This document shows, piece after piece, positions 1-64,000 of a DNA stretch of 64,000 nucleotides. This DNA comes from Actinoallomurus soli (GTDB taxonomy: Bacteria; Actinomycetota; Actinomycetes; Streptosporangiales; Streptosporangiaceae): positions 186,001 to 250,000 of the forward strand of contig NZ_JAMXMV010000007.1 in assembly GCF_024055715.1 (NCBI RefSeq). Reading direction: 5' to 3'. The notes below the pieces were generated by a model. That model did no database searches and was not told the origin of the DNA. It saw only the letters and a list, made by a program, of their open reading frames with translations. How positions within the stretch are numbered: the first letter of the stretch is position 1; every line of letters begins with the position of its first letter. The position numbers and the translations under genes were made by a program.

Positions 1-488
1 TCATTGCGCGTGCCGGCACGCTGGAGGTGCATGGGTGGGATGAGCAGTCCCTCGGACATCAGGTCGGTGACACCCATGCCAGGATTGCCGCCGATGTCGG
101 GCACGTGGGCCGCGGTGCCGGTGAATCCGACCAGCACGCCACCGTGGAAGATCGGGGTCACCATGGCGATGTCGGGCAGGTGCCCGGTGCCGATCCACGG
201 GTCGTTGGTGATGACGATGTCACCATCGCACCAGGTCTCGACCGGGAATCTCTCCAGCAGACGCCCGGTGAGCACACTCATCAGCGCGGCGAAGGCCGGG
301 ATTCCCGCTCGGCATTCGGCGATCGTGCGGCCCGACCGGTTCATCAGCACGACGGTGTAGTCGTTGGACTCGCGGATGATCGTCGAGAACGCCGTGCGCA
401 GCAGGGTCGTCGCCGCCTCATCGGTGACCGAGACCAACCGGCTCCACCACACCTCGAGCTTGATGGGGTCGAACCCGTCAGTCGTCAC
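1..488 (-). CDS. Hydantoinase B/oxoprolinase family protein, N-terminal part (cut by window start)
   Basis: Reading leftwards from a GTG at 488, the frame stays open for 162 codons to the window edge. The protein begins VTTDGFDPIKLEVWW and contains VVLMNRSGRTIAECRAG, ITNDPWIGTGHLPDIAM and AAHVPDIGG, all typical of the N-terminus of the HyuB/oxoprolinase beta family (usually 550-700 residues). The family forms ATP-dependent amidohydrolases or acetone/acetophenone carboxylase-like enzymes with an HyuA partner. The start overlaps the end of the DUF4387 gene by 11 bases, so the two are translationally coupled. The substrate is unknown; the AtuA/DUF4387 neighbours point to catabolism of an acyl or terpenoid acid. 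The C-terminal part and any hyuA lie outside the window. Confidence 0.88.
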   Translation of the reverse strand, partial: MTTDGFDPIKLEVWWSRLVSVTDEAATTLLRTAFSTIIRESNDYTVVLMNRSGRTIAECRAGIPAFAALMSVLTGRLLERFPVETWCDGDIVITNDPWIGTGHLPDIAMVTPIFHGGVLVGFTGTAAHVPDIGGNPGMGVTDLMSEGLLIPPMHLQRAGTRN

Positions 489-837
489 GGCCGCGGCCCT
501 TCGTGATCAGGTCATCATCTTCCGTGGGCGGTACGACGACGCCGGCCAGCGGGACGTGGTGCTGCCCTGCGTGCATGTCCCGGTCGTGCAGGCCGCCCTG
601 CACCACCGGGCGGGGGAAGGACACCTTGACCACGCACAGGTCGGGAATCCGGAAGATCCGCAGCGACTCCGCGGCGACGTGGTACAGCTCGCTGATCAGT
701 TCGGCGGTGATGAGGGCGTCCGCGATCCGATAGGTCCGGTCGTCGGGCATGAACGCCTCGAGGGTCAGCCAGAACGGGCCGGCGTTCTTCGACCGCACCT
801 CGATCGCGAGCTCGCCCAGCGTGCTGGAATCCGTCAT
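478..837 (-). CDS. DUF4387 family protein (AtuA-associated)
   Basis: This is a 119-residue protein starting MTDSSTLGELAIEVRSKNAG. The segment IRSKNAGPFWLTL-like, followed by YRIADALITAELISELYHV, matches the DUF4387 family, a small domain found beside or fused to AtuA (DUF1446) proteins. Its ATG at 837 overlaps the atuA-like stop as ATGA, and its own stop overlaps the hydantoinase B start. It is therefore the middle gene of a tight three-gene operon. No catalytic residues are assigned in this family. A structural or specificity subunit of the AtuA-like enzyme is inferred from the conserved neighbourhood only. Confidence 0.85.
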   Translation of the reverse strand: MTDSSTLGELAIEVRSKNAGPFWLTLEAFMPDDRTYRIADALITAELISELYHVAAESLRIFRIPDLCVVKVSFPRPVVQGGLHDRDMHAGQHHVPLAGVVVPPTEDDDLITKGRGRDD

Positions 838-2222
838 CGAGTCACCTCCGGCATCTCCAGGCGGAACAGTTCGGTCGGCGAATCGGTGTCGACGACGTGG
901 TTGAGCACGAACTCGTAGGCCGCACCCCGGTCGATGTGTGCGGGCGAGGTGGCGAACGCGAAGCTGGGCAGATGGTTCATGGCCGGCGTCGGCAGGTGCA
1001 GGAGCAGCGGGTTGGCCAGCTGCGAGATCGCCGTCGCCGTCTGCTGGTCCCGCGCGTTGACCAGCAGCATCACGCCCACCTCCTGGGGCGTGGCCGGCGC
1101 CGGGTCCAACTCGCCGAGGACCGCGTTGTAGCCGTACAACCGGATGTCGGCGTCCCACTCCTCGGGCACCAGCCCCAGCACTTGGACGACCCGCTCGGCC
1201 AGCAGCTTGCGCAGCAGTCCCGCCCACTCGTCGATGCCGCGCAGCACCTGCGGGTCCCGGATGCCGACGAAGGACACCGTCTCGTATCCGGTGATCGCCG
1301 CGCCCTCCAGCTTGACCGTGTACTGCTCGGCCGGCTCGAACCGAGAACCCTCCACACGCACCACACGGTCGTTGACGGGCATGTAGCGCGCCTCGGTCAC
1401 GTCGATCGTGCCGCCGGGCTCGCGCATCCGGTACGGGTCGGCGGTTTCGTAGAGCATGTGCGCGGCCACGGACATCGGCGTGCACGACGTGTCCAGGTCC
1501 AACGGCTCGACAGTGAAGCCGCCGTGGTCGATCCGGGCGAACACGCCGCCGGAGCGCGGGTCGGTGGTGCACAAACCCCCGCACTCGATGATCTTCGCTG
1601 CGTGCCAGGTGGGACCGGGTGGCATGCCGCGCATCAGTGGGACGGCCGCGGACACGGCCGTGTCGGTCGCCCGTCCAGCGAGCACCACGTCCGCACCGCC
1701 CCGCAGCGCCTGCTCGATGGGCTCATGCCCCATCACGCCGACGATGTGCACACAGCGGTCGAGTGTCGCCCGGTCGAGTTCGATGCTGGGCGGCAGCGGG
1801 TGAATGGCACCTCGGTCGAGCGCGGGCAGCAGGGTCTCGGTGCGCTGTTCGCTGAAGATCTTCGCGACGGTCAGGTCCAGTCCTGCCTCCAGGCAGATCC
1901 CGTGCACGATGTCGGCGATCCATTCCACGCCCGAGTCGGTTCCCGAGGTGCCGCAGGAGCCGATGACCAGCGGGATGCCCGCGCCACTCGCGGCCGCCAG
2001 GAGTAGCCGCAGATCGTGCCTGACGGCGCGCTCCGTGGTCTTCGCCCGCCCGGTACCCAGGTAGTAGGGGCCCGAGTCGGTCGAGCCGCCGTCCACGGCG
2101 ATGACGTCGGGGCCGAGCGAGAGGCCACGGGTGATGGTGTCGGGATGGAAGCCGGCACCGAGCATGCCGGCGGGCACCAGGATGCCCACGCTGCCGCGCG
2201 GTGGACTTGGTTGTCGCGTCAT
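834..2222 (-). CDS. AtuA-family (DUF1446) acyclic terpene utilization-like protein
   Basis: This 462-residue protein opens with VGILVPAGMLGAGFHPDTI and continues IAVDGGSTDSGPYYLGTG and LVIGSCGTSGTDSGVEWIAD. These are hallmark Gly/Asp-rich segments of the AtuA/DUF1446 family. The family was named from Pseudomonas citronellol and geraniol degradation and also occurs in hydantoinase-type operons. The length fits a protein with only the AtuA core and a separate DUF4387 subunit, as found here immediately downstream. It is the first gene of the leftward operon, 104 bp from the divergent gntR gene. The exact reaction is not established for most members, so the substrate remains open. Confidence 0.85.
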   Translation of the reverse strand: MTRQPSPPRGSVGILVPAGMLGAGFHPDTITRGLSLGPDVIAVDGGSTDSGPYYLGTGRAKTTERAVRHDLRLLLAAASGAGIPLVIGSCGTSGTDSGVEWIADIVHGICLEAGLDLTVAKIFSEQRTETLLPALDRGAIHPLPPSIELDRATLDRCVHIVGVMGHEPIEQALRGGADVVLAGRATDTAVSAAVPLMRGMPPGPTWHAAKIIECGGLCTTDPRSGGVFARIDHGGFTVEPLDLDTSCTPMSVAAHMLYETADPYRMREPGGTIDVTEARYMPVNDRVVRVEGSRFEPAEQYTVKLEGAAITGYETVSFVGIRDPQVLRGIDEWAGLLRKLLAERVVQVLGLVPEEWDADIRLYGYNAVLGELDPAPATPQEVGVMLLVNARDQQTATAISQLANPLLLHLPTPAMNHLPSFAFATSPAHIDRGAAYEFVLNHVVDTDSPTELFRLEMPEVTR

Positions 2223-2245
2223 CTGCGGTCTCCCGAGTGGGCTAG

Positions 2246-2300
2246 TTTTGCTATAGCGTACTTGCTATAGCAAGTATCAGCCTTCGTCAAGCTATATGCC
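2246..2300. promoter_or_regulatory. Palindromic operator array between the AtuA operon and gntR
   Basis: A perfect 18-bp palindrome, TACTTGCTATAGCAAGTA, lies at 2259-2276. A second TTGCTATAGC copy lies 14 bp upstream at 2248-2257, and a degenerate GCTATATGCC lies at 2291-2300. The array sits in the 104-bp gap between two divergent genes, one of which encodes a GntR regulator. That is the usual position of the regulator's own operator. It is also clearly AT-richer than its surroundings, so promoter elements probably overlap it. The binding protein is inferred, not shown. Confidence 0.7.
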
Positions 2301-2326
2301 ACAGCAACAAGGGCTAGGTTGAGACC

Positions 2327-3007
2327 ATGAGTTCCGAGCGTTCCGACCTGCCGCCGCTGTTCCGCGGCCAGTCCCTGGCCGAACAGGCGTACCAGGCGAT
2401 CCGCGAGGGCATCGCCACCGGCCTGTTCGGCAGCGGCGAGCGCGTCACCGAACGCGGCCTGGCGGCCCGGTTGCAGGTCAGCCCGACCCCGGTTCGGGAG
2501 GCCCTGCGCCGGTTGGAACAGGAGGGGCTGATCGAACGGGTTTCGGCCCGCCAGCTACGCGTGGTCGACCACTCCGCGGAAACGTTGCGCGAACTCATGC
2601 TGACGGGTGCCGCGCTGCGCGCGATGGAGGCCCGGTTCGCGACACACAAGATCACCGACGCCGCGCTCGACCGGATGGAACGTCTGATCGACACCCTGGT
2701 CAACGAGCGCGACCTGGACAATTCCGAGCGCATGCGGCTTGCTCGCGAATTCGACGCGGAAATCGAGCGCGCGGCCAACAATCCCACGCTGCGCAGCATG
2801 ATCGTCAGCCTGTCCGTGGTCGGCCAGGAACGGCGAGCGCGGTCCGTGGAGTCCACGGCCACGCACCCCGAGGTGGGCCGGCAACGAATCCGGGACCACC
2901 ATGACATCCTGGCGGCGCTGCGCAGCCGCGACCCCGACCTGGTCGAACGGGTCTTTCACCAGCACGCCATCGCAGGCGTCGATCTCCTGCTCGACGACCT
3001 CGACTGA
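2327..3007 (+). CDS. GntR/FadR-type transcriptional regulator
   Basis: The protein has 226 residues. Residues about 12-80 form a GntR winged helix (LAEQAYQAIREGIATGLF, then VSPTPVREALRRLEQEGLI). Residues about 88-218 form an all-helical FCD ligand-binding domain ending in a DHHDILAALRSRDPDLVERV segment. FCD domains bind small carboxylic acids, often with a metal. The usual first FCD His (FH) is FD here (EFDAEIERAA), so metal binding may be altered. It is divergent to the AtuA operon with a palindrome between, and is most likely its ligand-responsive repressor. Confidence 0.9.
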   Translation: MSSERSDLPPLFRGQSLAEQAYQAIREGIATGLFGSGERVTERGLAARLQVSPTPVREALRRLEQEGLIERVSARQLRVVDHSAETLRELMLTGAALRAMEARFATHKITDAALDRMERLIDTLVNERDLDNSERMRLAREFDAEIERAANNPTLRSMIVSLSVVGQERRARSVESTATHPEVGRQRIRDHHDILAALRSRDPDLVERVFHQHAIAGVDLLLDDLD

Positions 3008-3096
3008 CTGACCGGGTGACTCGGCCCCAACCGGATCGGGCCTTGGCCGGCAACTCGCGCAAGTCCGAACCATGATCGCGAAATGTCACCGGCACA

Positions 3097-3504
3097 CTAG
3101 CCGAGGAGGGCGTAGACGGTGGTGGCGTGGGCCGCGACGGCACCGCCGGCGGCCAGCTCGACGTCCGCGAAGGCCAGCGTGCGGCCGATCTTGGTGATCC
3201 GCGCCGTGACGACCACGTCGGCGTCCACGACCGGACGCTGGAAGGTGCTGGACTGCTGCACGGTCGTCATCGGCACGTACGCGCCGCGCGCCGCCGCTAC
3301 GGCGATCACCGTGGCCGTGTCCGCGGCGGCCATCAGCGCCTGGCCGGACAGCGACCCGCCCTCCCGGGCCAGCCTCGGCGACCAGGGCAGGCGCAGCACC
3401 GCGACCCGGTCGCCGACCTCCTCGACGACCAGGCCCAGGTCCTGCACCCAGGGCGCGAAGTTCTCCTTCAGGATCGCGTTGCCGTCGGCGGCGCTCAGCG
3501 TCAT
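3097..3504 (-). CDS. PaaI-family hotdog-fold thioesterase
   Basis: The protein has 135 residues, the normal size for a single hotdog domain. The segments GGSLSGQALMAAADTATVIAV and VPMTTVQQSSTFQRPV place it in the PaaI/YdiI-like acyl-CoA thioesterase group. The glycine-rich turn and the long central helix that carries the active site are present. It lies downstream of the TrmA-like gene on the same strand, but a strong hairpin separates them, so it probably has its own promoter. The acyl-CoA substrate cannot be deduced. Confidence 0.85.
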   Translation of the reverse strand: MTLSAADGNAILKENFAPWVQDLGLVVEEVGDRVAVLRLPWSPRLAREGGSLSGQALMAAADTATVIAVAAARGAYVPMTTVQQSSTFQRPVVDADVVVTARITKIGRTLAFADVELAAGGAVAAHATTVYALLG

Positions 3505-3542
3505 GGCGCCATCATCCCCGACCGGCGGTCTCGGGCAAGCCC

Positions 3543-3574
3543 CTCGCCGAGGCGCGCACGCGCGCCTCGGCGAG
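3543..3574 (-). terminator. Strong hairpin terminator after the TrmA-like gene
   Basis: Two perfect 14-base arms (3543-3556 and 3561-3574, left arm CTCGCCGAGGCGCG) enclose a 4-base loop. The hairpin begins 10 bp beyond the stop of the leftward TrmA-like gene. There is no U-tract, as is usual in high-GC actinobacteria. Confidence 0.75.
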
Positions 3575-3583
3575 ACGCCGGAG

Positions 3584-4846
3584 TCAGCCCCTGATCAGGG
3601 TGGCGACGCACTCCACGTGCTGGGTCATCGGGAAGGCGTCGAACGCGCGCAGCGCGGACAGCGTCCAGCCGTACTCGGAGAAGAACGCCAGGTCGCGGGC
3701 CAGGGTGGCCGGATCGCACGAGACGTACGCGATCCGGCGGCCGGCGAGCTCCGCCACGCGCTTGACGACGTCCCGGCCGGCGCCGGTGCGCGGCGGGTCC
3801 AGGACGACGAGGTCGGCGCGGTTCAGCGTGGACTTGCCGCGGCCGAACTTGATCTGGTCGAGGACCTGCTCGACCTCGCCGCGTTCCACGGACACGTGCG
3901 GGAGGTCGCGGAGGTTGAAGCGGGCGTCGCGGACGGCCTGCCCCTCCGACTCGATCCCGACGACCAGGCCGTCCGAGCCGACGGCCTCGCCGAGCACGCC
4001 GGCGAACAGGCCCGCGCCACAGTACAGGTCGACGGCGATGTCGCCCTTCCGGGGCTCCAGCGTGTCCAGGACGGCCGCGGCGAGCGTCTCGGCGGCGCCG
4101 GGGTGGACCTGCCAGAATCCGCTGCCGCTGACCTGCCACAGCCGCCCGGCGGCCTCCTCGCGGACGAACGGCGGCTTGTCCTCCCGCTTACCGCTGACGA
4201 GGCGTACGGGCGCGTCCATGCGGGGGACGCGGGCCCGGCCCCGGCTGGACAGGACGGCCAGGCGGTCGCCCGTGCCCGCCGACGCGATCGCCTCGACGCC
4301 GGTGGCGCCGGGCCAGCGCTTGCGCTCGATACCGAGCGCCTCGACCTGCGGGTGGGCGATCAGGCACTCGTCGATGGGCTCGATCTGGTGGGAGCGGTGC
4401 TTGCGAAGGCCGATCACGCCGTCGCGGCGGACCGCGAACTGCACCCGGGTCCGCCAGCCGAGGCCGTCCGGGGCGCCCGGCACCTCCTCGACGACGACGT
4501 CGCGCTCGATGCCGGCCAGCCGGCGGAGCTGCTCCTGGACGACCTCGGCCTTCAGCCGCCGCTGCGCGGGCAGGGAGGCGTGCTGCCAGTCGCAGCCGCC
4601 GCAGCGGCCCGGGCCGGCGAACGGGCAGGGTGCCTGGACCCGGTCCGGAGACGCCTCCAGGATCTCCACTGCGTCGGCGCGCAGGAAGTTCTTGGTCTCC
4701 TGCGTCACCCGGGCACGTACGCGCTCGCCCGGCAGGGTGTGCCGGACGAACACGACGCGCCCGTCGTGCCGGGCCACACACCAGCCGCCGTTGGCGACCG
4801 CTCCGATCTGGAGTTCGATCAGCTCAGACGATTCCACCGGCGGCAC
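3584..4846 (-). CDS. TrmA/RlmD-family class I SAM-dependent RNA (uracil-C5) methyltransferase
   Basis: The protein has 420 residues. An N-terminal TRAM domain (about 8-62) is followed by Cys74, Cys82 and Cys85 (CPFAGPGRCGGCDWQH), the start of a [4Fe-4S]-type cluster, with a likely fourth ligand in IDECLIAHP. The C-terminal Rossmann domain has DLYCGAGLFAG, VLDPPRTGAG and the catalytic YVSCDPATLARDL motif. It methylates uridine at C5 in tRNA or rRNA; which site cannot be told from sequence. Its start lies 23 bp inside the upstream permease gene, so the two are coupled. Methyltransferase plus K+ permease plus two TrkA genes is a conserved actinobacterial arrangement. Confidence 0.88.
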   Translation of the reverse strand: MPPVESSELIELQIGAVANGGWCVARHDGRVVFVRHTLPGERVRARVTQETKNFLRADAVEILEASPDRVQAPCPFAGPGRCGGCDWQHASLPAQRRLKAEVVQEQLRRLAGIERDVVVEEVPGAPDGLGWRTRVQFAVRRDGVIGLRKHRSHQIEPIDECLIAHPQVEALGIERKRWPGATGVEAIASAGTGDRLAVLSSRGRARVPRMDAPVRLVSGKREDKPPFVREEAAGRLWQVSGSGFWQVHPGAAETLAAAVLDTLEPRKGDIAVDLYCGAGLFAGVLGEAVGSDGLVVGIESEGQAVRDARFNLRDLPHVSVERGEVEQVLDQIKFGRGKSTLNRADLVVLDPPRTGAGRDVVKRVAELAGRRIAYVSCDPATLARDLAFFSEYGWTLSALRAFDAFPMTQHVECVATLIRG

Positions 4847-6860
4847 GGGTCCCCTCCGATTCGACTTCTTGCTCTGGGCCGTACGGGCGGCGTACGGAGC
4901 CGGGGGCCGGCGGCTCGAACCGGCCCTTGAGGCGGTCGGACGAGGCGAGCTGCCAGGGCACGCTCGTGACCATCACACCGGGCTGGAACAGCAGGCGCGT
5001 CTTCAGTCGGAGCGCGCTCTGGTTGTGCAGCAGGTGCTCCCACCAGCGTCCCACGACGTACTCGGGCAGGAACACGGTGACCACGTCGCGGGGGCTGCGC
5101 CGCCGGACGCTCTTGACGTACTCCAGGATGGGCCGCGTGATCTCTCGGTACGGCGAGTCGAGGATCTTCAGCGGCACGGGCAGCTCCTGCGCGTCCCACT
5201 CCTCCTGGAGCCGCTGCGACTCCTCGGGGTCCACCGCGACGGTCACCGCCTCCAGCGTCGAGGGGCGCGTGGCCCGCGCGTACGCCAGCGCCCGCATCGT
5301 CGGGCGGTGGATCTTGGAGACGAGAACGATGGCGTGGTTGCGGGAGGGCAGCGCGACGTCCTCCCCGGTGACGGCGAGCTCGGCGGCGACCCGGTCGTAG
5401 TGCCGCCGGATGCCCCGCATCATGAGGAACAGCACCGACATGGCGACGCAGGCGATCCACGCGCCGAGCAGGAACTTGGTGATCAGCACCACGACCAGCA
5501 CGATCGCGGTGACGATCCCGCCGAACGTGTTGATGGCCCGCGAGATCTTCATCCGCCGTCGGGCGGCCGGGTCGGTCTCGGTCCGCAGCAGGCGGTTCCA
5601 GTGCCGGACCATGCCGGTCTGGCTCACCGTGAAGGAGACGAACACGCCGACGATGTACAGCTGGATCAGCGACGTGACCGAGGCGTCGTACGCGTAGATC
5701 AGCACGCCGGCCAGCGCGCCCAGGATGATGATGCCGTTGCTGAACGCCAGCCGGTCGCCGCGGGTGTGCAGCTGGCGGGGCAGGTAGCGGTTCTGCGCGA
5801 GCACCGAGCCGAGCACGGGAAAGCCGTTGAAGGCGGTGTTGGCGGCCAGCACGAGGATCAGGGCGGTCATCGTCGTGAGGTACGCGAAGCCCAGCGGGAA
5901 GTTGCTGAACACGGTGTGCGCGACCTGCGCGATCACCGGGTCCGGCGAGACCTCCCTGCCCGCCCGGTCCAGGATGCGGGCGCCCATCGCCGGGTCGCCG
6001 AACTTGGTCTTCGTGATGTACGCCAGCGCGACGATGCCGCCGAACATGGAGGCCGCGATCACTCCGAGCAGCAGCAGCGTGGCCGCGGCGTTCTTCCCCT
6101 TGGGCTTACGGAAGGCGGGCACGCCGTTGCTGATCGCCTCGACGCCGGTCAGCGCCGCGCAGCCGGAGGAGAAGGCGCGCAGCAGCAGGAAGACGAGCGC
6201 GAAGCCGCTGACGCCGACCGCCGTGCCGTGGATCGTCATGTCGGCGGTCGCGGCCCGCAGGTGCGCACCGAACGCCATGCGCGTGAAGCCCCAGATCAGC
6301 ATCAGGAAGACGCCGAACATGAACAGGTAGGTCGGGATGGCGAACGCGACGCCCGACTCCCGGATCCCCCGGAGGTTCATGATCGTCAAGATGGCGACGA
6401 TGAGGAGCGCGGCGAGGACCTTGTGCGGCTGCAGGAAGTGCAGGAGGGCGGCGAGGTTCTCGATCCCCGAGGACACCGACACCGCGACCGTCAGGACGTA
6501 GTCGACCATGAGGGCGCTGGCCACCACGATGCCGGCGTTGCCGCCCAGGTTGGTGGTGGCGACCTCGAAGTCGCCGCCGCCGCTGGTGTAGGCGCGGACG
6601 TTCTGGCGGTAGGACGCGACCACGGTGAGCATGATCACGATGACCGCCCCCGCCACCCAGGGCGTGAAGTGGTACGTCGCGAGCCCCGCGAGGCCGAGGG
6701 CGATCAGGATCTCCTGCGGGGCGTACGCCACCGACGACAGCGCGTCACTGGCGAACACCGGGAGGGCGATCGTCTTGGGAAGTGTCTGCTCGTGCGCTTG
6801 GGCGCTGCGGAGCGCCCGGCCGAGCAGGAGCCTCTTGACGAGGTCTGGAGCCTTCGACAC
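4824..6860 (-). CDS. KimA-like APC-superfamily potassium permease (copy 1)
   Basis: The 678-residue protein has about 12 membrane helices in its first 470 residues and a long cytoplasmic C-terminal region. The N-terminal segment LPVFASDALSSVAYAPQEIL, then GGGDFEVATTNLGGNAG and LTGVEAISNGVPAFRKPK, match the KimA/YdaO-type permeases of the APC family. Bacillus KimA is a high-affinity K+/H+ symporter controlled by c-di-AMP. Two TrkA-type cytoplasmic regulators are divergently encoded 170 bp away, which supports a K+ role. K+ specificity is inferred from family and context. A second copy lies at 9703-11703. Confidence 0.85.
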   Translation of the reverse strand: MSKAPDLVKRLLLGRALRSAQAHEQTLPKTIALPVFASDALSSVAYAPQEILIALGLAGLATYHFTPWVAGAVIVIMLTVVASYRQNVRAYTSGGGDFEVATTNLGGNAGIVVASALMVDYVLTVAVSVSSGIENLAALLHFLQPHKVLAALLIVAILTIMNLRGIRESGVAFAIPTYLFMFGVFLMLIWGFTRMAFGAHLRAATADMTIHGTAVGVSGFALVFLLLRAFSSGCAALTGVEAISNGVPAFRKPKGKNAAATLLLLGVIAASMFGGIVALAYITKTKFGDPAMGARILDRAGREVSPDPVIAQVAHTVFSNFPLGFAYLTTMTALILVLAANTAFNGFPVLGSVLAQNRYLPRQLHTRGDRLAFSNGIIILGALAGVLIYAYDASVTSLIQLYIVGVFVSFTVSQTGMVRHWNRLLRTETDPAARRRMKISRAINTFGGIVTAIVLVVVLITKFLLGAWIACVAMSVLFLMMRGIRRHYDRVAAELAVTGEDVALPSRNHAIVLVSKIHRPTMRALAYARATRPSTLEAVTVAVDPEESQRLQEEWDAQELPVPLKILDSPYREITRPILEYVKSVRRRSPRDVVTVFLPEYVVGRWWEHLLHNQSALRLKTRLLFQPGVMVTSVPWQLASSDRLKGRFEPPAPGSVRRPYGPEQEVESEGTRAAGGIV

Positions 6861-7031
6861 GACAGGTAAGGCTAGTCGTTCCTCCGACCGTGAGATCCCC
6901 CTCGCCCGGGGGATGAATGCAAGTGCCGCCCTTAAGACGGGTCAGGAAGTGCTCCGCGCACCCTGGGCTGTGTAGGTTTCATCAGGTCAAGCGGAGCCAA
7001 GCGGACGGCACCGGCGCCGGGAAGGACGACC
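6861..7031. promoter_or_regulatory. Divergent promoter region between the KimA-like gene and the trkA pair
   Basis: This 171-bp intergenic region separates a leftward permease from rightward regulators. It contains one clear hairpin at 6895-6914: arms ATCCCCC and GGGGGAT around a 6-base loop. I see none of the conserved c-di-AMP (ydaO) riboswitch blocks and no copy of the CGTTAGG array found at the second permease. Promoter elements cannot be assigned with confidence. Confidence 0.4.
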
Positions 7032-7700
7032 GTGCATATCGTGATCATGGGTTGCGGGCGAGTGGGATCCACCCTCGCCCACATCCTGGAGGACAAAGGC
7101 CATACCGTGGCCATCATCGATCAGAGCCCCGAGGCGTTCCGCCGGCTGCGCGGCGGCTTCAAGGGGCGCCGGATCACCGGGTTCGGATTCGACCGCGACG
7201 TGCTGGTCGAGGCCGGGATCGAGCAGGCCTCCGCTTTCGTCGCCGTCAGCAGCGGCGACAACTCCAACATCATCTCGGCCCGCGTCGCCCGCGAGACCTT
7301 CGGCGTGGAGAACGTCGTCGCGCGGATCTACGACCCCCGGCGGGCCGAGGTCTACCAGCGGCTCGGCATCCCGACCGTCGCGACCGTCCGCTGGACCGCC
7401 GACCAGATGATCCGGCGGCTGCTGCCCGAGGGCGTGTCCTCGCTCTGGAGGGACCCGACCGGCGAGGTGGTGCTGGCCGAGGTGCAGTCGGACCCGAAGT
7501 GGATCGGCGCCAAGGTCTCGGCGCTGGAGGAGGCCGCCAAGACGCGCGTCGCGTTCCTGTCCCGCATGGGCGAGGCGCTGGTGCCCACCGGCGACACCGT
7601 CATCCAGGACGGCGACGTCGTCCACGTGATGGCGGCGTCCTCCGACATCGAACGCATCAACGACGCCGTGTCCCAGCGGCCCGAGCAGAGGGTGGAGTAA
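7032..7700 (+). CDS. TrkA-type K+ uptake regulatory protein (RCK_N + RCK_C), first of pair
   Basis: The protein has 222 residues from a GTG start. A Rossmann RCK_N domain begins MHIVIMGCGRVGSTLAHIL with a GxGxxG dinucleotide-binding motif and an acidic residue after strand 2 (AIIDQSP). SGDNSNIISARVARE follows, then a TrkA_C domain from about residue 140. In actinobacteria such proteins (CeoB-like) gate a membrane K+ transporter after binding NAD(H) or nucleotides. Its stop overlaps the start of the next trkA gene by one base (TAATG). Here the likely partner is the divergent KimA-like permease. Confidence 0.88.
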   Translation: MHIVIMGCGRVGSTLAHILEDKGHTVAIIDQSPEAFRRLRGGFKGRRITGFGFDRDVLVEAGIEQASAFVAVSSGDNSNIISARVARETFGVENVVARIYDPRRAEVYQRLGIPTVATVRWTADQMIRRLLPEGVSSLWRDPTGEVVLAEVQSDPKWIGAKVSALEEAAKTRVAFLSRMGEALVPTGDTVIQDGDVVHVMAASSDIERINDAVSQRPEQRVE

Positions 7701-8359
7701 TGCGGGTCGCCATCGCCGGAGCGGGCGCCGTGGGCCGTTCCATCGCCCAGGAGCTCCTCGAGAACGGCCACGAGGTCCTGCTCATCGACAAGAACCCCCG
7801 GTCGATCAAGGTCGAGGCGGTGCCGCGCGCCGAGTGGCTGCTCGCGGACGCCTGCGAGATCGCCTCCCTCGACGACGCGGGCCTGGAGCGCTGCCACGTC
7901 GTCGTCGCGGCGAGCGGGGACGACAAGGTCAACCTGGTCGTCTCGCTGCTCGCCAAGACCGAGTACGGCGTCCCCCGCGTCGTCGCACGGATCAACCACC
8001 CCAAGAACGAATGGCTCTTCAACGAGTCCTGGGGGGTCGACGTCGCGGTCTCCACGCCCCGCCTGCTGTCCGCGCTGGTCGAGGAGGCCGTCAGCGTCGG
8101 CGACCTGGTCCGGCTGATGACCTTCCGGCAGGGTGAGGCGAACCTCGTCGAGCTGACCCTGCCCGAGGACGCCCCGCTCGCCGGTCAGCTGGTCGGCTCG
8201 GTGACCTGGCCGCGCGACACCGCGCTCGTGGCGATCCTGCGGGAGGGCCGGGTGCTGGTGCCCAGCCCGGACGACACCCTCGAGGCCGGGGACGAGCTGA
8301 TGTTCGTCGCCAGCCAGGACGTCGAGGACGAGCTCGGCGACCTGCTGTCGGCGCACTGA
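7700..8359 (+). CDS. TrkA-type K+ uptake regulatory protein, second of pair
   Basis: The ATG at 7700 shares its A with the stop of the preceding trkA gene. The 219-residue product has MRVAIAGAGAVGRSIAQEL (GxGxxG), the acidic LLIDKNP after strand 2, ASGDDKVNLVVSLLAKTE and a C-terminal RCK_C region ending GDELMFVASQDVEDEL. It is a paralogue of the preceding protein (CeoC-like), and the two probably form a hetero-oligomeric gating ring. Co-translation keeps their amounts equal. It converges on the DUF3159 gene with only 12 bp between. Confidence 0.88.
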   Translation: MRVAIAGAGAVGRSIAQELLENGHEVLLIDKNPRSIKVEAVPRAEWLLADACEIASLDDAGLERCHVVVAASGDDKVNLVVSLLAKTEYGVPRVVARINHPKNEWLFNESWGVDVAVSTPRLLSALVEEAVSVGDLVRLMTFRQGEANLVELTLPEDAPLAGQLVGSVTWPRDTALVAILREGRVLVPSPDDTLEAGDELMFVASQDVEDELGDLLSAH

Positions 8360-8371
8360 CCCGCGCCGGGG

Positions 8372-9184
8372 TCAGGACTCCGAAGCGCCCGTGGCCGTCT
8401 CCATCGGGGTACGGCCACGGGCCAGCAGCCAGACCATGGCGGCCAGCGCCGCCACCTGGAGCGGCCAGCCCATCACGACCTTGGCCGCGCCGAGCCAGCC
8501 GACGTGCCCCGCCAGGTAGAGGGGGTACTGAACGGCGACCCGCACGAGGCACGGGATCAGCAGCAGCCAGGTGAGCCGGGAGCACAGCCGGACGGTGTCG
8601 CGGTCGCGGTGCCAGGCGGTCGGGTCGCCGGTGACCGAACCGATCAGGAACCCGACGACGGGCCACCGGACGACGATCGACAGCAGCATCGCCGCGGCGT
8701 AGCCCGCGTTGTAGAGGATGCCGGGCAGGAACGCGTCGGCGGCCTTGCCCGAGCGCAGCGCGAAGAACGCCGCGATCGCGATGCCGAAGACGCTGTTGAG
8801 CACGAACTGGACCGTCGAGCGCTGAACCAGGCGCACGGCCAGCAGGACGACGGCGAGCCCGGCCCCGAGGATCAGTGACGCCTTGAGCTCGTGGCTCACG
8901 ATCCAGGAGACGGTGAAGCCGATCGTCGGGATCGCCGCCTCCACGACGCCGCGCGGGCCGCCGAGCGCCTTGGAGAGCTGCTTGCGGACGGCCTCCTCGA
9001 CGGTGTCGTACGCGGCCCGCCGCGCCTCGCCGGCGCCCTCCGCGGGCACCTCGGCACCGGGCTCGCCGTGAAGCCCGCCGTGGGCCTCGGCGTCCGCGGC
9101 ACCGGCCTCGTCCACGGTCCGTCCCGGGCCCGAAGCCCGCACGCCCTCGTCGTCCGCGGCCTCGGCGCGCCGCCGCTCGCTCAT
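8372..9184 (-). CDS. DUF3159 membrane protein
   Basis: The protein has 270 residues. An acidic, low-complexity N-terminus (about 1-65) is followed by six predicted membrane helices. The signature region includes GGPRGVVEAAIPTIGFTVSW and, later, GKAADAFLPGILYNAGYAAAM and VVRWPVVGFLIGSVTGDPTAW. This matches DUF3159, an actinobacterial integral membrane family of unknown function, always close to the trkA/OB-fold genes. A role in ion homeostasis is suggested only by that neighbourhood. It lies 55 bp downstream of the OB-fold gene on the same strand. Confidence 0.88.
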   Translation of the reverse strand: MSERRRAEAADDEGVRASGPGRTVDEAGAADAEAHGGLHGEPGAEVPAEGAGEARRAAYDTVEEAVRKQLSKALGGPRGVVEAAIPTIGFTVSWIVSHELKASLILGAGLAVVLLAVRLVQRSTVQFVLNSVFGIAIAAFFALRSGKAADAFLPGILYNAGYAAAMLLSIVVRWPVVGFLIGSVTGDPTAWHRDRDTVRLCSRLTWLLLIPCLVRVAVQYPLYLAGHVGWLGAAKVVMGWPLQVAALAAMVWLLARGRTPMETATGASES

Positions 9185-9239
9185 GCGGACTCCTCCGTCG
9201 GCCTCATGAGCGAGCCGCCGTGCTCGTCGACTCGCCCGC

Positions 9240-9656
9240 TCATGCCCCTCCCCGCAGTTCGTACCGCGGGTTGAACATCACCTTGCGGCCGTCCTGGACG
9301 CTCACCAGGCCCTCCGCGCGCACCAGCCGGCCGGGCTCGATCCCGGCGATGCGCCGCCGGCCGAGCCACACCAGGCTGATCATGTCCGAGCCGTCGTACA
9401 GCTCGGCCTCCAGGGCGGGCGCCCCGCCACGCGGTCGGAGAGTCACAGTACGTAGCGTACCCGCCACGCAGGCGCGTCGCCGCGCGGCGCACTTCCTGAT
9501 CGGAGTGGCGCCCTCCTCGCCGGTGGTCTTCTGCAGCTCCTCGGCCTCGAGCTCCGCCTTGGTCGAGGTCAGGCGGCGCAGGAAGCCGCGCAGACCCCGA
9601 GCTCCCTGTGCGCTCTCCTGTGCCGTCCCGGCAGGCACTTCCTCCATGATTCGCAA
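9240..9656 (-). CDS. OB-fold nucleic-acid-binding domain protein
   Basis: The protein has 138 residues. After a basic, helical N-terminus (RGFLRRLTSTKAELEAEELQ) come predicted beta strands: VAGTLRTVTLRPRGG, LEAELYDGSDMISLVWLGRR, GIEPGRLVRAEGLVSVQDG and KVMFNPRYEL. These are characteristic of the single OB-fold proteins of this actinobacterial locus. Function is unknown; RNA or DNA binding is inferred from the fold. In most actinobacteria I know, this gene sits next to the DUF3710 gene. Here it is separated from it by 18.8 kb. A second possible start is the Met four residues in. Confidence 0.82.
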   Translation of the reverse strand: MRIMEEVPAGTAQESAQGARGLRGFLRRLTSTKAELEAEELQKTTGEEGATPIRKCAARRRACVAGTLRTVTLRPRGGAPALEAELYDGSDMISLVWLGRRRIAGIEPGRLVRAEGLVSVQDGRKVMFNPRYELRGGA

Positions 9657-9702
9657 GCGTAAGCCATCCCCTGACGGAACAGACCACCACTAAGGGTTTA
9701 CA

Positions 9703-11703
9703 TCACGGCGTACCGGAGCGAACCCGTGTACGTGCGGCAAATTCCGCTCCCTCCGTGTGCCGCGCGAGAGCCGCCTCCGCCGAGCCGAGCTGCCAGGGGA
9801 CGCTGGTCATCATCACGCCGGGCCGGAACAGCAGGCGCGCCTTGAGGCGCAGGGCACTGTGGTTGTGCAGGAGGTGCTCCCACCAGCGGCCGACGACGTA
9901 CTCGGGGATGAACACGCAGACGACGTCGCGCGGGCTCCTGGTACGGATCCGGGTGACGTAGTCGAGCACCGGCCCGGTGATGTCGCGGTAGGGAGAATCG
10001 AGGATCGTCAGGGGTACGGGGATGTCACGTTCGGCCCACTCGCGCTCGAGCCGGTCGGCCTCCTCCGGGCTCGTCGCCACGCTCAGCGCGGTCAGCGTGT
10101 GCGGCCGCGTCGCACGGGCGAAGGCCAGCGCCCGCAGGGTGGGGGTGTGCACCCGTGACACCAGCACGACGGCGTGGATCCGGCTGGGCAGCGGCACGCC
10201 CTCCTCCCCCGGCTCCAGCTCGGCCGCGACCCGCCGGTAGTGCCGCTGGATCCCCTTCATCATCAGGAACACCAGCGGCATCGTCACCACGACGATCCAC
10301 GCGCCGTGCATGAACTTGGTGAGCAGCACGATGACGAGGACGAGCCCGGTGAGCACGGCTCCGACCAGGTTGATCGCGCGGGCGTGGTGGACGGAGCGCC
10401 GTCCGGCCGGGTCGGCGAGGCGGCGCAGCTCACCGGTCCAGTGTCTGACCATGCCGCCCTGGCTCAGGGTGAAGGAGACGAACACCCCGATGATGTAGAG
10501 CTGGATGAGCCTCGTGGTGCTGGCGCCGAACGCCCAGATCAACGCGCCGGCCAGCAGGGACAGGATCACGATGCCGTTGCTGAACACCAGCCGGTCGCCG
10601 CGCCGCGCGAACTGCCGGGGCAGGTACCCGTCGCCGCCGAGGATCGAGGCCAGGATCGGGAAGCCGTTGAACGCGGTGTTGGCGGCCAGCACGAGGATCG
10701 CCGCGGTGAAGGCCTGGACCAGGAAGAACAGGATCGACCCGTGCCCGAAGACGGCCGCGCCGAGCTGGGCGATGACCGTTTTCTGTGCGTAGCCGTGCGG
10801 CGCGCCGATCAGCTGGGCCGGGTCGCCGGCCAGGTGCACGCGCGCCGTCCGCGCGAGGACCGTGATGCCGGCGAACATGACCACGGCCAGCAGGCCCATG
10901 ATCGTCAGCGTGGAGGCGGCGTTCCGGCTCTTGGGCGGCTTGAAGTTCGGCACGCCGTTACTGACCGCCTCGACGCCGGTGAGCGCCGTGCATCCCTGCG
11001 CGAACGCGCGCATGGCGAGCAGGACGACCGCCGCGCCCGCCGTGCCGTGCACGGCGCGCACCCCGAAGGCGGCCGACTCCGCGGTCGGCGGGTGCCCGGT
11101 CGCCACGCGCAGCAGGCCGACGACCAGCATGAGGAGGACGCTCGCGACGAAGCCGTACGTCGGGATCGCGAACGCCGTCCCCGACTCCTTGACCCCGCGC
11201 AGGTTCATCACGGCGAGCACCGCGATCAGCGCCAGGGAGATCGCGACCGCGTGGGGGCTCAGCGCCGGGAAGGCGGAGATGACGTTGGCCACGCCGGCCG
11301 CGACCGACACCGCGACGGTCATGACGTAGTCGATCAGCAGCGCGCTGGCCGCGACGAGGGAGGCGTTCTCGCCGAGGTTGGCCCGGCTGACCGCGTAGGC
11401 CCCGCCGCCGTTGGGATAGGCGTGGCAGGTCTGCCGGTACGAGGCGGTGACGACCAGGAGCAGGAAGACGACGCCCGCCCCCACCCACCAGGAGAGCGCG
11501 AACATCGCCAGGCCCCCGAGGCTGAGCGCGAGCAGGATCTCCTCCGTCGCGTACGCGACGGACGACAGGGGGTCGCTGCAGAAGACGGGGAGCGCCAGTT
11601 TCTTGGGCAGCAGCGTCTCGCCCAGCTGCCCGGTCCGAAGCGGCCGGCCGACGAGGAAGCGCTTGGGCAGCTGCAACACGGCTTGCTTCACGATTGCCAG
11701 CAA
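9703..11703 (-). CDS. KimA-like APC-superfamily potassium permease (copy 2)
   Basis: The 666-residue paralogue of the 4824-6860 permease shares LALPVFCSDPLSSVAYATEEIL, NGGGAYAVSRANLGENAS, LTGVEAVSNGVPNFKPPKSRN and the end motif FRPGVMMTSVPWQL. The membrane region is followed by a soluble C-terminal domain of about 190 residues. Unlike copy 1, it lies directly downstream of kdpE in the kdp block. It is preceded by a four-box repeat that also occurs upstream of kdp. I infer a K+ importer induced together with Kdp under K+ limitation. The substrate is not shown experimentally by anything in the sequence. Confidence 0.85.
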   Translation of the reverse strand: MLAIVKQAVLQLPKRFLVGRPLRTGQLGETLLPKKLALPVFCSDPLSSVAYATEEILLALSLGGLAMFALSWWVGAGVVFLLLVVTASYRQTCHAYPNGGGAYAVSRANLGENASLVAASALLIDYVMTVAVSVAAGVANVISAFPALSPHAVAISLALIAVLAVMNLRGVKESGTAFAIPTYGFVASVLLMLVVGLLRVATGHPPTAESAAFGVRAVHGTAGAAVVLLAMRAFAQGCTALTGVEAVSNGVPNFKPPKSRNAASTLTIMGLLAVVMFAGITVLARTARVHLAGDPAQLIGAPHGYAQKTVIAQLGAAVFGHGSILFFLVQAFTAAILVLAANTAFNGFPILASILGGDGYLPRQFARRGDRLVFSNGIVILSLLAGALIWAFGASTTRLIQLYIIGVFVSFTLSQGGMVRHWTGELRRLADPAGRRSVHHARAINLVGAVLTGLVLVIVLLTKFMHGAWIVVVTMPLVFLMMKGIQRHYRRVAAELEPGEEGVPLPSRIHAVVLVSRVHTPTLRALAFARATRPHTLTALSVATSPEEADRLEREWAERDIPVPLTILDSPYRDITGPVLDYVTRIRTRSPRDVVCVFIPEYVVGRWWEHLLHNHSALRLKARLLFRPGVMMTSVPWQLGSAEAALARHTEGAEFAARTRVRSGTP

Positions 11704-11732
11704 ACCGGCCCGAGTCCCTCGAAACCCCGCCC

Positions 11733-11782
11733 CCTAACGGCCTTCTTACGCCCCGGCACCGCTTCTTAACGCCGCCCTAACG
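11733..11782 (-). promoter_or_regulatory. Four-box CGTTAGG/CGTTAAG array upstream of the second KimA-like gene
   Basis: Read on the minus strand, boxes CGTTAGG (11782-11776), CGTTAAG (11771-11765), CGTAAGA (about 11750-11744) and CGTTAGG (11739-11733) are arranged 7-4-7-14-7-4-7. The array ends 30 bp upstream of the permease start at 11703. Start-to-start distances of 11 and 21 bp put the boxes on one face of the helix, as expected for an OmpR/KdpE-type dimer of dimers. The same arrangement occurs at 22768-22817 upstream of kdp. Binding by the adjacent KdpE is inference. Confidence 0.65.
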
Positions 11783-11799
11783 CGGCGGATCGGGCGGGG

Positions 11800-12474
11800 T
11801 CAGGGTTCGAAGCGGTAGCCCATGCCGGGTTCGGTGATCAGGTGACGGGGGCGGGAGGGGTCCGGCTCCAGCTTGCGGCGGAGCTGGGCGAGGTAGACGC
11901 GCAGGTAGCCGGTCTCGTTCTCGTAGGCCGGGCCCCAGACCTCGCGGAGCAGCTGCTGCTGGGTGACCAGGCGGCCCACGTTGCGCACCAGCACCTCCAG
12001 GACGTGCCACTCGGTCGGGGTGAGGCGGACGTCCGCGCCGTCCCGGCCGACCTTCTTGGCGGCCAGGTCCACGGTGAAGTCGTCGGTGACGACCACGGCG
12101 GCCTCCTCGGCGGGCGCGGCCCGGCGTACGGCGGCGCGCAGCCGGGCCAGCAGCTCGTCCATGCCGAACGGCTTGGTCACGTAGTCGTCCGCGCCCACGT
12201 CGAGCGTCTCGACCTTCTCCTCGGACGCGTGCCGCGCGGACAGCACGATGATCGGCACGCTCGTCCAGCCGCGCAGGCCCTTGATGACCTCCGCGCCCTC
12301 CATGTCGGGCAGGCCGAGGTCGAGCACGACGACGTCCGGACGGCGGCGGGCGGCCAGGTCCAGCGCGGTACGCCCGTCGGGCGCGGCGTCGACCTCGTAG
12401 CCGCGGGCCCGCAGGTTGATCCGCAGCGCGCGGACGATCTGCGGCTCGTCGTCCACCACGAGCACCCGTGTCAC
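11800..12474 (-). CDS. kdpE: KdpE response regulator (OmpR/PhoB family)
   Basis: The protein has 224 residues from a GTG at 12474 that overlaps the kdpD stop as GTGA. The receiver domain holds the acidic pair Asp8/Asp9, the phospho-acceptor Asp52 (VVLDLGLPDMEG) and Lys101 (TKPFG). The C-terminal winged helix (about 130-224) contains LTPTEWHVLEVLVRN and ends ITEPGMGYRFEP, typical of KdpE. It receives phosphate from KdpD and activates kdp genes under K+ limitation. It is the last gene of the regulatory part of the kdp operon. The next gene downstream is the second KimA-like permease. Confidence 0.93.
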   Translation of the reverse strand: MTRVLVVDDEPQIVRALRINLRARGYEVDAAPDGRTALDLAARRRPDVVVLDLGLPDMEGAEVIKGLRGWTSVPIIVLSARHASEEKVETLDVGADDYVTKPFGMDELLARLRAAVRRAAPAEEAAVVVTDDFTVDLAAKKVGRDGADVRLTPTEWHVLEVLVRNVGRLVTQQQLLREVWGPAYENETGYLRVYLAQLRRKLEPDPSRPRHLITEPGMGYRFEP

Positions 12475-14984
12475 GTCTCCCCCTCGCCGGTCCGTGCCGT
12501 GCGCCCGGTCGGCAGCAAGAAGACCATCGTCAGTCCGCCGCCGGGCGTGTCCTCGGCGCGCAGCTCGCCGCCGACGGCCTCGGCGAAGCCGCGCGCCACC
12601 GCGAGGCCCAGGCCGACCCCGCTGCCGCGCGGCCGGTCGCCGAGGCGCTGGAACGGCTCGAACATACGCGGCTTGGCGGAGTCGGGGACGCCCGGCCCGC
12701 GGTCGGCGACCCGCAGCTCCACCATGCCGTCCTGCTCGCTCGCGGTCACGCGGACCGGCTCCGGGCCGCCGTGCCGTACGGCGTTCTCCACGACGTTGGC
12801 CAGGGAGCGCTCCAGGAGCCCCGGATCGGCGACGACCGGCGGCAGGTCCTCCGGTACCTCGATCTTGACCTGGTCGGCGGGGACGTCGGCCAGCGCCGGC
12901 TGGATCACCTCGTCGAGGGCGACCCGGCGGGTGAGCGGGTTGACGACGCCGGTCTGCAACCGGCTCATGTCGAGGAGGTTGGCGACCAGGCGGTCGAGGC
13001 GGTCGGCCGACTCCTCGATCGTGGCCAGGAGCTCGGCCTCGTCCTCCGGATCCCAGCGCACGTCCGGCGAGCGGAGGCTGCCGACGCTCACCTTGATCGA
13101 GGCCAGGGGCGTCCGCAGGTCGTGCGACACGGCGGCCAGCAGCGCGGTGCGGATCCGGTTGCCCTCGGCCAGGCGCCGGGCCTCCTTGGCCTCCTCGGCC
13201 AGGCGGCGCCGGTCGAGGGCCGCCGCCGCCTGATAGGCGAAGGCGGCCAGGATGCGACGGTCGGCGGCCGGCAGGACCCGGCCGTCCAGCGCGAGGATCA
13301 GGGTGTCGCTGACCTGCACGGTGACGTCGGCGTCCCCCGGACGGGCGCACGGCTCCCGGCCCGCGAAGGCCACGGACGCCCAGCCCTCTCCGGAGCGTTC
13401 GAGGAGGCTCACCGACGTCAGCCCGAACGTCTCCCGGACGCGTTCGAGCAGCTGCGGCAGGGCGTCCTCGCCGCGCAGCACGCTGGTGGCGAGCATGCTC
13501 AGGGTGGTCGCCTCCGAACGCGCCCGCGCGGCCTGGGCGCTGCGCCGGGCCGCGAGGTCCACGACCGTGGAGACCGCGACGGCCACGGCGACGAACACCA
13601 GGAGGGCCAGGGCGTTCTCCAGGTGGGCCACGGTGAGGGTGTGCAACGGCGGCGTGAAGAACCAGTTGAGCAGCAGGAAACCGGCGACGGCGGCCACGAT
13701 CGCCGGCCAAAGCCCGCCGACGAGCGCCACGCCCACGGCGACCGCGAGGAAGAACAGCAGCTCGGTGGGGAGCCCGAAGCGCCCGTCGAATGACAGCAGG
13801 CCGGTGAGCGCCGGCGGGACGAGCAGCGCGAGCAGCCAGCCGGCCGTGCGCCGCCGGCGGCCCAGGGACGTCGGCGGGACGGTCGCCCATCCCCGGCCCT
13901 TGCCCGCGTAGGCGTGGGGGACGATGTGCACGTCCACGTCGCCGGACGCGCGGGCGACGGTCGCGCCGACGCCGGGCCCGAGGACGTACTGCCAGCCGCT
14001 GCGGCGGCTGGACCCGAGCACGATCTGCGTGGCGTTCGCGGCCCGGGCGAAGTCGATGAGCGCCTTGGGCACGTCGCCGCCGGTGACCTGGTGGTAGGAG
14101 CCGCCCAGGCTCTCGACGAGGGCGCGCTGGCGGGCGAGCGCCTCCGGCGACCCGTCGGCGAGTCCGTCCGTGCGGGCGACGTGCACGGCGACCAGGTCGG
14201 CCCGGCCGGCGCGGGCGGCGATCCGGGCGGCACGGCGGATCAGCGTGTCGCCCTCCGGGCCGCCGGTCAGCGCGACGATGATCCGCTCCCGCGCCTCCCA
14301 GGTCGCGGTGATGCCCTTCTCGTCGCGGTAGCGGGCGAGCGCGTCGTCGACCCGGTCGGCGACCCAGAGCAGGGCGAGCTCGCGCAGCGCGGTGAGGTTC
14401 CCCACGCGGAAGTAGCCGGACAGCTCCGCGTCGACCTGATCGGCGTCGTACACGTTGCCGTGGGCGAGGCGGCGGCGCAGCGACTCCGGCGCCATGTCGA
14501 CGAGCTGGATCTGGTCGGCCCGCCGGACGACCTCGTCGGGCACGGTCTCGCGGGGCCGTACGCCCGTGATGCGCTCGACGACGTCGGTCAGCGACTCCAG
14601 GTGCCGCACGTCGACGGTGGACACGACGTCGATGCCCGCGTCGAGGAGCTCCTCGACGTCCCGCCAGCGCCGGTCGTTGCGGGATCCCGGTGCGTTGGCG
14701 TGCGCGAGGTCGTCGACCAGGGCGATCCCGGGGCGGCGCGCGAGGATCGCGTCGACGTCCATCTCGGCGCGCACCCGGTCCCCGTCGGCGAACCGGCGGA
14801 CGGAAACGGCCTCCAGCCCCTCCAGCAGCGCCGCCGTACGGGGCCGGCCGTACGTCTCGGCGTACCCCACGACGAGGTCCGCGCCGCGCTCCAGCCGCCG
14901 GTGCGCCTCGTCGAGCATCGCGTACGTCTTGCCCACCCCGGGCGCGGCACCGAGGTAGATCGTGAGCCTGCCCCGCGTCGCCAT
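12471..14984 (-). CDS. kdpD: KdpD sensor histidine kinase (first of two tandem copies, adjacent to kdpE)
   Basis: The protein has 837 residues. The start is set at 14984 because MATRGRLTIYLGAAPGVGKT is the conserved KdpD N-terminus and AAGGGGG lies just upstream; the open frame extends further but is not KdpD-like. Order: Walker A GAAPGVGKT (N-terminal KdpD domain), a USP-like domain (about 240-370), four membrane helices (about 405-500), a GAF-like region, then the kinase core. The core has SHDLRTPLASIKVS, an N-box NVVENAVRHG, DRGPGVP and GVGLGLA. All catalytic boxes look intact. It senses K+ limitation and phosphorylates KdpE. The usual DELAHTN motif reads DDLAHANAPGSRN here, a difference from the second copy. 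Confidence 0.9.
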   Translation of the reverse strand: MATRGRLTIYLGAAPGVGKTYAMLDEAHRRLERGADLVVGYAETYGRPRTAALLEGLEAVSVRRFADGDRVRAEMDVDAILARRPGIALVDDLAHANAPGSRNDRRWRDVEELLDAGIDVVSTVDVRHLESLTDVVERITGVRPRETVPDEVVRRADQIQLVDMAPESLRRRLAHGNVYDADQVDAELSGYFRVGNLTALRELALLWVADRVDDALARYRDEKGITATWEARERIIVALTGGPEGDTLIRRAARIAARAGRADLVAVHVARTDGLADGSPEALARQRALVESLGGSYHQVTGGDVPKALIDFARAANATQIVLGSSRRSGWQYVLGPGVGATVARASGDVDVHIVPHAYAGKGRGWATVPPTSLGRRRRTAGWLLALLVPPALTGLLSFDGRFGLPTELLFFLAVAVGVALVGGLWPAIVAAVAGFLLLNWFFTPPLHTLTVAHLENALALLVFVAVAVAVSTVVDLAARRSAQAARARSEATTLSMLATSVLRGEDALPQLLERVRETFGLTSVSLLERSGEGWASVAFAGREPCARPGDADVTVQVSDTLILALDGRVLPAADRRILAAFAYQAAAALDRRRLAEEAKEARRLAEGNRIRTALLAAVSHDLRTPLASIKVSVGSLRSPDVRWDPEDEAELLATIEESADRLDRLVANLLDMSRLQTGVVNPLTRRVALDEVIQPALADVPADQVKIEVPEDLPPVVADPGLLERSLANVVENAVRHGGPEPVRVTASEQDGMVELRVADRGPGVPDSAKPRMFEPFQRLGDRPRGSGVGLGLAVARGFAEAVGGELRAEDTPGGGLTMVFLLPTGRTARTGEGET

Positions 14985-15076
14985 CCTGTTCAACCCCCTT
15001 CCTGCATTGTGTCCCGTATGCCGGGGCGCGAGACGCCGAACCGGCGGGTGACCGGGCCCGCCGGGGCCCTGCCGGG

Positions 15077-17686
15077 TCAGGACGACCGTCCGTCCCGTAC
15101 CGCGTCGGCGTGCGCCGCCGGCGCCGGGTCGGCGAGGCCGGCCGGGCCGGGCCGGCACGCGGGCAGCGAGACGACCATCGTCAGGCCGCCGCCCGGGGTG
15201 TCCTCGGGGACGAGGGTGCCGCCCATGGCCTCGACCAGCCCGCGCGACAGGGCGAGGCCGAGGCCCAGCCCCGCGCCGGCGCCGCGGTCACCGGCGCGCT
15301 GGAAGGGCTGGAAGATCCGGTCGCGGTCGGCCTCGGGAACGCCGGGCCCGCGGTCGATGACCCGCACCTCGACGTGGCCCGCGTGGGCGCTGGCCGTGAC
15401 CAGCACGGATTCGCCCGGAGGACCGTGGTGCACCGCGTTGGACAGCAGGTTGACCAGCACGCGTTCGAGCAGGACGGGGTCGGCCAGCACCTCCGGCAGC
15501 CCGTCCGGCGCCTGGAGCCGTACGCCGGTCGCGCCGAGCTCGTCGATCGCGCACGGGACGATCTCCCCCACGGCGACGGGCTCCCGGTGGACGCCGAGCG
15601 CCCCGGACCGCAGGCGGCTCATGTCGAGGAGGTTGGTGACGAGACGGTCGAGCCGTACGAGGGACTCGTCGGCGGTGGCCAGGAGCTCGGCACGTTCCTC
15701 GTCGGACCAGGTGACGTCGTCGGTGCGCAGGCTCTCCACGGCGGCCTTGGCGGACGCCAGCGGGGACCGCAGGTCGTGGCCGACCGCGGTGAGCAGCGCG
15801 GTCCGGAGCCGGTCCGCCTCCGCCAGCGGACGGGCCTGCTCGGCCTCCTCGGCGAGGCGCTCCTGGCGGAGCGCGACGGCCGCCTGCGCCGCGAACGCCT
15901 CGAGGACGCGCCGGTCGGACGCCGAGGGGGTGCGGCCGCGCAGGACGAGGGCCAGGTCCTCCTCGACGGGAACGTCGGCGTCGCCGTCGCCGGGACTGCA
16001 CGCCGGTTCGTCGCCGACCGCCGCGACCACCCGCCAGCACTCCGGATCGCGCTGCCGGACCGGGGTCAGCGGCGCCTCCGGCCGGCGCTCCAGCAGGGTG
16101 ACCGACGCGAGGGCGAACGTCACCCGCAGGCGCTCCAGCAGATGCCGCAGCGCGTCCGCGCGGGCGCCGCCCCAGCCGCGGAGCACGCTGCCCGCCAGGT
16201 CGGACAGCAGTTCGGCCTCGGCGTGGGCGCGGGCGGCGTCCCGGGTGCGCCGGGCGGCGATCTCGACCACGACGCTGACCGCGACCCCCACGAGGACGTA
16301 GCAGGCGAGGGCGAGGACGTTCTCGTGCTCGGCGATCGTGAAGCGGTACAGCGGCGGGGTGAAGTAGTAGTTCAGCAGCAGCGAGCCGACCACCGCGGCG
16401 AACAGGGCGGGGTAGACGCCGCCGGCGAGCGCGATGGTGACGACCGCGACGAGGAAGACGAGGATGTCGCTGGGCAGGGAGAGCCGTTCGCGCAGGTTCG
16501 CCAGCAGCAGCGTGAGCAGGGGCAGGCCCGCGGCGGCCAGGAGGACCCCGATCGCGTGGCGGCGCGGGGTCAGCCCGCCGGCGCGGCGCGTCGCCGAACG
16601 CGGCCGGTTCACCTCCTCGTGGGTGACCATGTGGACGTCGATCGGCCCGGACAGCGCCGTGGTCGTGACGCCGACGCCCCGGGACAGCACCTGGGCGAAC
16701 CGGCCCCGCCGTGAGGCCCCGAGGACGAGCTGCGTGGCGTTCACCCCGCGGGCGAAGTCCAGCAGGGCCTGCGGGACGTCGTCGCCGACGACCTGGTGGT
16801 AGGTGCCGCCCAGGCTCTCGACCAGGGCACGCTGGCGGGCCAGGTGCCCGGGGCCGGCGCCGGTCAGCCCGTCGCCGGTCGTGACGTGGACGGCGAACAG
16901 GTCCGCGCCCCTGGCCCGGTCGGCGATCCGCGCCGCACGGCGGATGAGCGTGTCGCCCTCGGGACCGCCGGTGAGGGCGACGACGACCCGTTCGCGCGCC
17001 TCCCACGTCGTGTGGATGTCGTGGTCGGCGCGGTACCGGTCGAGCTGGTCGTCCACCTTGTCGGCCAGCCACAGCAGCGCGAGTTCACGCAGCGCGGTGA
17101 GGTTGCCGACACGGAAGTAGTTGCCCAGCGCCGCGTCGATCCTGTCGGGGGCGTAGACGTTGCCGTGCGCCATGCGGCGGCGCAGCGCCTCAGCCGTCAT
17201 GTCCACCAGCTCGACCTGGTCGGCGCGCCGGACGACCTCGTCGGGCAGGGTCTCCCGCTGCGGCACTCCGGTGATCTGCTCGACGACGTCGTTGACCGAG
17301 TCGAGATGCTGGATGTTCACCGTCGTGACCACGTCGATGCCGGCATCGAGGATCTCCTCGACGTCCTGCCAGCGCTTGGCGTTCCGGGTGCCGGGCACGT
17401 TGGTGTGCGCGAGCTCGTCGATCAGGGCGACCTTCGGGGCGCGGGCGATGACCGCGTCGGTGTCCAGCTCGGTGAAGGTCGTCCCCCGGTACTCCAGCGT
17501 CCGGCGGGGGACGATCTCCAGTCCGTCGAGGAGCTCGGCCGTACGGGGCCGGCCGTGGCACTCGACGAAGCCGACCACCACGTCGGTCCCCCGTTCCTTC
17601 CGCCGCCGGCCCTCGCCGAGCATGGCGTACGTCTTGCCGACCCCCGGGGCCGCGCCGAGATAGACGCGCAGCCGGCCGCGTGCCAT
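15077..17686 (-). CDS. kdpD: KdpD sensor histidine kinase (second tandem copy, adjacent to kdpC)
   Basis: The protein has 869 residues from 17686, where MARGRLRVYLGAAPGVGKT begins; sequence upstream in the same frame is out-of-frame kdpC. The domain order equals the first copy: a P-loop KdpD domain with the canonical DELAHTNVPGTRN, USP domain, four membrane helices, GAF-like part and kinase core. The core has GHDLRSPLASAK (the His is kept but Ser before it is Gly), NLLSNAVHHG, DRGPGVP and GLGLGLA. It lies 17 bp after kdpC and 92 bp before the other kdpD. Two apparently active KdpD proteins serving one KdpE is unusual. Confidence 0.9.
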   Translation of the reverse strand: MARGRLRVYLGAAPGVGKTYAMLGEGRRRKERGTDVVVGFVECHGRPRTAELLDGLEIVPRRTLEYRGTTFTELDTDAVIARAPKVALIDELAHTNVPGTRNAKRWQDVEEILDAGIDVVTTVNIQHLDSVNDVVEQITGVPQRETLPDEVVRRADQVELVDMTAEALRRRMAHGNVYAPDRIDAALGNYFRVGNLTALRELALLWLADKVDDQLDRYRADHDIHTTWEARERVVVALTGGPEGDTLIRRAARIADRARGADLFAVHVTTGDGLTGAGPGHLARQRALVESLGGTYHQVVGDDVPQALLDFARGVNATQLVLGASRRGRFAQVLSRGVGVTTTALSGPIDVHMVTHEEVNRPRSATRRAGGLTPRRHAIGVLLAAAGLPLLTLLLANLRERLSLPSDILVFLVAVVTIALAGGVYPALFAAVVGSLLLNYYFTPPLYRFTIAEHENVLALACYVLVGVAVSVVVEIAARRTRDAARAHAEAELLSDLAGSVLRGWGGARADALRHLLERLRVTFALASVTLLERRPEAPLTPVRQRDPECWRVVAAVGDEPACSPGDGDADVPVEEDLALVLRGRTPSASDRRVLEAFAAQAAVALRQERLAEEAEQARPLAEADRLRTALLTAVGHDLRSPLASAKAAVESLRTDDVTWSDEERAELLATADESLVRLDRLVTNLLDMSRLRSGALGVHREPVAVGEIVPCAIDELGATGVRLQAPDGLPEVLADPVLLERVLVNLLSNAVHHGPPGESVLVTASAHAGHVEVRVIDRGPGVPEADRDRIFQPFQRAGDRGAGAGLGLGLALSRGLVEAMGGTLVPEDTPGGGLTMVVSLPACRPGPAGLADPAPAAHADAVRDGRSS

Positions 17687-17703
17687 GCCCGTCACCTCCC
17701 TTC

Positions 17704-18624
17704 TCACCCGCGGTACGGGTACTTCCGGTCGAGTTCGAGGTCGAGCCGCAGGACGTTCACCCGCGGCTCGCCGATGAAGCCCAGGGTCCGGCCGTCCTCG
17801 TTGTCCCTGATGGCGGCGAGGACCTGGGCCGTGGTGATGCCGCGCGCCCGCGCGACCCGGGGGGCCTGCAGGCGGGCGTACGCCGGGGAGATGTCCGGGT
17901 CCAGGCCGCTGCCGCTGCCGGTCACGGCGTCCGCGGGCACCGCCGGCCGGGCCGGGGCGTCGCCCCGTACCGGGACGATCTCCCCCATCGCGTAGTCCTC
18001 GCCGGCCTCGGCGCACTCGACGCGCACGCCCTCGTACGCGGCGACGAACGGCCGGGACACGACCCCGCACTGCTCGTTGACGCTGACGACGCGGGCGGGC
18101 CGGATCACGTGGCCCGCCCGGTCGCGCGGGCCGATGACCGACAGCACCGCGCCGACGCCGCCCGGCGTGCAGTACGGGCGGGCGCCGCTGACCCCCTCGA
18201 GCGCGCCGACCGCCCTGCTGCGCGCGCAGACCAGGGTCAGGAGGGAGTCACGGGCGGTCCTGGCGGCGATCTCCCTCGCCTTGCCGGCCGGGTTCCGCGG
18301 GAGGGTGTCGACGACGTCCTCGGGGCCGAGGTTGCTCGCGCCGGTGGACGTCGGGTCGTAGCCGGCTCCGGCGCTGGAGGGACGGCTCTGGACGTACTGG
18401 CGCAGCGGGTTCCCGCGCGGATCCGTGAACGCCTGGCCGATGAGGCGGCTGCCGACGACCTCCCCATCGTGTTCGATCAGGGAGCCCTCGGCCCGGCCGT
18501 GCAGGCCGGGGAGGAACGCGACGGCCCACACCGCGAGCGGGTAGACGACCCCGGTGATCACGGTCAGGACCAGGAGGGCGCGGACCGCGGCGAGGTGGTG
18601 GCGGATGAGGCTTGGCAGGCGCAT
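17704..18624 (-). CDS. kdpC: K+-transporting ATPase subunit C (KdpC) with a long insertion
   Basis: The ATG at 18624 shares a base with the kdpB stop. The product has 306 residues, whereas KdpC is normally about 190. One N-terminal helix is followed by family motifs LIGQAFTDPRGNPLRQYVQSR, PTSTGASNLGPED, ADAVTGSGSGLDPDISPAYA and IGEPRVNVLRLDLELD. Between about residues 127 and 222 there is an extra segment of roughly 95 residues with four cysteines that has no counterpart in Escherichia coli KdpC. KdpC stabilises the KdpFABC complex and raises ATP affinity in KdpB. Whether the insert is periplasmic or functional is unknown. Confidence 0.9.
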   Translation of the reverse strand: MRLPSLIRHHLAAVRALLVLTVITGVVYPLAVWAVAFLPGLHGRAEGSLIEHDGEVVGSRLIGQAFTDPRGNPLRQYVQSRPSSAGAGYDPTSTGASNLGPEDVVDTLPRNPAGKAREIAARTARDSLLTLVCARSRAVGALEGVSGARPYCTPGGVGAVLSVIGPRDRAGHVIRPARVVSVNEQCGVVSRPFVAAYEGVRVECAEAGEDYAMGEIVPVRGDAPARPAVPADAVTGSGSGLDPDISPAYARLQAPRVARARGITTAQVLAAIRDNEDGRTLGFIGEPRVNVLRLDLELDRKYPYRG

Positions 18625-20801
18625 CACGACATCCCGGGAAGGAACTGAACGAGCAGGTCGACGAACTTGATGCCGATGAACGGCGCGACGACGCCCCCGA
18701 GCCCGTACACGCACAGGTTGCGGGACAGCAGCTTCGAGGCGCTGGAGGGGCGGTACTTCACGCCGCGCAGGGCGAGGGGGATCAGCGCGACGATGATGAC
18801 GGCGTTGAAGATGACGGCGGACAGGACCGCCGACTGCGGGCTGTGCAGCCGCATGACGTTGAGCCGGTCCAGGCCCGGATAGAGCGCCGCGAACATCGCG
18901 GGGATGATCGCGAAGTACTTGGCGATGTCGTTGGCGATCGAGAACGTGGTCAGCGCGCCCCGGGTGATCAGCAGTTGCTTGCCGATCTCGACGATCTCGA
19001 TGAGCTTCGTCGGGTTGGAATCCAGGTCGACCATGTTGCCGGCCTCCTTGGCGGCGGAGGTGCCGGTGTTCATGGCGACTCCGACGTCGGCCTGGGCGAG
19101 CGCCGGCGCGTCGTTCGTGCCGTCGCCGGTCATCGCGACGAGCCGGCCGCCCTCCTGCTCCCTCTTGATCAGCGCCATCTTGTCCTCGGGCCTGGCCTCG
19201 GCGAGGAAGTCGTCCACGCCGGCCTCGTCCGCGATGGCCCTGGCGGTCAGCGGGTTGTCGCCGGTGATCATGACGGTGCGGATGCCCATGCGGCGCATTT
19301 CGGCGAAGCGCTCGCGCATCCCCGCCTTGACGACGTCCTTCAGGTGGATCACGCCGAGCAGCCGGGCGCGGTCCGTCCCGGCTTCCCGGACGACCTCGCC
19401 GACGACCAGCGGTGTGCCGCCGGCGGCGGAGATGCCGTCCACGACGCCGGCGACGTCGGTCTCCGGAAGACCGCCGTGGTCGAGCACCCAGGTGAGGACG
19501 GCCGCCGCCGCCCCCTTGCGCAGGTGCCGCGTGCCGCCGGGTCCGTCGTCGAGGTCGACGCCGGACATGCGGGTCTGGGCGGTGAACCGGATCCACGTCG
19601 CGTGCGCCAGCTCCCCCGGCGAGCGTTCCCGCAGGCCGTACGCGGTCTTGGCGAAGACCACGATCGAGCGTCCCTCCGGGGTCTCGTCGGCGAGGCTGGC
19701 CAGCTGTGCCGCGTCCGCGAGCTCCTGCTCGGTCACGCCGTCGATCGGGATGAACTCCGCGGCCTGCCGGTCGCCGAGAGTGATGGTGCCGGTCTTGTCC
19801 AGCAGCAGGGTGTCGACGTCGCCGGCCGCCTCGACCGCGCGGCCGCTCATCGCGAGGACGTTGCGCTGGACGAGACGGTCCATGCCGGCGATGCCGATCG
19901 CGGACAGCAGCGCGCCGATCGTCGTGGGGATCAGGCAGACGAGCAGGGAGACCATGACGATGCCGGTGACGCCGTGGGCGTTCAGCGCGAGCGAGTCCGG
20001 TACGCCTGGTTCATTCGCCTTGGCGAAGATCGCCAGCGGCTGCAGGGTGGCGACGGCCATCACGAAGATGATCGTCAGCGAGGCCAGCAGGATGTTGAGG
20101 GCGATCTCATTCGGGGTCTTCTGCCGGTTCGCACCCTCGACCAGGGCGATCATCCTGTCGATGAAACTCTCCCCGGGCCGCTGGGTGATCTTGACGATGA
20201 TCCGGTCGGACAGCACCTTGGTGCCGCCGGTGACCGCGGACCGGTCACCGCCGGACTCGCGGATGACAGGCGCCGACTCACCGGTGATCGCCGACTCGTC
20301 GACGCTGGCGATCCCCTCGACGACGTCCCCGTCGCCGGGGATGATCTGCCCGGCCTCGACGATCACGTGATCACCCTGCCGCAGCGCGGGCGCCGGAACC
20401 GGTTCCTCCACCACCGGCCCGCCGGGCGCCCAGCCCACCAGCCGGCGGGCCGTCGTGTCGGTCTTGGCCCGACGGAGCGAGTCGGCCTGGGCCTTCCCAC
20501 GTCCCTCGGCCACCGCCTCGGCCAGGTTGGCGAAGGTCACCGTCAGCCAGAGCCACGCGACGATCAGCCAGGAGAACCAGCTCGGCCGGCTCACGGCGAG
20601 CACGGTGCTCCAGACCGCCCCGATCTCGACGATGAACATGACGGGGTTGCGCCACATCGTGCGCGGATCCAGCTTCCGGACCGCGTCCGGCAGCGACCGG
20701 AGCAGCTGTCCGGGGTCGAGCAGGCCGCCCTGGACCCGGCCGCCAGGGGGCGCCGGCGCGTCCGGGGCCGTCCGGGGTGCCTCGGCGAGTCGTACGGACA
20801 T
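18624..20801 (-). CDS. kdpB: K+-transporting P-type ATPase subunit B (KdpB)
   Basis: The protein has 725 residues starting [15 protein letters not shown] at 20801, where ATG overlaps the kdpA stop by one base. It has all P-type motifs: actuator ITGESAPV, phosphorylation site [23 protein letters not shown] and hinge [21 protein letters not shown]. Membrane helices match KdpB. It hydrolyses ATP to drive K+ through KdpA in the KdpFABC complex. The length is slightly above E. coli KdpB (682) because of a Pro/Ala-rich N-terminal stretch of about 25 residues. Confidence 0.96.
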
Positions 20802-22462
20802 CAGTGGACTCCTTCGGCCAGCGGCCCGAGGGCGAGTGCGGGGAGGAAGGTCAGGGCGACGAGGACGACCGTCACGCCGGCGACCATGCCGACGAACTGC
20901 GGGCGATGGGTGGGGAGCGTGCCCTCCGACACGGGCGTACGGCCCTGGCGCGCGAGGGAACCGGCCAGCGCGAGAACGAAGATCATCGGCAGGAAGCGCC
21001 CGAAGGCCATCGCCAGGCCCAGCGCGGTGTCGTAGAAGGGGGTGTTCGCCGTGAGACCCGCGAACGCCGACCCGTTGTTGTTCGAGGCCGAGGTGAAGGC
21101 GTACAGCACCTCCGACAGCCCGTGCGCGCCGCGGTTCAGCGTGCCCCCGCGGCCCCAGGTGCCGGCCATCGCCACCGCGGTGCCGGCCAGGACGCAGATG
21201 GGCGTGATCAGGAAGTACGCGGCCGCGAACTTGATCTCCCGGCTGCCGATCTTCTTGCCGAGGTACTCGGGGGTACGGCCGACCATCAGCCCCGCGACGA
21301 ACACGGTGACCACCGCCAGGATCAGCATGCCGTACAGGCCCGAGCCCGTCCCGCCGGGCGCGACCTCGCCCAGCATCATGTCGACCATCGTCATCAGGCC
21401 GCCGAGGCTCGTGTAGGAGTCGTGGAAGGAGTTCACCGCGCCGGTCGAGGTCAGCGTGGTGGCGTCCGCGAACGTCGCCGAGTCCGCCACTCCGAATCGC
21501 GTCTCGACGCCCTCCATCGAGGAGCCGATCGCGGTCGGCACCGTGCCGTGGTGGGCGAGCTGGAAGAACGAGAGCAGCGTGACGCTGATGACGGCGAGCG
21601 TGGCCATCACCGCGACGATCGCCCGGCCCTGGCGGACGCTGCCGACCATCCGCCCGAACGTCCGGGGCAGGCCGAAGGGGATCATCAGCAGCAGGAAGAT
21701 CTCCAGCCAGTTCGTCCACGCCGTGGGGTTCTCGAACGGGTGGGCGGAGTTGGCGTTGTAGAAGCCGCCGCCGTTGGTGCCGAGCTCCTTGACGGCCTCC
21801 TGGCTCGCGACCGGGCCGCCGGTGATCGGCTGCCGGGCGCCGGTGAGCGTCTGGACCGTGTGCGGGTCGTGGAAGTTCTGCACCGCACCGCCGATCACCA
21901 GGATGATCGCGGCGACGAAGGCGATGGGCAGCAGGATCCGCAGGGTCCCGCGGACCAGGTCCACCCAGAAGTTGCCGAGACGGTCGGTCCGCTTCCGGGC
22001 GAAGCCGCGCACGAGGGCGATGGCCACGGCCATGCCCACGGCGGCGGAGACGAAGTTCTGCACCGCCAGCCCCGCCATCTGCACCAGGTGTCCCATGGTC
22101 GACTCACCCGAGTAGGACTGCCAGTTCGTGTTGGTCACGAAGCTGATCGCGGTGTTCCACGCCTGATGCGTCACCACGGGCCTGAATCCCAGGCTCAGCA
22201 GCAGGTGGTTCTGCAGGCGCTGCAGGCCGTACAGGAAGAGCACCGAGACCGCCGAGAACGCCAGCACGCCGCGCGCGTACGAGGCCCAGGTCTGCTCGGC
22301 CTCCGGATGGACTCCCACCAGCCGGTAGATCACCCGCTCGGGCCGCGCGTGCCGCGTACCGGTGTAGACGCGGTACATGTGGTCCCCCAGCGGCCGGTGG
22401 ACCACGGCGAGGGCGAGCACGAGAGATCCCGTGAACAGGACCCCCGCGAGCGTCGCGCTCAT
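20801..22462 (-). CDS. kdpA: K+-transporting ATPase subunit A (KdpA)
   Basis: The 553-residue polytopic protein of the K+-channel-like superfamily has about ten membrane helices. KdpA segments visible include [59 protein letters not shown] and [16 protein letters not shown], which hold the four filter-lining repeats. It is the K+-selective membrane subunit of KdpFABC. Its ATG overlaps the kdpF stop and its stop overlaps kdpB, so the four subunits are translationally chained. Confidence 0.96.
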
Positions 22463-22551
22463 CAGAAGCGCTCCGGGAACAGCAGGGCGGCCACCAGGAA
22501 GACGGACACGAGCACGGCCAGGATCAGCCCGACCAGGTTCTCCGGGCTCAC
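22462..22551 (-). CDS. kdpF: KdpF small subunit
   Basis: This short gene encodes 29 residues from a GTG at 22551. The peptide is one hydrophobic helix ([20 protein letters not shown]) ending in FPERF, the conserved KdpF tail. KdpF stabilises the KdpABC complex in the membrane. Its stop shares a base with the kdpA start (TGATG), and its GTG overlaps the stop of the small upstream gene. Confidence 0.9.
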
Positions 22552-22631
22552 AGGCGCTCGACCGCCTTGACGACCAGGCCGAACAGGGCGAAGACCGCCA
22601 CCGTCAGCAGCACGTACACCAGATCCGCCAT
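22548..22631 (-). CDS. 27-residue membrane peptide upstream of kdpF
   Basis: The ATG at 22631 has a good ribosome site (GGAGG about 10 bases upstream). The frame reads [20 protein letters not shown] followed by VKAVERL and a stop that overlaps the kdpF GTG as GTGA. It is one predicted membrane helix with a charged C-terminus, resembling but distinct from KdpF. I recall similar peptides ahead of kdpF in some other bacteria without an assigned role. Perfect coupling to kdpF argues that it is translated. A second KdpF-like accessory subunit is a reasonable inference. Confidence 0.7.
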
Positions 22632-22767
22632 TGCTCCGTTCCTCCGTCGTTCGCGGACCACGCGGAGGCCTCCAGGCGTGTCATCGCGTCCGCCTCCGGC
22701 GTTGCCCGACCTCCGATCTGGAGGTCACGCCTGAAGTCAACGCCTGAAATAGGCGGCTATCGCCGCT
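22632..22767 (-). promoter_or_regulatory. kdp leader/promoter region
   Basis: This lies between the four-box array and the first kdp start. On the minus strand it holds a direct repeat TTCAGGCGT, 13 bases apart, with TTGACT between as a possible -35 element. It also holds short hairpins at 22741-22755 (arms CGCCT/AGGCG) and 22753-22766 (arms GCGGC/GCCGC). No good -10 could be fixed, and I see no riboswitch consensus. Confidence 0.4.
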
Positions 22768-22817
22768 ATTGACGAACCCTTAGCGCCGCTCGTGGGCGCC
22801 TTAACGCGCCCCTAACG
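22768..22817 (-). promoter_or_regulatory. Four-box CGTTAGG/CGTTAAG array upstream of the kdp operon
   Basis: Read on the minus strand, CGTTAGG (22817-22811), CGTTAAG (22806-22800), CGCTAAG (22785-22779) and CGTCAAT (22774-22768) are spaced 7-4-7-14-7-4-7, exactly as in the array at 11733-11782. It starts three bases beyond the lysR stop and ends 137 bp upstream of the first kdp start codon. Two occurrences with the same geometry next to two K+ uptake genes and kdpDE make a KdpE operator the best inference. Confidence 0.65.
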
Positions 22818-22819
22818 GC

Positions 22820-23710
22820 TCAGGAGCGGGTGACGCGCAGGAGGTGCAGCGCGGGATCGGGGAGCTCACGGCCGCGCACCCACACCGCCCGCAGCACCCG
22901 TTCCAGCCGCAGCTCGCTCGGCACCTCGACGAGCCGGCCCGCGGCGATCTCGTCGGCGACGACGAGCGCGCTCAGCACGGCCGGGGCCGTGCCGGCGACG
23001 GCGGCGGCACGCAGCGGAGCGGTCGCGCCCAGCTCCAGCGCCGGCTCGGCCGCCCCGCCGTACGGCGCGAGCGCCGCCTCGAACGTCTCCCGCGTGCCCG
23101 ATCCGGCCTCCCGCAGGAGCAGCGGCGTGGCCACCAGCTCCACCGGGCGCAGCGGCCGCCGCCTGCGCGTCCAGGGATGGCCCGGCGCGACGACGACCAC
23201 GAGACGGTCCCGGCCCACGGCGCGGCTGTGCAGGTCGCGCGGCGCCCCGCGGCCCTCGATGAACCCCACGTCCGCCTCCGCCGTCCGCACCCGCTCGATG
23301 ACGTGGGTGCTGTTGGTGACGTTCAACTCGACGTGGACGCCGGGCGCGACCTGGCGCAGGGCCACGAGCCAGCCCGGGATCAGGTGCTCGGCGATGGTGA
23401 GGCTGGCCGACACGCGGAGCCGGTCCTCCTGGCGCGAACGCAGCGCCGCGACGCCCTCGACCAGCGCGTTCGCCTGGACGAGGACGGCACGCGCCCAGTC
23501 GGTGACCACCGAACCGGCCGGCGTGAGCCGGGAACCGCTGGTGGAGCGCATGAGCAGCCGCACGCCGAGCCGGCGTTCCAGCGTGCTCATCCGCGCGCTG
23601 GCCGAGGGCTGACTGATGCCCAGGCGGGCGGCGGCCTGGCCGAGGCTGCCGGTCTCCGCGACGGCCACCAGCAGCTCCAGGGCCTCAAGGTCGGGAAGCC
23701 GGGAGGTCAT
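22820..23710 (-). CDS. LysR-family transcriptional regulator
   Basis: The protein has 296 residues. The N-terminal winged HTH (LEALELLVAVAETGSLGQAA, then LGISQPSASARMSTLERRLG) is followed by a two-lobed effector-binding domain. That is the normal LysR length and layout. It is divergent to the YeiH-type exporter gene, and a 10-bp-arm inverted repeat overlaps its own start codon. This fits an autoregulated activator or repressor of that exporter, as known for LysR/YeiH pairs. The effector is unknown. It reads towards kdp without a clear terminator, but the kdp operator array intervenes. Confidence 0.9.
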   Translation of the reverse strand: MTSRLPDLEALELLVAVAETGSLGQAAARLGISQPSASARMSTLERRLGVRLLMRSTSGSRLTPAGSVVTDWARAVLVQANALVEGVAALRSRQEDRLRVSASLTIAEHLIPGWLVALRQVAPGVHVELNVTNSTHVIERVRTAEADVGFIEGRGAPRDLHSRAVGRDRLVVVVAPGHPWTRRRRPLRPVELVATPLLLREAGSGTRETFEAALAPYGGAAEPALELGATAPLRAAAVAGTAPAVLSALVVADEIAAGRLVEVPSELRLERVLRAVWVRGRELPDPALHLLRVTRS

Positions 23711-23728
23711 AGGCGAACCCTATGACCT
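23704..23728. promoter_or_regulatory. Perfect inverted repeat at the lysR start codon
   Basis: Arms AGGTCATAGG (23704-23713) and CCTATGACCT (23719-23728) are perfect complements around a 5-base spacer. The arms contain the lysR start codon (23708-23710). A LysR tetramer bound here would block its own expression. The exporter gene start lies 54 bp to the right. Confidence 0.65.
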
Positions 23729-23781
23729 GCCAGGGAAATGCCTGCTACTGCGGGGCCCGCGCGGGCCCGAAGCTAGGGATC

Positions 23782-25026
23782 ATGACGATCTGGACGCCAC
23801 GACGCGCAGGCGCCGCCCACGTAACGCCGGACTTCGAACGCCCCTTGCCCCCCGCCGGCCAAAGCTCCGCCTGGAACGTGGACGCCGCGCGCCCTCCTGC
23901 CCCCGCGACGGACCCACCGGACGCCGTAAGACCGAAGGCCCCGGCGGCAGGCGCACCGGATTCCGCACGGGCGACCGGGCCGGGCCCGCTGCGGCAGCGG
24001 TGGGCGCTCGCCCCGGGCCCGGTGCGGCGGCGGTGGATGCTCGTGCCGGGCGTCGCCGCCTGTGTCCCGGCCGTCGCGGTGTCGTACGCCGCGCATCGTG
24101 CGGTCGGCACGGTGCCCATGCTCACAGCCGCGCTGGTCCTCGGGGTGCTCGCCGTGAACCTCCGGCTGCTGCCCGCCGCGACCCGGCCGGGCCTGCGGTT
24201 CGCCGGGACCAGGTTCATGCGGGCGGGCGTAGTGCTGCTGGGACTGCAGGTCTCGTTCGGCGACATCCTCGCCCTGGGCGCGCGGACGATCCTCATGACG
24301 GTGGCGGTCCTCGCCGTGACCTTCACCGGTACCCAGTGGCTCGGCCGCAGGCTCGGCCTGTCGAGCCGGCTGTCCCTGCTGGTCGCCGCGGGCTTCTCCA
24401 TCTGCGGGGCGTCGGCCGTCGCGGCCGTCGACGGCGCGCTCGGCCCGCGGCCGGGCGACGCGGAGGCGGAACGCGAGACCGCGACCGCCGTCGGCCTCGT
24501 CACGCTCTGCGGCAGCCTGGCCATCGCCGTGCTGCCGCCCCTCGCCCACCTGCTCGGGCTGTCGCCGTACGACGCGGGGCGCTGGATCGGGGCGAGCGTG
24601 CACGACGTGGGCCAGGTCGTCGCGACCGCCACTCTCGCCGGTTCGGCGGCGCTCGTCCCGGCGGTCGCGGTGAAGCTGGTACGGGTCGTCATGCTCGCGC
24701 CGATCACGGCCGGTGTCGCGCTGCGGACCCGGCGCGCGGCCCTGCGGGGCGCGGAACGGCACCGGCCCACGCTGCTGCCGCTGTTCGTGCTCGGCTTCCT
24801 GGCGACGATGGCGCTGCGTTCGACGGTGACCGTTCCGCCGGACGTGCTGACCACCGCGAGCACCGTACGGGACGTGCTGTTCGCGGCGGCCCTGTTCGGC
24901 CTGGGCGCCGCCGTACGCCTGCCGGAGCTCGCCCGGACCGGCCACCGCGCCCTTCTCCTGGGCCTGACCTCCTGGGTGCTGATCGCCGGCGTCTCGTACG
25001 CGGGCGTCCTGCTCACCGCCCACTGA
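23782..25026 (+). CDS. YeiH/DUF698-type putative sulfate exporter
   Basis: The protein has 414 residues from the ATG at 23782. An in-frame ATG at 23722 lies inside the LysR operator and is less likely. After a Pro/Ala-rich N-terminal tail of about 80 residues come about ten membrane helices. They include the family motifs LSLLVAAGFSICGASAVAAV, ETATAVGLVTLCGSLAIAVLPP and GRWIGASVHDVGQVVATATL. These are the conserved repeats of the YeiH family (Cons_hypoth698). Members are annotated as putative sulfate exporters, often under a LysR regulator, as here. Sulfonate or sulfite/sulfate efflux is a family-level inference. The long tail is unusual. Confidence 0.85.
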   Translation: MTIWTPRRAGAAHVTPDFERPLPPAGQSSAWNVDAARPPAPATDPPDAVRPKAPAAGAPDSARATGPGPLRQRWALAPGPVRRRWMLVPGVAACVPAVAVSYAAHRAVGTVPMLTAALVLGVLAVNLRLLPAATRPGLRFAGTRFMRAGVVLLGLQVSFGDILALGARTILMTVAVLAVTFTGTQWLGRRLGLSSRLSLLVAAGFSICGASAVAAVDGALGPRPGDAEAERETATAVGLVTLCGSLAIAVLPPLAHLLGLSPYDAGRWIGASVHDVGQVVATATLAGSAALVPAVAVKLVRVVMLAPITAGVALRTRRAALRGAERHRPTLLPLFVLGFLATMALRSTVTVPPDVLTTASTVRDVLFAAALFGLGAAVRLPELARTGHRALLLGLTSWVLIAGVSYAGVLLTAH

Positions 25027-25053
25027 GCAGGCGGGCCGGCTGGGGACGAGGGG

Positions 25054-26769
25054 TCAGTGCGACTCCCGGGCCACCGCGTCGCCCGAGGACCCGATCAGGA
25101 AGTCCAGGTCGGCGCCGGTGTCCGCGCCCATGACGGTGTCGACGTACAGCCGCTCCCAGCCGCGCAGGGGGCGGGCCACGCTCTCCAGCAGCGCCGGTGA
25201 GGGCTCCCGGCCGTCGAGCTCCTCCTGCGGGATGTCCACGTCGATCCGGCGGTTCTCCACGTCGAGGACGATCGGGTCGCCGGTCCGGACCCGGTCCAGC
25301 GGGCCGCCCGCCGCGGCCTCGGGCGAGACGTGCAGGACCACGGTGCCGTACGCGGTGCCGCTCATGCGGCCGTCGCAGACCCGGACCATGTCGCGGACGC
25401 CCTTCTTGAGGAGCTTCTCGGGCAGCGGCATGTTCGAGACCTCTGGCATGCCCGGGTAGCCCTTCGGGCCGCAGCCGCGCAGGACGAGCACGGAGTCCTC
25501 GTCGACGTCGAGGTGCGGGTCGTCCAGGCGGGCGTGGAGGTCCTCGATCGAGTCGAACACGACCGCCCGGCCCCGGTGGCGCATCAGGTGCGGGGAGGCC
25601 GCGGCCGGTTTGATGATCGCGCCGTCGGGCGCGAGGTTGCCGCGCAGCACGGCGATCCCGGCGGCGGGCTGCAACGGCGCCTCACGGGTGCGGATGACCT
25701 CCGAGTCCCAGATCTCCGCCTCGCCGAGGTGATCCACGAGGGGCCGCCCGGTGACGGTGAGCGCGGCCGGGTCGAGCAGGTCCCGGACCTGGTCGAGCAC
25801 GGCGTGCAGGCCGCCCGCGCGGTGGAGGTCCTCCATCAGGAATCGGCCGGCGGGCTGCAGATTCACGAGCAGCGGGACGTCCGCGCCGACCCGGTCGAAG
25901 TCGTCCAGGGTGAGGGGGACGCCGAGGCGGCCGGCGATGGCGAGGAGGTGGACGACCGCGTTGGTCGAGCCGCCGAGCGCCGCGAGCGCCACGATCGCGT
26001 TCCGGAACGATCCGATCGACAGCACGTCGCTGGGCCGGCGTCCCTCGTGCACCATCTCGACGGCCAGCCGGCCGGTCTCGTGCGCCCGGGCGAGCAGGCG
26101 GCTGTCCGGCGCCGGCAGTCCCGCCGTGCCGGGCAGCGTGGTGCCGAGCACCTCGGCGAGCAGGCCCATCGTGGAGGCCGTGCCCATCGTGTTGCAGTGA
26201 CCCCGGCTGCGGATCATGCAGGACTCGGACTCCAGGAAGTCGCGCTCGGACAGCTGGCCGGCGCGTACCTCCTCGCTGAGGCGCCACACGTCGGTGCCGC
26301 AGCCGAGCGGCACACCGCGGAACGTGCCGGACAGCATCGGGCCGCCGGGCACCACGACGGCGGGCAGGTCGACCGAGGCCGCCGCCATCAGCAGCGACGG
26401 GATGGTCTTGTCACAGCCGCCGAGCAGGACGACGCCGTCGATCGGGTTGCCGCGCAGCATCTCCTCGGTCGCCATCGCGGCCATGTTCCGCCACAGCATC
26501 GCGGTCGGGCGCAGCTGCGTCTCACCGAGGGACACGACGGGGAGATTCAGCGGCACGCCCCCGGCCTCCCACACGCCCTGCTTCACGCTCTCCGCCACCT
26601 CGTCCAGGTGACTGTTGCAGGGCGTCAGGTCGGAGGCGGTGTTGGCGATGGCGATCTGCGGACGCCCGTCGAAGGCGTGACCGGGCAGACCCCGGCGCAT
26701 CCAGGCCCGGTGGATGTAAGCGTTGCGATCCTGACCCGAATACCACTGGGAGCTGCGCAGACCCGGCAT
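25054..26769 (-). CDS. IlvD/Edd-family sugar-acid dehydratase (arabonate dehydratase-like)
   Basis: The protein has 571 residues. The ATG at 26769 has AAGGGA upstream and gives MPGLRSSQWYSGQDRNAYIH; a start 33 bases earlier is possible. Motifs of the Fe-S dehydratase family are present: ANTASDLTPCNSHLDEVAE, LLGGCDKTIPSLLMAA, SRGHCNTMGTASTMG, and VCDGRMSGTAYGTVVLHVSP. The variant N-terminus (SSQWY) and length fit the sugar-acid branch (L-arabonate/D-xylonate/galactonate dehydratase) rather than dihydroxyacid dehydratase. It makes 2-keto-3-deoxy sugar acids. No other sugar pathway gene is nearby, so the substrate is open. Confidence 0.87.
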   Translation of the reverse strand: MPGLRSSQWYSGQDRNAYIHRAWMRRGLPGHAFDGRPQIAIANTASDLTPCNSHLDEVAESVKQGVWEAGGVPLNLPVVSLGETQLRPTAMLWRNMAAMATEEMLRGNPIDGVVLLGGCDKTIPSLLMAAASVDLPAVVVPGGPMLSGTFRGVPLGCGTDVWRLSEEVRAGQLSERDFLESESCMIRSRGHCNTMGTASTMGLLAEVLGTTLPGTAGLPAPDSRLLARAHETGRLAVEMVHEGRRPSDVLSIGSFRNAIVALAALGGSTNAVVHLLAIAGRLGVPLTLDDFDRVGADVPLLVNLQPAGRFLMEDLHRAGGLHAVLDQVRDLLDPAALTVTGRPLVDHLGEAEIWDSEVIRTREAPLQPAAGIAVLRGNLAPDGAIIKPAAASPHLMRHRGRAVVFDSIEDLHARLDDPHLDVDEDSVLVLRGCGPKGYPGMPEVSNMPLPEKLLKKGVRDMVRVCDGRMSGTAYGTVVLHVSPEAAAGGPLDRVRTGDPIVLDVENRRIDVDIPQEELDGREPSPALLESVARPLRGWERLYVDTVMGADTGADLDFLIGSSGDAVARESH

Positions 26770-26870
26770 TGTTCCATCCCTTCGAACGGCGACCCATGGC
26801 ATGGAAGCACACGGGGCCGCTCGACGTCACCCTCCGTACGGGTCGTACGCGGGCCGGCGGCGCCGGGCGG

Positions 26871-27326
26871 TCAGGAGTCCTCCCCCCACAGCCGGCGTAC
26901 GGTCTCGAAGACCTTCTGGTTGTGGGAGATCTCGACGACGTTGCCGTCCGGGTCCTTCAGCGCGCAGATATAGCCGACCGGGCCGGGCATGTCGCGCGGC
27001 TCCCAGTGCAGGCATCCGAGCTCCCGTGCGCGGTCGGCGAGCGCGTCGACGTCCTCGCGCCGCGGCACCTCGATGCCCAGGTGCGCGAACGGGGTGAGCA
27101 GCCCCAGCCTGCCGCCCTTGTCCTCGTTGAACGACACGAGGACCAGCACGAACGGCGTCTCGACCTGCTTGTCGTTGGACAGCCACGCGCTCTCACCGGC
27201 GGCGTCCTGGAAACGCTCGACGACCACCAGGGGCGTCAGCGTGGTGTAGAACTCGATCGCCCGGTCGAGGTCCCCGGTCGGCAGCGCGACATGCGTCCAG
27301 CGGGCCTGCGTCAGAGCCGTCCCCAT
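26871..27326 (-). CDS. VOC (glyoxalase/dioxygenase-fold) family protein
   Basis: The protein has 151 residues, one VOC unit of two beta-alpha-beta-beta-beta modules. It has RWTHVALPTGDLDRAIEFYT at the start, FAHLGIEVPRREDVDAL in the middle and VGYICALKDPDGNVVEISH at the end. His and Glu metal ligands are visible (His in WTHVAL, His in FAHLGI, Glu in VVEIS). This suggests a metal-dependent enzyme such as a lyase or dioxygenase, or a resistance-type binding protein. The specific reaction cannot be inferred. It lies 101 bp upstream of the dehydratase gene on the same strand. Confidence 0.85.
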   Translation of the reverse strand: MGTALTQARWTHVALPTGDLDRAIEFYTTLTPLVVVERFQDAAGESAWLSNDKQVETPFVLVLVSFNEDKGGRLGLLTPFAHLGIEVPRREDVDALADRARELGCLHWEPRDMPGPVGYICALKDPDGNVVEISHNQKVFETVRRLWGEDS

Positions 27327-27412
27327 CGAGTCCTCCCGAACACCGTCGCGGACGTGACCGTCCTCTCAGGCTACGAACCCCACCCGTCCTCGGTCCACGG
27401 TCCGGCGGAACC

Positions 27413-27901
27413 TCAGCGGCGGGGCCCGACGAGCTCGGCCGGATCGAAGCTCAACTCGAACGGCTCCGCGAGCTTCAGGATCTCCCCCGCGTGCGCGTCG
27501 GCCATCTCCACATAGCCGGTTCCGCGGAGCTGATAGACCCGGACCCGTGGTAGCCCCGACAACTCCAGCTCCATGTAGAAGGGGATGCCACCCCGGGCGT
27601 AGCGCTGAGGCTTCCACGCAGGCTCGAAGCCCGTATTACCGGGGCTGAGGATCTCGGTCACCATCGTCACGTCGGCAGCGTGCATGGACGAGCCGTCATC
27701 GGACAGCGCGGCAACCGATCCGACCATGACGTCCGAAATCAGAAGATCGGCGCCGAGCTGGAGATTAACTTCGCGGTTCGCCGCGATCCCGGGCGGGGCC
27801 GCGGCGTCGAAGAGCCTCTCCAACTGTTTGGCGGCCCATTGATGCGGTTTCGGGGGCACGGGGGATACCACCGGTCTTCCCTGGATGAGCTCCTGGCGCA
27901 T
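27413..27901 (-). CDS. Uma2 family (DUF820) restriction-endonuclease-like protein, probably 5'-truncated
   Basis: The protein has 162 residues. ELIQGRPVVSPVPPKPHQWA, DLLISDVMV and VTMVTEILSPGNTGFEP match the PD-(D/E)XK-like Uma2 family. Members usually begin about 20 residues earlier. Upstream of the ATG at 27901 the frame still encodes EEALALPENG, the expected preceding residues, but no start codon follows before the join with a TnpB fragment. The 5' end was therefore probably lost in the rearrangement, and translation may now begin at the internal ATG (GGAG 10 bases upstream). The function of Uma2 proteins in actinobacteria, where they are abundant, is unknown. Confidence 0.7.
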   Translation of the reverse strand: MRQELIQGRPVVSPVPPKPHQWAAKQLERLFDAAAPPGIAANREVNLQLGADLLISDVMVGSVAALSDDGSSMHAADVTMVTEILSPGNTGFEPAWKPQRYARGGIPFYMELELSGLPRVRVYQLRGTGYVEMADAHAGEILKLAEPFELSFDPAELVGPRR

Positions 27902-27930
27902 GCCGTTCTCCGGCAGGGCCAGTGCCTCCT

Positions 27931-28345
27931 CGCAGCCCAGGCCGGAACAAGCCCCGGCCCAGGTCTTACACCGGCTCCACAGGCCGACACCGCCGGCCCG
28001 GCGGCCAAAATAAGCTCACCACTCGACTCCTCCGCGACCCCCACCGCGTTACCGGCCGCGGGAAGCGGCTGGATGCCGGGGTCTTCGCACAGCAGGGACA
28101 CGAACCAGCGCCCCGCCGCATCCTGAGACACCATCACCGTCGAGGGCTCGGCGCCCTCGGGCAGCGGCCGCGACCACACGATGTCCAACGGCTCGGTCAT
28201 CTTTGCCAGCGTCAGCTTCCCATCCCGGAAGCGGAACCCGCTGCGGGTGTATTCGGCGGACGTGCGGGACTTCTTCGCCTTGAACCGCGGATACCCCGCC
28301 CGCTTGGCGAAGAAGTTCACGAACGCGGTCTGCCCGATCCCTGCC
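27931..28345 (-). pseudogene. Remnant of an IS605/IS607-type TnpB (RNA-guided nuclease-like) gene
   Basis: The frame reads QTAFVNFFAKRAGYPRFKAK, then SAEYTRSGFRFRDGKLTLAK, PLDIVWSRPLPEGAEPSTV and GRWFVSLLCED. This is the central part of actinobacterial TnpB proteins. At about 28036, after GNAVGV, it jumps to SGELILAAGPAVSACGAGVR, which resembles the extreme TnpB C-terminus. So the N-terminal third and the RuvC/zinc-finger region are missing. The reading frame runs on into the Uma2 gene region. It is a dead fragment with an internal deletion, and its left end marks the break in the Uma2 gene. Confidence 0.75.
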
Positions 28346-28364
28346 CTGCAGGGGTCCGATTCCT

Positions 28365-28384
28365 CCCCGCCCTGGAGGGCGGGG
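28365..28384 (-). repeat. IS605-type end hairpin
   Basis: The perfect hairpin CCCCGCCC-TGGA-GGGCGGGG sits beside GATTCCT and TCTCCTC sequences. It resembles the right-end hairpins of actinobacterial IS605/TnpB elements. It lies on the 5' side of the TnpB remnant, not the 3' side, so it likely belongs to another partly deleted copy. Confidence 0.5.
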
Positions 28385-28449
28385 TCTCCTCGGAGGAGCC
28401 TGCGCCATCACTGTACGCATCGATGCGATTACAGATCCCGGAAACGCGA

Positions 28450-28484
28450 AATCCCGCCCCCGGCCAGGTGCCGGGGGCGGGATT
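28450..28484 (-). terminator. Strong terminator hairpin after the DUF3710 gene
   Basis: Perfect 14-base arms (AATCCCGCCCCCGG at 28450-28463 and its complement at 28471-28484) enclose a 7-base loop. The hairpin lies 14 bp beyond the stop of the leftward dut-DUF3710 unit and marks the edge between the core locus and the accessory block. Confidence 0.85.
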
Positions 28485-28497
28485 CGGGGTTCGATGG

Positions 28498-29322
28498 TCA
28501 GCGGACCTCGGTGATCTCCGGGCCGCGCTCAAAAGGGTTGAACGGGGACCTCTCGTCGCCGCCGTCCTCCTGCACCGGCCCGCCCGCCTGCTGCGCACCG
28601 GCCGGCAGGGACAGCGCCAGCAGTTCGCGGGGCGGCATCGGGTCGTCGCCACGGACGACCACGATGTTGGCGAAGATCTCCTCGACGGCCCGGGCCTGCT
28701 CCGGGTCCTGCAGGGCGGCGCCCTGCACGACACCGCGCAGGAACCAGCGCGGGCCGTCGACGCCGAGGAAGCGGACCGGCTGCCAGCCGTAGCCCTGCTC
28801 CGCGACCTCCGGCGGGACCTGGTCCTTCAGCTCCTCCGGGATGGCGACCGGGACCATGGCGTGCAGCTCGGTGCCGAACGGCCCCTCCGCCTCCTGGGTC
28901 TCCCCCTGCGCCTGCTTGATCTCCTCGGCGATCTCCTCGCGGAGCTCGTCCCACAGGCCGCTCTTCTTCGGCGCGGCGAAGGCCTGCAGCTGCAGGCCGC
29001 TCTCACCGGTCACGACGGTGACGGCGACGAAATTCCCGCCGACGAGGTTGCCCTGCGCGTCCTGCTCGGCGTCCTCGATGTTGAGCTGGTGCTCGATCCC
29101 CTCGGCGATGGGCACCCGGATCGCACCGAAGTCGACGCGCTCGATCTCGGGGATCGAGTCGGCCGCGGCGTCCCAGGGGCCGCCGTGGGACACTGCCGCG
29201 CGATCCTGCTCTCCCTCGGACCCGGCCTCTTCGGCCTCGGACTCCTCGGCCGCGACGGTCTCCTCGTCGGTCGGCTCGAGGTTCTTCTCGGGCTCCTCGT
29301 CCCGACGACGGCGTCGAAACAC
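28498..29322 (-). CDS. DUF3710 protein
   Basis: The protein has 274 residues. A basic start (MFRRRRRDEEPEK) and an acidic low-complexity stretch to about residue 45 precede the conserved region with GPWDAAADSIPEIERVDFGA, TGESGLQLQAFAAPKKSGLW and GWQPVRFLGVDGPRWFLRGV. This identifies the actinobacterial DUF3710 family of unknown function. It follows dut by three bases. In related genomes it adjoins the OB-fold and DUF3159 genes, which here lie 18.8 kb away. Confidence 0.9.
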   Translation of the reverse strand: MFRRRRRDEEPEKNLEPTDEETVAAEESEAEEAGSEGEQDRAAVSHGGPWDAAADSIPEIERVDFGAIRVPIAEGIEHQLNIEDAEQDAQGNLVGGNFVAVTVVTGESGLQLQAFAAPKKSGLWDELREEIAEEIKQAQGETQEAEGPFGTELHAMVPVAIPEELKDQVPPEVAEQGYGWQPVRFLGVDGPRWFLRGVVQGAALQDPEQARAVEEIFANIVVVRGDDPMPPRELLALSLPAGAQQAGGPVQEDGGDERSPFNPFERGPEITEVR

Positions 29323-29325
29323 GAC

Positions 29326-29832
29326 TCACGCTCCTTCGTTGTGATGTACGGCCGCGTCCGCGGCGCGGCTCCCCACGGCTCCTGCGTACCCGCCCGTGGA
29401 TCCGAAACCACCGTCTCCGCGCGCCGATCCCGGCAGGACCTGGACCTCATGGAAGACGGCCCGCTCGACACGCTGGATGACCAGTTGCGCGATGCGGTCG
29501 CCGCGCGTGAGCCGCACGGTGTGCTCGGTGTCGGTGTTCAGCAGGGTGACCTTGATCTCTCCCCGGTAGCCCGCGTCGACGGTGCCGGGCGCGTTCACGA
29601 TCGTCACTCCCAATTTAGCCGCCAGCCCGGAACGCGGGTGAACGAAGGCGGCGTAGCCGTCGGGGATGGCGATCGCGATCCCGGTCGGCACGAGCGCGCG
29701 GGCCCCGGGCGGCAGCTCGACGTCCACGGTGGTGACCAGGTCGGCCCCCGCGTCGCCCGGATGGGCGTACGACGGCGCGGGCAGGCCGGGATCCAGCCGC
29801 TGGATGAGAACGTCCACAGTCAAGGGCTCCAC
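29326..29832 (-). CDS. dut: dUTP diphosphatase (dUTPase)
   Basis: The protein has 168 residues from a GTG at 29832; an alternative GTG lies five codons later. All five trimeric dUTPase motifs are visible: [41 protein letters not shown] and the C-terminal [10 protein letters not shown] arm that closes over the nucleotide. It hydrolyses dUTP to dUMP, keeping uracil out of DNA and feeding dTMP synthesis. It is co-transcribed with the DUF3710 gene. Confidence 0.95.
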
Positions 29833-29940
29833 CTCGTCACGATCTGATGGCGGCGCTCGCCTCGGCGCGCGTCACAGGCCGTGACACTACCGCCTGCGCG
29901 ACCCTGCGCCGGTGAGCGCGGCGCGGCCGGTCACGGCCCC

Positions 29941-30040
29941 GCCGGGCGGACTCCGCCGGGAGCGCGGCACCACCGGCCCCGCTCCGCCGGGCGGAGGCCG
30001 CACGCGCGCCTGGCACGATCGGCCCGGCTCCGCCGGGCCG
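29941..30040. repeat. Cluster of CTCCGCCGGG hairpins between dut and the AI-2E gene
   Basis: The 10-mer CTCCGCCGGG occurs three times (29951, 29982, 30028), each inside a hairpin. The best is CGGCCCGG-CTCCG-CCGGGCCG at 30020-30040; another has arms CTCCGCC/GGCGGAG at 29982-29996. The cluster lies downstream of the leftward AI-2E gene and probably terminates it. No gene is seen in the 249 bp between 29833 and 30081. Confidence 0.6.
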
Positions 30041-30081
30041 AGCCGTACGCCGGCGGGTGTGGCGGGTCCGCGCGGCGGCGT

Positions 30082-31371
30082 TCAGGAGGCGTCCGAGGAC
30101 CGGTCGTGCGCGTCGTCCTCGGCCTGGGCGTCTCGCGGATCCCCGTGGCCGCCCTGGTCCCCGTCGGAACCGTCCTCCCGCCGGTCGGCGGGGGGATCGG
30201 CGGGCTCCTCCGCCGCCGCGGTGGTCCTGCCGTCCGCCGGCGAGTCGCCGGACCGCGCGCCCTCCCTGGCGTCCTTCCGCCACCGGGACAGCAGGCCGGC
30301 TCGGGTGGTCCGCTCGGTCGGCTTCGCGTCGTCCTCGCCGCGCAGCGCGGGCCAGGCCCGGTAGATGACGGCCGCCGTGGGGACCGCGACGGCGGCGCCG
30401 GGGATGCCGCCGACGACCGCGCCGACCGAGATGGCGATGATGATCGCCAGTGGGTGGAAGCGCACCCATCGGCCGACGACGAGCGGCTGCAGGACGTGGC
30501 CTTCGAGCTGCTGCTCGAGGATCAGGATGCCGAGGAAGACCAGGGCGGCGACGAAGCCCTTGAAGCTGAAGACCACGAGGACCGCGAGCGCCCCGGCGAC
30601 CAGGATCCCGACGATCGGGATGAAGCTTCCGAAGAACACGATCACTGCGAGCGGCGCCACGAGCGGCACGCCCATGATCATCAGGGTCACGGCGATGACG
30701 ATCGCGTGGATCAGCGCGACGATCACCGTGCCGTGGACGTACTGCGACAGCGTCTCCCAGGCGGCGCGGCCGGCCCGGTCGATGCGGTCGCGGTGCCGCC
30801 CGGTCCCGCCGATGAGCCAGCGCCAGATCCCCGGCCCGTCCTTCAGCAGGAAGAACGTCACGAAGAACATGAAGACCAGCGCCGCGAGCAGCTCCCCGGC
30901 GACGGTGGCGCCGGTGAAGGCCGTGCTGAGCAGCTTCCCGCGCTGCTGCTGGATCTGGTTGAGCAGCTGGTCCACGGCCGACTGGAGCTGGGAGTTCTTG
31001 AGGTGCAGCGGCCCGGTGACCAGCCAGTGCTGGACGTCGGTCGCCGTCCGCTGGATCCGGTTGACCAGGTGCGGGAACTGGTCGTTGGCCTGGATTCCGA
31101 CGAAGGTGCCCACGCCGCCGAGCACCCCGAGGGCCAGGAGCATCGTCAGCCAGGTCGCGGCGAGCGGCGGCATCCGCCGGGCCAGCCGTCCGGTGACGGG
31201 GTACAGCAGGGCGCACAGCAGCAGCGCGATCGCGCACGGCAGCACGACGATGCGCAGTTTGTCGAGGATGCGGGCGACCGCGTAGATCACGACCCCGATG
31301 ACGATCAGCCGCCAGCAGAACGAGGCCACGGTCGCCAGCGTCCGCGGCACTCCCGGATCCCGATCGCTCAC
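30082..31371 (-). CDS. AI-2E/PerM family membrane transporter
   Basis: The protein has 429 residues. It has about seven to eight membrane helices, with a helical cytoplasmic insert (about 100-150) and the family region FVTFFLLKDGPGIWRWLIG, SQYVHGTVIVALIHAIVI, FFGSFIPIVGILVAGALAVL and ILEQQLEGHVLQPLVVG. A charged, disordered tail of about 85 residues ends the protein. Family members (TqsA, PerM, Na+/H+ antiporter-like) have been linked to autoinducer-2 export and ion exchange, so the substrate is uncertain. It stands alone, divergent to the MauE-type cluster. Confidence 0.87.
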   Translation of the reverse strand: MSDRDPGVPRTLATVASFCWRLIVIGVVIYAVARILDKLRIVVLPCAIALLLCALLYPVTGRLARRMPPLAATWLTMLLALGVLGGVGTFVGIQANDQFPHLVNRIQRTATDVQHWLVTGPLHLKNSQLQSAVDQLLNQIQQQRGKLLSTAFTGATVAGELLAALVFMFFVTFFLLKDGPGIWRWLIGGTGRHRDRIDRAGRAAWETLSQYVHGTVIVALIHAIVIAVTLMIMGVPLVAPLAVIVFFGSFIPIVGILVAGALAVLVVFSFKGFVAALVFLGILILEQQLEGHVLQPLVVGRWVRFHPLAIIIAISVGAVVGGIPGAAVAVPTAAVIYRAWPALRGEDDAKPTERTTRAGLLSRWRKDAREGARSGDSPADGRTTAAAEEPADPPADRREDGSDGDQGGHGDPRDAQAEDDAHDRSSDAS

Positions 31372-31584
31372 TGTCCTCCTCCGGACGACGCCCTACCCGC
31401 ACCGCCGTCGCCGACTCTTCATCGAACCGACGTCTTCATGACCCGGCGCGTGCACCGCGAAGAGCGATTGGCCACATTCGGGCATCGCCGCGCCGGTATC
31501 TGGTCAACGAGCCCAAATGCTCTTACCTTGTGCTAACCACGACTTTCGGCGGGGCCGGTCGGTCGAACGGGGAAGGGCTGGGTC

Positions 31585-32283
31585 ATGGGGCACAAGGTCG
31601 TACATAGGGCATTGGACGGGTACCGATTCTCCATTTCCGGCGATCAGGATCTTACTCTCCCTTTCACCTCCGTGACGCGGTACGCCGTGGACGGAAGGAT
31701 CTACGAGCTGACCTCCGGTGACCGCAACGCGGCCTCCGCGTGGGCCGAGGATCTCGGCATTCGTCACTTCGACGATGAATTCTCCGTTCAAGGCGGCCGA
31801 CTTCGCACGACGCGGGTCACCCATTATGACAACCGCGTCGGCCTGGAAGACCACCTTCTCGCCGTGATGTGGCAGGGCCGCAATTATTCGCTGTTCGTCC
31901 CCCTGTACAGCGCCCGGGCCGCCGACGCCGTACGCCTTTTCCAGGTCCTGCGGATCACCGAGCACCAGGACGGCATCGCGGTCGCGTCCCGCGATCCCAA
32001 GCGCGCGGGCATCGCCGAGCCCGCCGACGTGGCCAAGGAGATCCCCGGGATCGGCCTGCTGGAGATCACCGCGCTGACCAGGACGACCGCGCGGAGGCTC
32101 CCGGCGTGGGCGGGCGCGAAGGTGCCGAGCGGTGAGCTCTTCCGCGACACGCTCGACGACGACACGCCGTACTTCCTGCTCGCCACGTCGTCCGCGATGG
32201 TGACCGTGCTGCCGCACGAGTCCCGCCAGGCCACGGCGGTGGCGAACCGGCTCGGCGGGCTGCGCGTCGAGACCGTCGCCTGA
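31585..32283 (+). CDS. Protein of unknown function, first gene of the MauE/redoxin cluster
   Basis: The 232-residue protein has a strong ribosome site (GGGGAAGGG about 9 bases upstream of ATG). No signal peptide, membrane helix or familiar motif is visible. It is a mixed alpha/beta protein with two similar-looking halves rich in hydrophobic strands. Its first 300 bases are less GC-rich than the neighbours and contain ATT, TTC and TCC codons that are rare around it. Its stop overlaps the mauE start (TGATG), so it belongs to the same translationally coupled unit. A cytoplasmic role in handling the exported Cys-rich protein is possible but unproven. Confidence 0.75.
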   Translation: MGHKVVHRALDGYRFSISGDQDLTLPFTSVTRYAVDGRIYELTSGDRNAASAWAEDLGIRHFDDEFSVQGGRLRTTRVTHYDNRVGLEDHLLAVMWQGRNYSLFVPLYSARAADAVRLFQVLRITEHQDGIAVASRDPKRAGIAEPADVAKEIPGIGLLEITALTRTTARRLPAWAGAKVPSGELFRDTLDDDTPYFLLATSSAMVTVLPHESRQATAVANRLGGLRVETVA

Positions 32284-32828
32284 TGGCGGCGATGCTGGCC
32301 GGCATGTCGGCCGGGACGGTGGCGTTGATCCTCCTGGCGGGCTTCGCGGGGCATCTGCTGCATCCGCGGGTCCTGCCCGCGGCCTTGACGGCGCACCGCA
32401 CGGTGCCCGGCCTGTTGATCTGGCCGGTGGCCGTCGCGGTCGGCGCTCTGGAGGGCCTGTTCGGGGCGGTGACCGGGTACGCGCTGCTGGCCGGACGGCC
32501 ACGGGCGCTGACCATCGGGGCGACCGGCAGCGCCCTGCTGTTCGCGGCCTACGCGCTGTACGGCCTGTACGTCCTGCGCACCCGGCCGGGCCTCGGAAGC
32601 GTGCCGTGCGGCTGCTCGGCCGACGACACGCCGATGAGCGGCTGGGTGGCCGGGCGGGCCGCGGCGCTCGCGCTGGCGTCGGTGACGGCCTCGGCCGGGG
32701 CGGGCTCGGCCGCCGCCTCCCACGGCGTGCACGTCGCGATCGTGGCCCTGTCGTCCGTAACCTTCGCGGTGCTGCTGTGGTCGCTCCCGCCGGCCATGGC
32801 CGACCCCGAAAGGAGCGTCGCCCGATGA
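32283..32828 (+). CDS. MauE/DoxX-like redox-associated membrane protein
   Basis: The protein has 181 residues with four to five membrane helices. The conserved MauE features are an N-terminal helix ending AGHLLHP, and a Cys-x-Cys motif (SVPCGCSADDTPMSGWVAGR) before the last helices. In methylamine-using bacteria MauE, with MauD, is needed to form the disulfides of the methylamine dehydrogenase light chain. It overlaps the first gene by one base and the redoxin gene by four (ATGA). Its likely job is to pass reducing or oxidising equivalents across the membrane to the redoxin and the Cys-rich protein. Confidence 0.85.
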   Translation: MAAMLAGMSAGTVALILLAGFAGHLLHPRVLPAALTAHRTVPGLLIWPVAVAVGALEGLFGAVTGYALLAGRPRALTIGATGSALLFAAYALYGLYVLRTRPGLGSVPCGCSADDTPMSGWVAGRAAALALASVTASAGAGSAAASHGVHVAIVALSSVTFAVLLWSLPPAMADPERSVAR

Positions 32829-33373
32829 GCTTCGAGACCACCGCCCTGCTGGTGACCTGGGTGGCCATCGTCCTGCTCGCCCTCGTGGTGGCCGGGCTGG
32901 TCCGGCAGGTGCACCACCTGACCAGGGCGCCGCGCACGCCCGACGTCGGCCTGACCACGGGCATGCCCGCGCCGGACCTCGACCGGCTCGCGCCCGAGCC
33001 GGGCCGCCCGACGCTCCTGCTGTTCCTCGGCGCGGAGTGCCCCGCCTGCCACAGCGTCTTCGAGGAGGCGCTGGGCCAGACCCAGGCTCCGCCGACGCGC
33101 GCGCTGTTCTTCGACGACGCCCTCGACGTCACCCCGCCGGACAACATGCTCGTCCTGGCCGACCAGGGTGATCTGTTCCAGACCTACCAGGTGCCCGCCA
33201 CGCCGTACGCCGTGCTCATCGGCGCGGACGGGCGGATCCGGACGGCCGAGCCGGTCGGCTCGGTCCGCGCGCTGCACGCGCTCATCGTGCAGGCCGGCGG
33301 CCGGGTCGTCGACTCCGAGGCGCCCGGTGAGCCGGCGCCGCCGATCACCGACGCGGACACCGCATCCGTGTGA
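32825..33373 (+). CDS. Membrane-anchored thioredoxin-like protein (MauD-type)
   Basis: The protein has 182 residues from the ATG at 32825. An N-terminal membrane helix (LLVTWVAIVLLALVVAGLV) anchors a thioredoxin-fold domain with the active site GAECPACHSVFEE (CxxC), the cis-Pro loop VPATPYAVLIGADG and a C-terminal helix. The layout matches MauD/TlpA-type extracytoplasmic thiol-disulfide proteins. It follows mauE with a 4-base overlap and precedes the Cys-rich Tat substrate by 23 bp, so it probably oxidises or isomerises that protein's disulfides. Confidence 0.87.
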   Translation: MSFETTALLVTWVAIVLLALVVAGLVRQVHHLTRAPRTPDVGLTTGMPAPDLDRLAPEPGRPTLLLFLGAECPACHSVFEEALGQTQAPPTRALFFDDALDVTPPDNMLVLADQGDLFQTYQVPATPYAVLIGADGRIRTAEPVGSVRALHALIVQAGGRVVDSEAPGEPAPPITDADTASV

Positions 33374-33396
33374 GGACAGGACGGGGAGGATGCCCG

Positions 33397-33948
33397 ATGC
33401 TCGAACTCGATGACATTCCCATGCTGAGCGGCCCACGGCCCGAGGGCGCCCGGCGGGCCGCCCGGCGGGTTCCGCACGCGACGGCCGAGGGCGTGGCGCG
33501 CCGGTCCATGCTGGGCGGAGCGCTGGCCGCCGGCACCACCGTGGGCCTGTCCGCGCTCGGAGTGTTCGCCCCGGCGCGCAAGGCGCTCGCCGCCGGTTAC
33601 AGCCTGACTCCGGGCTACTACGACATCTACGGCAAGTGCCCGGCGTACGCCGACCCGTTCGACTGCTCTCCGGGCTGCGGGCCGAGCACCGTCCTGTCGA
33701 GCGCGTGCCGGACCAGCGGCAAGTACACGGGCTATCACAAGTCCGGGGTCTCCGACCCGGGGCGTTACAAGCTCCGCCCCAACCAGTGCTACGCGGGCAA
33801 GTACGACGGCTGGATCTGGGCGTACGCCCACAAGTGCGGAAATTGCACCAAGTCGGTGACCTGGCGCTGCCACGACGGCTGGAAGAAGAGCGCGGCGGGG
33901 CACTGGTACAAGACCGTCTGCCGGTGGGCCCTTGCCTGCGCCAAGTGA
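33397..33948 (+). CDS. Tat-exported cysteine-rich protein (10 Cys in the mature part)
   Basis: The protein has 183 residues; ATG at 33397 has GGGGAGGA seven bases upstream. Residues about 1-67 form a long leader with twin arginines (VARRSMLGGALAAG) and a hydrophobic stretch ending APARKALA, typical of Tat export. The mature part of about 115 residues has ten Cys and many Trp/Tyr (DCSPGCGP, GWIWAYAHKCGNC, TWRCHDGW). The long Tat leader and MauE/MauD neighbours recall methylamine dehydrogenase light chain. However, the CC pair and spacing of that protein are absent and no heavy chain is encoded. Its function is unknown: a disulfide-rich, possibly cofactor-bearing secreted protein. Confidence 0.8.
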   Translation: MLELDDIPMLSGPRPEGARRAARRVPHATAEGVARRSMLGGALAAGTTVGLSALGVFAPARKALAAGYSLTPGYYDIYGKCPAYADPFDCSPGCGPSTVLSSACRTSGKYTGYHKSGVSDPGRYKLRPNQCYAGKYDGWIWAYAHKCGNCTKSVTWRCHDGWKKSAAGHWYKTVCRWALACAK

Positions 33949-34111
33949 GGCCCTTCCGGCCGGCCGCCTGCGCCGGGGGCTGACCGAGCCGCTGCTGCCG
34001 TTCGCCGCGCTGGCCCTGCTGGCCGTCGCGGCGGCGGCCGCGCAGCAGACGGTGCTGTGCTGGGCGTCGGTCGGCGCGCTGGCGGGCTACTCCCTGTCCG
34101 GCTCCGTTTGA
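33932..34111 (+). CDS. Possible N-terminal part of a membrane protein, ended by TGA
   Basis: From a possible TTG at 33932, overlapping the end of the Cys-rich gene by 17 bases, the frame encodes a 59-residue product. It ends in two hydrophobic helices (LLPFAALALLAVAAAAAQQ and LCWASVGALAGYSLSGSV), followed by TGA at 34109. No ATG or GTG is available in frame. The next membrane gene continues in the same frame after this single stop. I treat it as the front part of the same protein, with the start codon uncertain. Confidence 0.45.
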   Translation: MPAPSEALPAGRLRRGLTEPLLPFAALALLAVAAAAAQQTVLCWASVGALAGYSLSGSV

Positions 34112-34129
34112 ACGCGTAACAGCGACTTC

Positions 34130-34684
34130 GTGCTGTTCTCGCCGGGTCGGCGGGCCAACGTACGGCAGGGCGAGGTCCTGGCCGTCTTCTCCCTCGGGCT
34201 GCTCCTCGGGGGCACGCTCAGCGCCACCGTGCTGTGGCTGCTGTCCGGCTTCGCGGCGCCGCTGCCCCGGACGGTGCGGATCGGGGCGATCCTGGTGTTC
34301 GCGGTGGCGGGCGTCGCCCGCGAGGCGGGCTGGATCCGCGTGCCGCTCCCCCAGAACGCCCGGCAGATCCCCCGCGAGGTGCTGCAGTACCGCGTCCGGC
34401 GGGGCTCGCTACAGTTCGGCTTCGAGCTGGGCACGGGCGTGCGCACGTACGTCTCGGCGAGCGCGCCGTACGTCGTCGCGCTCGGGCTGGTGCTCGCGCA
34501 CCAGGGGCCGCTCGCGACGATCCTGACCGGCACCGCCTTCGGCGCCGGCCGGGCGGTCACCGCGACCGCCCGGTACGCCAGCCGGAACGACGAGTGGGAC
34601 GACCGCCGGGTCGCCCGGATGCCGATCCTGACCAACGCGATCGGCGTGGCCGTCCTGGCTGCCCTCGGCCTGCTCTACGTCTGA
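34130..34684 (+). CDS. Membrane protein of unknown function (rear part of a possibly interrupted gene)
   Basis: The 184-residue product from a GTG at 34130 has about four membrane helices (VLAVFSLGLLLGGTLSATVL, TVRIGAILVFAVAGVA, YVVALGLVLAHQGPLATIL, ITNAIGVAVLAALGLLYV-like). No Shine-Dalgarno precedes the GTG. The codons before it (TRNSDF) stay in frame back to the TGA at 34109, which would be Trp (TGG) after one base change. So this may be the rear part of an about 250-residue six-helix protein. No family is recognised. Its 3' end overlaps the convergent valS gene by 10 bases. Confidence 0.6.
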   Translation: MLFSPGRRANVRQGEVLAVFSLGLLLGGTLSATVLWLLSGFAAPLPRTVRIGAILVFAVAGVAREAGWIRVPLPQNARQIPREVLQYRVRRGSLQFGFELGTGVRTYVSASAPYVVALGLVLAHQGPLATILTGTAFGAGRAVTATARYASRNDEWDDRRVARMPILTNAIGVAVLAALGLLYV

Positions 34685-37203
34685 GGCGCCAGCGTCACGT
34701 CGACGACGAAGCCCTCCTGGGGCTCCGCGTCGAGCGTCAGGTCGGCGATCCGCCCGGCGGCCCGCAGGTCGGCCACGGCGAGGCGGGAGACGTTGGCGCC
34801 GCGGACCACGGCCCGCTCGACGTCGGCGCGCATCGAGACCTTCGCCGTCGACTTGGCCTTGCGGACCTGCCGGAGCACGTCCGCGGTGGCGGCGAGGACC
34901 GCCGCGTCACCGCCCGCCGGGGCCTCGACGACCGGCCAGGCCGCCCGGTGCACCGAGCCGTCCCGCCACCACGACCAGACCTCCTCGGTGACGTAGGGCA
35001 GGATCGGCGCGAACAACCGCAGGACCACCGACAGGGCCTCCCGCAGCGCGGCACGGGCGGACACCGCCTCCTGGCCGGGCTCGCCGTCCGGCGCGCCGTA
35101 GGCGCGGGCCTTGACCAGCTCCAGGTAGTCGTCGCACAGGTCCCAGAAGAACCGCTCGGTGCGTTCGAGGGCCCGGGTGTAGTCGTACGCCTCGAAGGCG
35201 GCCGTGGCCTCGCGGACGGTGTCGGCCAGCGCCGCCAGCATCGCCAGGTCCAGCGGCTCGGTCACGGCCGCGTCCGCCGGGACGTCACCGAGGCCGAGCA
35301 CGAACTTCGAGGCGTTGAGGATCTTGATGGCCAGCCGGCGGCCGATCTTGATCTGGCCCGTGTCGAACGCCGTGTCCGTGCCGAGCCGCCCGTTGGCCGC
35401 CCAGTAGCGCACCGCGTCGGCGCCGTGCTGGACGAGCAGGTCCATCGGCGTGACGACGTTGCCCTTGGACTTGGACATCTTCTTGCGGTCCGGGTCGAGG
35501 ATCCAGCCGGACAGCGCGGTGTCGGTCCAGGGCAGCGAGTCGTGCTCCAGGTGCGCCCGCACGACCGTGGAGAACAGCCAGGTGCGGATGATGTCGTGCC
35601 CCTGGGGCCGCAGGTCGTACGGGAAGACCCGGCCGAAGAGGTCCGGGTCCCGCTCCCAGCCGCCCGCGATCTGCGGCGTCAGCGACGAGGTCGCCCAGGT
35701 GTCCATGACGTCCGGGTCGGCCGTGAAGCCGTGCGGCTTGCCGCGCTGGTCCTCGGTGAAGCCCGGCGGGGCGTCCGAGGAGGGGTCGACCGGCAGGGCG
35801 TCCTCCGGCGGCGTGATCGGCCGGTCGTGGACGGGCTCGCCGTCGGCGTCGAGGGGGTACCAGACGGGGATCGGCACGCCGAAGAACCGCTGCCGCGAGA
35901 TCAGCCAGTCGCCGGCCAGTCCCTCGACCCAGTTGTCGTACCGCCCCTTCATGTACGCCGGGTGCCAGGTCAGCTCGGCCCCGCGGGCCAGCAGCCGCTC
36001 ACGCAGCTCCGGGTCGCGCCCGCCGTTGCGGATGTACCACTGGCGGGTGGTGACGATCTCGAGCGGCTTGGAACCCCTCTCGTAGAACTTGACCGGCCGG
36101 GTGACGGGCCGCGGCTCGCCGTCGAGGTCGCCGGAGGCGCGCAGCAGCTCGACGACGCGCTCGCGGGCCGCCTGGGCGGTGAGCCCGGCCAGCTCGGAGT
36201 ACGGCTCCGGGGCGACGCCGGCGGGCGGCTCGGGCAGGATCCGGCCGTTCCAGTCGATGATCGCGCGCGTGGGCAGCTGCAGCTCCCGCCACCAGATCAC
36301 GTCGGTCAGGTCGCCGAACGTGCAGATCATCGCGATGCCGGACCCCTTGTCCGGCTCGGCGAGGTGGTGCGCGACGATCGGCACCTCGACGCCGAACAGC
36401 GGCGTGCGCGCCGTGGTGCCGAACAGCTCGCGGTAGCGCTCGTCGTCCGGGTGGGCCACCAGCGCGACGCAGGCGGGCAGCAGCTCCGGCCGGGTCGTCT
36501 CGATGTAGACCGGGCGTCCCCCGGACCCGTGGAAGCGGAGCCGGTGGAACGCGCCGGGCTGCTCGCGGTCCTCCAGCTCGGCCTGGGCGACCGCGGTGCG
36601 GAACGAGACGTCCCACAGCGTCGGGGCCTCGGAGACGTACGCCTCGCCGCGCGCCAGGTTGCGCAGGAACGCCCGCTGGGCGGCGGCGCGGGCGGGCGCG
36701 CCGATCGTCGTGTAGAGCAGGGACCAGTCCACCGACAGCCCCACGCGGCGCCAGACGTCCTCGAAGGCCTTCTCGTCCATCCGGGTCAGCCGGTCGCACA
36801 GCTCGACGAAGTTGCGCCGGGACACCGGGATCTGCCGGCCGGGCTTGTCCGGAGGTTCGAACGCCGGATCGTAGGGCAGGGACGGGTCGCATCGGACGCC
36901 GAAGTAGTTCTGCACACGGCGCTCGGTGGGCAGGCCGTTGTCGTCCCAGCCGATCGGGTAGAAGACCTCGCGGCCGCGCATCCGCTGGAAACGGGCGATC
37001 GTGTCGGTATGGGTGTAGGAGAAGACGTGACCGACGTGCAGGGAACCGCTGACCGTGGGCGGAGGCGTGTCGATCGAGTAGATCTCCGAGCGCGCCTTCG
37101 ACCGGTCGAACCGGTAGGTGCCGCGCTCGTCCCAGAGTACGGCCCACTTCTCCTCGAGACCGTCGAGCGTGGGCTTCTCCGGCGGACGCGGCTTGTCAGT
37201 CAT
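34675..37203 (-). CDS. valS: Valyl-tRNA synthetase, short archaeal/alpha-proteobacterial-like type
   Basis: The protein has 842 residues. The class I signatures are TVSGSLHVGHVFSYTHTD (HIGH) and DRKKMSKSKGNVVTP (KMSKS). The editing domain has TTRPELLPACVALVAHPDD, and the catalytic core has PQGHDIIRTWLF. The N-terminal TPPPTVSGSLHVGH wording, GWDDNGLPTERRVQ and the absence of the usual C-terminal coiled coil place it in the shorter ValS type found in archaea and some bacteria, not the standard bacterial form (PPPNVTGSLHLGH). It charges tRNA-Val in the cytoplasm. Whether a second, standard ValS exists elsewhere cannot be seen. Confidence 0.93.
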   Translation of the reverse strand: MTDKPRPPEKPTLDGLEEKWAVLWDERGTYRFDRSKARSEIYSIDTPPPTVSGSLHVGHVFSYTHTDTIARFQRMRGREVFYPIGWDDNGLPTERRVQNYFGVRCDPSLPYDPAFEPPDKPGRQIPVSRRNFVELCDRLTRMDEKAFEDVWRRVGLSVDWSLLYTTIGAPARAAAQRAFLRNLARGEAYVSEAPTLWDVSFRTAVAQAELEDREQPGAFHRLRFHGSGGRPVYIETTRPELLPACVALVAHPDDERYRELFGTTARTPLFGVEVPIVAHHLAEPDKGSGIAMICTFGDLTDVIWWRELQLPTRAIIDWNGRILPEPPAGVAPEPYSELAGLTAQAARERVVELLRASGDLDGEPRPVTRPVKFYERGSKPLEIVTTRQWYIRNGGRDPELRERLLARGAELTWHPAYMKGRYDNWVEGLAGDWLISRQRFFGVPIPVWYPLDADGEPVHDRPITPPEDALPVDPSSDAPPGFTEDQRGKPHGFTADPDVMDTWATSSLTPQIAGGWERDPDLFGRVFPYDLRPQGHDIIRTWLFSTVVRAHLEHDSLPWTDTALSGWILDPDRKKMSKSKGNVVTPMDLLVQHGADAVRYWAANGRLGTDTAFDTGQIKIGRRLAIKILNASKFVLGLGDVPADAAVTEPLDLAMLAALADTVREATAAFEAYDYTRALERTERFFWDLCDDYLELVKARAYGAPDGEPGQEAVSARAALREALSVVLRLFAPILPYVTEEVWSWWRDGSVHRAAWPVVEAPAGGDAAVLAATADVLRQVRKAKSTAKVSMRADVERAVVRGANVSRLAVADLRAAGRIADLTLDAEPQEGFVVDVTLAPQT

Positions 37204-37319
37204 GGCGCCAATGGTATTGGCGCCGGCGGCGGAGTCGGTCCTCGTCGGGTGATCGCCTGTGAGAGGGTCGGACGAGCAGAGCCGGAAACCACACCGATAA
37301 CGCGGAAGAGGGAGAACGC

Positions 37320-37628
37320 ATGCCGGACAAGGGAGAGCTGGGCTGGCGGCTGGTGGCCGGCGCGGCGGCCTTCGGCGCCGGATTCGCGGCCCGGAAGGCG
37401 ATCACCTTCGGGTGGAAGCGGGCCATGGGCAAGGAGCCCCCGTCCAACCCGGAGTCGCCGGAGGTCGAGCTGAAGGAGGCGATCGCCTGGGCCGTCGTCG
37501 TCGGCGTCGGCATGGAGGTCGCGCGGCTGCTGGCCACCCGCGCCGCCGCGAACCGCTGGCACAAGAGCACGGGCGAACTGCCCGCCGCGCTGCGCACGGC
37601 GGTGGACAAGGCCAAGAGCGTCGCCTGA
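37320..37628 (+). CDS. DUF4235 small membrane protein
   Basis: The protein has 102 residues. Two hydrophobic helices (LGWRLVAGAAAFGAGFAARK and KEAIAWAVVVGVGMEVARLL) flank a polar loop with GWKRAMGKEPPSNPESPEVE. This is the recognisable DUF4235 pattern of actinobacteria. The function is unknown; it is probably an inner-membrane protein. GGGAGAACGC just upstream serves as ribosome site. It is divergent to valS and ends before a bidirectional hairpin. Confidence 0.85.
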   Translation: MPDKGELGWRLVAGAAAFGAGFAARKAITFGWKRAMGKEPPSNPESPEVELKEAIAWAVVVGVGMEVARLLATRAAANRWHKSTGELPAALRTAVDKAKSVA

Positions 37629-37645
37629 CCGAGGTCGGTCGCGTC

Positions 37646-37674
37646 CGGCGCCCCACGGACCTCCGGGGGCGCCG
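37646..37674. terminator. Bidirectional hairpin between convergent genes
   Basis: Arms CGGCGCCCC (37646-37654) and GGGGCGCCG (37666-37674) are perfectly complementary around an 11-base loop, between the stops of the DUF4235 gene (+) and the helical protein gene (-). Confidence 0.65.
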
Positions 37675-37723
37675 CTCTCACGTTTCGCGGGGACCCGACC
37701 GCGAGGGGGATGGAGAGGCCGGA

Positions 37724-38533
37724 TCAGGCCGGGTCGGCCGGGTCGTCGTCGACGACCGACGGGGGCGGGGGAGCGCCGATGGCGCGGCGGAGATCCTTGC
37801 GCACGGTGTCGGCCAGCCGCTTGGTGGCCGTGCGGTTGAGCGTGGCGCCGGCGACGGCACCGGTCAGGAAGGGGCCCATCGTGGTCAGGTGCCGGCCGAG
37901 CGTGCGCATCAGGCGCTTGCGCAGGCCGGTTCTGGCCGCCAGGCCGAGCGCGGCGGCGACGCTGCCGGGCTGGAGCGGGTCGAACCCCCGCTGCTGGGCC
38001 CAGAGCTGCAGGAAGACCGCGCCGCGGGCGGTGCCGCTGCCGGGCACCTGTACGCCGTAGACCTCGTGCAGCTCGGCGAGCAGCTTGATCTCGATCGCGG
38101 CGACCACGACGGTCTCCGCCACGATCTGGGCGGGCGCGGACAGCAGGAGCGGCGGCGCGACGAACTCCACCGCCGCCAGCGCGCCTCCGGCCGCGCCGAC
38201 CGCGGTCGTCGCGTGCTGTGCGGAGCGCACGAGCGAGTCGGCCAGCCGCTCCCCCGTGAGCCCGCGGTGATGGGCGCGAAGGGTCTGCAGGTCGCGTACG
38301 GGGATGTGCGGTCCGATCTCCGCGACGACGTCCGTCAGCCAGCGTCCCCGCGCGAGACCCGCGGCCCTCGCCCGGCGCGCGCTCGCCGCCAGCAGGCGCG
38401 CGAGCCGGCCGAGCAGACGACCGCGGGTCTCATTGTCGATCTCATCGTCGGACAGCCGGGCGACCAGCTCCGCCATCTCCTGGCCGAGCCGGTCGTCACC
38501 GTTCTCCGGGCGGGCGAGCTCTCCCTCGGACAC
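37724..38533 (-). CDS. Helical protein of unknown function (EcsC-like)
   Basis: The protein has 269 residues and is almost wholly helical. The central section (GAAGGALAAVEFVAPPLLLS, then QIVAETVVVAAIEIKLLAEL) has two moderately hydrophobic helices. A Gly-rich part, MGPFLTGAVAGATLNRTATK, lies near the C-terminus. The pattern resembles EcsC-family proteins, but I do not see enough to be sure. It is 15 bp downstream of the DUF4193 gene on the same strand, probably one transcript. Confidence 0.7.
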   Translation of the reverse strand: MSEGELARPENGDDRLGQEMAELVARLSDDEIDNETRGRLLGRLARLLAASARRARAAGLARGRWLTDVVAEIGPHIPVRDLQTLRAHHRGLTGERLADSLVRSAQHATTAVGAAGGALAAVEFVAPPLLLSAPAQIVAETVVVAAIEIKLLAELHEVYGVQVPGSGTARGAVFLQLWAQQRGFDPLQPGSVAAALGLAARTGLRKRLMRTLGRHLTTMGPFLTGAVAGATLNRTATKRLADTVRKDLRRAIGAPPPPSVVDDDPADPA

Positions 38534-38548
38534 GGGTGAACCCCGGCG

Positions 38549-38845
38549 TCAGGCGGCGCACTCGCGGCAGATCAGCTGGCCGTTCTTCTCCTCCGCCAGC
38601 TGGCTGCGGTGGTGCACGAGGAAGCAACGAGCGCAGGTGAACTCGTCCGCCTGGCGCGGCAGAACGCGGAGGCTCAGCTCCTCGTTCGACAGGTCCGCGC
38701 CCGGCAGCTCGGTCACCTCACCGGCGTCCAGGTCCTCGTCGATGACACCCGTGCTCTTGTCCGCCCGGCGCGCCTGCAGCTCCTGCAGGCTGTCCTCGCT
38801 GAGGTCATCGTCAGTCTTGCGTGGGCTGTCGTAGTCGGTGGCCAT
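38549..38845 (-). CDS. DUF4193 zinc-ribbon protein
   Basis: The protein has 98 residues. An acidic N-terminal half (MATDYDSPRKTDDDLSEDSL) is followed by EFTCARCFLVHHRSQLAEEK and ICRECAA. This gives a CxxC...CxxC zinc ribbon diagnostic of DUF4193, a highly conserved small actinobacterial family. Its role is unknown, though size and acidity suggest a partner of the transcription or translation machinery. It starts a leftward unit, and the divergent kinase gene lies 332 bp away. Confidence 0.9.
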   Translation of the reverse strand: MATDYDSPRKTDDDLSEDSLQELQARRADKSTGVIDEDLDAGEVTELPGADLSNEELSLRVLPRQADEFTCARCFLVHHRSQLAEEKNGQLICRECAA

Positions 38846-39024
38846 CTTCTGTCTCCATCCCCCTCGGTCCTTAGTTATGCGCCCCGTCGCGCGGGTCTAA
38901 CGCTCGGGAGGCCCATCTTGTGCCCGATCCGGGCGGGAAATTCTGTCACGGGATTTGACCCCGAACACGCAAGGCGCGTCGTATCACTCCGTGACTCCCC
39001 TCACCGCGCTTCCGAGTTGTCCGA

Positions 39025-39040
39025 TGTGGTGTAAATCACA
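39025..39040. promoter_or_regulatory. Crp-like site in the DUF4193/kinase intergenic region
   Basis: TGTGGTGTAAATCACA differs from the Crp consensus TGTGA-N6-TCACA by one base. It lies in the 332-bp gap 38846-39177, which otherwise shows no gene or hairpin. It is 153 bp upstream of the kinase start and 180 bp from the DUF4193 start. One short match in 64 kb can be chance, so this is a candidate only. Confidence 0.4.
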
Positions 39041-39177
39041 CGGCGCATGGTGAAGCGGTGACCGCCCTCCCCCTGAACCGGATGATGACGGCGAACGTCA
39101 CAGGTAACGCGATATGGTTTCCCGCCTGTACGGACCTGGCGGGTGCACAGGATAAGGGTTGTGGGAAGGGGTCACAC

Positions 39178-40761
39178 ATGCCGGATGCCGCTCCCCTGGA
39201 GCCGGGCGATCCGGCCGCGCTGGGGCAGTATCGCGTAGTCGGAAGGCTCGGAGAGGGCGGCCAGGGGGCGGTCTTCCTCGGCCGGTCCCCGTCAGGGGAC
39301 CCAGTGGCGATCAAGCTGCTGCACGAGCAGATGAACTCCGACTCCTCCGCCCGGACGCGGTTCGCGCGCGAGGCCCAGGCGGCCCAGAAGGTCTCGGCCT
39401 TCTGCACCGCGCGGGTCCTGGACTATGACCTGAACGGCCGTCCGCCGTACATCATCAGCGAGTTCATCGATGGACCGCCGCTGTACGACGTGGTCCTTCA
39501 GGAGGGCCCTTTCGAGGGGGCGGCGCTCGAGCGCCTGGCGATCGGCACGGCGACCGCGCTCGCGGCCATTCACGAGGCCGGCATCGTGCACCGCGATTTC
39601 AAGCCGAACAACGTTCTGCTGGCCTCCGACGGCCCGCGGGTGGTCGACTTCGGCATCGCGCGGTCCGTGAACTCCGAGCAGAGTTCGGTGACCGCGACCG
39701 GCATGGTCGTCGGCACGCCCGGATACCTCGCCCCGGAGCAGCTCACGGGTGAGCCCCTGACGCCGGCCGTGGACATCTTCGCGTGGGGCGCCACGATGGT
39801 CTTCGCGGCGACCGGGCGGTCGCCGTTCGAGGCCGAGACGCTCCCGATCATCATCAACCGGATCCTCAACGAGGAGCCGGACCTGTCCCGGCTGCACGGC
39901 ACCATGCGCGAGCTGGTCGCCTCCGCCCTGGACAAGAACCCGCGCCGCCGCCCCGCCGCGCACCAGCTCCTGCTGCGCCTGCTCGGCCAGGTCGGCGCGG
40001 CGCCCGGCCCGGCGGCCGACCGCAACGACCTGCTCGACAAGGGCACCCAGATCGCCGCGCAGCTGCCGCCGCCTCCGCCGATCGTGACGCCGCCGCCCGC
40101 GATGCCGTCCATGGGTCCCGGCCCCTCCACCCCGCCGCCGATGATGCACCCCGGCCCCTCGACGCCGCCGCCGATGATGCATCCCGGTCCGGCGACGCCG
40201 AACCCGATGATGCGGCCGGGCCCCCAGACGCCTCCGCCGTGGCAGGGGCAGGGGCGGCCCACGTACCCGCAGGGCGGCGGGTACGTCCCTCCGCCGCCGC
40301 GGAAGAAGAGCAACGCCCCGCTCTTCGTCGGCATCGGCTGCGTCGCCGCGCTCCTGCTCGTCATCGGCGTGCCGATCGCGATCGGCGCGGGCCTGATGCA
40401 CAAGGTCAACACGAGCGGGCTGCCGTCGGGCTTCGACGGCAGCTGGGCCGGCAACGCCACGCCGACGAGCAACCTGGCGTTCGGCACGAGCAAGTCCCAC
40501 GAGGTCGACCTCTCGCTCTACCGGCTCATCAAGTCGGGCAACGTCCGGTACGAGACCTGCTCGGGCAGCCTGGACAACCCCCAGGTCTCCGACGACGACA
40601 AGCAGGTGACGTTCCAGCAGACCCTCACGTCGTACGGGACGGACCAGTGCCTGTCCCCCTCGTACGTGACGCTGACGCTGAACGGCTCGTCGATGACCTG
40701 GCGGATGAGCCAGACCGCCGGCGGCGCTCCGCTCGCCACCGGAACCCTCACCAAGCAGTAG
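39178..40761 (+). CDS. Membrane serine/threonine protein kinase with proline-rich linker
   Basis: The protein has 527 residues from the ATG at 39178 (GAAGGGG upstream). The Hanks kinase domain (about 17-285) has GEGGQGAVFLG, the ATP-binding Lys in VAIKLLHEQ, the catalytic loop HRDFKPNN, DFG (VVDFGIARS) and GTPGYLAPEQ. A Pro/Met-rich linker (about 297-372) repeats PGPSTPPPMMH. One membrane helix (about 378-404) precedes a 120-residue extracellular domain with two Cys and no known sensor motif. HRDF replaces the usual HRDL. It shares about the same kinase with the next gene, 42 bp downstream. Ligand and targets are unknown. Confidence 0.92.
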   Translation: MPDAAPLEPGDPAALGQYRVVGRLGEGGQGAVFLGRSPSGDPVAIKLLHEQMNSDSSARTRFAREAQAAQKVSAFCTARVLDYDLNGRPPYIISEFIDGPPLYDVVLQEGPFEGAALERLAIGTATALAAIHEAGIVHRDFKPNNVLLASDGPRVVDFGIARSVNSEQSSVTATGMVVGTPGYLAPEQLTGEPLTPAVDIFAWGATMVFAATGRSPFEAETLPIIINRILNEEPDLSRLHGTMRELVASALDKNPRRRPAAHQLLLRLLGQVGAAPGPAADRNDLLDKGTQIAAQLPPPPPIVTPPPAMPSMGPGPSTPPPMMHPGPSTPPPMMHPGPATPNPMMRPGPQTPPPWQGQGRPTYPQGGGYVPPPPRKKSNAPLFVGIGCVAALLLVIGVPIAIGAGLMHKVNTSGLPSGFDGSWAGNATPTSNLAFGTSKSHEVDLSLYRLIKSGNVRYETCSGSLDNPQVSDDDKQVTFQQTLTSYGTDQCLSPSYVTLTLNGSSMTWRMSQTAGGAPLATGTLTKQ

Positions 40762-40803
40762 GCCGCGAGAAAGGCCCCAGAACCAGTCCCAGGGAGGACG
40801 CCC

Positions 40804-43617
40804 ATGCCCGGAAGCCCGCTGCGGGCCGGCGACCCCGAACGCGTGGGGGCGTACGCCCTCACCGGCCGCCTGGGCGAGGGCGGCCAGGGGGCGGTCTATC
40901 TCGGCGACGCCCCCGACGGCCGGCAGGTCGCGGTCAAGCTCCTGCACGCGCAGTTCAGCGGGGACGCGAAGGCACGGGCCCGGTTCGCCGGGGAGCTGGC
41001 CAGCGCCAAGCGGGTGGCGCCGTTCTGCACGGCCCGGATCCTCGACGCCGACGTGGAGGGCGACACCCCCTACCTCGTCAGCGAGTACATCGACGGGCCG
41101 TCGCTGCGCCAGGTCGTCGACGCGGAGGGCCCCCGGTGGGGCGACACGCTGCAGCGCCTGGCGATCGGCACGGTCACCGCGCTGGCGGCGATCCACGAGG
41201 CGGGGATCGTCCACCGCGATTTCAAGCCCTCGAACGTGCTGCTCGCCGCCGACGGCCCACGGGTGATCGACTTCGGCATCGCCCGTGCCCTCGACGCCAC
41301 CGGCACCCTGTCGAGCACGGCGGTGGGCACGCCGTCGTACATGTCGCCCGAGCAGATCTCCGGGCTCGGCGTCGGCCCGGCGACGGACGTGTTCGCGTGG
41401 GGCTGCACGATCGTCTTCGCCGCGACGGGCTCGCCGCCGTTCGGCCAGGACTCCATCCCCGCCGTGATGAACCGCATCCTGCACCAGGAGCCCTACCTCG
41501 GGATGCTCACCGGGCCGCTCCGGGAGCTCGTCGCGACCTGCCTGGCCAAGGACCCCGGCCGGCGGCCCACCGCCCAGCAGATCCTGCTGCGCCTGCTCAG
41601 CCAGGAGGGGGTCGTCCTGCCGGGCGCGGGTGCGCCGGCGCCCACGACCATGCTGCAGGAGGGCGCGCAGGTCGCGGCCGAGGGGGCGCCGTCCGGCGGG
41701 GCGGCCGGTCCCGGCCCGTACGCGGCGGCGGGCGACACACCGCCGCCCGGCCCCTATCCCCCGGCGGGCGACACCCCGCCGCCCGGCCCGTACGCCCCGG
41801 CGGGCGACACCCCGCCGCCGAATTCGCCGCCCGGGCCCGACACGGCGCCGTACGGCCGTGAGCCGGATACCGCGCCCGGCGGCCCGTACGGCCCGCCGGC
41901 GCCGTACGACCCCTACCGGCCCGGCGGTAACCCGTCGCCGTACGCGCCGGCCGGGAACGGCCGGCGGCGGGTCCGGCCCCGTGTCGCCGCGGCCATCGCG
42001 GCGGGCGCCATGGTGATGGTCGGCCTCACCGCGATGGGGGTGTACCGGGCGGTCGACGACTACCGCACGCACTCGGGTCCCGGCCCCACGCCCCGCCCGA
42101 CGGGCCGGCTGGGCGGCGGCTTCCGGATGGCGATGTACGCCCCGGAGTCCATCGACCCGTCCAACGCCGTGCTCACCTCGGACGTGTTCGTGGCCGAGAA
42201 CCTCTTCACCGGGCTCACCACGATCCAGCCCAACGGCTCGCTCGCCAAGGCGCTGGCGACGGAGATGACGCCGAACGCCGGCTGCACGCAGTGGCACTTC
42301 ACGATCAAGCAGGGCACCACCTTCACCGACGGGAGCGCCGTCGACGCCGCCGCCTTCGTCCGCGGCTGGAACCGCGCCGCGCGCGGCCAGGGCATGGGCT
42401 ACCTGATGACCGGCATCCAGGGCTACGCCGACGTCGCGGCCGGGAAGAGCAGCACGATGTCGGGCGTGGTGGCCGAGGGCGCCGCCGGGCTGCGGGTCAC
42501 GCTGGCCAAGCCCGACTGCGACTTCGCCATGCGGGTGGCCACCCCGCCGTTCGCGCCGGTCCCCCCGTCCGCGGGTGCTCCGACCAACACCACCTTCAAC
42601 AGCCGGCCGGTCGGGAACGGCCCGTTCAAGGTCGGCCAGTACACCGCGAACCAGCGGCTGAACCTCGTCCGGAACGACTCGTACGCCCTCGCCCGGCCCA
42701 AGCTCGACACGGTCGACGTCACCTTCGTCTCCGACCTCGACCAGGCGCTGACGGGCTTCGACGCCGGCCTGTACGACTGGGCCCAGGTCGACGGGGCGAC
42801 GCCGATCAACAACGCCCGGTCCCGCCACTCCGCGGACCACAAGCTCATCCAGGTCGCCTCGACCACCATGACGTACCTGACGCCGATCACGGATCAGGGG
42901 CCGATGAAGTCCAAGGAGGCGCGGCTCGCCGTCTCCTACGCGCTGGACCGCAATGCCCTGGCCGCCACGTTCGGCCCGGGCTACGCCCCGGCCACCTCCC
43001 TGGTGCCGCCCGCGGTTCCCGGCGCCTACGTGGGCGGCTGCACCGCCTGCACCTTCAACGCCGGCCAGGCCCAGTCGCTGGCGAGGCAGGCGGGGATGGG
43101 GCCGGGCACGAAGGTGACGCTCACGAGCTCCGACCTCGCCTCCTACACGCCGTTCATGACGCTGGTGCAGAGCCAGCTGAAGACCGTGCTGGGCTGGGAC
43201 GTCCAGGTGCGGCGCCTGCAGACCAGCACCTTCTACAAGGACATGTCCGGCAAGAACCCGCAGGGAATGTACCGGCTGTCCTGGGCCGCCGACTACCCGT
43301 CGGCCGAGAACGTCCTGGACGCGCTGCTGTCGAGCGACGCCATCCAGCGCAAGAGCGACGGCTCCACCACCGGCTCGAACTACGCGCGTTACAGCAGTTC
43401 GGCCTTTGACGCCGCCATGAACACCGCCCGCGCCACCCTGGACCAGACCCAGCGGACCGAGCGGCTGCACGCGGCGGAGAAGATCGCGCTGGACGACATG
43501 GCCATGATCCCGATCTGCTCGCATCCGGTGTACCGGGTCGCCGACACCGCGTCCTTCGCCGGCATGGACCTGGACTACACCGGCTTCCCGGTGCTGACCA
43601 CGACCGCGCACAAGTGA
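40804..43617 (+). CDS. Ser/Thr kinase fused to an extracellular peptide-type solute-binding domain
   Basis: The protein has 937 residues. The kinase domain (about 15-275) has GEGGQGAVYLG, VAVKLLHAQ, HRDFKPSN, DFGIARA and GTPSYMSPEQ. A linker (about 305-390) repeats GDTPPPGPYxPA. A membrane helix (about 394-416) leads to a family-5 (OppA/DppA-like) binding domain from about 436 to the end. That domain has SLAKALATEMTPN, WHFTIKQGTTFTDGSAVDA, NGPFKVGQY and AVSYALDRNALAATFGPGYA. The design implies that binding of a peptide or similar solute outside controls phosphorylation inside. It is coupled closely to the preceding kinase gene, and no ABC permease is nearby. Confidence 0.92.
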   Translation: MPGSPLRAGDPERVGAYALTGRLGEGGQGAVYLGDAPDGRQVAVKLLHAQFSGDAKARARFAGELASAKRVAPFCTARILDADVEGDTPYLVSEYIDGPSLRQVVDAEGPRWGDTLQRLAIGTVTALAAIHEAGIVHRDFKPSNVLLAADGPRVIDFGIARALDATGTLSSTAVGTPSYMSPEQISGLGVGPATDVFAWGCTIVFAATGSPPFGQDSIPAVMNRILHQEPYLGMLTGPLRELVATCLAKDPGRRPTAQQILLRLLSQEGVVLPGAGAPAPTTMLQEGAQVAAEGAPSGGAAGPGPYAAAGDTPPPGPYPPAGDTPPPGPYAPAGDTPPPNSPPGPDTAPYGREPDTAPGGPYGPPAPYDPYRPGGNPSPYAPAGNGRRRVRPRVAAAIAAGAMVMVGLTAMGVYRAVDDYRTHSGPGPTPRPTGRLGGGFRMAMYAPESIDPSNAVLTSDVFVAENLFTGLTTIQPNGSLAKALATEMTPNAGCTQWHFTIKQGTTFTDGSAVDAAAFVRGWNRAARGQGMGYLMTGIQGYADVAAGKSSTMSGVVAEGAAGLRVTLAKPDCDFAMRVATPPFAPVPPSAGAPTNTTFNSRPVGNGPFKVGQYTANQRLNLVRNDSYALARPKLDTVDVTFVSDLDQALTGFDAGLYDWAQVDGATPINNARSRHSADHKLIQVASTTMTYLTPITDQGPMKSKEARLAVSYALDRNALAATFGPGYAPATSLVPPAVPGAYVGGCTACTFNAGQAQSLARQAGMGPGTKVTLTSSDLASYTPFMTLVQSQLKTVLGWDVQVRRLQTSTFYKDMSGKNPQGMYRLSWAADYPSAENVLDALLSSDAIQRKSDGSTTGSNYARYSSSAFDAAMNTARATLDQTQRTERLHAAEKIALDDMAMIPICSHPVYRVADTASFAGMDLDYTGFPVLTTTAHK

Positions 43618-43630
43618 GGCGCCGCGCGGG

Positions 43631-44758
43631 TCAGGAGAGCGGCAGCCGCACCGTCACGATCAGGCCGCCGTCCTCGCGCGGCGTGGCGATCACCGTCCCG
43701 CCGTGCGCGCCGACCACCGACCGCACGATGGACAGGCCCAGGCCCGCGCCCTTGGACGACTCGACCCGGTCGGTGTTGAGCCGGCGGAACGGCTCGAACA
43801 GACTCTGCACCTCATAGGCGGGCACCACCGGCCCGGTGTTCTCCACCTGGCAGGTCGCCCAGCCGTCCAGCACTCCGGTGCGGACGACGACCATCCCGTC
43901 GTCGACGTTGTGCCGGATCGCGTTGTCGACGAGGTTCGAGACCAGGTGCTCCAGCAGCACCGGGTCCCCCACCGTCGGCGCCTCGGTGAGCTCCGGCTTG
44001 ATGTCGATGTCCGGCCGGTCCGCCCGGCCTCCGGTCTTGAGGACCGTGGACGCGACCTCGCCCAGGTCCACCTCGGTACGGGTCGTCAGCTCGCGCTCGC
44101 TCCGGGCCAGGAGGAGCAGCCCCTCGATCAGGCGTTCGTGGCGCGCGTTGTTCGCCAGGAGGGTCTTGCCGACCGTCTTCATGTCCTCCGACGCCTCGGG
44201 ATCGGTGACCGCGACCTCCAGCAGGGTCCGGTTGATGGCGAGCGGCGTGCGCAGTTCGTGCGAGGCGTTGCTGACGAACCGGCGCTGTGTGTCGAACGCC
44301 TGGCTGAGGCGGTCGAGCATGGCGTCGAAGGTGTCGGCCAGCTCCTTGATCTCGTCCTCGGGCCCCTGCATGGCGATCCGCTGGTGCAGGGTGCTCTCGG
44401 AGAGCTTGCGCGCGGTCGCGGTGACCTTCTGCAGCGGCGCGAGCGCCCGGTCGGCGACGAACCAGCCGAGGGCCAGCGCGATCAGGCCGACGCCGAGCAG
44501 CGCGAACGCCGACTGCACGATCAGCCGGTGCTGCACCTCGTCGATGAAGGCCCGCCGGATCGCGTCCGCCTGCTGCTGCGTCAGCCCCGGCTCGGCCGAC
44601 TGCACGGTGAACGGGAGGCTCTCCAGGATGTTGGTGACCAGGACGTACGCGACCGTCAGCAGCAGGAACCCCGCCGCGAAGAACAGCCCCCCGTACAGCA
44701 GCGTGAGCCGCAGCCGCACCGTCAGGCGGCGCGGCAGCGAGCCGGGCGAAGGGATCAA
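43631..44758 (-). CDS. Sensor histidine kinase (CutS-like)
   Basis: The protein has 375 residues. Membrane helices at about 19-43 and 81-101 flank a short extracytoplasmic loop of about 37 residues. HAMP (about 102-155) is followed by the H-box with His167 (SNASHELRTPLAI), the N-box NLVDNAIRHN and GAGLGLSIVRSV. It is a complete kinase. Its ATG overlaps the regulator stop as ATGA, so the pair is co-translated. Position next to DUF4193, dut and ferrochelatase genes and the small loop suggest the actinobacterial CutRS pair, but the loop lacks cysteines. Signal unknown. Confidence 0.87.
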   Translation of the reverse strand: MIPSPGSLPRRLTVRLRLTLLYGGLFFAAGFLLLTVAYVLVTNILESLPFTVQSAEPGLTQQQADAIRRAFIDEVQHRLIVQSAFALLGVGLIALALGWFVADRALAPLQKVTATARKLSESTLHQRIAMQGPEDEIKELADTFDAMLDRLSQAFDTQRRFVSNASHELRTPLAINRTLLEVAVTDPEASEDMKTVGKTLLANNARHERLIEGLLLLARSERELTTRTEVDLGEVASTVLKTGGRADRPDIDIKPELTEAPTVGDPVLLEHLVSNLVDNAIRHNVDDGMVVVRTGVLDGWATCQVENTGPVVPAYEVQSLFEPFRRLNTDRVESSKGAGLGLSIVRSVVGAHGGTVIATPREDGGLIVTVRLPLS

Positions 44759-45408
44759 AGACGGTACCCCGCGCCCGGAACGGTCTCGATGACCTGGGGC
44801 TCACCGAGTTTCTTGCGGAGCGTCATCATCGTCACCCTCACCACGTTGGTGAACGGATCGATGTTCTCGTCCCAGGCCTTCTCCAGCAGGTGCTCGGCGC
44901 TGACGACGGTGCCCTGCGCCCGCATCAGCACCTCCAGGACGGCGAACTCCTTGGGCGTCAGGTCCACCGGGCGGCCGTCGCGCGTGACGGAGCGGCGGGC
45001 GGGATCCAGCCGCACGCCGGAGCGCTCGAGGACGGGCGGCAGCGGCGGCGCGGAACGCCGGCCCAGCGCGCGGATCCGGGCGATCAGCTCGGCGAAGGCG
45101 AACGGCTTGGCGAGGTAGTCGTCGGCCCCGATCGACAGCCCCTCGACCTTGTCATCCAGCTCCCCCGCCGCGGTCAGCATGAGGACCCGCGCCGTGGCCC
45201 CGTCGGCGACGAGGCTCCGGCAGACCTCGTCGCCGTGGACCCGCGGCAGGTCGCGGTCCAGTACGACCACGTCGTAGTCGTTGACGCTGGTCCGCTCCAG
45301 CGCGCTGGCGCCGTCGTACGCGACGTCGACGGCCATCGCCTCGCGCCGCAGCCCGGTGGCGATGGTGTCGGCGAGTACGCGCTCATCCTCGACGACCAGG
45401 ACTCTCAC
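44755..45408 (-). CDS. OmpR-family response regulator (CutR-like)
   Basis: The protein has 217 residues. The receiver has Glu7/Asp8, phospho-acceptor Asp51 (VVVLDRDLPRVHGDE) and the Lys in YLAKPFAF. The winged-helix DNA-binding part has VDLTPKEFAVLEVLMRAQ and ends IETVPGAGYRL. Length and layout fit the CutR/OmpR type. It is transcribed first, followed by its kinase. Target genes are unknown. Confidence 0.9.
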   Translation of the reverse strand: MRVLVVEDERVLADTIATGLRREAMAVDVAYDGASALERTSVNDYDVVVLDRDLPRVHGDEVCRSLVADGATARVLMLTAAGELDDKVEGLSIGADDYLAKPFAFAELIARIRALGRRSAPPLPPVLERSGVRLDPARRSVTRDGRPVDLTPKEFAVLEVLMRAQGTVVSAEHLLEKAWDENIDPFTNVVRVTMMTLRKKLGEPQVIETVPGAGYRL

Positions 45409-45566
45409 CCGTTTCCACCCCCTGGAAAGCCACGCGCTGGACCGGCAGCATCAGTTATGTCACAGCGCGTGTAAGCCCCTGATAAGCCGCGTCCAGGATA
45501 TTCGGAGGTTTACCGCGAAGACCGTCTTGGGTAGGGGTGCCTGGCGAACCATTGAAAGGAGACCGC

Positions 45567-45737
45567 GTGGGCGAGTTGACGGCCACGATCCACCAGCGCC
45601 TGTCCGATGCGTACGATTCGCTCCGGACGGCCCGCGACACGGGCGACGATCTCCTGATCGACGCCCAGCAGGCCGAGATCGACGACCTGCGGCGCACCGC
45701 CGCGGACCACGGGATCGACCTCCCGCGCTGCGACTGA
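45567..45737 (+). CDS. Small charged helical protein
   Basis: The 56-residue product from the GTG at 45567 has AAAGGAGA five bases upstream. It is rich in Asp, Arg and Ala (LTATIHQRLSDAYDSLRTAR, LIDAQQAEIDDLRRTAADHG), suggesting a short helical hairpin without Cys or membrane segment. I recall similar small proteins of unknown role in actinobacteria. A strong terminator follows 38 bp after its stop, supporting a real, independently transcribed gene. Confidence 0.7.
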   Translation: MGELTATIHQRLSDAYDSLRTARDTGDDLLIDAQQAEIDDLRRTAADHGIDLPRCD

Positions 45738-45774
45738 GCGGTTCAGGCGCAGGCGACTTCGAAGACGTACGGGG

Positions 45775-45799
45775 GCCCCGCACCGGATCGGTGCGGGGC
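45775..45799. terminator. Near-perfect hairpin terminator
   Basis: Arms GCCCCGCACCG (45775-45785) and CGGTGCGGGGC (45789-45799) are perfect complements with a 3-base loop, between the small protein gene (+) and the convergent inositol monophosphatase gene (-). Confidence 0.8.
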
Positions 45800-45840
45800 T
45801 CCGCGTACTCGGTGAAACGGACCCTCCGACGGCCCGCGCC

Positions 45841-45947
45841 GTCGGCGCGCGGCGTCGGCGCGCGGCGTCGCGAAGTCGGCCCACCGCGCCCCGGTGTCGG
45901 CCCACGGCGCCACGGCGTCGGCCCACGGCGTCGCGGTGCGGGCGCGC
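45841..45947. repeat. Short tandem GC-rich repeats
   Basis: Two 13-bp units GTCGGCGCGCGGC (45841 and 45854) are followed by three GTCGGCCCAC-containing units. They sit just beyond the 3' end of the inositol monophosphatase gene. No coding function is apparent. Confidence 0.6.
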
Positions 45948-45951
45948 GCCG

Positions 45952-46749
45952 TCAGTTCGCGGCGCCGGCCTCGTCGAGGAGGTCGTGCAGCGGGCCGAAC
46001 AGGTCGGGAGCTGCGGCCATCGTGAGGTCGACGCTCGGCGGGCGGCCGTTCAGGCCGCCGACCGACCCGCCGGCCTCCTGGACGATCAGCCCGCCGGCGG
46101 CGAAGTCCCAGAGGTGGGGTCCCTGCTCGTAGTAGGCGTCGACCCGGCCCGCGGCCACGGAGCACAGGTCCACGGCCGCCGAACCGCCGCGCCGGATGTC
46201 CCGGACCCGGGGCAGCACCTGGCGCAGGGTCTCGGCCTGCCGGGCACGGCGCTCGGCGGCGTATCCGAACCCGGTCGCGACCAGGGCCTGGTCCAGGGAG
46301 ACCCCGGTGTTGCACCGCAGCCGCCGGGTCGAACCGTCCGCGCGCACCAGATGGGAGCCCCGGCCGCGGGCGGCGGTGTACAACTCGCCGCGGGCGGGCG
46401 CCGCGACGACGCCGACCACGACCTCGCCGTCCACCTCGGCGGCGATGCTGACGGCCCAGTCGGGCAGGTCGTACAGGTAGTTGACCGTGCCGTCGATCGG
46501 GTCGATGATCCAGCGGACGCCGCTGGATCCGCCGGTCTCACCGCCCTCCTCGCCGAGGAAGGCGTCGCCCGGCCGGGCGGCCCGGATGCGGTCCACGATC
46601 AGCCGCTCGGACGCCTTGTCCATCTCGGTGACGACGTCGGTCGAGCTGCTCTTGGTGTACGCCACGCCGAGATCGGCCGGCCGCTTGTCGACGAGCATGA
46701 CGGCGGCGACCTCCGCCGTGCTGATCGCCAGCTCCAACAGGTCCTGCAC
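45952..46749 (-). CDS. Inositol monophosphatase family protein
   Basis: The protein has 265 residues. The metal-binding motifs of the family are present: FLGEEGGETGG (GEE), WIIDPIDGTVNYLYDLPDWA (DPIDGT) and GPHLWDFAAGGLIVQEAGG (WDxAAG). It dephosphorylates inositol-1-phosphate or a related sugar phosphate. In actinobacteria this feeds phosphatidylinositol and mycothiol synthesis. The gene lies 59 bp downstream of the ferrochelatase gene on the same strand, a conserved pairing. Confidence 0.9.
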   Translation of the reverse strand: MQDLLELAISTAEVAAVMLVDKRPADLGVAYTKSSSTDVVTEMDKASERLIVDRIRAARPGDAFLGEEGGETGGSSGVRWIIDPIDGTVNYLYDLPDWAVSIAAEVDGEVVVGVVAAPARGELYTAARGRGSHLVRADGSTRRLRCNTGVSLDQALVATGFGYAAERRARQAETLRQVLPRVRDIRRGGSAAVDLCSVAAGRVDAYYEQGPHLWDFAAGGLIVQEAGGSVGGLNGRPPSVDLTMAAAPDLFGPLHDLLDEAGAAN

Positions 46750-46808
46750 GTTCCCCCCTCACGGATTGGGACTGGTACGGCGCCGTGCGCGCCGGTGGGC
46801 GCCGGTCG

Positions 46809-47801
46809 TCAGCCCGCGCGGCGACAGTGGCCCGCGGCGCAGTGGTCCGGGCGCGGCCCGAGGGTCCCCAGCGCGGGGCGTTCGGCGCCGTCGCGCTCCA
46901 GAAGCAGTTCGCGGACCATCGCGACGAACCGGGGATGCGTCCCCGGCGTGGCCGCCCGCTCGATCCGCAGGCCCAGGCGGCCGGCGAGCTCCGCCGCCTC
47001 GACGTCCAGGTCGTACTTGACCTCCATGTGGTCGGAGACGAACCCGACGGGCACGATGACCGCCGCGCGGACGCCCTTGTCGTGGATCTCGGACAGGTGG
47101 TCGAGGACGTCCGGCTCCAGCCACGGCACGCTGGGCGGGCCGCTGCGGCTCTGGTACACCAGGTCCCAGGGCCGGCCCTCCGCCACGATGGCGGAGATGT
47201 CGTTCAGCTCGGCGACGTAGTCCTCCCGGCCGGGCTGGGCCAGCGGCACGCTGTGCGCGGTGAAGACCAGGCTCGCGTCGTCCCGTAGCTCGGCGGGCAG
47301 CCGGTCCAGGGCGGCCCGGGTGTTCTCGATCATCGGCTCGACGAAGCCGGGGTGGTTGTAGTAGATGCGGAGCTTGTCCAGCTCGGGGGCGTCCCCGACC
47401 TCGGCGCGGGCCCGGGCGATGTCCTCCAGGTACTGCCCGCAGCAGGAGTAGCCGCTGTAGGCGGAGGTCACGAACACCGCCGCCCGGCGTACGCCGTCGG
47501 CCTTCATCCGCCGCAGCGTGTCGGCGAGGAACGGGTGCCAGTTCCGGTTCCCCCAGTAGACCGGCAGGTCGAGGCCGTTCGCGGCGAAGTCGGCCTCGAT
47601 GGCGGCCTTGAGGTCGCGGCACTGCTGGTTGATGGGGCTGGCGCCGCCGAAGTGGTGGTAGTGCTCGGCCACGCTTTCGAGGCGGGCCCGCGGGACCCCC
47701 CGGCCCCGCGTGACGTTCTCCAGGAACGGCATGACGTCCTCGGGCCCCTCCGGCCCACCGAAGGACAGCAACAGCAGCGCGTCGTACGGCATGTCCACCA
47801 T
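46809..47801 (-). CDS. cpfC: Ferrochelatase (coproporphyrin III type)
   Basis: The protein has 330 residues. YDALLLLSFGGPEGPEDVMP, HFGGASPINQQC, VYWGNRNWHPFLADTL and the active-site VFTAHSVPLAQPGREDY identify a ferrochelatase. The family inserts Fe2+ into porphyrin. Actinobacteria use the coproporphyrin-dependent haem route, so the substrate is likely coproporphyrin III. The Cys residues near SGYSCCGQYLED and the C-terminal HCAAGHC are consistent with the [2Fe-2S] cluster of actinobacterial enzymes. An older name is hemH. Confidence 0.92.
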   Translation of the reverse strand: MVDMPYDALLLLSFGGPEGPEDVMPFLENVTRGRGVPRARLESVAEHYHHFGGASPINQQCRDLKAAIEADFAANGLDLPVYWGNRNWHPFLADTLRRMKADGVRRAAVFVTSAYSGYSCCGQYLEDIARARAEVGDAPELDKLRIYYNHPGFVEPMIENTRAALDRLPAELRDDASLVFTAHSVPLAQPGREDYVAELNDISAIVAEGRPWDLVYQSRSGPPSVPWLEPDVLDHLSEIHDKGVRAAVIVPVGFVSDHMEVKYDLDVEAAELAGRLGLRIERAATPGTHPRFVAMVRELLLERDGAERPALGTLGPRPDHCAAGHCRRAG

Positions 47802-47834
47802 CCAACCAGCCGTCCGGCGCCGTCCGGCACGCCC

Positions 47835-49001
47835 CTATGAGTACCGGCGGGCGTAGGCCTGGGCCAGGGACAGCACGTTGTTCACGTACGCCTGCGAGTG
47901 GTTGTAGGCCCAGACCGCCCGGGACAGGCCGCTGCCGCCGCGGCCCGCGCCGCTCGCGCACAGGTACTTCGCCGCCGCGGGCACGGCGTCGTAGGGGTCC
48001 ATGATGTCGGCCTTGCCGTCGCCGTCGCCGTCGACGCCGTAGATCCGCCAGGTGGCCGGCATGAACTGCATCGGGCCGAGCGCGCCCGCGCTCGACGGGC
48101 CGGTGTTGCGCCCGTGGTCGCTCTCGATCTGCCCGATCGCGGCCAGCACGGTCCACGACAGGCCCGGGCAGAGGCGGGCCGACTGCTGGTACAGGGCGAG
48201 GTACGTGCCGGGGCGCCCGGCCGACGTCCGCGGCTGCTGCGCGGGCTGTCCCTTCGGCGGCGTCGCGGACTGGTGCAGGTCGATGACCTGGCTGTGCGCG
48301 CCGACGAGCTTGCGCAGCCGCGACCCGAGGTCCGTGAGGTCGGCGCCGGGCGCGTTGACGAGGAGGGCGAGGTCGTGGACGAGCCCGATCCGGCGTCCCA
48401 TCGCGCGGCCGACGAGGACGTTGATGCCGGGCAGCCCGAGCGGGCCGGAGCCGCCCATGGTGACGAACAGCTGGGTGCGGCCGATGACCGGGTACTGCAT
48501 CGACTCGCGCAGTCCGTACTGCTGCTGGACCTCGTCGGTGACGACGAACCGGTCCTGGGCGAGGGCGTTCCACAGCGCGTCGTTCTTCGCGGTGCCCGGC
48601 GGGGTCCAGGCGCGGAACGCCGACGGGTCGACGGCGAACATGTTCACCCGGCCGCCCTGCAGCTGTACGGCCCCGGCGTCGGCGGTGATCACGTCACGTA
48701 CGTGCTTGACGTGGGACACCTCGCGCAGCCTGGCCGGGGTGACCGTACGGTCGGCGACGACGAGGAAGTCCGGGTCGACGACCCGTTTCAGCGCGGCGGG
48801 CTGCTCGGTGCTCGGCACGAGCGTGGTGACGGGCCCGCCCTTGGCACCGTGGCCCGAAACCGGGGTGCCGTCGTCCTTCGGTGTCGTCGTCCTCGGCGCG
48901 GCGGTCACGACGTACACCGCGCCGCTGGCGGCCGTCGCGGTGGCCGCCAGCGCGATGGCCGCGACGGCGGCCGGGAGTCCTCTGCGCACGAAACGTCTCA
49001 T
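47835..49001 (-). CDS. Secreted lytic transglycosylase (SLT_2/MltB-like)
   Basis: The protein has 388 residues. The start is set at 49001 (MRRFVRRGLPAAVAAIALAA, GGGAG ribosome site), which gives a proper signal peptide; upstream in-frame sequence is not protein-like. An N-terminal domain of about 200 residues is unfamiliar. The C-terminal domain has WTVLAAIGQIESDHGRNTG (catalytic Glu), GALGPMQFMPATWRIYGVDG and DPYDAVPAAAKYLCASG. It cleaves peptidoglycan glycan strands with 1,6-anhydro product. The GDGDGKADIMDP stretch looks like a calcium-binding loop. Confidence 0.88.
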   Translation of the reverse strand: MRRFVRRGLPAAVAAIALAATATAASGAVYVVTAAPRTTTPKDDGTPVSGHGAKGGPVTTLVPSTEQPAALKRVVDPDFLVVADRTVTPARLREVSHVKHVRDVITADAGAVQLQGGRVNMFAVDPSAFRAWTPPGTAKNDALWNALAQDRFVVTDEVQQQYGLRESMQYPVIGRTQLFVTMGGSGPLGLPGINVLVGRAMGRRIGLVHDLALLVNAPGADLTDLGSRLRKLVGAHSQVIDLHQSATPPKGQPAQQPRTSAGRPGTYLALYQQSARLCPGLSWTVLAAIGQIESDHGRNTGPSSAGALGPMQFMPATWRIYGVDGDGDGKADIMDPYDAVPAAAKYLCASGAGRGGSGLSRAVWAYNHSQAYVNNVLSLAQAYARRYS

Positions 49002-49027
49002 CGCTACTCCCAACGATCGGACCCGGC

Positions 49028-49070
49028 CGGTGGTTACCGAAGACCCACGAGGACTCGGACGGTAGTTACC
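49028..49070. promoter_or_regulatory. Direct repeat CGGT[GA]GTTACC upstream of the lytic transglycosylase gene
   Basis: The 11-mers at 49028-49038 and 49060-49070 differ at one base and are 32 bp apart, about three helical turns. On the gene's strand each contains GTAAC, the half-site associated with MtrA, a regulator of actinobacterial wall hydrolases. The binding protein is inferred weakly. Confidence 0.35.
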
Positions 49071-49170
49071 CATGGCCTGCGGGGACTCGACAGGTGCGGG
49101 CCGACGGACGAGGATCGGGTCGCCGGACCTACCGGACCTGGGCGGAACACTTGCCGGAGCCGGGCAGAAC

Positions 49171-50499
49171 ATGAGTAAATCTCGTGTTATGCCCCCCGTC
49201 ACACCTCAGACCTGGCGAAACTGGGCCGGTAACCAGCGGGCCACGCCCCGCCGCGTGGTCACGCCCCGGTCCGCCGCGGACGTCGCCGCCGCCGTCCAGG
49301 CCGCCGCCGGCGCCGGCCTGACCGTCCGGATGACCGGCACCGGGCATTCGTTCACCGACGCCGCCGCGACCGAGGGCCTGCTCCTACGGCCCGAGGGCCT
49401 CACGGAGCTGCGATCGGTCGACACCGCCACCGGCCTCGTGACCGCCGAGGCGGGGATGCCGCTCACGGTGTTCAACGAGCAACTCGCCCTGCACGGCCTC
49501 GCGCTCGCCAACATGGGGGACATCCAGGAGCAGACCCTGGCCGGGGCGACCCAGACCGCGACGCACGGGACCGGACGTGACGCGGCGGGCCTGGTGTCAC
49601 AGATCGCCGGCCTCGAACTCGTCCTCGCGGACGGCGGCCTGGTCACCTGCTCCCGCGAGGAGCGGCCCGAGCTGTTCCACGCGGCGCGCGCCGGCCTCGG
49701 CGCGCTCGGGATCGTCACCGCGATCACCTGGCAGGCCGTCCCGGCGTTCCTGCTGCAGGCGCGGGAGGAGCCGATGCGGTGGGACGACGTCCTGGAGGGC
49801 CTGGAGGAGTTCGCCGCCGGCAACGAGCACTTCGAGTTCTACTGGTTCCCGCACACCGACGGCTGCCTGACCAAGCGCAACAACCGGGTGCCCGGCCCGG
49901 CCGAGCCGCTCGGGCGGTTCCGGCACTGGCTGGACGACGAGTTCCTGTCCAACTCGGTGTTCGAGGTCGCCAACCGCGTCGCCCGCCGCCTCCCCGCCGC
50001 CATCCCGACGATCAACGGCGTCTCCGCCCGCGCCCTCGGCGCCCGGACGTACACCGACGTGTCGCACAAGGTGTTCACCAGCCCGCGCCGGGTCCGGTTC
50101 AAGGAGCAGGAGTACGCGATTCCGCGCGAGGAGCTGGCCGGCGCGCTCCGGGAGATCCGGGCCCTCATCGAACGCCGGGGCTGGCGGATCTCCTTCCCCA
50201 TCGAGGTGCGCCTGCTGCCGCCGGAGGACGCCTGGCTGTCCATGGCGTACGGGCGGGACAGCGCCTTCATCGCGATCCACGTGTACCACGCGACTCCGCA
50301 CGAGGAGTACTTCCGCGGCGTGGAGGAGATCCTGACGCCGCTCGGCGGCCGTCCGCACTGGGGGAAGCTGCACACGCGCGACGCCTCGTACCTCGAAGGG
50401 GCGTATCCCCGGTTCGGCGACTTCCTCGCGCTGCGTGACCGTCTCGACCCCGAACGCCGTTTCGCCAATCGCTACCTGACCCAGGTTCTCGGCACCTGA
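49171..50499 (+). CDS. FAD-dependent sugar-lactone oxidase (D-arabinono-1,4-lactone oxidase family)
   Basis: The protein has 442 residues (ATG at 49171; a second Met six codons on is also possible). The FAD-binding domain begins RRVVTPRSAADVAAAVQAAA and has VRMTGTGHSFTDAAATEGLL and the QTATHGTGRDAAGLVSQI segment. The C-terminal ALO domain includes EVRLLPPEDAWLSMAYGRDS, FIAIHVYH and HWGKLHTRDASYLEGAYPRF. It oxidises an aldonolactone or alditol with O2 or another acceptor. No other pathway gene adjoins it. It is divergent to the lytic transglycosylase gene. Confidence 0.88.
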   Translation: MSKSRVMPPVTPQTWRNWAGNQRATPRRVVTPRSAADVAAAVQAAAGAGLTVRMTGTGHSFTDAAATEGLLLRPEGLTELRSVDTATGLVTAEAGMPLTVFNEQLALHGLALANMGDIQEQTLAGATQTATHGTGRDAAGLVSQIAGLELVLADGGLVTCSREERPELFHAARAGLGALGIVTAITWQAVPAFLLQAREEPMRWDDVLEGLEEFAAGNEHFEFYWFPHTDGCLTKRNNRVPGPAEPLGRFRHWLDDEFLSNSVFEVANRVARRLPAAIPTINGVSARALGARTYTDVSHKVFTSPRRVRFKEQEYAIPREELAGALREIRALIERRGWRISFPIEVRLLPPEDAWLSMAYGRDSAFIAIHVYHATPHEEYFRGVEEILTPLGGRPHWGKLHTRDASYLEGAYPRFGDFLALRDRLDPERRFANRYLTQVLGT

Positions 50500-50895
50500 A
50501 GGCCGTAGACTCCCCCTTGTCGCATCCCGCTCGCCCGGCGTGCGGTTCACCTCCACTCCGACCGGTAATCGCGCAGAACTCCTGGACCGTCAGCAGCCAC
50601 CGATCCTCCGGCCACCTCCTCCGACACCGACCGCGTGAGCCACGCAAGAGGGACGGCATCACGCGGCAAAGGATCCACAAGAATGGTTAAGCCCCACGCC
50701 CCCGCGGCTTTCCAGCAGGCAAGCTGGGACGACACTGCGGGAACTTGACAAGGATCACGTCGCGAGGGCGGCGATGTTCGGACATGCCGGGTACGGTGCT
50801 GGCGGGCAGGTGCGTCCTGACGCGAGACTGGTAGGACCGGGGGAAGGGCACGCATGCGCCCCGAGCCGCGTCGGACAGGGCACGAAAGGACACGC
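50500..50895 (+). promoter_or_regulatory. Intergenic region upstream of sepH
   Basis: No gene is supported in this 396-bp stretch. It contains TTGACA at 50745-50750, a possible -35 element, without a convincing -10. GAAAGGA six bases before the sepH ATG is the ribosome site. Short open frames here lack ribosome sites and protein-like composition. Confidence 0.4.
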
Positions 50896-52308
50896 ATGCA
50901 GGAACTGCGCCTCGTCGCGGTCAGCGAGGACGGGTCGTACCTCGTCCTCGCCACCGCGGGACGGGGCACCCGGTTCACGCTGCCGATCGATGATCGGCTG
51001 CGTGCCGTGGTCCGTGGACATTTCTCCCGCCTCGGCCAGTACGAGATCGAAGTGGAGAGTCCCTTGCGTCCCAAGGAGATCCAGGCTCGCATCCGCGCTG
51101 GAGAGACCGCGGAGGAGATCGCCGAGACGGCCGGCATCCCGGTGGAGCGTGTCCGCTGGTTCGAGGGACCGGTTCTCCAGGAGCGCGAGTACATGGCGCA
51201 GCAGGCGCAGCGCGTGCCCATCCGACGGCCCGGAGAGCCCTCGCCCGCCCCGGCCCTCGGCGAGATCGTCGAGGAGCGTCTCGGCCGGCGCGGCATCGAC
51301 CTGGAAGAGGTCGAGTGGGACTCCCGCAAGTGCGAGGACCTCACGTGGCGGGTCAGCCTCTCCTTCTACTACGACGGCCGTCCCTACTCGGCGGAGTGGG
51401 CGTACGACCCGCGCCGCCGCCACATCTCTGCGGTGAACGACGAGGCCGCGCGCCTGTCCTCGCTCGACGTCGAGGAGTCCACCGACGACACGGTCACCCC
51501 GTTCCTGCCGCGCCGCGCCATGAAGGTCGTCGGCGACCCCGTCCGTGACCAGCCGCGCGACCAGGCTCCGCCGCCCCCGCCCCCGCCCCTTCCCGTCCCC
51601 ATGCCGGGCCTGCGGGAGGAGCCGCCGGCCGAGCCGCCGGTCGTCCGCGACATCCCCAAGCCGGCGTCCGACGAGCCGGCCGCGCTCGCCCCGCGTCCGC
51701 GTGAGGCGCGCCCGGAGGTCGTCGCCCGGCCGCAGGAGGTCTCCGTCCCGAGGCCCGTCCCGGCCGCCGAGCGCCCCGCTCCCGCGCCGCAGCCGGCCCG
51801 GCCCGAGCCGGCCGCCCCGCCCGCCGCCGAGATCCCGGCCGCCGAGGCCCCCGCCGCGCAGGACCCGGCCGAGCCGGAATCGGTCCCGAAGCCCGCCGAG
51901 CCGAAGCAGCCGGAGCGCCCCGAGGAGCCCGAGCGTTCGGAACCGGCACCCGCTGCGGCCGAGCCGCCGGCGCCCGAGCCCGCCGCGCCGAAGCCGCCCG
52001 CGCCGAGGCCGGCGCCCAAGCCGTTCGAGGCCGAACCGGCCGCCGTGGCCAAGCCCGCCGTGCCGAAACCCGCACCGCCGAAGCCGGCTCCGAAACCCGC
52101 CCCGGCGAAGCCGGCCGCACAGAAGCCCGCCGAGAAACCGGCGGAGAAGGTCGCCGACCGCCCGGCGGCGGCCGCGGCCGCGGCCGCGAAGCCGGCCGCG
52201 CCGCCCGCTCCGGAGAAGCGCCCGCCGGCGCGGAAGAGGGCACGGAGCAAGCGCGCCTCGGTCCCGTCCTGGGACGAGATCATGTTCGGCGCCCGCCGCC
52301 CGGAGTGA
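50896..52308 (+). CDS. sepH: Cell division protein SepH
   Basis: The protein has 470 residues from the ATG at 50896; a start 42 bases earlier lacks a ribosome site. The conserved N-terminal DUF3071 region begins MQELRLVAVSEDGSYLVLA and includes a helix-turn-helix (RPKEIQARIRAGETAEEIA) and WFEGPVLQEREYMAQQAQ. A long Pro/Ala/Glu/Lys-rich linker (about 210-450) leads to the short conserved end RASVPSWDEIMFGARR. SepH binds FtsZ and promotes filament assembly in actinobacteria. The linker here is made largely of PKPA/EPPA repeats. Confidence 0.93.
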   Translation: MQELRLVAVSEDGSYLVLATAGRGTRFTLPIDDRLRAVVRGHFSRLGQYEIEVESPLRPKEIQARIRAGETAEEIAETAGIPVERVRWFEGPVLQEREYMAQQAQRVPIRRPGEPSPAPALGEIVEERLGRRGIDLEEVEWDSRKCEDLTWRVSLSFYYDGRPYSAEWAYDPRRRHISAVNDEAARLSSLDVEESTDDTVTPFLPRRAMKVVGDPVRDQPRDQAPPPPPPPLPVPMPGLREEPPAEPPVVRDIPKPASDEPAALAPRPREARPEVVARPQEVSVPRPVPAAERPAPAPQPARPEPAAPPAAEIPAAEAPAAQDPAEPESVPKPAEPKQPERPEEPERSEPAPAAAEPPAPEPAAPKPPAPRPAPKPFEAEPAAVAKPAVPKPAPPKPAPKPAPAKPAAQKPAEKPAEKVADRPAAAAAAAAKPAAPPAPEKRPPARKRARSKRASVPSWDEIMFGARRPE

Positions 52309-52402
52309 CCAGGAGGAGGCCCCCGCCGCTCGCCACCGGATCACCGGCCGCGCGCGATGCGCTGGCACCGCGTCTCAGTGCCACGGCAACAGGTTGAGGC
52401 AC

Positions 52403-52433
52403 GATCGCCGGGGGATACCGATCCCCGGCGATC
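52403..52433. terminator. Hairpin downstream of sepH
   Basis: Arms GATCGCCGGGG (52403-52413) and CCCCGGCGATC (52423-52433) are perfect complements around a 9-base loop. It lies 95 bp after the sepH stop and is a likely terminator. Confidence 0.65.
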
Positions 52434-52454
52434 ACCGTCCCCCGGGGCCTTTCT

Positions 52455-52570
52455 GCGAAGCACCGACCCACGCAGGCCGACCGACAGACCCGGAAGGAAA
52501 CGCCGAACCCCGCGACCACCCTCACACCAGGCCCTCCCGCGAAGCCCCATCCACGCAGGCCGACCGACAG
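52455..52570. repeat. Direct repeat of about 32 bp flanking a short spacer
   Basis: Sequences at 52455-52487 and 52539-52570 share GCGAAG at the start and CCACGCAGGCCGACCGACAG at the end. They lie between sepH and the IS110 transposase, in a 530-bp stretch without a supported gene (52309-52840). Confidence 0.55.
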
Positions 52571-52639
52571 GCTCAGGCACGTCGAGCCCTGGCGATCGCT
52601 CGTTAGGCGATCCTGTTCTGGCGGTCCTTTGAGGGCCGT

Positions 52640-52840
52640 CACCTCTCGGCCCGGTGGGTGTACGGCCTGCGATCGGTCAGCTGCTTGACGGCTTGCGACA
52701 GTGTTACCGGCCCCGCCGGGACGAGGGCGTCCGGACTGGCATCAGGGAATCGCCCCACGAGGGCCGCGGTAACGAGCTTCCGGCAGGCGTCCTCTCCGCG
52801 ACAGAGGGGTGTGGTTCTCCTCCCTCTGGAAGGACGCGAA
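52640..52840 (+). other. Probable IS110 left-end noncoding region
   Basis: About 200 bp directly upstream of the transposase start has no supported gene. IS110 elements carry their bridge RNA in a noncoding end of about this size. The exact element boundary and core were not found, so this is inferred from position. Confidence 0.35.
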
Positions 52841-54049
52841 TTGCACACGGTCGGTTGGGACTGGGGTAGCCGGACCCATTCGGTGACGGTGCTGGACGCC
52901 ATGGGCAGCAAGGCGGCTCGGTGGACGCTCCCGCACACTGAGGCCGGGCTCACCCGGCACGCTACGGCGCCTGGCGGACTACGGCGACGCCTGTGGTCTG
53001 CGGGTCGCGATCGAGACGAGCAAGGGCCTGGTGGTCGATCGGCTGCTGGCGGCCGGACATCCGATCGTGCCGATCCACCGGGGATGTTCAACGCGATGCG
53101 GCCCCGGTGGGGAGCGTCTCGCGCGAAGAGCGACAGCGCCGACAGCTTCATGCTGGCCGACTTGCTGCGCACCGATGGTCATCTCCTGCGGTCGCTGGCA
53201 CCGACCGAGACGACCACGCTGGAGCTTCAGGCGCTGTCGCGGCAGCGCAGCGATTTGGTCGCGACCCGCACCGGCTTGACGAACCAGCTGCGGGCCCTGC
53301 TGGAGGCGCATTGGCCGGGAGCGACCCGGCTGTTCAAGAACATCGATGCGGGGATCTCGCTCGCGTTCTTGGACCGTTTCCCGACCCCGCAGGCCGCCGC
53401 GAAACTCACGCCGGCCAAGCTGGACGCCTTCTTGCGCCGTCACGCCTACACCGGCGGCAAGACCGGAGCCGAGCTCCTCGAACGGCTGCGGACTGCGCCC
53501 AAGGCCGCCAGCAGGGTCAGCTCCGAGATCGTCACCGTCATGGTGAACACCCAGGTCGGGCAGGTCCGTGCGATTGTCGAGGCCATCAAATCCCTGGAGT
53601 CGGCCATCAAGCAGGTCTTGGACGCTCACCCCTACGCCGAACTGTTCCAGGCACTGCCTCGAGTCGGGACGGTGAACCTGGCGCAGATCATCGGCGAGAT
53701 CGGGCCCATGCCGGAGCGCGGCCTGACCGCTGAGCAGCTCGCGGCCGAGGTCGGCATGGCCCCGGTCACCCGGGCCAGCGGCAAGGTCCACACCGTGGGC
53801 TTCCGGCACGCCGCCAGCCGGGCTGCGCGCAAGGCCCTGCACACCTTCGCCGACAACAGCCGCCATGACGATCCGTGGGCCGCTGACCTTTACCAACGCG
53901 CTCGTGACCGAGGCAAACGCCATCCCCAGACCGTTCGCATCCTGGGCAGGGGCTGGCTCCGGATCATGCACGCTTGTTCCCGGGACGGCACACCTTACGA
54001 TCCCGCCATTCACCACTCCCCGCATCGACCCGTGCCCACTGGAACATAG
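52841..54049 (+). pseudogene. IS110-family transposase with two compensating frameshifts
   Basis: A likely TTG start at 52841 gives LHTVGWDWGSRTHSVTVLD, the first catalytic-Asp strand of the IS110 RuvC-like domain. From about 52966 to 53090 the true reading moves to another frame. There LRRLADYGDACGLRVAIETS and KGLVVDRLLAAGHPIVPIHR are encoded. After that, FNAMRPRWGASRAKSDSADS returns to the first frame. The first frame stays open throughout but encodes about 40 unrelated residues, losing the catalytic Glu of VAIET. The C-terminal Transposase_20 domain is intact (ALPRVGTVNLAQIIGEIG, RASGK with the catalytic Ser). It is almost certainly inactive. Confidence 0.82.
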
Positions 54050-54060
54050 GCTTTCCGGCC

Positions 54061-54552
54061 ATGGCGAATTTCGAGCACGTTAAAGCCTCCTTCTGGGGAG
54101 CGGGGACTTACGGGGTTCAACCGCCGTTGACCGATGCCTTGATCCACCAGGCCGAAGAACTCCTCTCGGTGGATCTGCCGCCCGAGTTGCTGGAACTGCT
54201 GCGCCTTCGCAACGGCGGCCCTGTCTCCGACGCGTGGAGTGCTTTCCCCACCCAGCGGCCCACCTCCTGGAGCCCCGACCATGTTCCCTTCACCGATCTG
54301 CACGGCATCGGTCACGACGGGAACGCAACGACCCTGCTCAACAGCCCATACCTGACCACGGAATGGGACCTGCCGCCCCGGCTGGTGCTGCTCTCCGGCG
54401 ACGGCCACTACTGGATCGCCCTGGACTACCGCACCCAGCACGAACCATGCGTCACCTGGTTCGATACCGACCTGGAAGCCGAACTGCACCTCGCCGCCGA
54501 CTTCCGCACCTTCATCGAAGGACTCATGCCAGCCGAAGACCTGGCCGGATGA
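54061..54552 (+). CDS. SMI1/KNR4 (SUKH) family protein
   Basis: The 163-residue protein from the ATG at 54061 has the SUKH layout: a helical start (ALIHQAEELLSVDLPPELLE), LLRLRNGG, and the C-terminal PPRLVLLSGDGHYWIALDYR and CVTWFDTDLEAELHLAADF. SUKH proteins are often immunity proteins of polymorphic toxins. No toxin gene is nearby, so it may be an orphan immunity gene. The start is only 11 bp after the IS110 stop and has no clear ribosome site, so the junction may have cut its original upstream region. Confidence 0.8.
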   Translation: MANFEHVKASFWGAGTYGVQPPLTDALIHQAEELLSVDLPPELLELLRLRNGGPVSDAWSAFPTQRPTSWSPDHVPFTDLHGIGHDGNATTLLNSPYLTTEWDLPPRLVLLSGDGHYWIALDYRTQHEPCVTWFDTDLEAELHLAADFRTFIEGLMPAEDLAG

Positions 54553-55383
54553 CTCAACGACGGTCAACGAAGAGCTGCCGCGACGCTTCCGGTCCTCGCT
54601 ACGCTGCGGTCCGGGTCACCTTGCCACCGATGACCCGGCTCCTCAATGTGGCACCTGAACAGCAGAAACCATTGACGACCGCGCCACCAGCTTGACTCAG
54701 GGAACTGTCGCATCGGGGCGGTCTGCGAAACCCTGCGCAGAGTCCGGCCGGTGTGAATGCGCGAACTGGAGGCGGTGTAGCAATCGGTGAAGCCGCTGAC
54801 AGCCTGCCCATTATCGGGACGAACCACCTGGCAGCCCCGGCTTTCACGAGCGCCATGCTCGTTCGGCCGCCGCGCGCCCGCGTCAGGGGGCGTGGAGTCC
54901 GTCCTGTTATCCGGCCAAAGGGCTCTTGAACCGGCTCGATCAACGACTGCGACGTCGTTAGTGACGTCCCAGGCCCGGCAAACCGGTCACCGTCCGTCCA
55001 CAGCGACGCCACCGAGACAGCGGCGACGGCACAGCGACCGCGACGACGGCACTGAGGCCACGGCGACGGCACGGTGGCCACGGCGACGGCACGGTGGCCA
55101 CGGCGACGGCACGGTGGCGGTTGCGACGGCGATGGCGGCGGCGTCGCCGGGGATATGGACGGGGCGAGCGGGCCCGGCCCGCCGCCGGTCGGCCCCTGCG
55201 ATCCCACCGAGCCGGCCGACTCACGCAGCGCTCCCCCAACGACGCGACGCAACGCCTTCCAACAGCGCAACGCCTTCCCAACGACGCGGCCGGCTCACGC
55301 AGCGCGTTCCCAACGGGCCCCTGGGCCGCAGCGGGCGCCGGCGGCCCGCCGAGGCGCTCCGGCCGGTCGTGCTCGGTGACGGC
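54553..55383. other. Gene-poor accessory stretch with degenerate repeats
   Basis: No gene is supported over these 831 bp. Open frames exist on both strands but are repeat-derived or lack ribosome sites. Besides the 20-bp tandem repeats listed separately, 55200-55320 holds a second degenerate repeat: CTCACGCAGCGC, CAACGACGCG and CAACGCCTTCC each occur twice. It looks like decayed mobile or intergenic DNA. Confidence 0.6.
55021..55140. repeat. 20-bp tandem repeat, about six units
   Basis: The unit CGGCGACGGCACGGTGGCCA is exact at 55061-55080 and 55081-55100 and one-end variant at 55101-55120. More diverged copies lie at 55021-55040, 55041-55060 and 55121-55140. There are no spacers, so it is not a CRISPR array. 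The 20-bp period is not a multiple of three, so it is unlikely to be selected as protein. Confidence 0.85.
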
Positions 55384-55992
55384 CTACGGCGTTTCGTCAG
55401 GAGAGGCTTGGGTGCCCGCGAAGCCGTGCCGCATGATCCGGAGAAGGCGCCGTGCGTCCTGCGCGCCGGTGGCCGCGATGGCGGTCGCGTTCGTCAGGGC
55501 GAGCACGTCGTCCACGGTCAGGCCGACGTTCACGTCACCGCTTCGCTGGGCTCGGACGAGCAATTCCTGGGCCGTGTCCCGCATGGAACGGTGCCACTGG
55601 TCGAACAGCACGGAGCGCCGCTCGTCGCTGTGCTCGGTTCCCGCGGACGCCAGGGCGCGTTTGGTCGCGACGTGAACGACGAAGTCGTCCAGCCACGCGA
55701 AGAGTGCGTCGGCCGCCGATTCGGCGTCGATCAGGGCGGCGCCCTTCTGGCAGAGCGTCTCCACCTCGTCCGCGTAGACCGCCACGATCAGCTCGCTCCG
55801 TGTCGGGAAGTGCCGGTAGAGGGTCGCGTTGCCGACGCCCGCGCGGCGCGCCACCTCGTCCAACGCGACGTCGGGTCCCCTCTCGTCGAAGAGCTCCCTC
55901 GCCGCCGTGAGCAGCGCCCGGGCGTTCCGGGCCGCATCCGTCCTCCGTGGCCGTCCTGAGGGAACCGCCTCGCCCGGCTCCGCCATTCTCAC
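55384..55992 (-). CDS. TetR-family transcriptional regulator
   Basis: The protein has 202 residues (a second Met two codons later could also be used). The N-terminal HTH (ALLTAARELFDERGPDVALD, then VARRAGVGNATLYRHFPTRS) is canonical TetR. The C-terminal helical domain is a SbtR/TetR_C-like ligand pocket. It is divergent to the SnoaL-like gene, and two related palindromes lie between, so autoregulation plus control of that gene is likely. The ligand is unknown. Confidence 0.9.
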   Translation of the reverse strand: MRMAEPGEAVPSGRPRRTDAARNARALLTAARELFDERGPDVALDEVARRAGVGNATLYRHFPTRSELIVAVYADEVETLCQKGAALIDAESAADALFAWLDDFVVHVATKRALASAGTEHSDERRSVLFDQWHRSMRDTAQELLVRAQRSGDVNVGLTVDDVLALTNATAIAATGAQDARRLLRIMRHGFAGTQASPDETP

Positions 55993-56006
55993 GCTCCCTG
56001 CTTGCG

Positions 56007-56060
56007 AAACGGGGAGTTCCCCGTTTACGGTGACGCCAGTCTAACCGGGGAGCTCCCCGG
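56007..56060. promoter_or_regulatory. Twin TetR operators
   Basis: Two palindromes share the core CGGGGAG-YTCCCCG: AAACGGGGAGTTCCCCGTTT (56007-56026) and CCGGGGAGCTCCCCGG (56045-56060). Their centres are 36 bp apart in the 124-bp gap between tetR and the SnoaL-like gene. This is a typical TetR repression layout. Confidence 0.8.
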
Positions 56061-56116
56061 ATCGGCGTCGTCCCTGAGCGGTGCGCCTCCCACACCACGC
56101 GAAAGAAAGAGATGCC

Positions 56117-56518
56117 ATGGCTCTCACCTGCGAAGACCGCTTCCTCATCGCCGAGCTGATCGCGATGCACGGGCACCTGTGCGACAGCGGAGAGCTGGAA
56201 CGGCTGGGCGAGGTCTTCACCCCCGACGTCACCTATGACGTCACGGACTTCGGCCAAGCGCCGTTGCGCGGATTGAGCGCGCTCGCCGACGCGGCACGCG
56301 CCCTGGGGGACCGCAATCCCGTCGGACACCACGTCACGAACGTCGTCCTCACCGAGCAGGCCGACGGCCGCGTGCACGCGCGGTCCAAGGGGATCGGCAT
56401 CAACGCCGACGGCACGAGCGGCAGCGTGACCTACGAGGACACCGTCGTGCGCACCGGCCAGGGTTGGCGGATCGACCACCGCACGTTGCTCGCCCGCCGG
56501 GCTCCCCTGGGCGGATGA
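56117..56518 (+). CDS. SnoaL-like (NTF2-fold) protein
   Basis: The 133-residue protein from the ATG at 56117 begins with ALTCEDRFLIAELIAMHGHL, then GELERLGEVFTPDVTYDVTD, and ends VTYEDTVVRTGQGWRIDHRT. This is the cone-shaped SnoaL_4/NTF2 fold. Such proteins are small dehydratases, cyclases or hydrolases. The reaction is not predictable here. It is controlled with the divergent tetR through the twin palindromes. Confidence 0.82.
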   Translation: MALTCEDRFLIAELIAMHGHLCDSGELERLGEVFTPDVTYDVTDFGQAPLRGLSALADAARALGDRNPVGHHVTNVVLTEQADGRVHARSKGIGINADGTSGSVTYEDTVVRTGQGWRIDHRTLLARRAPLGG

Positions 56519-56794
56519 CCTCCGGTCGCCAGGGGCGCCGCCGGGCCGGCCTCGTACCGCCGAGGGGACGGCCCCGCCGGTCAGGCGCTCCGCCAGATGG
56601 AAATGGCGCGCTTTTCAACTCCTGACCAGGATGAATACTGACAGTTAATAACCGGTACACCGACAGCCCTTGAACTTCCCCAAGATCGGTATTGCATTCG
56701 TGGACCGTTCCGATGCACCATGACGAAGGCCCGCTAGACGATCTTGAACGGTGGGTCCGACCGAGTGCCGCATCACGGAGAGGAGTCCACAGCG
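56519..56794 (+). promoter_or_regulatory. Promoter region of the small-peptide gene
   Basis: No gene is seen in this 276-bp gap. A distinctly AT-richer stretch lies at about 56628-56715 (with GTTAATAACC and TTGAAC), as expected of a promoter in GC-rich DNA. A strong ribosome site, GGAGAGGAG, precedes the peptide ATG by about nine bases. I could not fix -35 and -10 elements. Confidence 0.45.
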
Positions 56795-56941
56795 ATGTCG
56801 ACCGTGACCGCAGACCACCCCCAGCTCGATGCCCTGAACCCATCACTCGACCTCGGTGAATTCATGATCGAGGGCACGACGGGAAGCAGCAAGGCGGGGA
56901 CTTTGAGCGACTTCAACACCCCGCAGTATTTCTGGGTCTGA
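56795..56941 (+). CDS. 48-residue RiPP-precursor-like peptide
   Basis: The ATG at 56795 has a strong Shine-Dalgarno. The peptide has an acidic, hydrophobic leader-like half (HPQLDALNPSLDLGEFMIEG) and a Ser/Thr/Gly-rich section TTGSSKAGTLS. It ends in an aromatic tail DFNTPQYFWV. It has no Cys, so it is not a lanthipeptide or thiopeptide. It is followed by a 13-bp hairpin and an M29-type metallopeptidase gene, with no radical-SAM, YcaO, LanB/M or P450 gene around. The size, leader-like LDLGEF motif and coupling to one enzyme suggest a ribosomal natural product precursor or signal peptide. The class is unknown. Confidence 0.65.
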   Translation: MSTVTADHPQLDALNPSLDLGEFMIEGTTGSSKAGTLSDFNTPQYFWV

Positions 56942-56949
56942 GCAGATCG

Positions 56950-56988
56950 GCGCGTGCACCGCGGGCTTCGGGCCGGCGGTGCACGCGC
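56950..56988 (+). terminator. Hairpin/attenuator between peptide and peptidase genes
   Basis: Arms GCGCGTGCACCGC (56950-56962) and GCGGTGCACGCGC (56976-56988) are perfect 13-base complements with a 13-base loop, starting 8 bp after the peptide stop. A partial terminator here would give much more peptide transcript than enzyme transcript, as often seen in precursor/enzyme operons. Confidence 0.75.
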
Positions 56989-57034
56989 GACCTGATGGGC
57001 GCCCGGATGGGACACCTGCTTCGGAGGCTGACGA

Positions 57035-58006
57035 GTGACTGAAATGTGGGAGAAGTCGGTCGAGCGTTTCACGGCATACCTACCGAAATCCGTGTCGACC
57101 TGGCTGGTGATCATCGATGCCGCCGCCCACGCACGCCTGGCGGCATCGCTGCTGCCCCGGCTCAGCGGCGATGTGCGGGTCCTCCGACTCGGCGAGGTGT
57201 CCGTCGACGAGGTACGGGCGGCGGCGGTCGAGTACGTCGACCAGGACCACGTCGGCCTCATCGCCTTCCACGCCCGGAACTATCCCGAGTACCAGGAGGC
57301 GCTGGTGCGCTTCGCCGACTGGCCGAGCCGCCGGGTGAAGCTGTGCCTCGAGGTCTGGGACGACAACTTCGCCGCGCTCTTCGCCGAGGAGCCACAGGAG
57401 GTGGCCCGCCGATGCGACGGGCTCCGCCGACGGCTGACCGGCGAACGCACGCTCACCTATCGGGCCGCCGACGACGCGACCGAACTGCTCTCCTTCGACT
57501 GCGCGCCGGACGACTGGGTCGCCTACAGCGGTCTGGAGGACTACGACTACCTCCTGCCGAGCGGGGAGGTCGCGTGCGTCCCGGAGAGCGCGAACGGCAC
57601 CCTGCCGGTCGAAGGGTGGATCATCGGGACCATCCCGTTCGGCCGGAAGTACGGCCGGATCCGCCCGGGCGATCTCACCGTCCACATCGCGAACGGCCGG
57701 GCGACCGGCGTCACCGGGCGCAACACCGAGCTCTGCCGGGATCTGGAGATGGCCTTCGACCGGCTGCCGGGCGTGCGTTCGATCGGCGAACTGGGGATCG
57801 GCCAGTCGAAGGCCGTCACCGAAGCGGCCAGATCACACCGGGCGGCGTTCACCTGGCACGAGCGCAACTACGGAGTGCACATCGGGTTCGGCGCCGAGCT
57901 GAGCGAGACCGCCGACCCCGACCAGCGGGCCACCGCTCACCACCTGGACATCGTCCTGTCCCGCGGGCGGCTGACCGGGCAGGCGGGACTGCTGCTGAGC
58001 TGGTGA
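57035..58006 (+). CDS. M29-type (aminopeptidase T-like) metallopeptidase homologue next to the small peptide gene
   Basis: The protein has 323 residues from a GTG at 57035 with GGAGG seven bases upstream. The C-terminal half has the M29 pattern: LPSGEVACVPE (Glu178), IGELGIGQ (Glu252), HERNYGVHIGFG (His282) and HHLDIVL (His303, Asp305). Together these correspond to the five dinuclear-metal ligands of the family. The N-terminal half (about 1-150) is shorter than in AmpS/AmpT (about 410 residues) and carries LIIDAAAHARL-like and ALVRFADWPSRRVKL segments. I infer a soluble two-metal peptidase or related hydrolase acting on the product of the adjacent peptide gene. General aminopeptidase activity is the alternative. 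Confidence 0.72.
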   Translation: MTEMWEKSVERFTAYLPKSVSTWLVIIDAAAHARLAASLLPRLSGDVRVLRLGEVSVDEVRAAAVEYVDQDHVGLIAFHARNYPEYQEALVRFADWPSRRVKLCLEVWDDNFAALFAEEPQEVARRCDGLRRRLTGERTLTYRAADDATELLSFDCAPDDWVAYSGLEDYDYLLPSGEVACVPESANGTLPVEGWIIGTIPFGRKYGRIRPGDLTVHIANGRATGVTGRNTELCRDLEMAFDRLPGVRSIGELGIGQSKAVTEAARSHRAAFTWHERNYGVHIGFGAELSETADPDQRATAHHLDIVLSRGRLTGQAGLLLSW

Positions 58007-58025
58007 CCGCAGCAAGACGGCCGGC

Positions 58026-58090
58026 CCGGGTGTGGCCGCACGAGACCGCGGACCGGGGCGTGACCGCACGAGACCGCGGACCCGGGTGTG
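58026..58090. repeat. About 28-bp tandem repeat after the M29-type gene
   Basis: Units ending CCGCACGAGACCGCGGACC occur at about 58026-58052 and 58053-58080, with a partial third from 58081. They fill the gap between the convergent M29-type and SpoIIE-type genes. No hairpin terminator is seen. Confidence 0.65.
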
Positions 58091-58096
58091 GCCGCC

Positions 58097-59260
58097 TCAG
58101 AGGCGTACGACGACGAGGGCCGTGTCGTCCGCCGCGCCGCCGGCCACGCCGAGGTCCGCGAGGAGCCGGTCGGCCAGTGACTCGGGATCCAGTCCACTGT
58201 GCCGGCCGACACTGTCGGCGAGGCGGCGCAGGCCGTCGTCGATGTCCTCGCCACGGCGCTCGATGAGTCCGTCGGTGTAGAGCACGAGGGTGGCACCCGA
58301 GGCGTAGTGCTGCTCGGCCTGCGGCCGCGGCTCGCCCGGCGTGCGCAGGCCGCGCGGCGGGTCGGTGGCCTGGTCGAGGAAGTCGACGGTGCCGTCGGGT
58401 TGGAGGAGGACCGGCGGCAGGTGACCGGCGCAGCTATAGGTGATCTTCTGTTCGGACCTGTCGATGACGGCCTGGACGGCCGTGCTCGCCAGCGCCCCCT
58501 CGACCGAGAGCGCGTACCGCCCGAGCGCCTGCAGGGCCGGGGCGGGTTCGGCGAGGGACTGGACGGCGGTGCTGAGCGCGCTGCGCAGCTGGCCCATGAC
58601 CCCGGCGGCCGACAGTCCGTGTCCGACGACGTCTCCGACGGCCACCGCGAGCCGCTTCTCGTCCAGCTCGATCAGCTCGTACCAGTCACCGCACACGTGC
58701 AGCGAGTCGACCGAGGGCAGGTAGCGCACGGCGACGTCGTCGCGCTGTTCGAGATCGATCGCCGGCAGCATCGCCTGTTGGAGGGTGAGCGCGACCCGCC
58801 GCTCGCGCGCGTACGCCCGCCTCAGCTCCTCATTGATCTCGTGGAGCTCCTTGGCGCGGGCGAACAGCTCGGCCTCCATGGCCTGGTACCGCTCGGGGTC
58901 CTCCTTGGCGCGATGGGTGACGAACGCGGTCACGTCCTCGGTGCGCACGACGAACAGCATCGCCTCGCCGTCCGAGCCGAGAACGGGACTGGTGATCGTG
59001 CTCCAGTACCGCTCCTCGAACTCCCCGGGGCGGCCCGCCACGGGGATGTCGTACTTCATCGGCCCCTGGATGTCCCGCTGCCGCGTGACCGCGGCGCGAC
59101 GCACGGACGTCTCCAGACTGCGCGAGCCCCGCAGCCCGGCATCATGTTCCGTGGGGAAGGCGTCGAACATGTACCGGCCGACGAGCTCCTCCCTCGTACG
59201 CCCGGTGGTGTCGGAGTAGCACTGATTCGCCTCGACGATCACCAGCTCGGGTGTCAGCAC
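58097..59260 (-). CDS. PAS-domain PP2C-type (SpoIIE) phosphatase
   Basis: From the GTG at 59260 the protein has 387 residues: a PAS domain (LVIVEANQCYSDTTGRTREE), a coiled-coil linker (about 125-165, ELFARAKELHEINEELRRAY) and a SpoIIE/PP2C domain. The phosphatase part has CGDWYELIELDEKRLAVAVG, DVVGHGLSAAGVMGQL and LVLYTDGLIERRGEDIDDG. It likely dephosphorylates an anti-sigma-factor antagonist in a stress pathway. The frame stays open upstream to about 59350 and encodes the expected PAS start (IDYEALFAATPSPCLVLTPE) with GGAGG in place. However, no standard start codon exists there, so the true N-terminus is uncertain. Confidence 0.85.
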   Translation of the reverse strand: MLTPELVIVEANQCYSDTTGRTREELVGRYMFDAFPTEHDAGLRGSRSLETSVRRAAVTRQRDIQGPMKYDIPVAGRPGEFEERYWSTITSPVLGSDGEAMLFVVRTEDVTAFVTHRAKEDPERYQAMEAELFARAKELHEINEELRRAYARERRVALTLQQAMLPAIDLEQRDDVAVRYLPSVDSLHVCGDWYELIELDEKRLAVAVGDVVGHGLSAAGVMGQLRSALSTAVQSLAEPAPALQALGRYALSVEGALASTAVQAVIDRSEQKITYSCAGHLPPVLLQPDGTVDFLDQATDPPRGLRTPGEPRPQAEQHYASGATLVLYTDGLIERRGEDIDDGLRRLADSVGRHSGLDPESLADRLLADLGVAGGAADDTALVVVRL

Positions 59261-59454
59261 CAGACACGGACTCGGAGTCGCCGCGAACAGCGCCTCGTAG
59301 TCGATATAGGCGTGAATCTTGGCAGCCGTGACACACCTCCGGGATGGGCGGGATTACCCAGAGTCTACGAGATCCATCCCCATGACCTGCGAAGATGTTC
59401 GTTCATCCGAGCTGCACCGACACCATGATCACTGGCCGTCACTGCTCTCTATGG

Positions 59455-59574
59455 TCAGCGCACGCCAGTGATCTCGCGGTCAGCCCCACTCGCCGACCCC
59501 ACGGCAGCGACTTCGACGCAGCTGGTGTTCTCCTCGCCGCTGTGCGTCGACTTCCGCCACTCGGCTCGGATCAG
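59455..59574 (-). pseudogene. Truncated DUF397 remnant
   Basis: Directly after the XRE gene, a frame from a CTG at 59574 (overlapping the XRE stop) reads IRAEWRKSTHSGEENTSC, then VEVAAVGS, and stops at 59455. WRKSTHSG and SCVEVA are the DUF397 signature. The normal second half (a W..F-containing region) is missing and no ATG/GTG start is present. DUF397 proteins pair with Scr1-type XRE regulators, so this is a decayed partner. Confidence 0.65.
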
Positions 59575-60401
59575 GCCCGGTCGATCCATGTCTGCCCCAT
59601 CGCTCCGACGATCATGCCGATCGATTCATCCGGCGACAATGCCGCCGCTCGCAAGCGATCGTAAGTCAAAGCGATCTCGGCGATCTCTTCCTTCCTGTCG
59701 ATCAGCCATCCCCCCTGACGGCCTTCCGCGAAGGCGACCGGCGACTGATCGACGAACTCGAAGATGGTGAACGGCCCGGTGGCCCCGGTCAGCTGCGCAG
59801 CGGCGAAGGGCAGCACTTGCAAGTTCACGAATGGCAGGCGGGCCAGGTCGACCAGCCGCCGGAGCTGGGCGAGGGTCATCTCGGCGTTGCCGATCGGCTG
59901 CTTCACAACCGTCTCGTGCAACACGACCCAGAGCAGCGGCGGGTCGGATCGGTCGAAGAGCGATTGCCGCCCGAGACGTCTCGCGACGCCGAGTCCGATG
60001 TCGTCGTCGCTGATCATCGGCCGGTTCGCGCGGATGACCGCCTGTGCATAGTCCTCGGTCTGGAAGAGGCCGGGGATGAGGCTGTTGGCCCAGATGCTGA
60101 TCTTGTTGGCCTGGGATTCGAGTTCGACGTAGTGCTCGAACCAGCGAGGGGCCGAGCGGACGAGCTCGGCGAGGCGGGTGAGCATGTCGGGCAGGGCGAA
60201 CAGCGTGTCCGCGCGTTCGGGGAAGCCGTCCGGTGGGTTGCGGCGGGCGGTCTCGACGCTGGCGACGGTGGACAGCGCCCAGCCGAGCTTGTGGGCGAGC
60301 TCGTCGAGGGTCCAGCCGTTCCGCTCGCGCAGGCGGCGCACCTCCGCGCCGAAGAACGCGCCGAGCGAGGAGAACGCGTCGAGCTTGCGGGGCGGGGGCA
60401 T
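59571..60401 (-). CDS. XRE-family regulator with DUF5753 (Scr1-type)
   Basis: The protein has 276 residues. The N-terminal HTH (EVRRLRERNGWTLDELAHKL, then GWALSTVASVETARR) is followed by the DUF5753 domain from about residue 85. It has FEHYVELESQANKISIWANS, LIPGLFQTEDYAQAVIRANR, LHETVVKQPIGNAEMTLAQL and NLQVLPFAAAQLTGATGPFT. This is the very common actinobacterial Scr1 type, thought to act with DUF397 proteins in toxin-antitoxin-like or developmental control (the WhiJ/BldB systems). It is divergent to an anti-sigma-like ATPase, the usual third member. Confidence 0.9.
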   Translation of the reverse strand: MPPPRKLDAFSSLGAFFGAEVRRLRERNGWTLDELAHKLGWALSTVASVETARRNPPDGFPERADTLFALPDMLTRLAELVRSAPRWFEHYVELESQANKISIWANSLIPGLFQTEDYAQAVIRANRPMISDDDIGLGVARRLGRQSLFDRSDPPLLWVVLHETVVKQPIGNAEMTLAQLRRLVDLARLPFVNLQVLPFAAAQLTGATGPFTIFEFVDQSPVAFAEGRQGGWLIDRKEEIAEIALTYDRLRAAALSPDESIGMIVGAMGQTWIDRA

Positions 60402-60495
60402 GGGGCACCTCGATCGTGTAACCGGAATCCTTCCGCAGCGTAATCATGTGGCGACAGTCTGTCCCGGTGAAATCAGCAACCCACGGGAGGAAGTC

Positions 60496-60936
60496 GTGAC
60501 ACGGTGTGCGCTACCGGGAGAGGTCAGCGGGGTGCTGCTGGCCGACGTACGGCTGGTCAACGCCCCGGAGTCGGCGTCGGCGGCGCGGCGGATCGTCAAG
60601 GCCGTCACCTGCGTCTGGGGTGCGGCGGCGGTCGCCGACCGCGCCGAGCTGCTCGTCTGCGAGCTGGTCGCCAACGCGACCAGGCACGCCCGTGACCGGC
60701 TCGGCACGAACCTGCGCCTGGTCGTCTCACGCGACGCCGAACGGCTGCGCATCGAGGTCCACGACGCCGATCCCGCGCTCCCCCGGATCCGGCACGGCGG
60801 GCTGCTGGAGGAGACCGGCCGGGGCCTCCTGCTCGCCGAGACGCTGGCCGACCGGCTCGGCTGGCAGGTGCTGGCGCGGGGCAAGGCCGTCTACGTCGAG
60901 CTGATCGCCTGGCCGCCGACGGCGGAAGCGCGCTGA
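60496..60936 (+). CDS. RsbW-like ATP-binding (HATPase_c_2) protein
   Basis: The 146-residue protein from a GTG at 60496 (GGGAGG upstream) holds the GHKL ATP-binding fold: LLVCELVANATRHARDRLG (N-box), IEVHDADPALPRI and GRGLLLAETLADRLGW (G-box). These small proteins resemble anti-sigma-factor kinases and occur beside Scr1-type XRE genes in many copies per genome. The target is unknown. Confidence 0.88.
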   Translation: MTRCALPGEVSGVLLADVRLVNAPESASAARRIVKAVTCVWGAAAVADRAELLVCELVANATRHARDRLGTNLRLVVSRDAERLRIEVHDADPALPRIRHGGLLEETGRGLLLAETLADRLGWQVLARGKAVYVELIAWPPTAEAR

Positions 60937-61050
60937 CGAGAGCCTTCTCAGACGCCTGTCAGGGGCTATCAGGCGGATGTGCGTGGGATGTCAGGGGTGC
61001 CGAGGACAGTGAAGGTCGTACGCACATGGACCTCACGGAAGAAGACCCCC

Positions 61051-62028
61051 ATGACTTACGCGATCCAGGCGGAGGGCCTGGTGAAGCGGTTCGGTGAGAC
61101 GGTCGCCCTGAACGGCGTGAGCCTCACGGCGCGCGCCGGCACCGTGCTCGGTGTGCTCGGCCCCAACGGGGCGGGCAAGACGACCGCCGTCCGCATCCTC
61201 GCCACCCTGCTGCGTCCCGACGAGGGCCGCGCGACCGTCGACGGCCACGACGTCGTACGGGAGGCCCATCAGGTCCGCCAGCTGATCGGGCTGACGGGAC
61301 AGTACGCGTCGGTCGACGAGATGCTGACCGGCACGGAGAACCTCGTCATGATCGGCCGGCTGCTCGGCCTGCCGCGGTCGGAGGCGAAGGCGCGCGCGGC
61401 CGAGCTGCTGGAGCGGTTCGAGCTGTGGGACGCCCGGGACCGCCCGGCCAAGACCTACTCCGGCGGCATGCGCCGCCGGCTCGACCTGGTCGCCAGCCTG
61501 GTCGGGCGGCCGTCGGTGCTGTTCCTCGACGAGCCGACCACCGGCCTGGACCCGCACGCGCGCGGCGGGCTGTGGGACACCGTCCGCGGGCTGGTCGACG
61601 ACGGCGTGACGGTGCTGCTGACCACGCAGTACCTGGAGGAGGCCGACCAACTGGCGGATGAGATCGCGGTGATCGACCGCGGCCAGGTGATCGCCAACGG
61701 CACCCCCGACGAGCTCAAGACGCAGGTCGGCGGGCAGGTGCTCCAGGTACGGCCGGTCGACGACCGGGACCGGGAGACGGTCGCCGGCCTGGTCAGCGTC
61801 GTGGTCGGCGACGGGATGCAGGTCGAGGGCGACCTGGTGACCGCGCCGGTGACCGACCCGGCCGTGCTGCCGACGATCGTCCGCCGCCTTGACGACGCGG
61901 GCGTGCAGGTGGCCGAGCTGTCGCTGCGCAAGTCGACCCTGGACGAGGTCTTCCTCGCCCTGACCGGCCACCGCGCCGAGCCGACCGACACCACCCCCGA
62001 ACTCGTCACCGAAGGGAGCCGGGCGTGA
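61051..62028 (+). CDS. DrrA-like ABC transporter ATP-binding protein
   Basis: The protein has 325 residues from the ATG at 61051. Walker A VLGPNGAGKTTAVRIL, signature KTYSGGMRRRLDLVASLV, Walker B VLFLDEPTTGLDPHAR and the H-loop TTQYLEEADQLADEIAVI are all present. A DrrA-type C-terminal domain of about 85 residues follows (SLRKSTLDEVFLALTGH). It powers the adjacent DrrB-like permease, exporting a drug, lipid or secondary metabolite. Its stop overlaps the permease GTG (GTGA). Confidence 0.92.
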   Translation: MTYAIQAEGLVKRFGETVALNGVSLTARAGTVLGVLGPNGAGKTTAVRILATLLRPDEGRATVDGHDVVREAHQVRQLIGLTGQYASVDEMLTGTENLVMIGRLLGLPRSEAKARAAELLERFELWDARDRPAKTYSGGMRRRLDLVASLVGRPSVLFLDEPTTGLDPHARGGLWDTVRGLVDDGVTVLLTTQYLEEADQLADEIAVIDRGQVIANGTPDELKTQVGGQVLQVRPVDDRDRETVAGLVSVVVGDGMQVEGDLVTAPVTDPAVLPTIVRRLDDAGVQVAELSLRKSTLDEVFLALTGHRAEPTDTTPELVTEGSRA

Positions 62029-62837
62029 CCGCCTCCACCGTCACCGCACCCCGAACACTGACCCGGCGCGTCAGCCCCACCGCGACCCTGCGGCACACCG
62101 CGACGCTGGCCTGGCGCAGCCTGGTCCAGATCAAGCACAACCCGATGGAGCTGATCGACCTCAGCATCCAGCCGATCATGTTCGTGCTGCTGTTCACGTA
62201 CGTCTTCGGCGGCCAGATGGCCGGTGGCCATCCGGTGCAGTACCTGCAGTTCGCGCTGCCCGGCATCATCGCGCAGAACGCCATGTTCGCCACCATGAAC
62301 ACCGGCTTCCTGCTGAACACCGACCTGACCAAGGGGGTGTTCGACCGGCTGCGCAGCCTGCCCATCGGGCGCATGTCTCCGCTGGCCGGCCGGATCGTCG
62401 CCGACACCGTCAAGCAGGCGTGGTCCATGGCGATCCTGATCGCCGTCGGCATGATCATCGGCTTCCGCGTGAAGACCGACGTCGTCCACCTGGGCCTGGC
62501 CTTCCTGCTGCTCCTGGTCTTCGCGCTGGCGTTCTCCTGGATCGCCGTACTGATCGGCGTCCTGGTGAGCGAGCCGGACAAGGTGATGATCTTCGGCTTC
62601 ACGACGGTCTTCCCGCTCAGCTTCACGAGCAGCGCGTTCGCGCGCGTCGACACGATGCCGGGCTGGCTGCAGGCCTGGGTGAAGGTCAACCCCGTGACGC
62701 ACCTCGCCGACGCCACCCGCGGTCTCATCAACGGCGGCGCCGTCGCCTCCCCGGTCCTGTGGTCCCTGGCGTGGGCCGCGGCCATCGCGGTCGTCTTCGC
62801 CCCCCCCGCGGTACGCGCCCTGCGCCGCCGGGTGTGA
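62025..62837 (+). CDS. DrrB-like ABC-2 type permease
   Basis: The 270-residue protein with six membrane helices starts at a GTG overlapping the ATPase stop. ABC-2 features include IDLSIQPIMFVLLFTYVFGG, QNAMFATMNTGFLLNTDL, KGVFDRLRSLPIGRMSPLAG and FPLSFTSSAFARVDTMPGWL. It forms the membrane channel of the DrrAB-type exporter. No biosynthetic genes adjoin it, so the substrate is unknown. A 15-bp hairpin follows. Confidence 0.92.
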   Translation: MTASTVTAPRTLTRRVSPTATLRHTATLAWRSLVQIKHNPMELIDLSIQPIMFVLLFTYVFGGQMAGGHPVQYLQFALPGIIAQNAMFATMNTGFLLNTDLTKGVFDRLRSLPIGRMSPLAGRIVADTVKQAWSMAILIAVGMIIGFRVKTDVVHLGLAFLLLLVFALAFSWIAVLIGVLVSEPDKVMIFGFTTVFPLSFTSSAFARVDTMPGWLQAWVKVNPVTHLADATRGLINGGAVASPVLWSLAWAAAIAVVFAPPAVRALRRRV

Positions 62838-62850
62838 GGGCCGCACCCAC

Positions 62851-62886
62851 CGCGTACGGGCCCGCCTCCCTGCGGGCCCGTACGCG
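62851..62886. terminator. Bidirectional terminator hairpin
   Basis: Perfect 15-base arms (CGCGTACGGGCCCGC at 62851-62865, complement at 62872-62886) surround a 6-base loop, between the convergent DrrB-like and serine hydrolase genes. Confidence 0.88.
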
Positions 62887-62922
62887 CGCCCGTACGGGCG
62901 AACGGGTACGAGAGCGAGAAGG

Positions 62923-64000
62923 TCAGGTCGTGCAGAATTCGGCGTTGAGTGCTTGGCGGAGACCGGCGTCGACGGCCTGGTCGTTCGTTGCGTGCAGGGC
63001 GTTCGCGGTGACGGTGAGGTGGCGTTGCCGAGTGTGGAAGCTGTAGGTGACGTATCCGGGGATGTGTCCCATGTGACCCCAGACGGCCCCGCAGGGAAGC
63101 GTGAGCTTGACGAGTCCGAGACCGTAGTCCAGGCCCGGTCCGGGCACGGTGCGCTGCATCTGGTTCAGCAGTGAGACGGGGAAGAGCCGGCCTTGCAGGA
63201 GCAGGGTGAAGAACCGGTTGAGGTCGGCCGCGGTGGAGACGATGGCGCCGGCCGCCCAGGCGTTGGAGGGGTTGAAGCGGGTGATGTCCTCGGGGTGGCC
63301 GCGTTCGTCGGTGGTGTAGCCGCGTGGGTGGGTGCCGCCGATGGCCGGGTTGGTGATGGGGAGCCAGGTGTCGGACAGGCGGTGAGGGATGGAGATGCGT
63401 CGCCGGAGGGCGTACCCGAGGGGTTGTCCGGTGATTTTCTCGGCGAGCAGGCCCAGGGCGATGTAGCCGGTGTTGGAGTAGTGCCAGGGACCGCCTGGCC
63501 GTGAGGTGGGGGGCATGCTCGTGCCGAGGTCGATGAGTTGCCGCGGAGTGTAGGTGGTGCGGGCCAGGCGCCGGAATCCTTCGGGGGTGTCGTCGAAGGA
63601 GGCGCTGTAGTCGGCCAGGCCGCTGGTGTGGTCGAGGAGCATCCGTACGGTGATCTGTCCGCCGCGGGGCAGTAGGCCCGGAAGGTAGCGGTCGATCGGC
63701 TCATCAAGGCCGAGCTTTCTTTCGCCGATCAGTTGCAGGATGAGCGTCGCGGTGAAGGTCTTGGTGACGCTGCCGATGCGCCAGCGCCCCGTGGCCGGCA
63801 TCGGTGTGCGGGTCCGCAGGTCGCCGACGCCACTGGCGCCCGCCCAGCGGCCGTCCTCATCACTGGCCTCGGCGAGCGCGCCGGGGGCGCCGGCGGCGAC
63901 GATCTGGTTCAGTGCCGCCTGGATGGCGGTCCTGCGGGTGGCCGGGGTGGCCTGGACAGGTGTGGGTGCCGATACCGGTAGCAGTGCCGCGAAGAGGACG
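62923..64000 (-). CDS. Secreted serine hydrolase (beta-lactamase/D-Ala-D-Ala carboxypeptidase family), 5' end cut by the window
   Basis: The frame runs from the right window edge to 62923, about 359 codons, and lacks only the beginning of the signal peptide (LFAALLPVSAPTPVQA remains). Penicillin-binding motifs are present: GSVTKTFTATL (SxxK), HYSNTGY (YxN) and WGHMGHIPGY (HxG). RMLLDHTSGLADYSASFDDT is typical of class C-like serine hydrolases and Streptomyces R61-type DD-peptidases. It probably acts on cell-wall peptides or small esters outside the cell. It stands alone, convergent to the DrrB-like gene. Confidence 0.9.
   Translation of the reverse strand, partial: VLFAALLPVSAPTPVQATPATRRTAIQAALNQIVAAGAPGALAEASDEDGRWAGASGVGDLRTRTPMPATGRWRIGSVTKTFTATLILQLIGERKLGLDEPIDRYLPGLLPRGGQITVRMLLDHTSGLADYSASFDDTPEGFRRLARTTYTPRQLIDLGTSMPPTSRPGGPWHYSNTGYIALGLLAEKITGQPLGYALRRRISIPHRLSDTWLPITNPAIGGTHPRGYTTDERGHPEDITRFNPSNAWAAGAIVSTAADLNRFFTLLLQGRLFPVSLLNQMQRTVPGPGLDYGLGLVKLTLPCGAVWGHMGHIPGYVTYSFHTRQRHLTVTANALHATNDQAVDAGLRQALNAEFCTT

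Follow-up and report, generated by a model that had tools for sequence, protein, structure and literature searches.

A 48-aa peptide gene next to a gene for a predicted M29/NicX-fold metal protein in Actinoallomurus soli: a candidate minimal two-gene RiPP-type pair

The window, by which we mean the whole stretch of 64,000 nucleotides that was analysed, belongs to an Actinoallomurus soli genome of 9.4 Mb (60 contigs, 98% complete) and carries a small open reading frame (ORF) followed on the same strand by a single enzyme gene (Table 1). The ORF check agrees with the original prediction on the coordinates, on a Cys-free peptide of 48 aa with the C-terminus FNTPQYFWV, and on the enzyme gene downstream of it. 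The ribosome site 5′ of the peptide's ATG was rated good, and the GC content of the ORF at codon positions 1, 2 and 3 (0.52/0.46/0.81) is coding-like at the third position, while the enzyme gene, which starts at a GTG with CGGAGG upstream, has values of 0.71/0.48/0.90. RNA folding of the 96-base gap between the two genes gave a z-score of −3.9, with 0 of 200 shuffles as stable. Hairpins are found at the same place in loci L076 (z −1.96) and L077 (z −2.34), and the stem-loop is possibly a partial terminator or an mRNA stabiliser.

Table 1. Features of the peptide–enzyme locus in window coordinates, genes running from start codon to stop codon
Feature	Position	Strand	Details
48-aa precursor-like peptide ORF (MSTVTADHPQLDALNPSLDLGEFMIEGTTGSSKAGTLSDFNTPQYFWV)	56795..56941	+	ATG start, upstream GGAGAGGAG, GC3 0.81
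Inverted repeat, 17-base arms, 5 bases between (56950-56966/56972-56988)	56950..56988	+	Gap between peptide and enzyme genes
Predicted M29/NicX-fold metal protein, 323 aa; E178, E252, E276, H282, H303, D305; Leu289 at catalytic-Tyr place	57035..58006	+	

On one flank the pair is followed outwards by genes for a SnoaL-like protein and, divergently oriented, a TetR regulator, with SUKH, IS110 transposase and DUF3071 (SepH-like) genes farther away; the neighbour scan of the other flank found an ABC exporter in addition to a PAS-SpoIIE phosphatase and an XRE/DUF5753 regulator. Among the scanned neighbours (TetR, SnoaL, SpoIIE phosphatase, XRE, ABC, IS110 and SUKH), none that directly adjoins the pair is an oxidase, maturase or exporter; the original prediction likewise noted no known RiPP maturase near. 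The TetR and SnoaL genes were considered as parts of the system and rejected, because SnoaL is genus-wide (matched in 8/8 genus genomes, our own included) and stands apart from the M29-like gene: G010 and G012 carry SnoaL but gave no match for the M29-like gene, and the M29-like match of G006 is on a different contig. Close SnoaL copies are present in G008 (82%), G010 (74%) and G006 (65%), with a partial copy in G012 (72%). The interval from the DUF3071 gene to the ABC exporter (window 52309-60950) is a variable spot that holds the IS110, SUKH and TetR/SnoaL genes, the peptide pair, the phosphatase and the regulator. The SUKH gene, immediately after the IS110 transposase (53974-54552), encodes a protein of the SUKH-1 (SMI1/KNR4) family.

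Searched alone against Pfam, NCBIfam, PHROG and PADLOC, the 323-aa protein gave zero matches; this includes Pfam PF02073, which matched 5 of the 11 rows of alignment A1 (best 3.8e-5). A profile of the window protein with its relatives matched AmpT, PepS, AmpS and NicX in the PDB, a result that is partly built in because the profile contained true M29 rows, L084 and L085 among them. The fold search is more independent of such rows: its structural model was built from an alignment that combined the window protein with those of A. purpureus and L087 and contained no M29 aminopeptidase, although the model is weak (pLDDT 49.5, pTM 0.43; TM about 0.4). Since a search with this model gave only NicX (three chains), PepS and AmpT at E ≤ 0.001, among 50 of 1360 matches listed, the fold class as modelled is M29/NicX. 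The five M29 metal ligands named in the original prediction (Glu178, Glu252, His282, His303 and Asp305) are invariant in 17 aligned proteins, and Glu276 joins them as a sixth; in a wider alignment of 26 proteins, departures at the ligand positions are confined to two distant rows, L057 at one site and L060 at several. The estimate of about 90 missing residues was also correct, as the protein is 85–95 residues below the solved M29 chains (408–418 aa). In the tree, the deep branches lack resolution, and the grouping of the window protein with the other peptide-linked clades is not proven.

M29 aminopeptidases share an EEHYHD motif in which changing any residue, Tyr included, abolishes activity, and a spacing of seven residues separates the catalytic Tyr from the metal His that precedes it (H345/Y352 and H308/Y315), according to PMC7023490 and PMC4661694. 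The window protein has Leu289, not Tyr, at this position. The His+7 Tyr is absent in 15/15 peptide-associated proteins, the window and A. purpureus proteins included, where L, A, E, N or G is found instead, and present in 7/11 other M29-like proteins; the two groups are our own assignment and their rows are related, so Fisher values overstate the contrast. Most of the other M29-like proteins, to judge by where the ORFs start and by a single annotated record, seem to be encoded in catabolic operons or by genes that stand alone. From the alignment, the window protein is probably not a peptidase. The original prediction had read it as a metallopeptidase or metallohydrolase, and the peptide as a possible signal that matures through trimming of its N-terminus. 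Trimming of the peptide to a signal or an antibiotic by a dedicated aminopeptidase or metallohydrolase would be in keeping with the M29/NicX fold and the complete metal site, but because Leu289 replaces a Tyr whose mutation abolishes the activity of two M29 enzymes (PMC7023490 and PMC4661694) this reading is improbable, and neither earlier suggestion is supported. It is further weakened by the crocagin proteins CgnB and CgnE, for which PMC10070186 reports that no aminopeptidase activity was observed.

Searching 341 family genomes with the 48-mer gave matches in 51 at E ≤ 1; as the best non-self E was 0.03, these are at chance level, and no convincing homologue was found. Shuffle tests of the 48-mer against other peptides gave nothing significant (best p 0.04 of nine, uncorrected), and an end-to-end test was no better. 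The likeness to the Burkholderia peptide described below (LDLGEFMIEGT/IDLLEWMKEDT and FNTPQYFWV/FGTALWPV) is tempting and was set aside as not significant in the similarity tests. A small ORF by itself is a weak signal, because under identical rules 45/210 unrelated genes also have one upstream. We also considered whether the 48-mer is an orphan lasso-peptide precursor, with a P.L..G.F....TTG leader and the core SSKAGTLSD..., since its leader spacing and the Asp at core position 9 resemble those of lasso precursors. PF13471, the lasso B2 leader protease family, has 0 matches in the 98%-complete genome, with the control search positive in 2/14 genomes, and for that reason we rejected the lasso reading as scarcely credible.

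The enzyme of A. purpureus is 92% identical to that of the window, and the two are under purifying selection (dN 0.040, dS 0.206). No peptide lies beside the A. purpureus enzyme, whose gene comes directly after the DUF3071 gene; the homology between the two loci begins at the enzyme's ribosome site, and the 48-mer has no match at E ≤ 1 in the A. purpureus genome (G008). In the third Actinoallomurus genome compared, G012, the fetched part of the interval contains a SnoaL remnant and other cargo, and neither the 48-mer nor the enzyme was matched. Because one relative has the enzyme without the 48-mer and the other has an interval without either gene, the window peptide was gained in the window lineage or lost in A. 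purpureus. These data bear on the possibility that the two genes are chance neighbours, the 48-mer being spurious or an unrelated small gene and the M29-like protein having another substrate. The peptide-less enzyme of A. purpureus, the missing homologue, the frequency of upstream ORFs in background genes and the cargo of the DUF3071–ABC exporter interval, which differs among the three genomes, would all be expected if this were so; however, the 48-mer has a good ribosome site and GC3, the gap has a strong stem-loop, as in Burkholderia, and the pairing recurs in related loci. We regard coincidence as a serious minority possibility.

At E ≤ 0.001 the enzyme occurs once in its own genome and matches 12/341 family genomes, own genome included; one match (G054) is interrupted by a stop, shows no frame of M29 type across the stretch read, and was taken as chance. 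In the class sample, the family profile matched 9/394 genomes at 1e-6, again own included, with a full-length gene in G353, an N-terminal fragment alone in G646, and six others falling in other M29-like groups; the families of G353 and G646 have matches in 1/12 and 1/35 genomes. As so few genomes match per family and class, the window M29-like gene is accessory and patchy, and the housekeeping role that the original prediction had named as its possible refutation does not apply.

By hand we assigned an upstream peptide ORF in 13 of the 15 peptide-group loci (12/14 without the window; none in L014 and L021), a count that was not blind because the sequences were visible during assignment. A mechanical small-ORF test counted 11/15 peptide-group loci and 1/11 other M29-like loci, to be read against the background rate given above; in L021 and L024 the ORF it counted differs from any assigned by hand, and it left uncounted the hand-assigned ORFs in L023, L024, L025 and L056. 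Incomplete enzyme frames kept L063 and L087 from being counted among the 15. The conserved pairing that the original prediction had named as support is borne out as a pattern, since several genera from two phyla have M29-like genes with a small peptide ORF next to them, and fails for the window peptide itself, which lacks a convincing homologue and is missing from A. purpureus.

A group of relatives forms a long clade (L016, L018–L025 and L056, with incomplete frames in L063 and L087), whose proteins share the ligands and the loss of the Tyr with the window protein, but differ from it in being 364–395 aa long with a DCC-containing C-terminal tail. In this clade, 9 of the 10 complete members have an upstream peptide ORF by hand (none clear in L021). 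The peptides of L018 and L019 are homologous, as are those of L023, L024 and L025, and others are found in L016, L020, L022 and L056; the L018 peptide requires a TTG start. Pfam scanning of some of the relatives' neighbours (20 genes, plus 10 in a further scan) found P450 and MFS genes at L018, MFS genes at L016, L020 and L021, PhyH at L022, a B12-radical SAM gene at L023 and L024, and a DyP-type peroxidase at L056; the scanned long-clade loci thus differ from the window in having oxidative or MFS genes near, and several of the peptides in a W..xY[ST]T core. Contig 83 of G218 carries both L021 and L022, M29-like genes of the long clade with a spacing of about 8 kb, one with PhyH and a peptide, the other with MFS and no clear peptide. 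In L023–L025 a conserved peptide of 57–58 aa (GIRVD[IV]VRDDID.PHERDWGI) accompanies the M29-like gene in three genomes, and together with the B12-radical SAM gene, which the scans of L023 and L024 revealed, this is likely a RiPP cluster.

The core motif [AS]W[SY][IV][SA]Y[ST]T is spelled SWSVSYTTSR in L016, AWSISYTTFR in L022 and AWYIAYSTRS in L087, and none of four spellings was found in the searched literature. In L063 (9459-9890, minus strand) a 143-aa ORF contains the core twice (SAWSISYSTS and TAWSISYSTS) upstream of a truncated long-clade M29-like gene of 110 aa; it is likely a two-core RiPP precursor beside a decayed partner. Shuffle tests gave p ≤ 0.0025 for the peptide pairs L087/L063, L016/L022, L018/L022, L056/L087 and L022/L063, and p of 0.0075–0.0095 for L016/L063 and L087/L022, while similarity of the Burkholderia, L020 and L025 peptides to L018 or L022 was within chance.

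A relative of 317 aa, 24–25% identical to the window protein, is carried on replicons of Burkholderia stagnalis, B. cenocepacia and B. arboris. A 40-aa peptide occurs upstream of this enzyme in 3/3 plasmid-collection records and has a dN/dS of 0.14–0.17 in two B. stagnalis comparisons; in the loci read, 58 bases separate it from the start of the enzyme. In the 18-kb and 11-kb stretches compared, the only DNA common to B. stagnalis and B. cenocepacia starts ~50 bases upstream of the peptide and stops 3 bases past the enzyme, and their flanking genes differ; the match between B. stagnalis and B. arboris begins about 100 bases earlier, and B. cenocepacia and B. arboris have longer flanks in common. 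The IMG/VR contig L087 (IMGVR_UViG_2791355399_000004) represents a prophage of P2 type with Klebsiella phages as relatives (51/64 matching phage records); as cargo between its lysis genes and baseplate gene V it has a 59-aa peptide ORF and a split-frame M29-like gene, which together span 4750-6147. It was matched in viral_contigs scans with the A5 proteins and with L087 itself, and scans with the A1, A3, A6, L025 and L076 proteins found no relative.

The near-bare two-gene block in Burkholderia, the cargo site in the P2-like prophage and the enzyme that A. purpureus keeps without an adjacent peptide could also be explained by a toxin-antidote or immunity pair, in which a toxic peptide is sequestered by the M29-like protein. 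Several long-clade loci with oxidases, radical SAM enzymes and MFS transporters look biosynthetic, however, as does the two-core precursor of L063; PADLOC has no match to the window protein and only weak ones to relatives (E 0.005 or worse). We therefore hold this explanation to have little probability. As a defence system in the wider sense the locus was rejected, with nothing convincing in PADLOC and nothing in PHROGs.

In the searched literature, M29-derived peptide-binding proteins occur in only one worked-out pathway, that of crocagin. PMC10070186 states that CgnB and CgnE possibly evolved from Zn-dependent M29 aminopeptidases, have no Pfam match, differ mainly in the N-terminal part and are monomeric, with the dimer interface largely missing; both bind the precursor CgnA, and CgnB retains six ligands. 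Roughly 100 genomes, among them those of Actinobacteria and Betaproteobacteria, contain homologues according to the same text, and single-copy homologues have intact sites with putative precursors nearby by RiPPER. The window protein resembles these proteins, so far as they are described there, in being M29-derived and shortened, lacking a Pfam family and having a six-ligand site. The ligand order is similar (E161/E252/E274/H280/H291/D293 in CgnB and E178/E252/E276/H282/H303/D305 in the window), and a small peptide gene with an aromatic end is nearby. In contrast to crocagin, the window has no adjacent CgnC-type dioxygenase and no second CgnB/E copy in the genome, and its peptide is 48 aa ending in QYFWV rather than 21 aa ending in Ile-Tyr-Trp (Tyr-Trp core). 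The sequence profiles had no match to CgnB (6zsv) or CgnE (6zsu) at E ≤ 10, so membership with CgnB by sequence is not shown, and neither was among the 50 of 1360 fold matches listed for the poor model (pLDDT 49.5). A crocagin system is thus not supported, and working like CgnB is the best-supported analogy.

The M29 aminopeptidases AmpT, AmpS, PepS and AmpII have the same fold and the ligands E, E, H, H and D in common with the window protein, which differs from them in Leu289 for Tyr, in its length and in having no PF02073 match. NicX, a 2,5-dihydroxypyridine 5,6-dioxygenase (7cn3), is the best fold match of the window protein among the 50 of 1360 listed (E 2.6e-10), and by profile the short proteins also match it best (E 0.003), but at the positions of Glu ligands 178 and 252 of the window family the alignment shows F and H in NicX.

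Our leading reading, to which we give about an even chance, is that of a minimal two-gene RiPP-type pair in which the M29-fold protein handles a precursor peptide rather than trimming it. The 48-mer would be the precursor, with residues about 1–30 leader-like and an aromatic C-terminal part, and the 323-aa protein, with its di-metal site kept and the aminopeptidase Tyr lost, would bind it and present or chemically modify the aromatic end, as CgnB and CgnE may do for CgnA, without trimming. As none adjoins the pair, an oxidase, leader protease or exporter, if any, would act in trans. The data show the layout of the genes, the fold class, the ligands, the loss of the Tyr and the recurrence of peptide and M29-like gene pairs in other bacteria, whereas the role of the 48-mer as substrate, its modification and the kind of modification are what we infer; the relatives' loci support a peptide-handling role as far as gene content can indicate one, and with good parallels elsewhere the pairing in the window is plausible. 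A bolder version, which we consider only tentatively, is that such pairs are free-standing RiPP cassettes in which a peptidase-dead M29-fold protein is the sole dedicated maturase of an aromatic tail. Actinoallomurus, Burkholderia (with its near-bare block) and a P2-like prophage would all be places where such cassettes recur, and in larger actinobacterial relatives the same protein would have become the centre of P450, PhyH or radical-SAM pathways, with the W..xY[ST]T core in some of them.

The original prediction had also proposed a new architecture. The idea is not wholly new, as PMC10070186 describes M29-derived peptide-binding proteins and the mining of single-copy homologues for precursors. 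On the best reading, the window pair is M29-derived peptide handling of a known kind, and the bare pair without oxidative partners is its novel aspect. If shown, the loss of the Tyr with the metals kept, the pairing with several unrelated cores and the occurrence of some near-bare blocks would provide a genome-mining handle, and the chemistry of CgnB would become testable in smaller systems. If the pairs are indeed free-standing cassettes, the M29/NicX fold would serve ribosomal natural products more generally as a scaffold for handling peptides.
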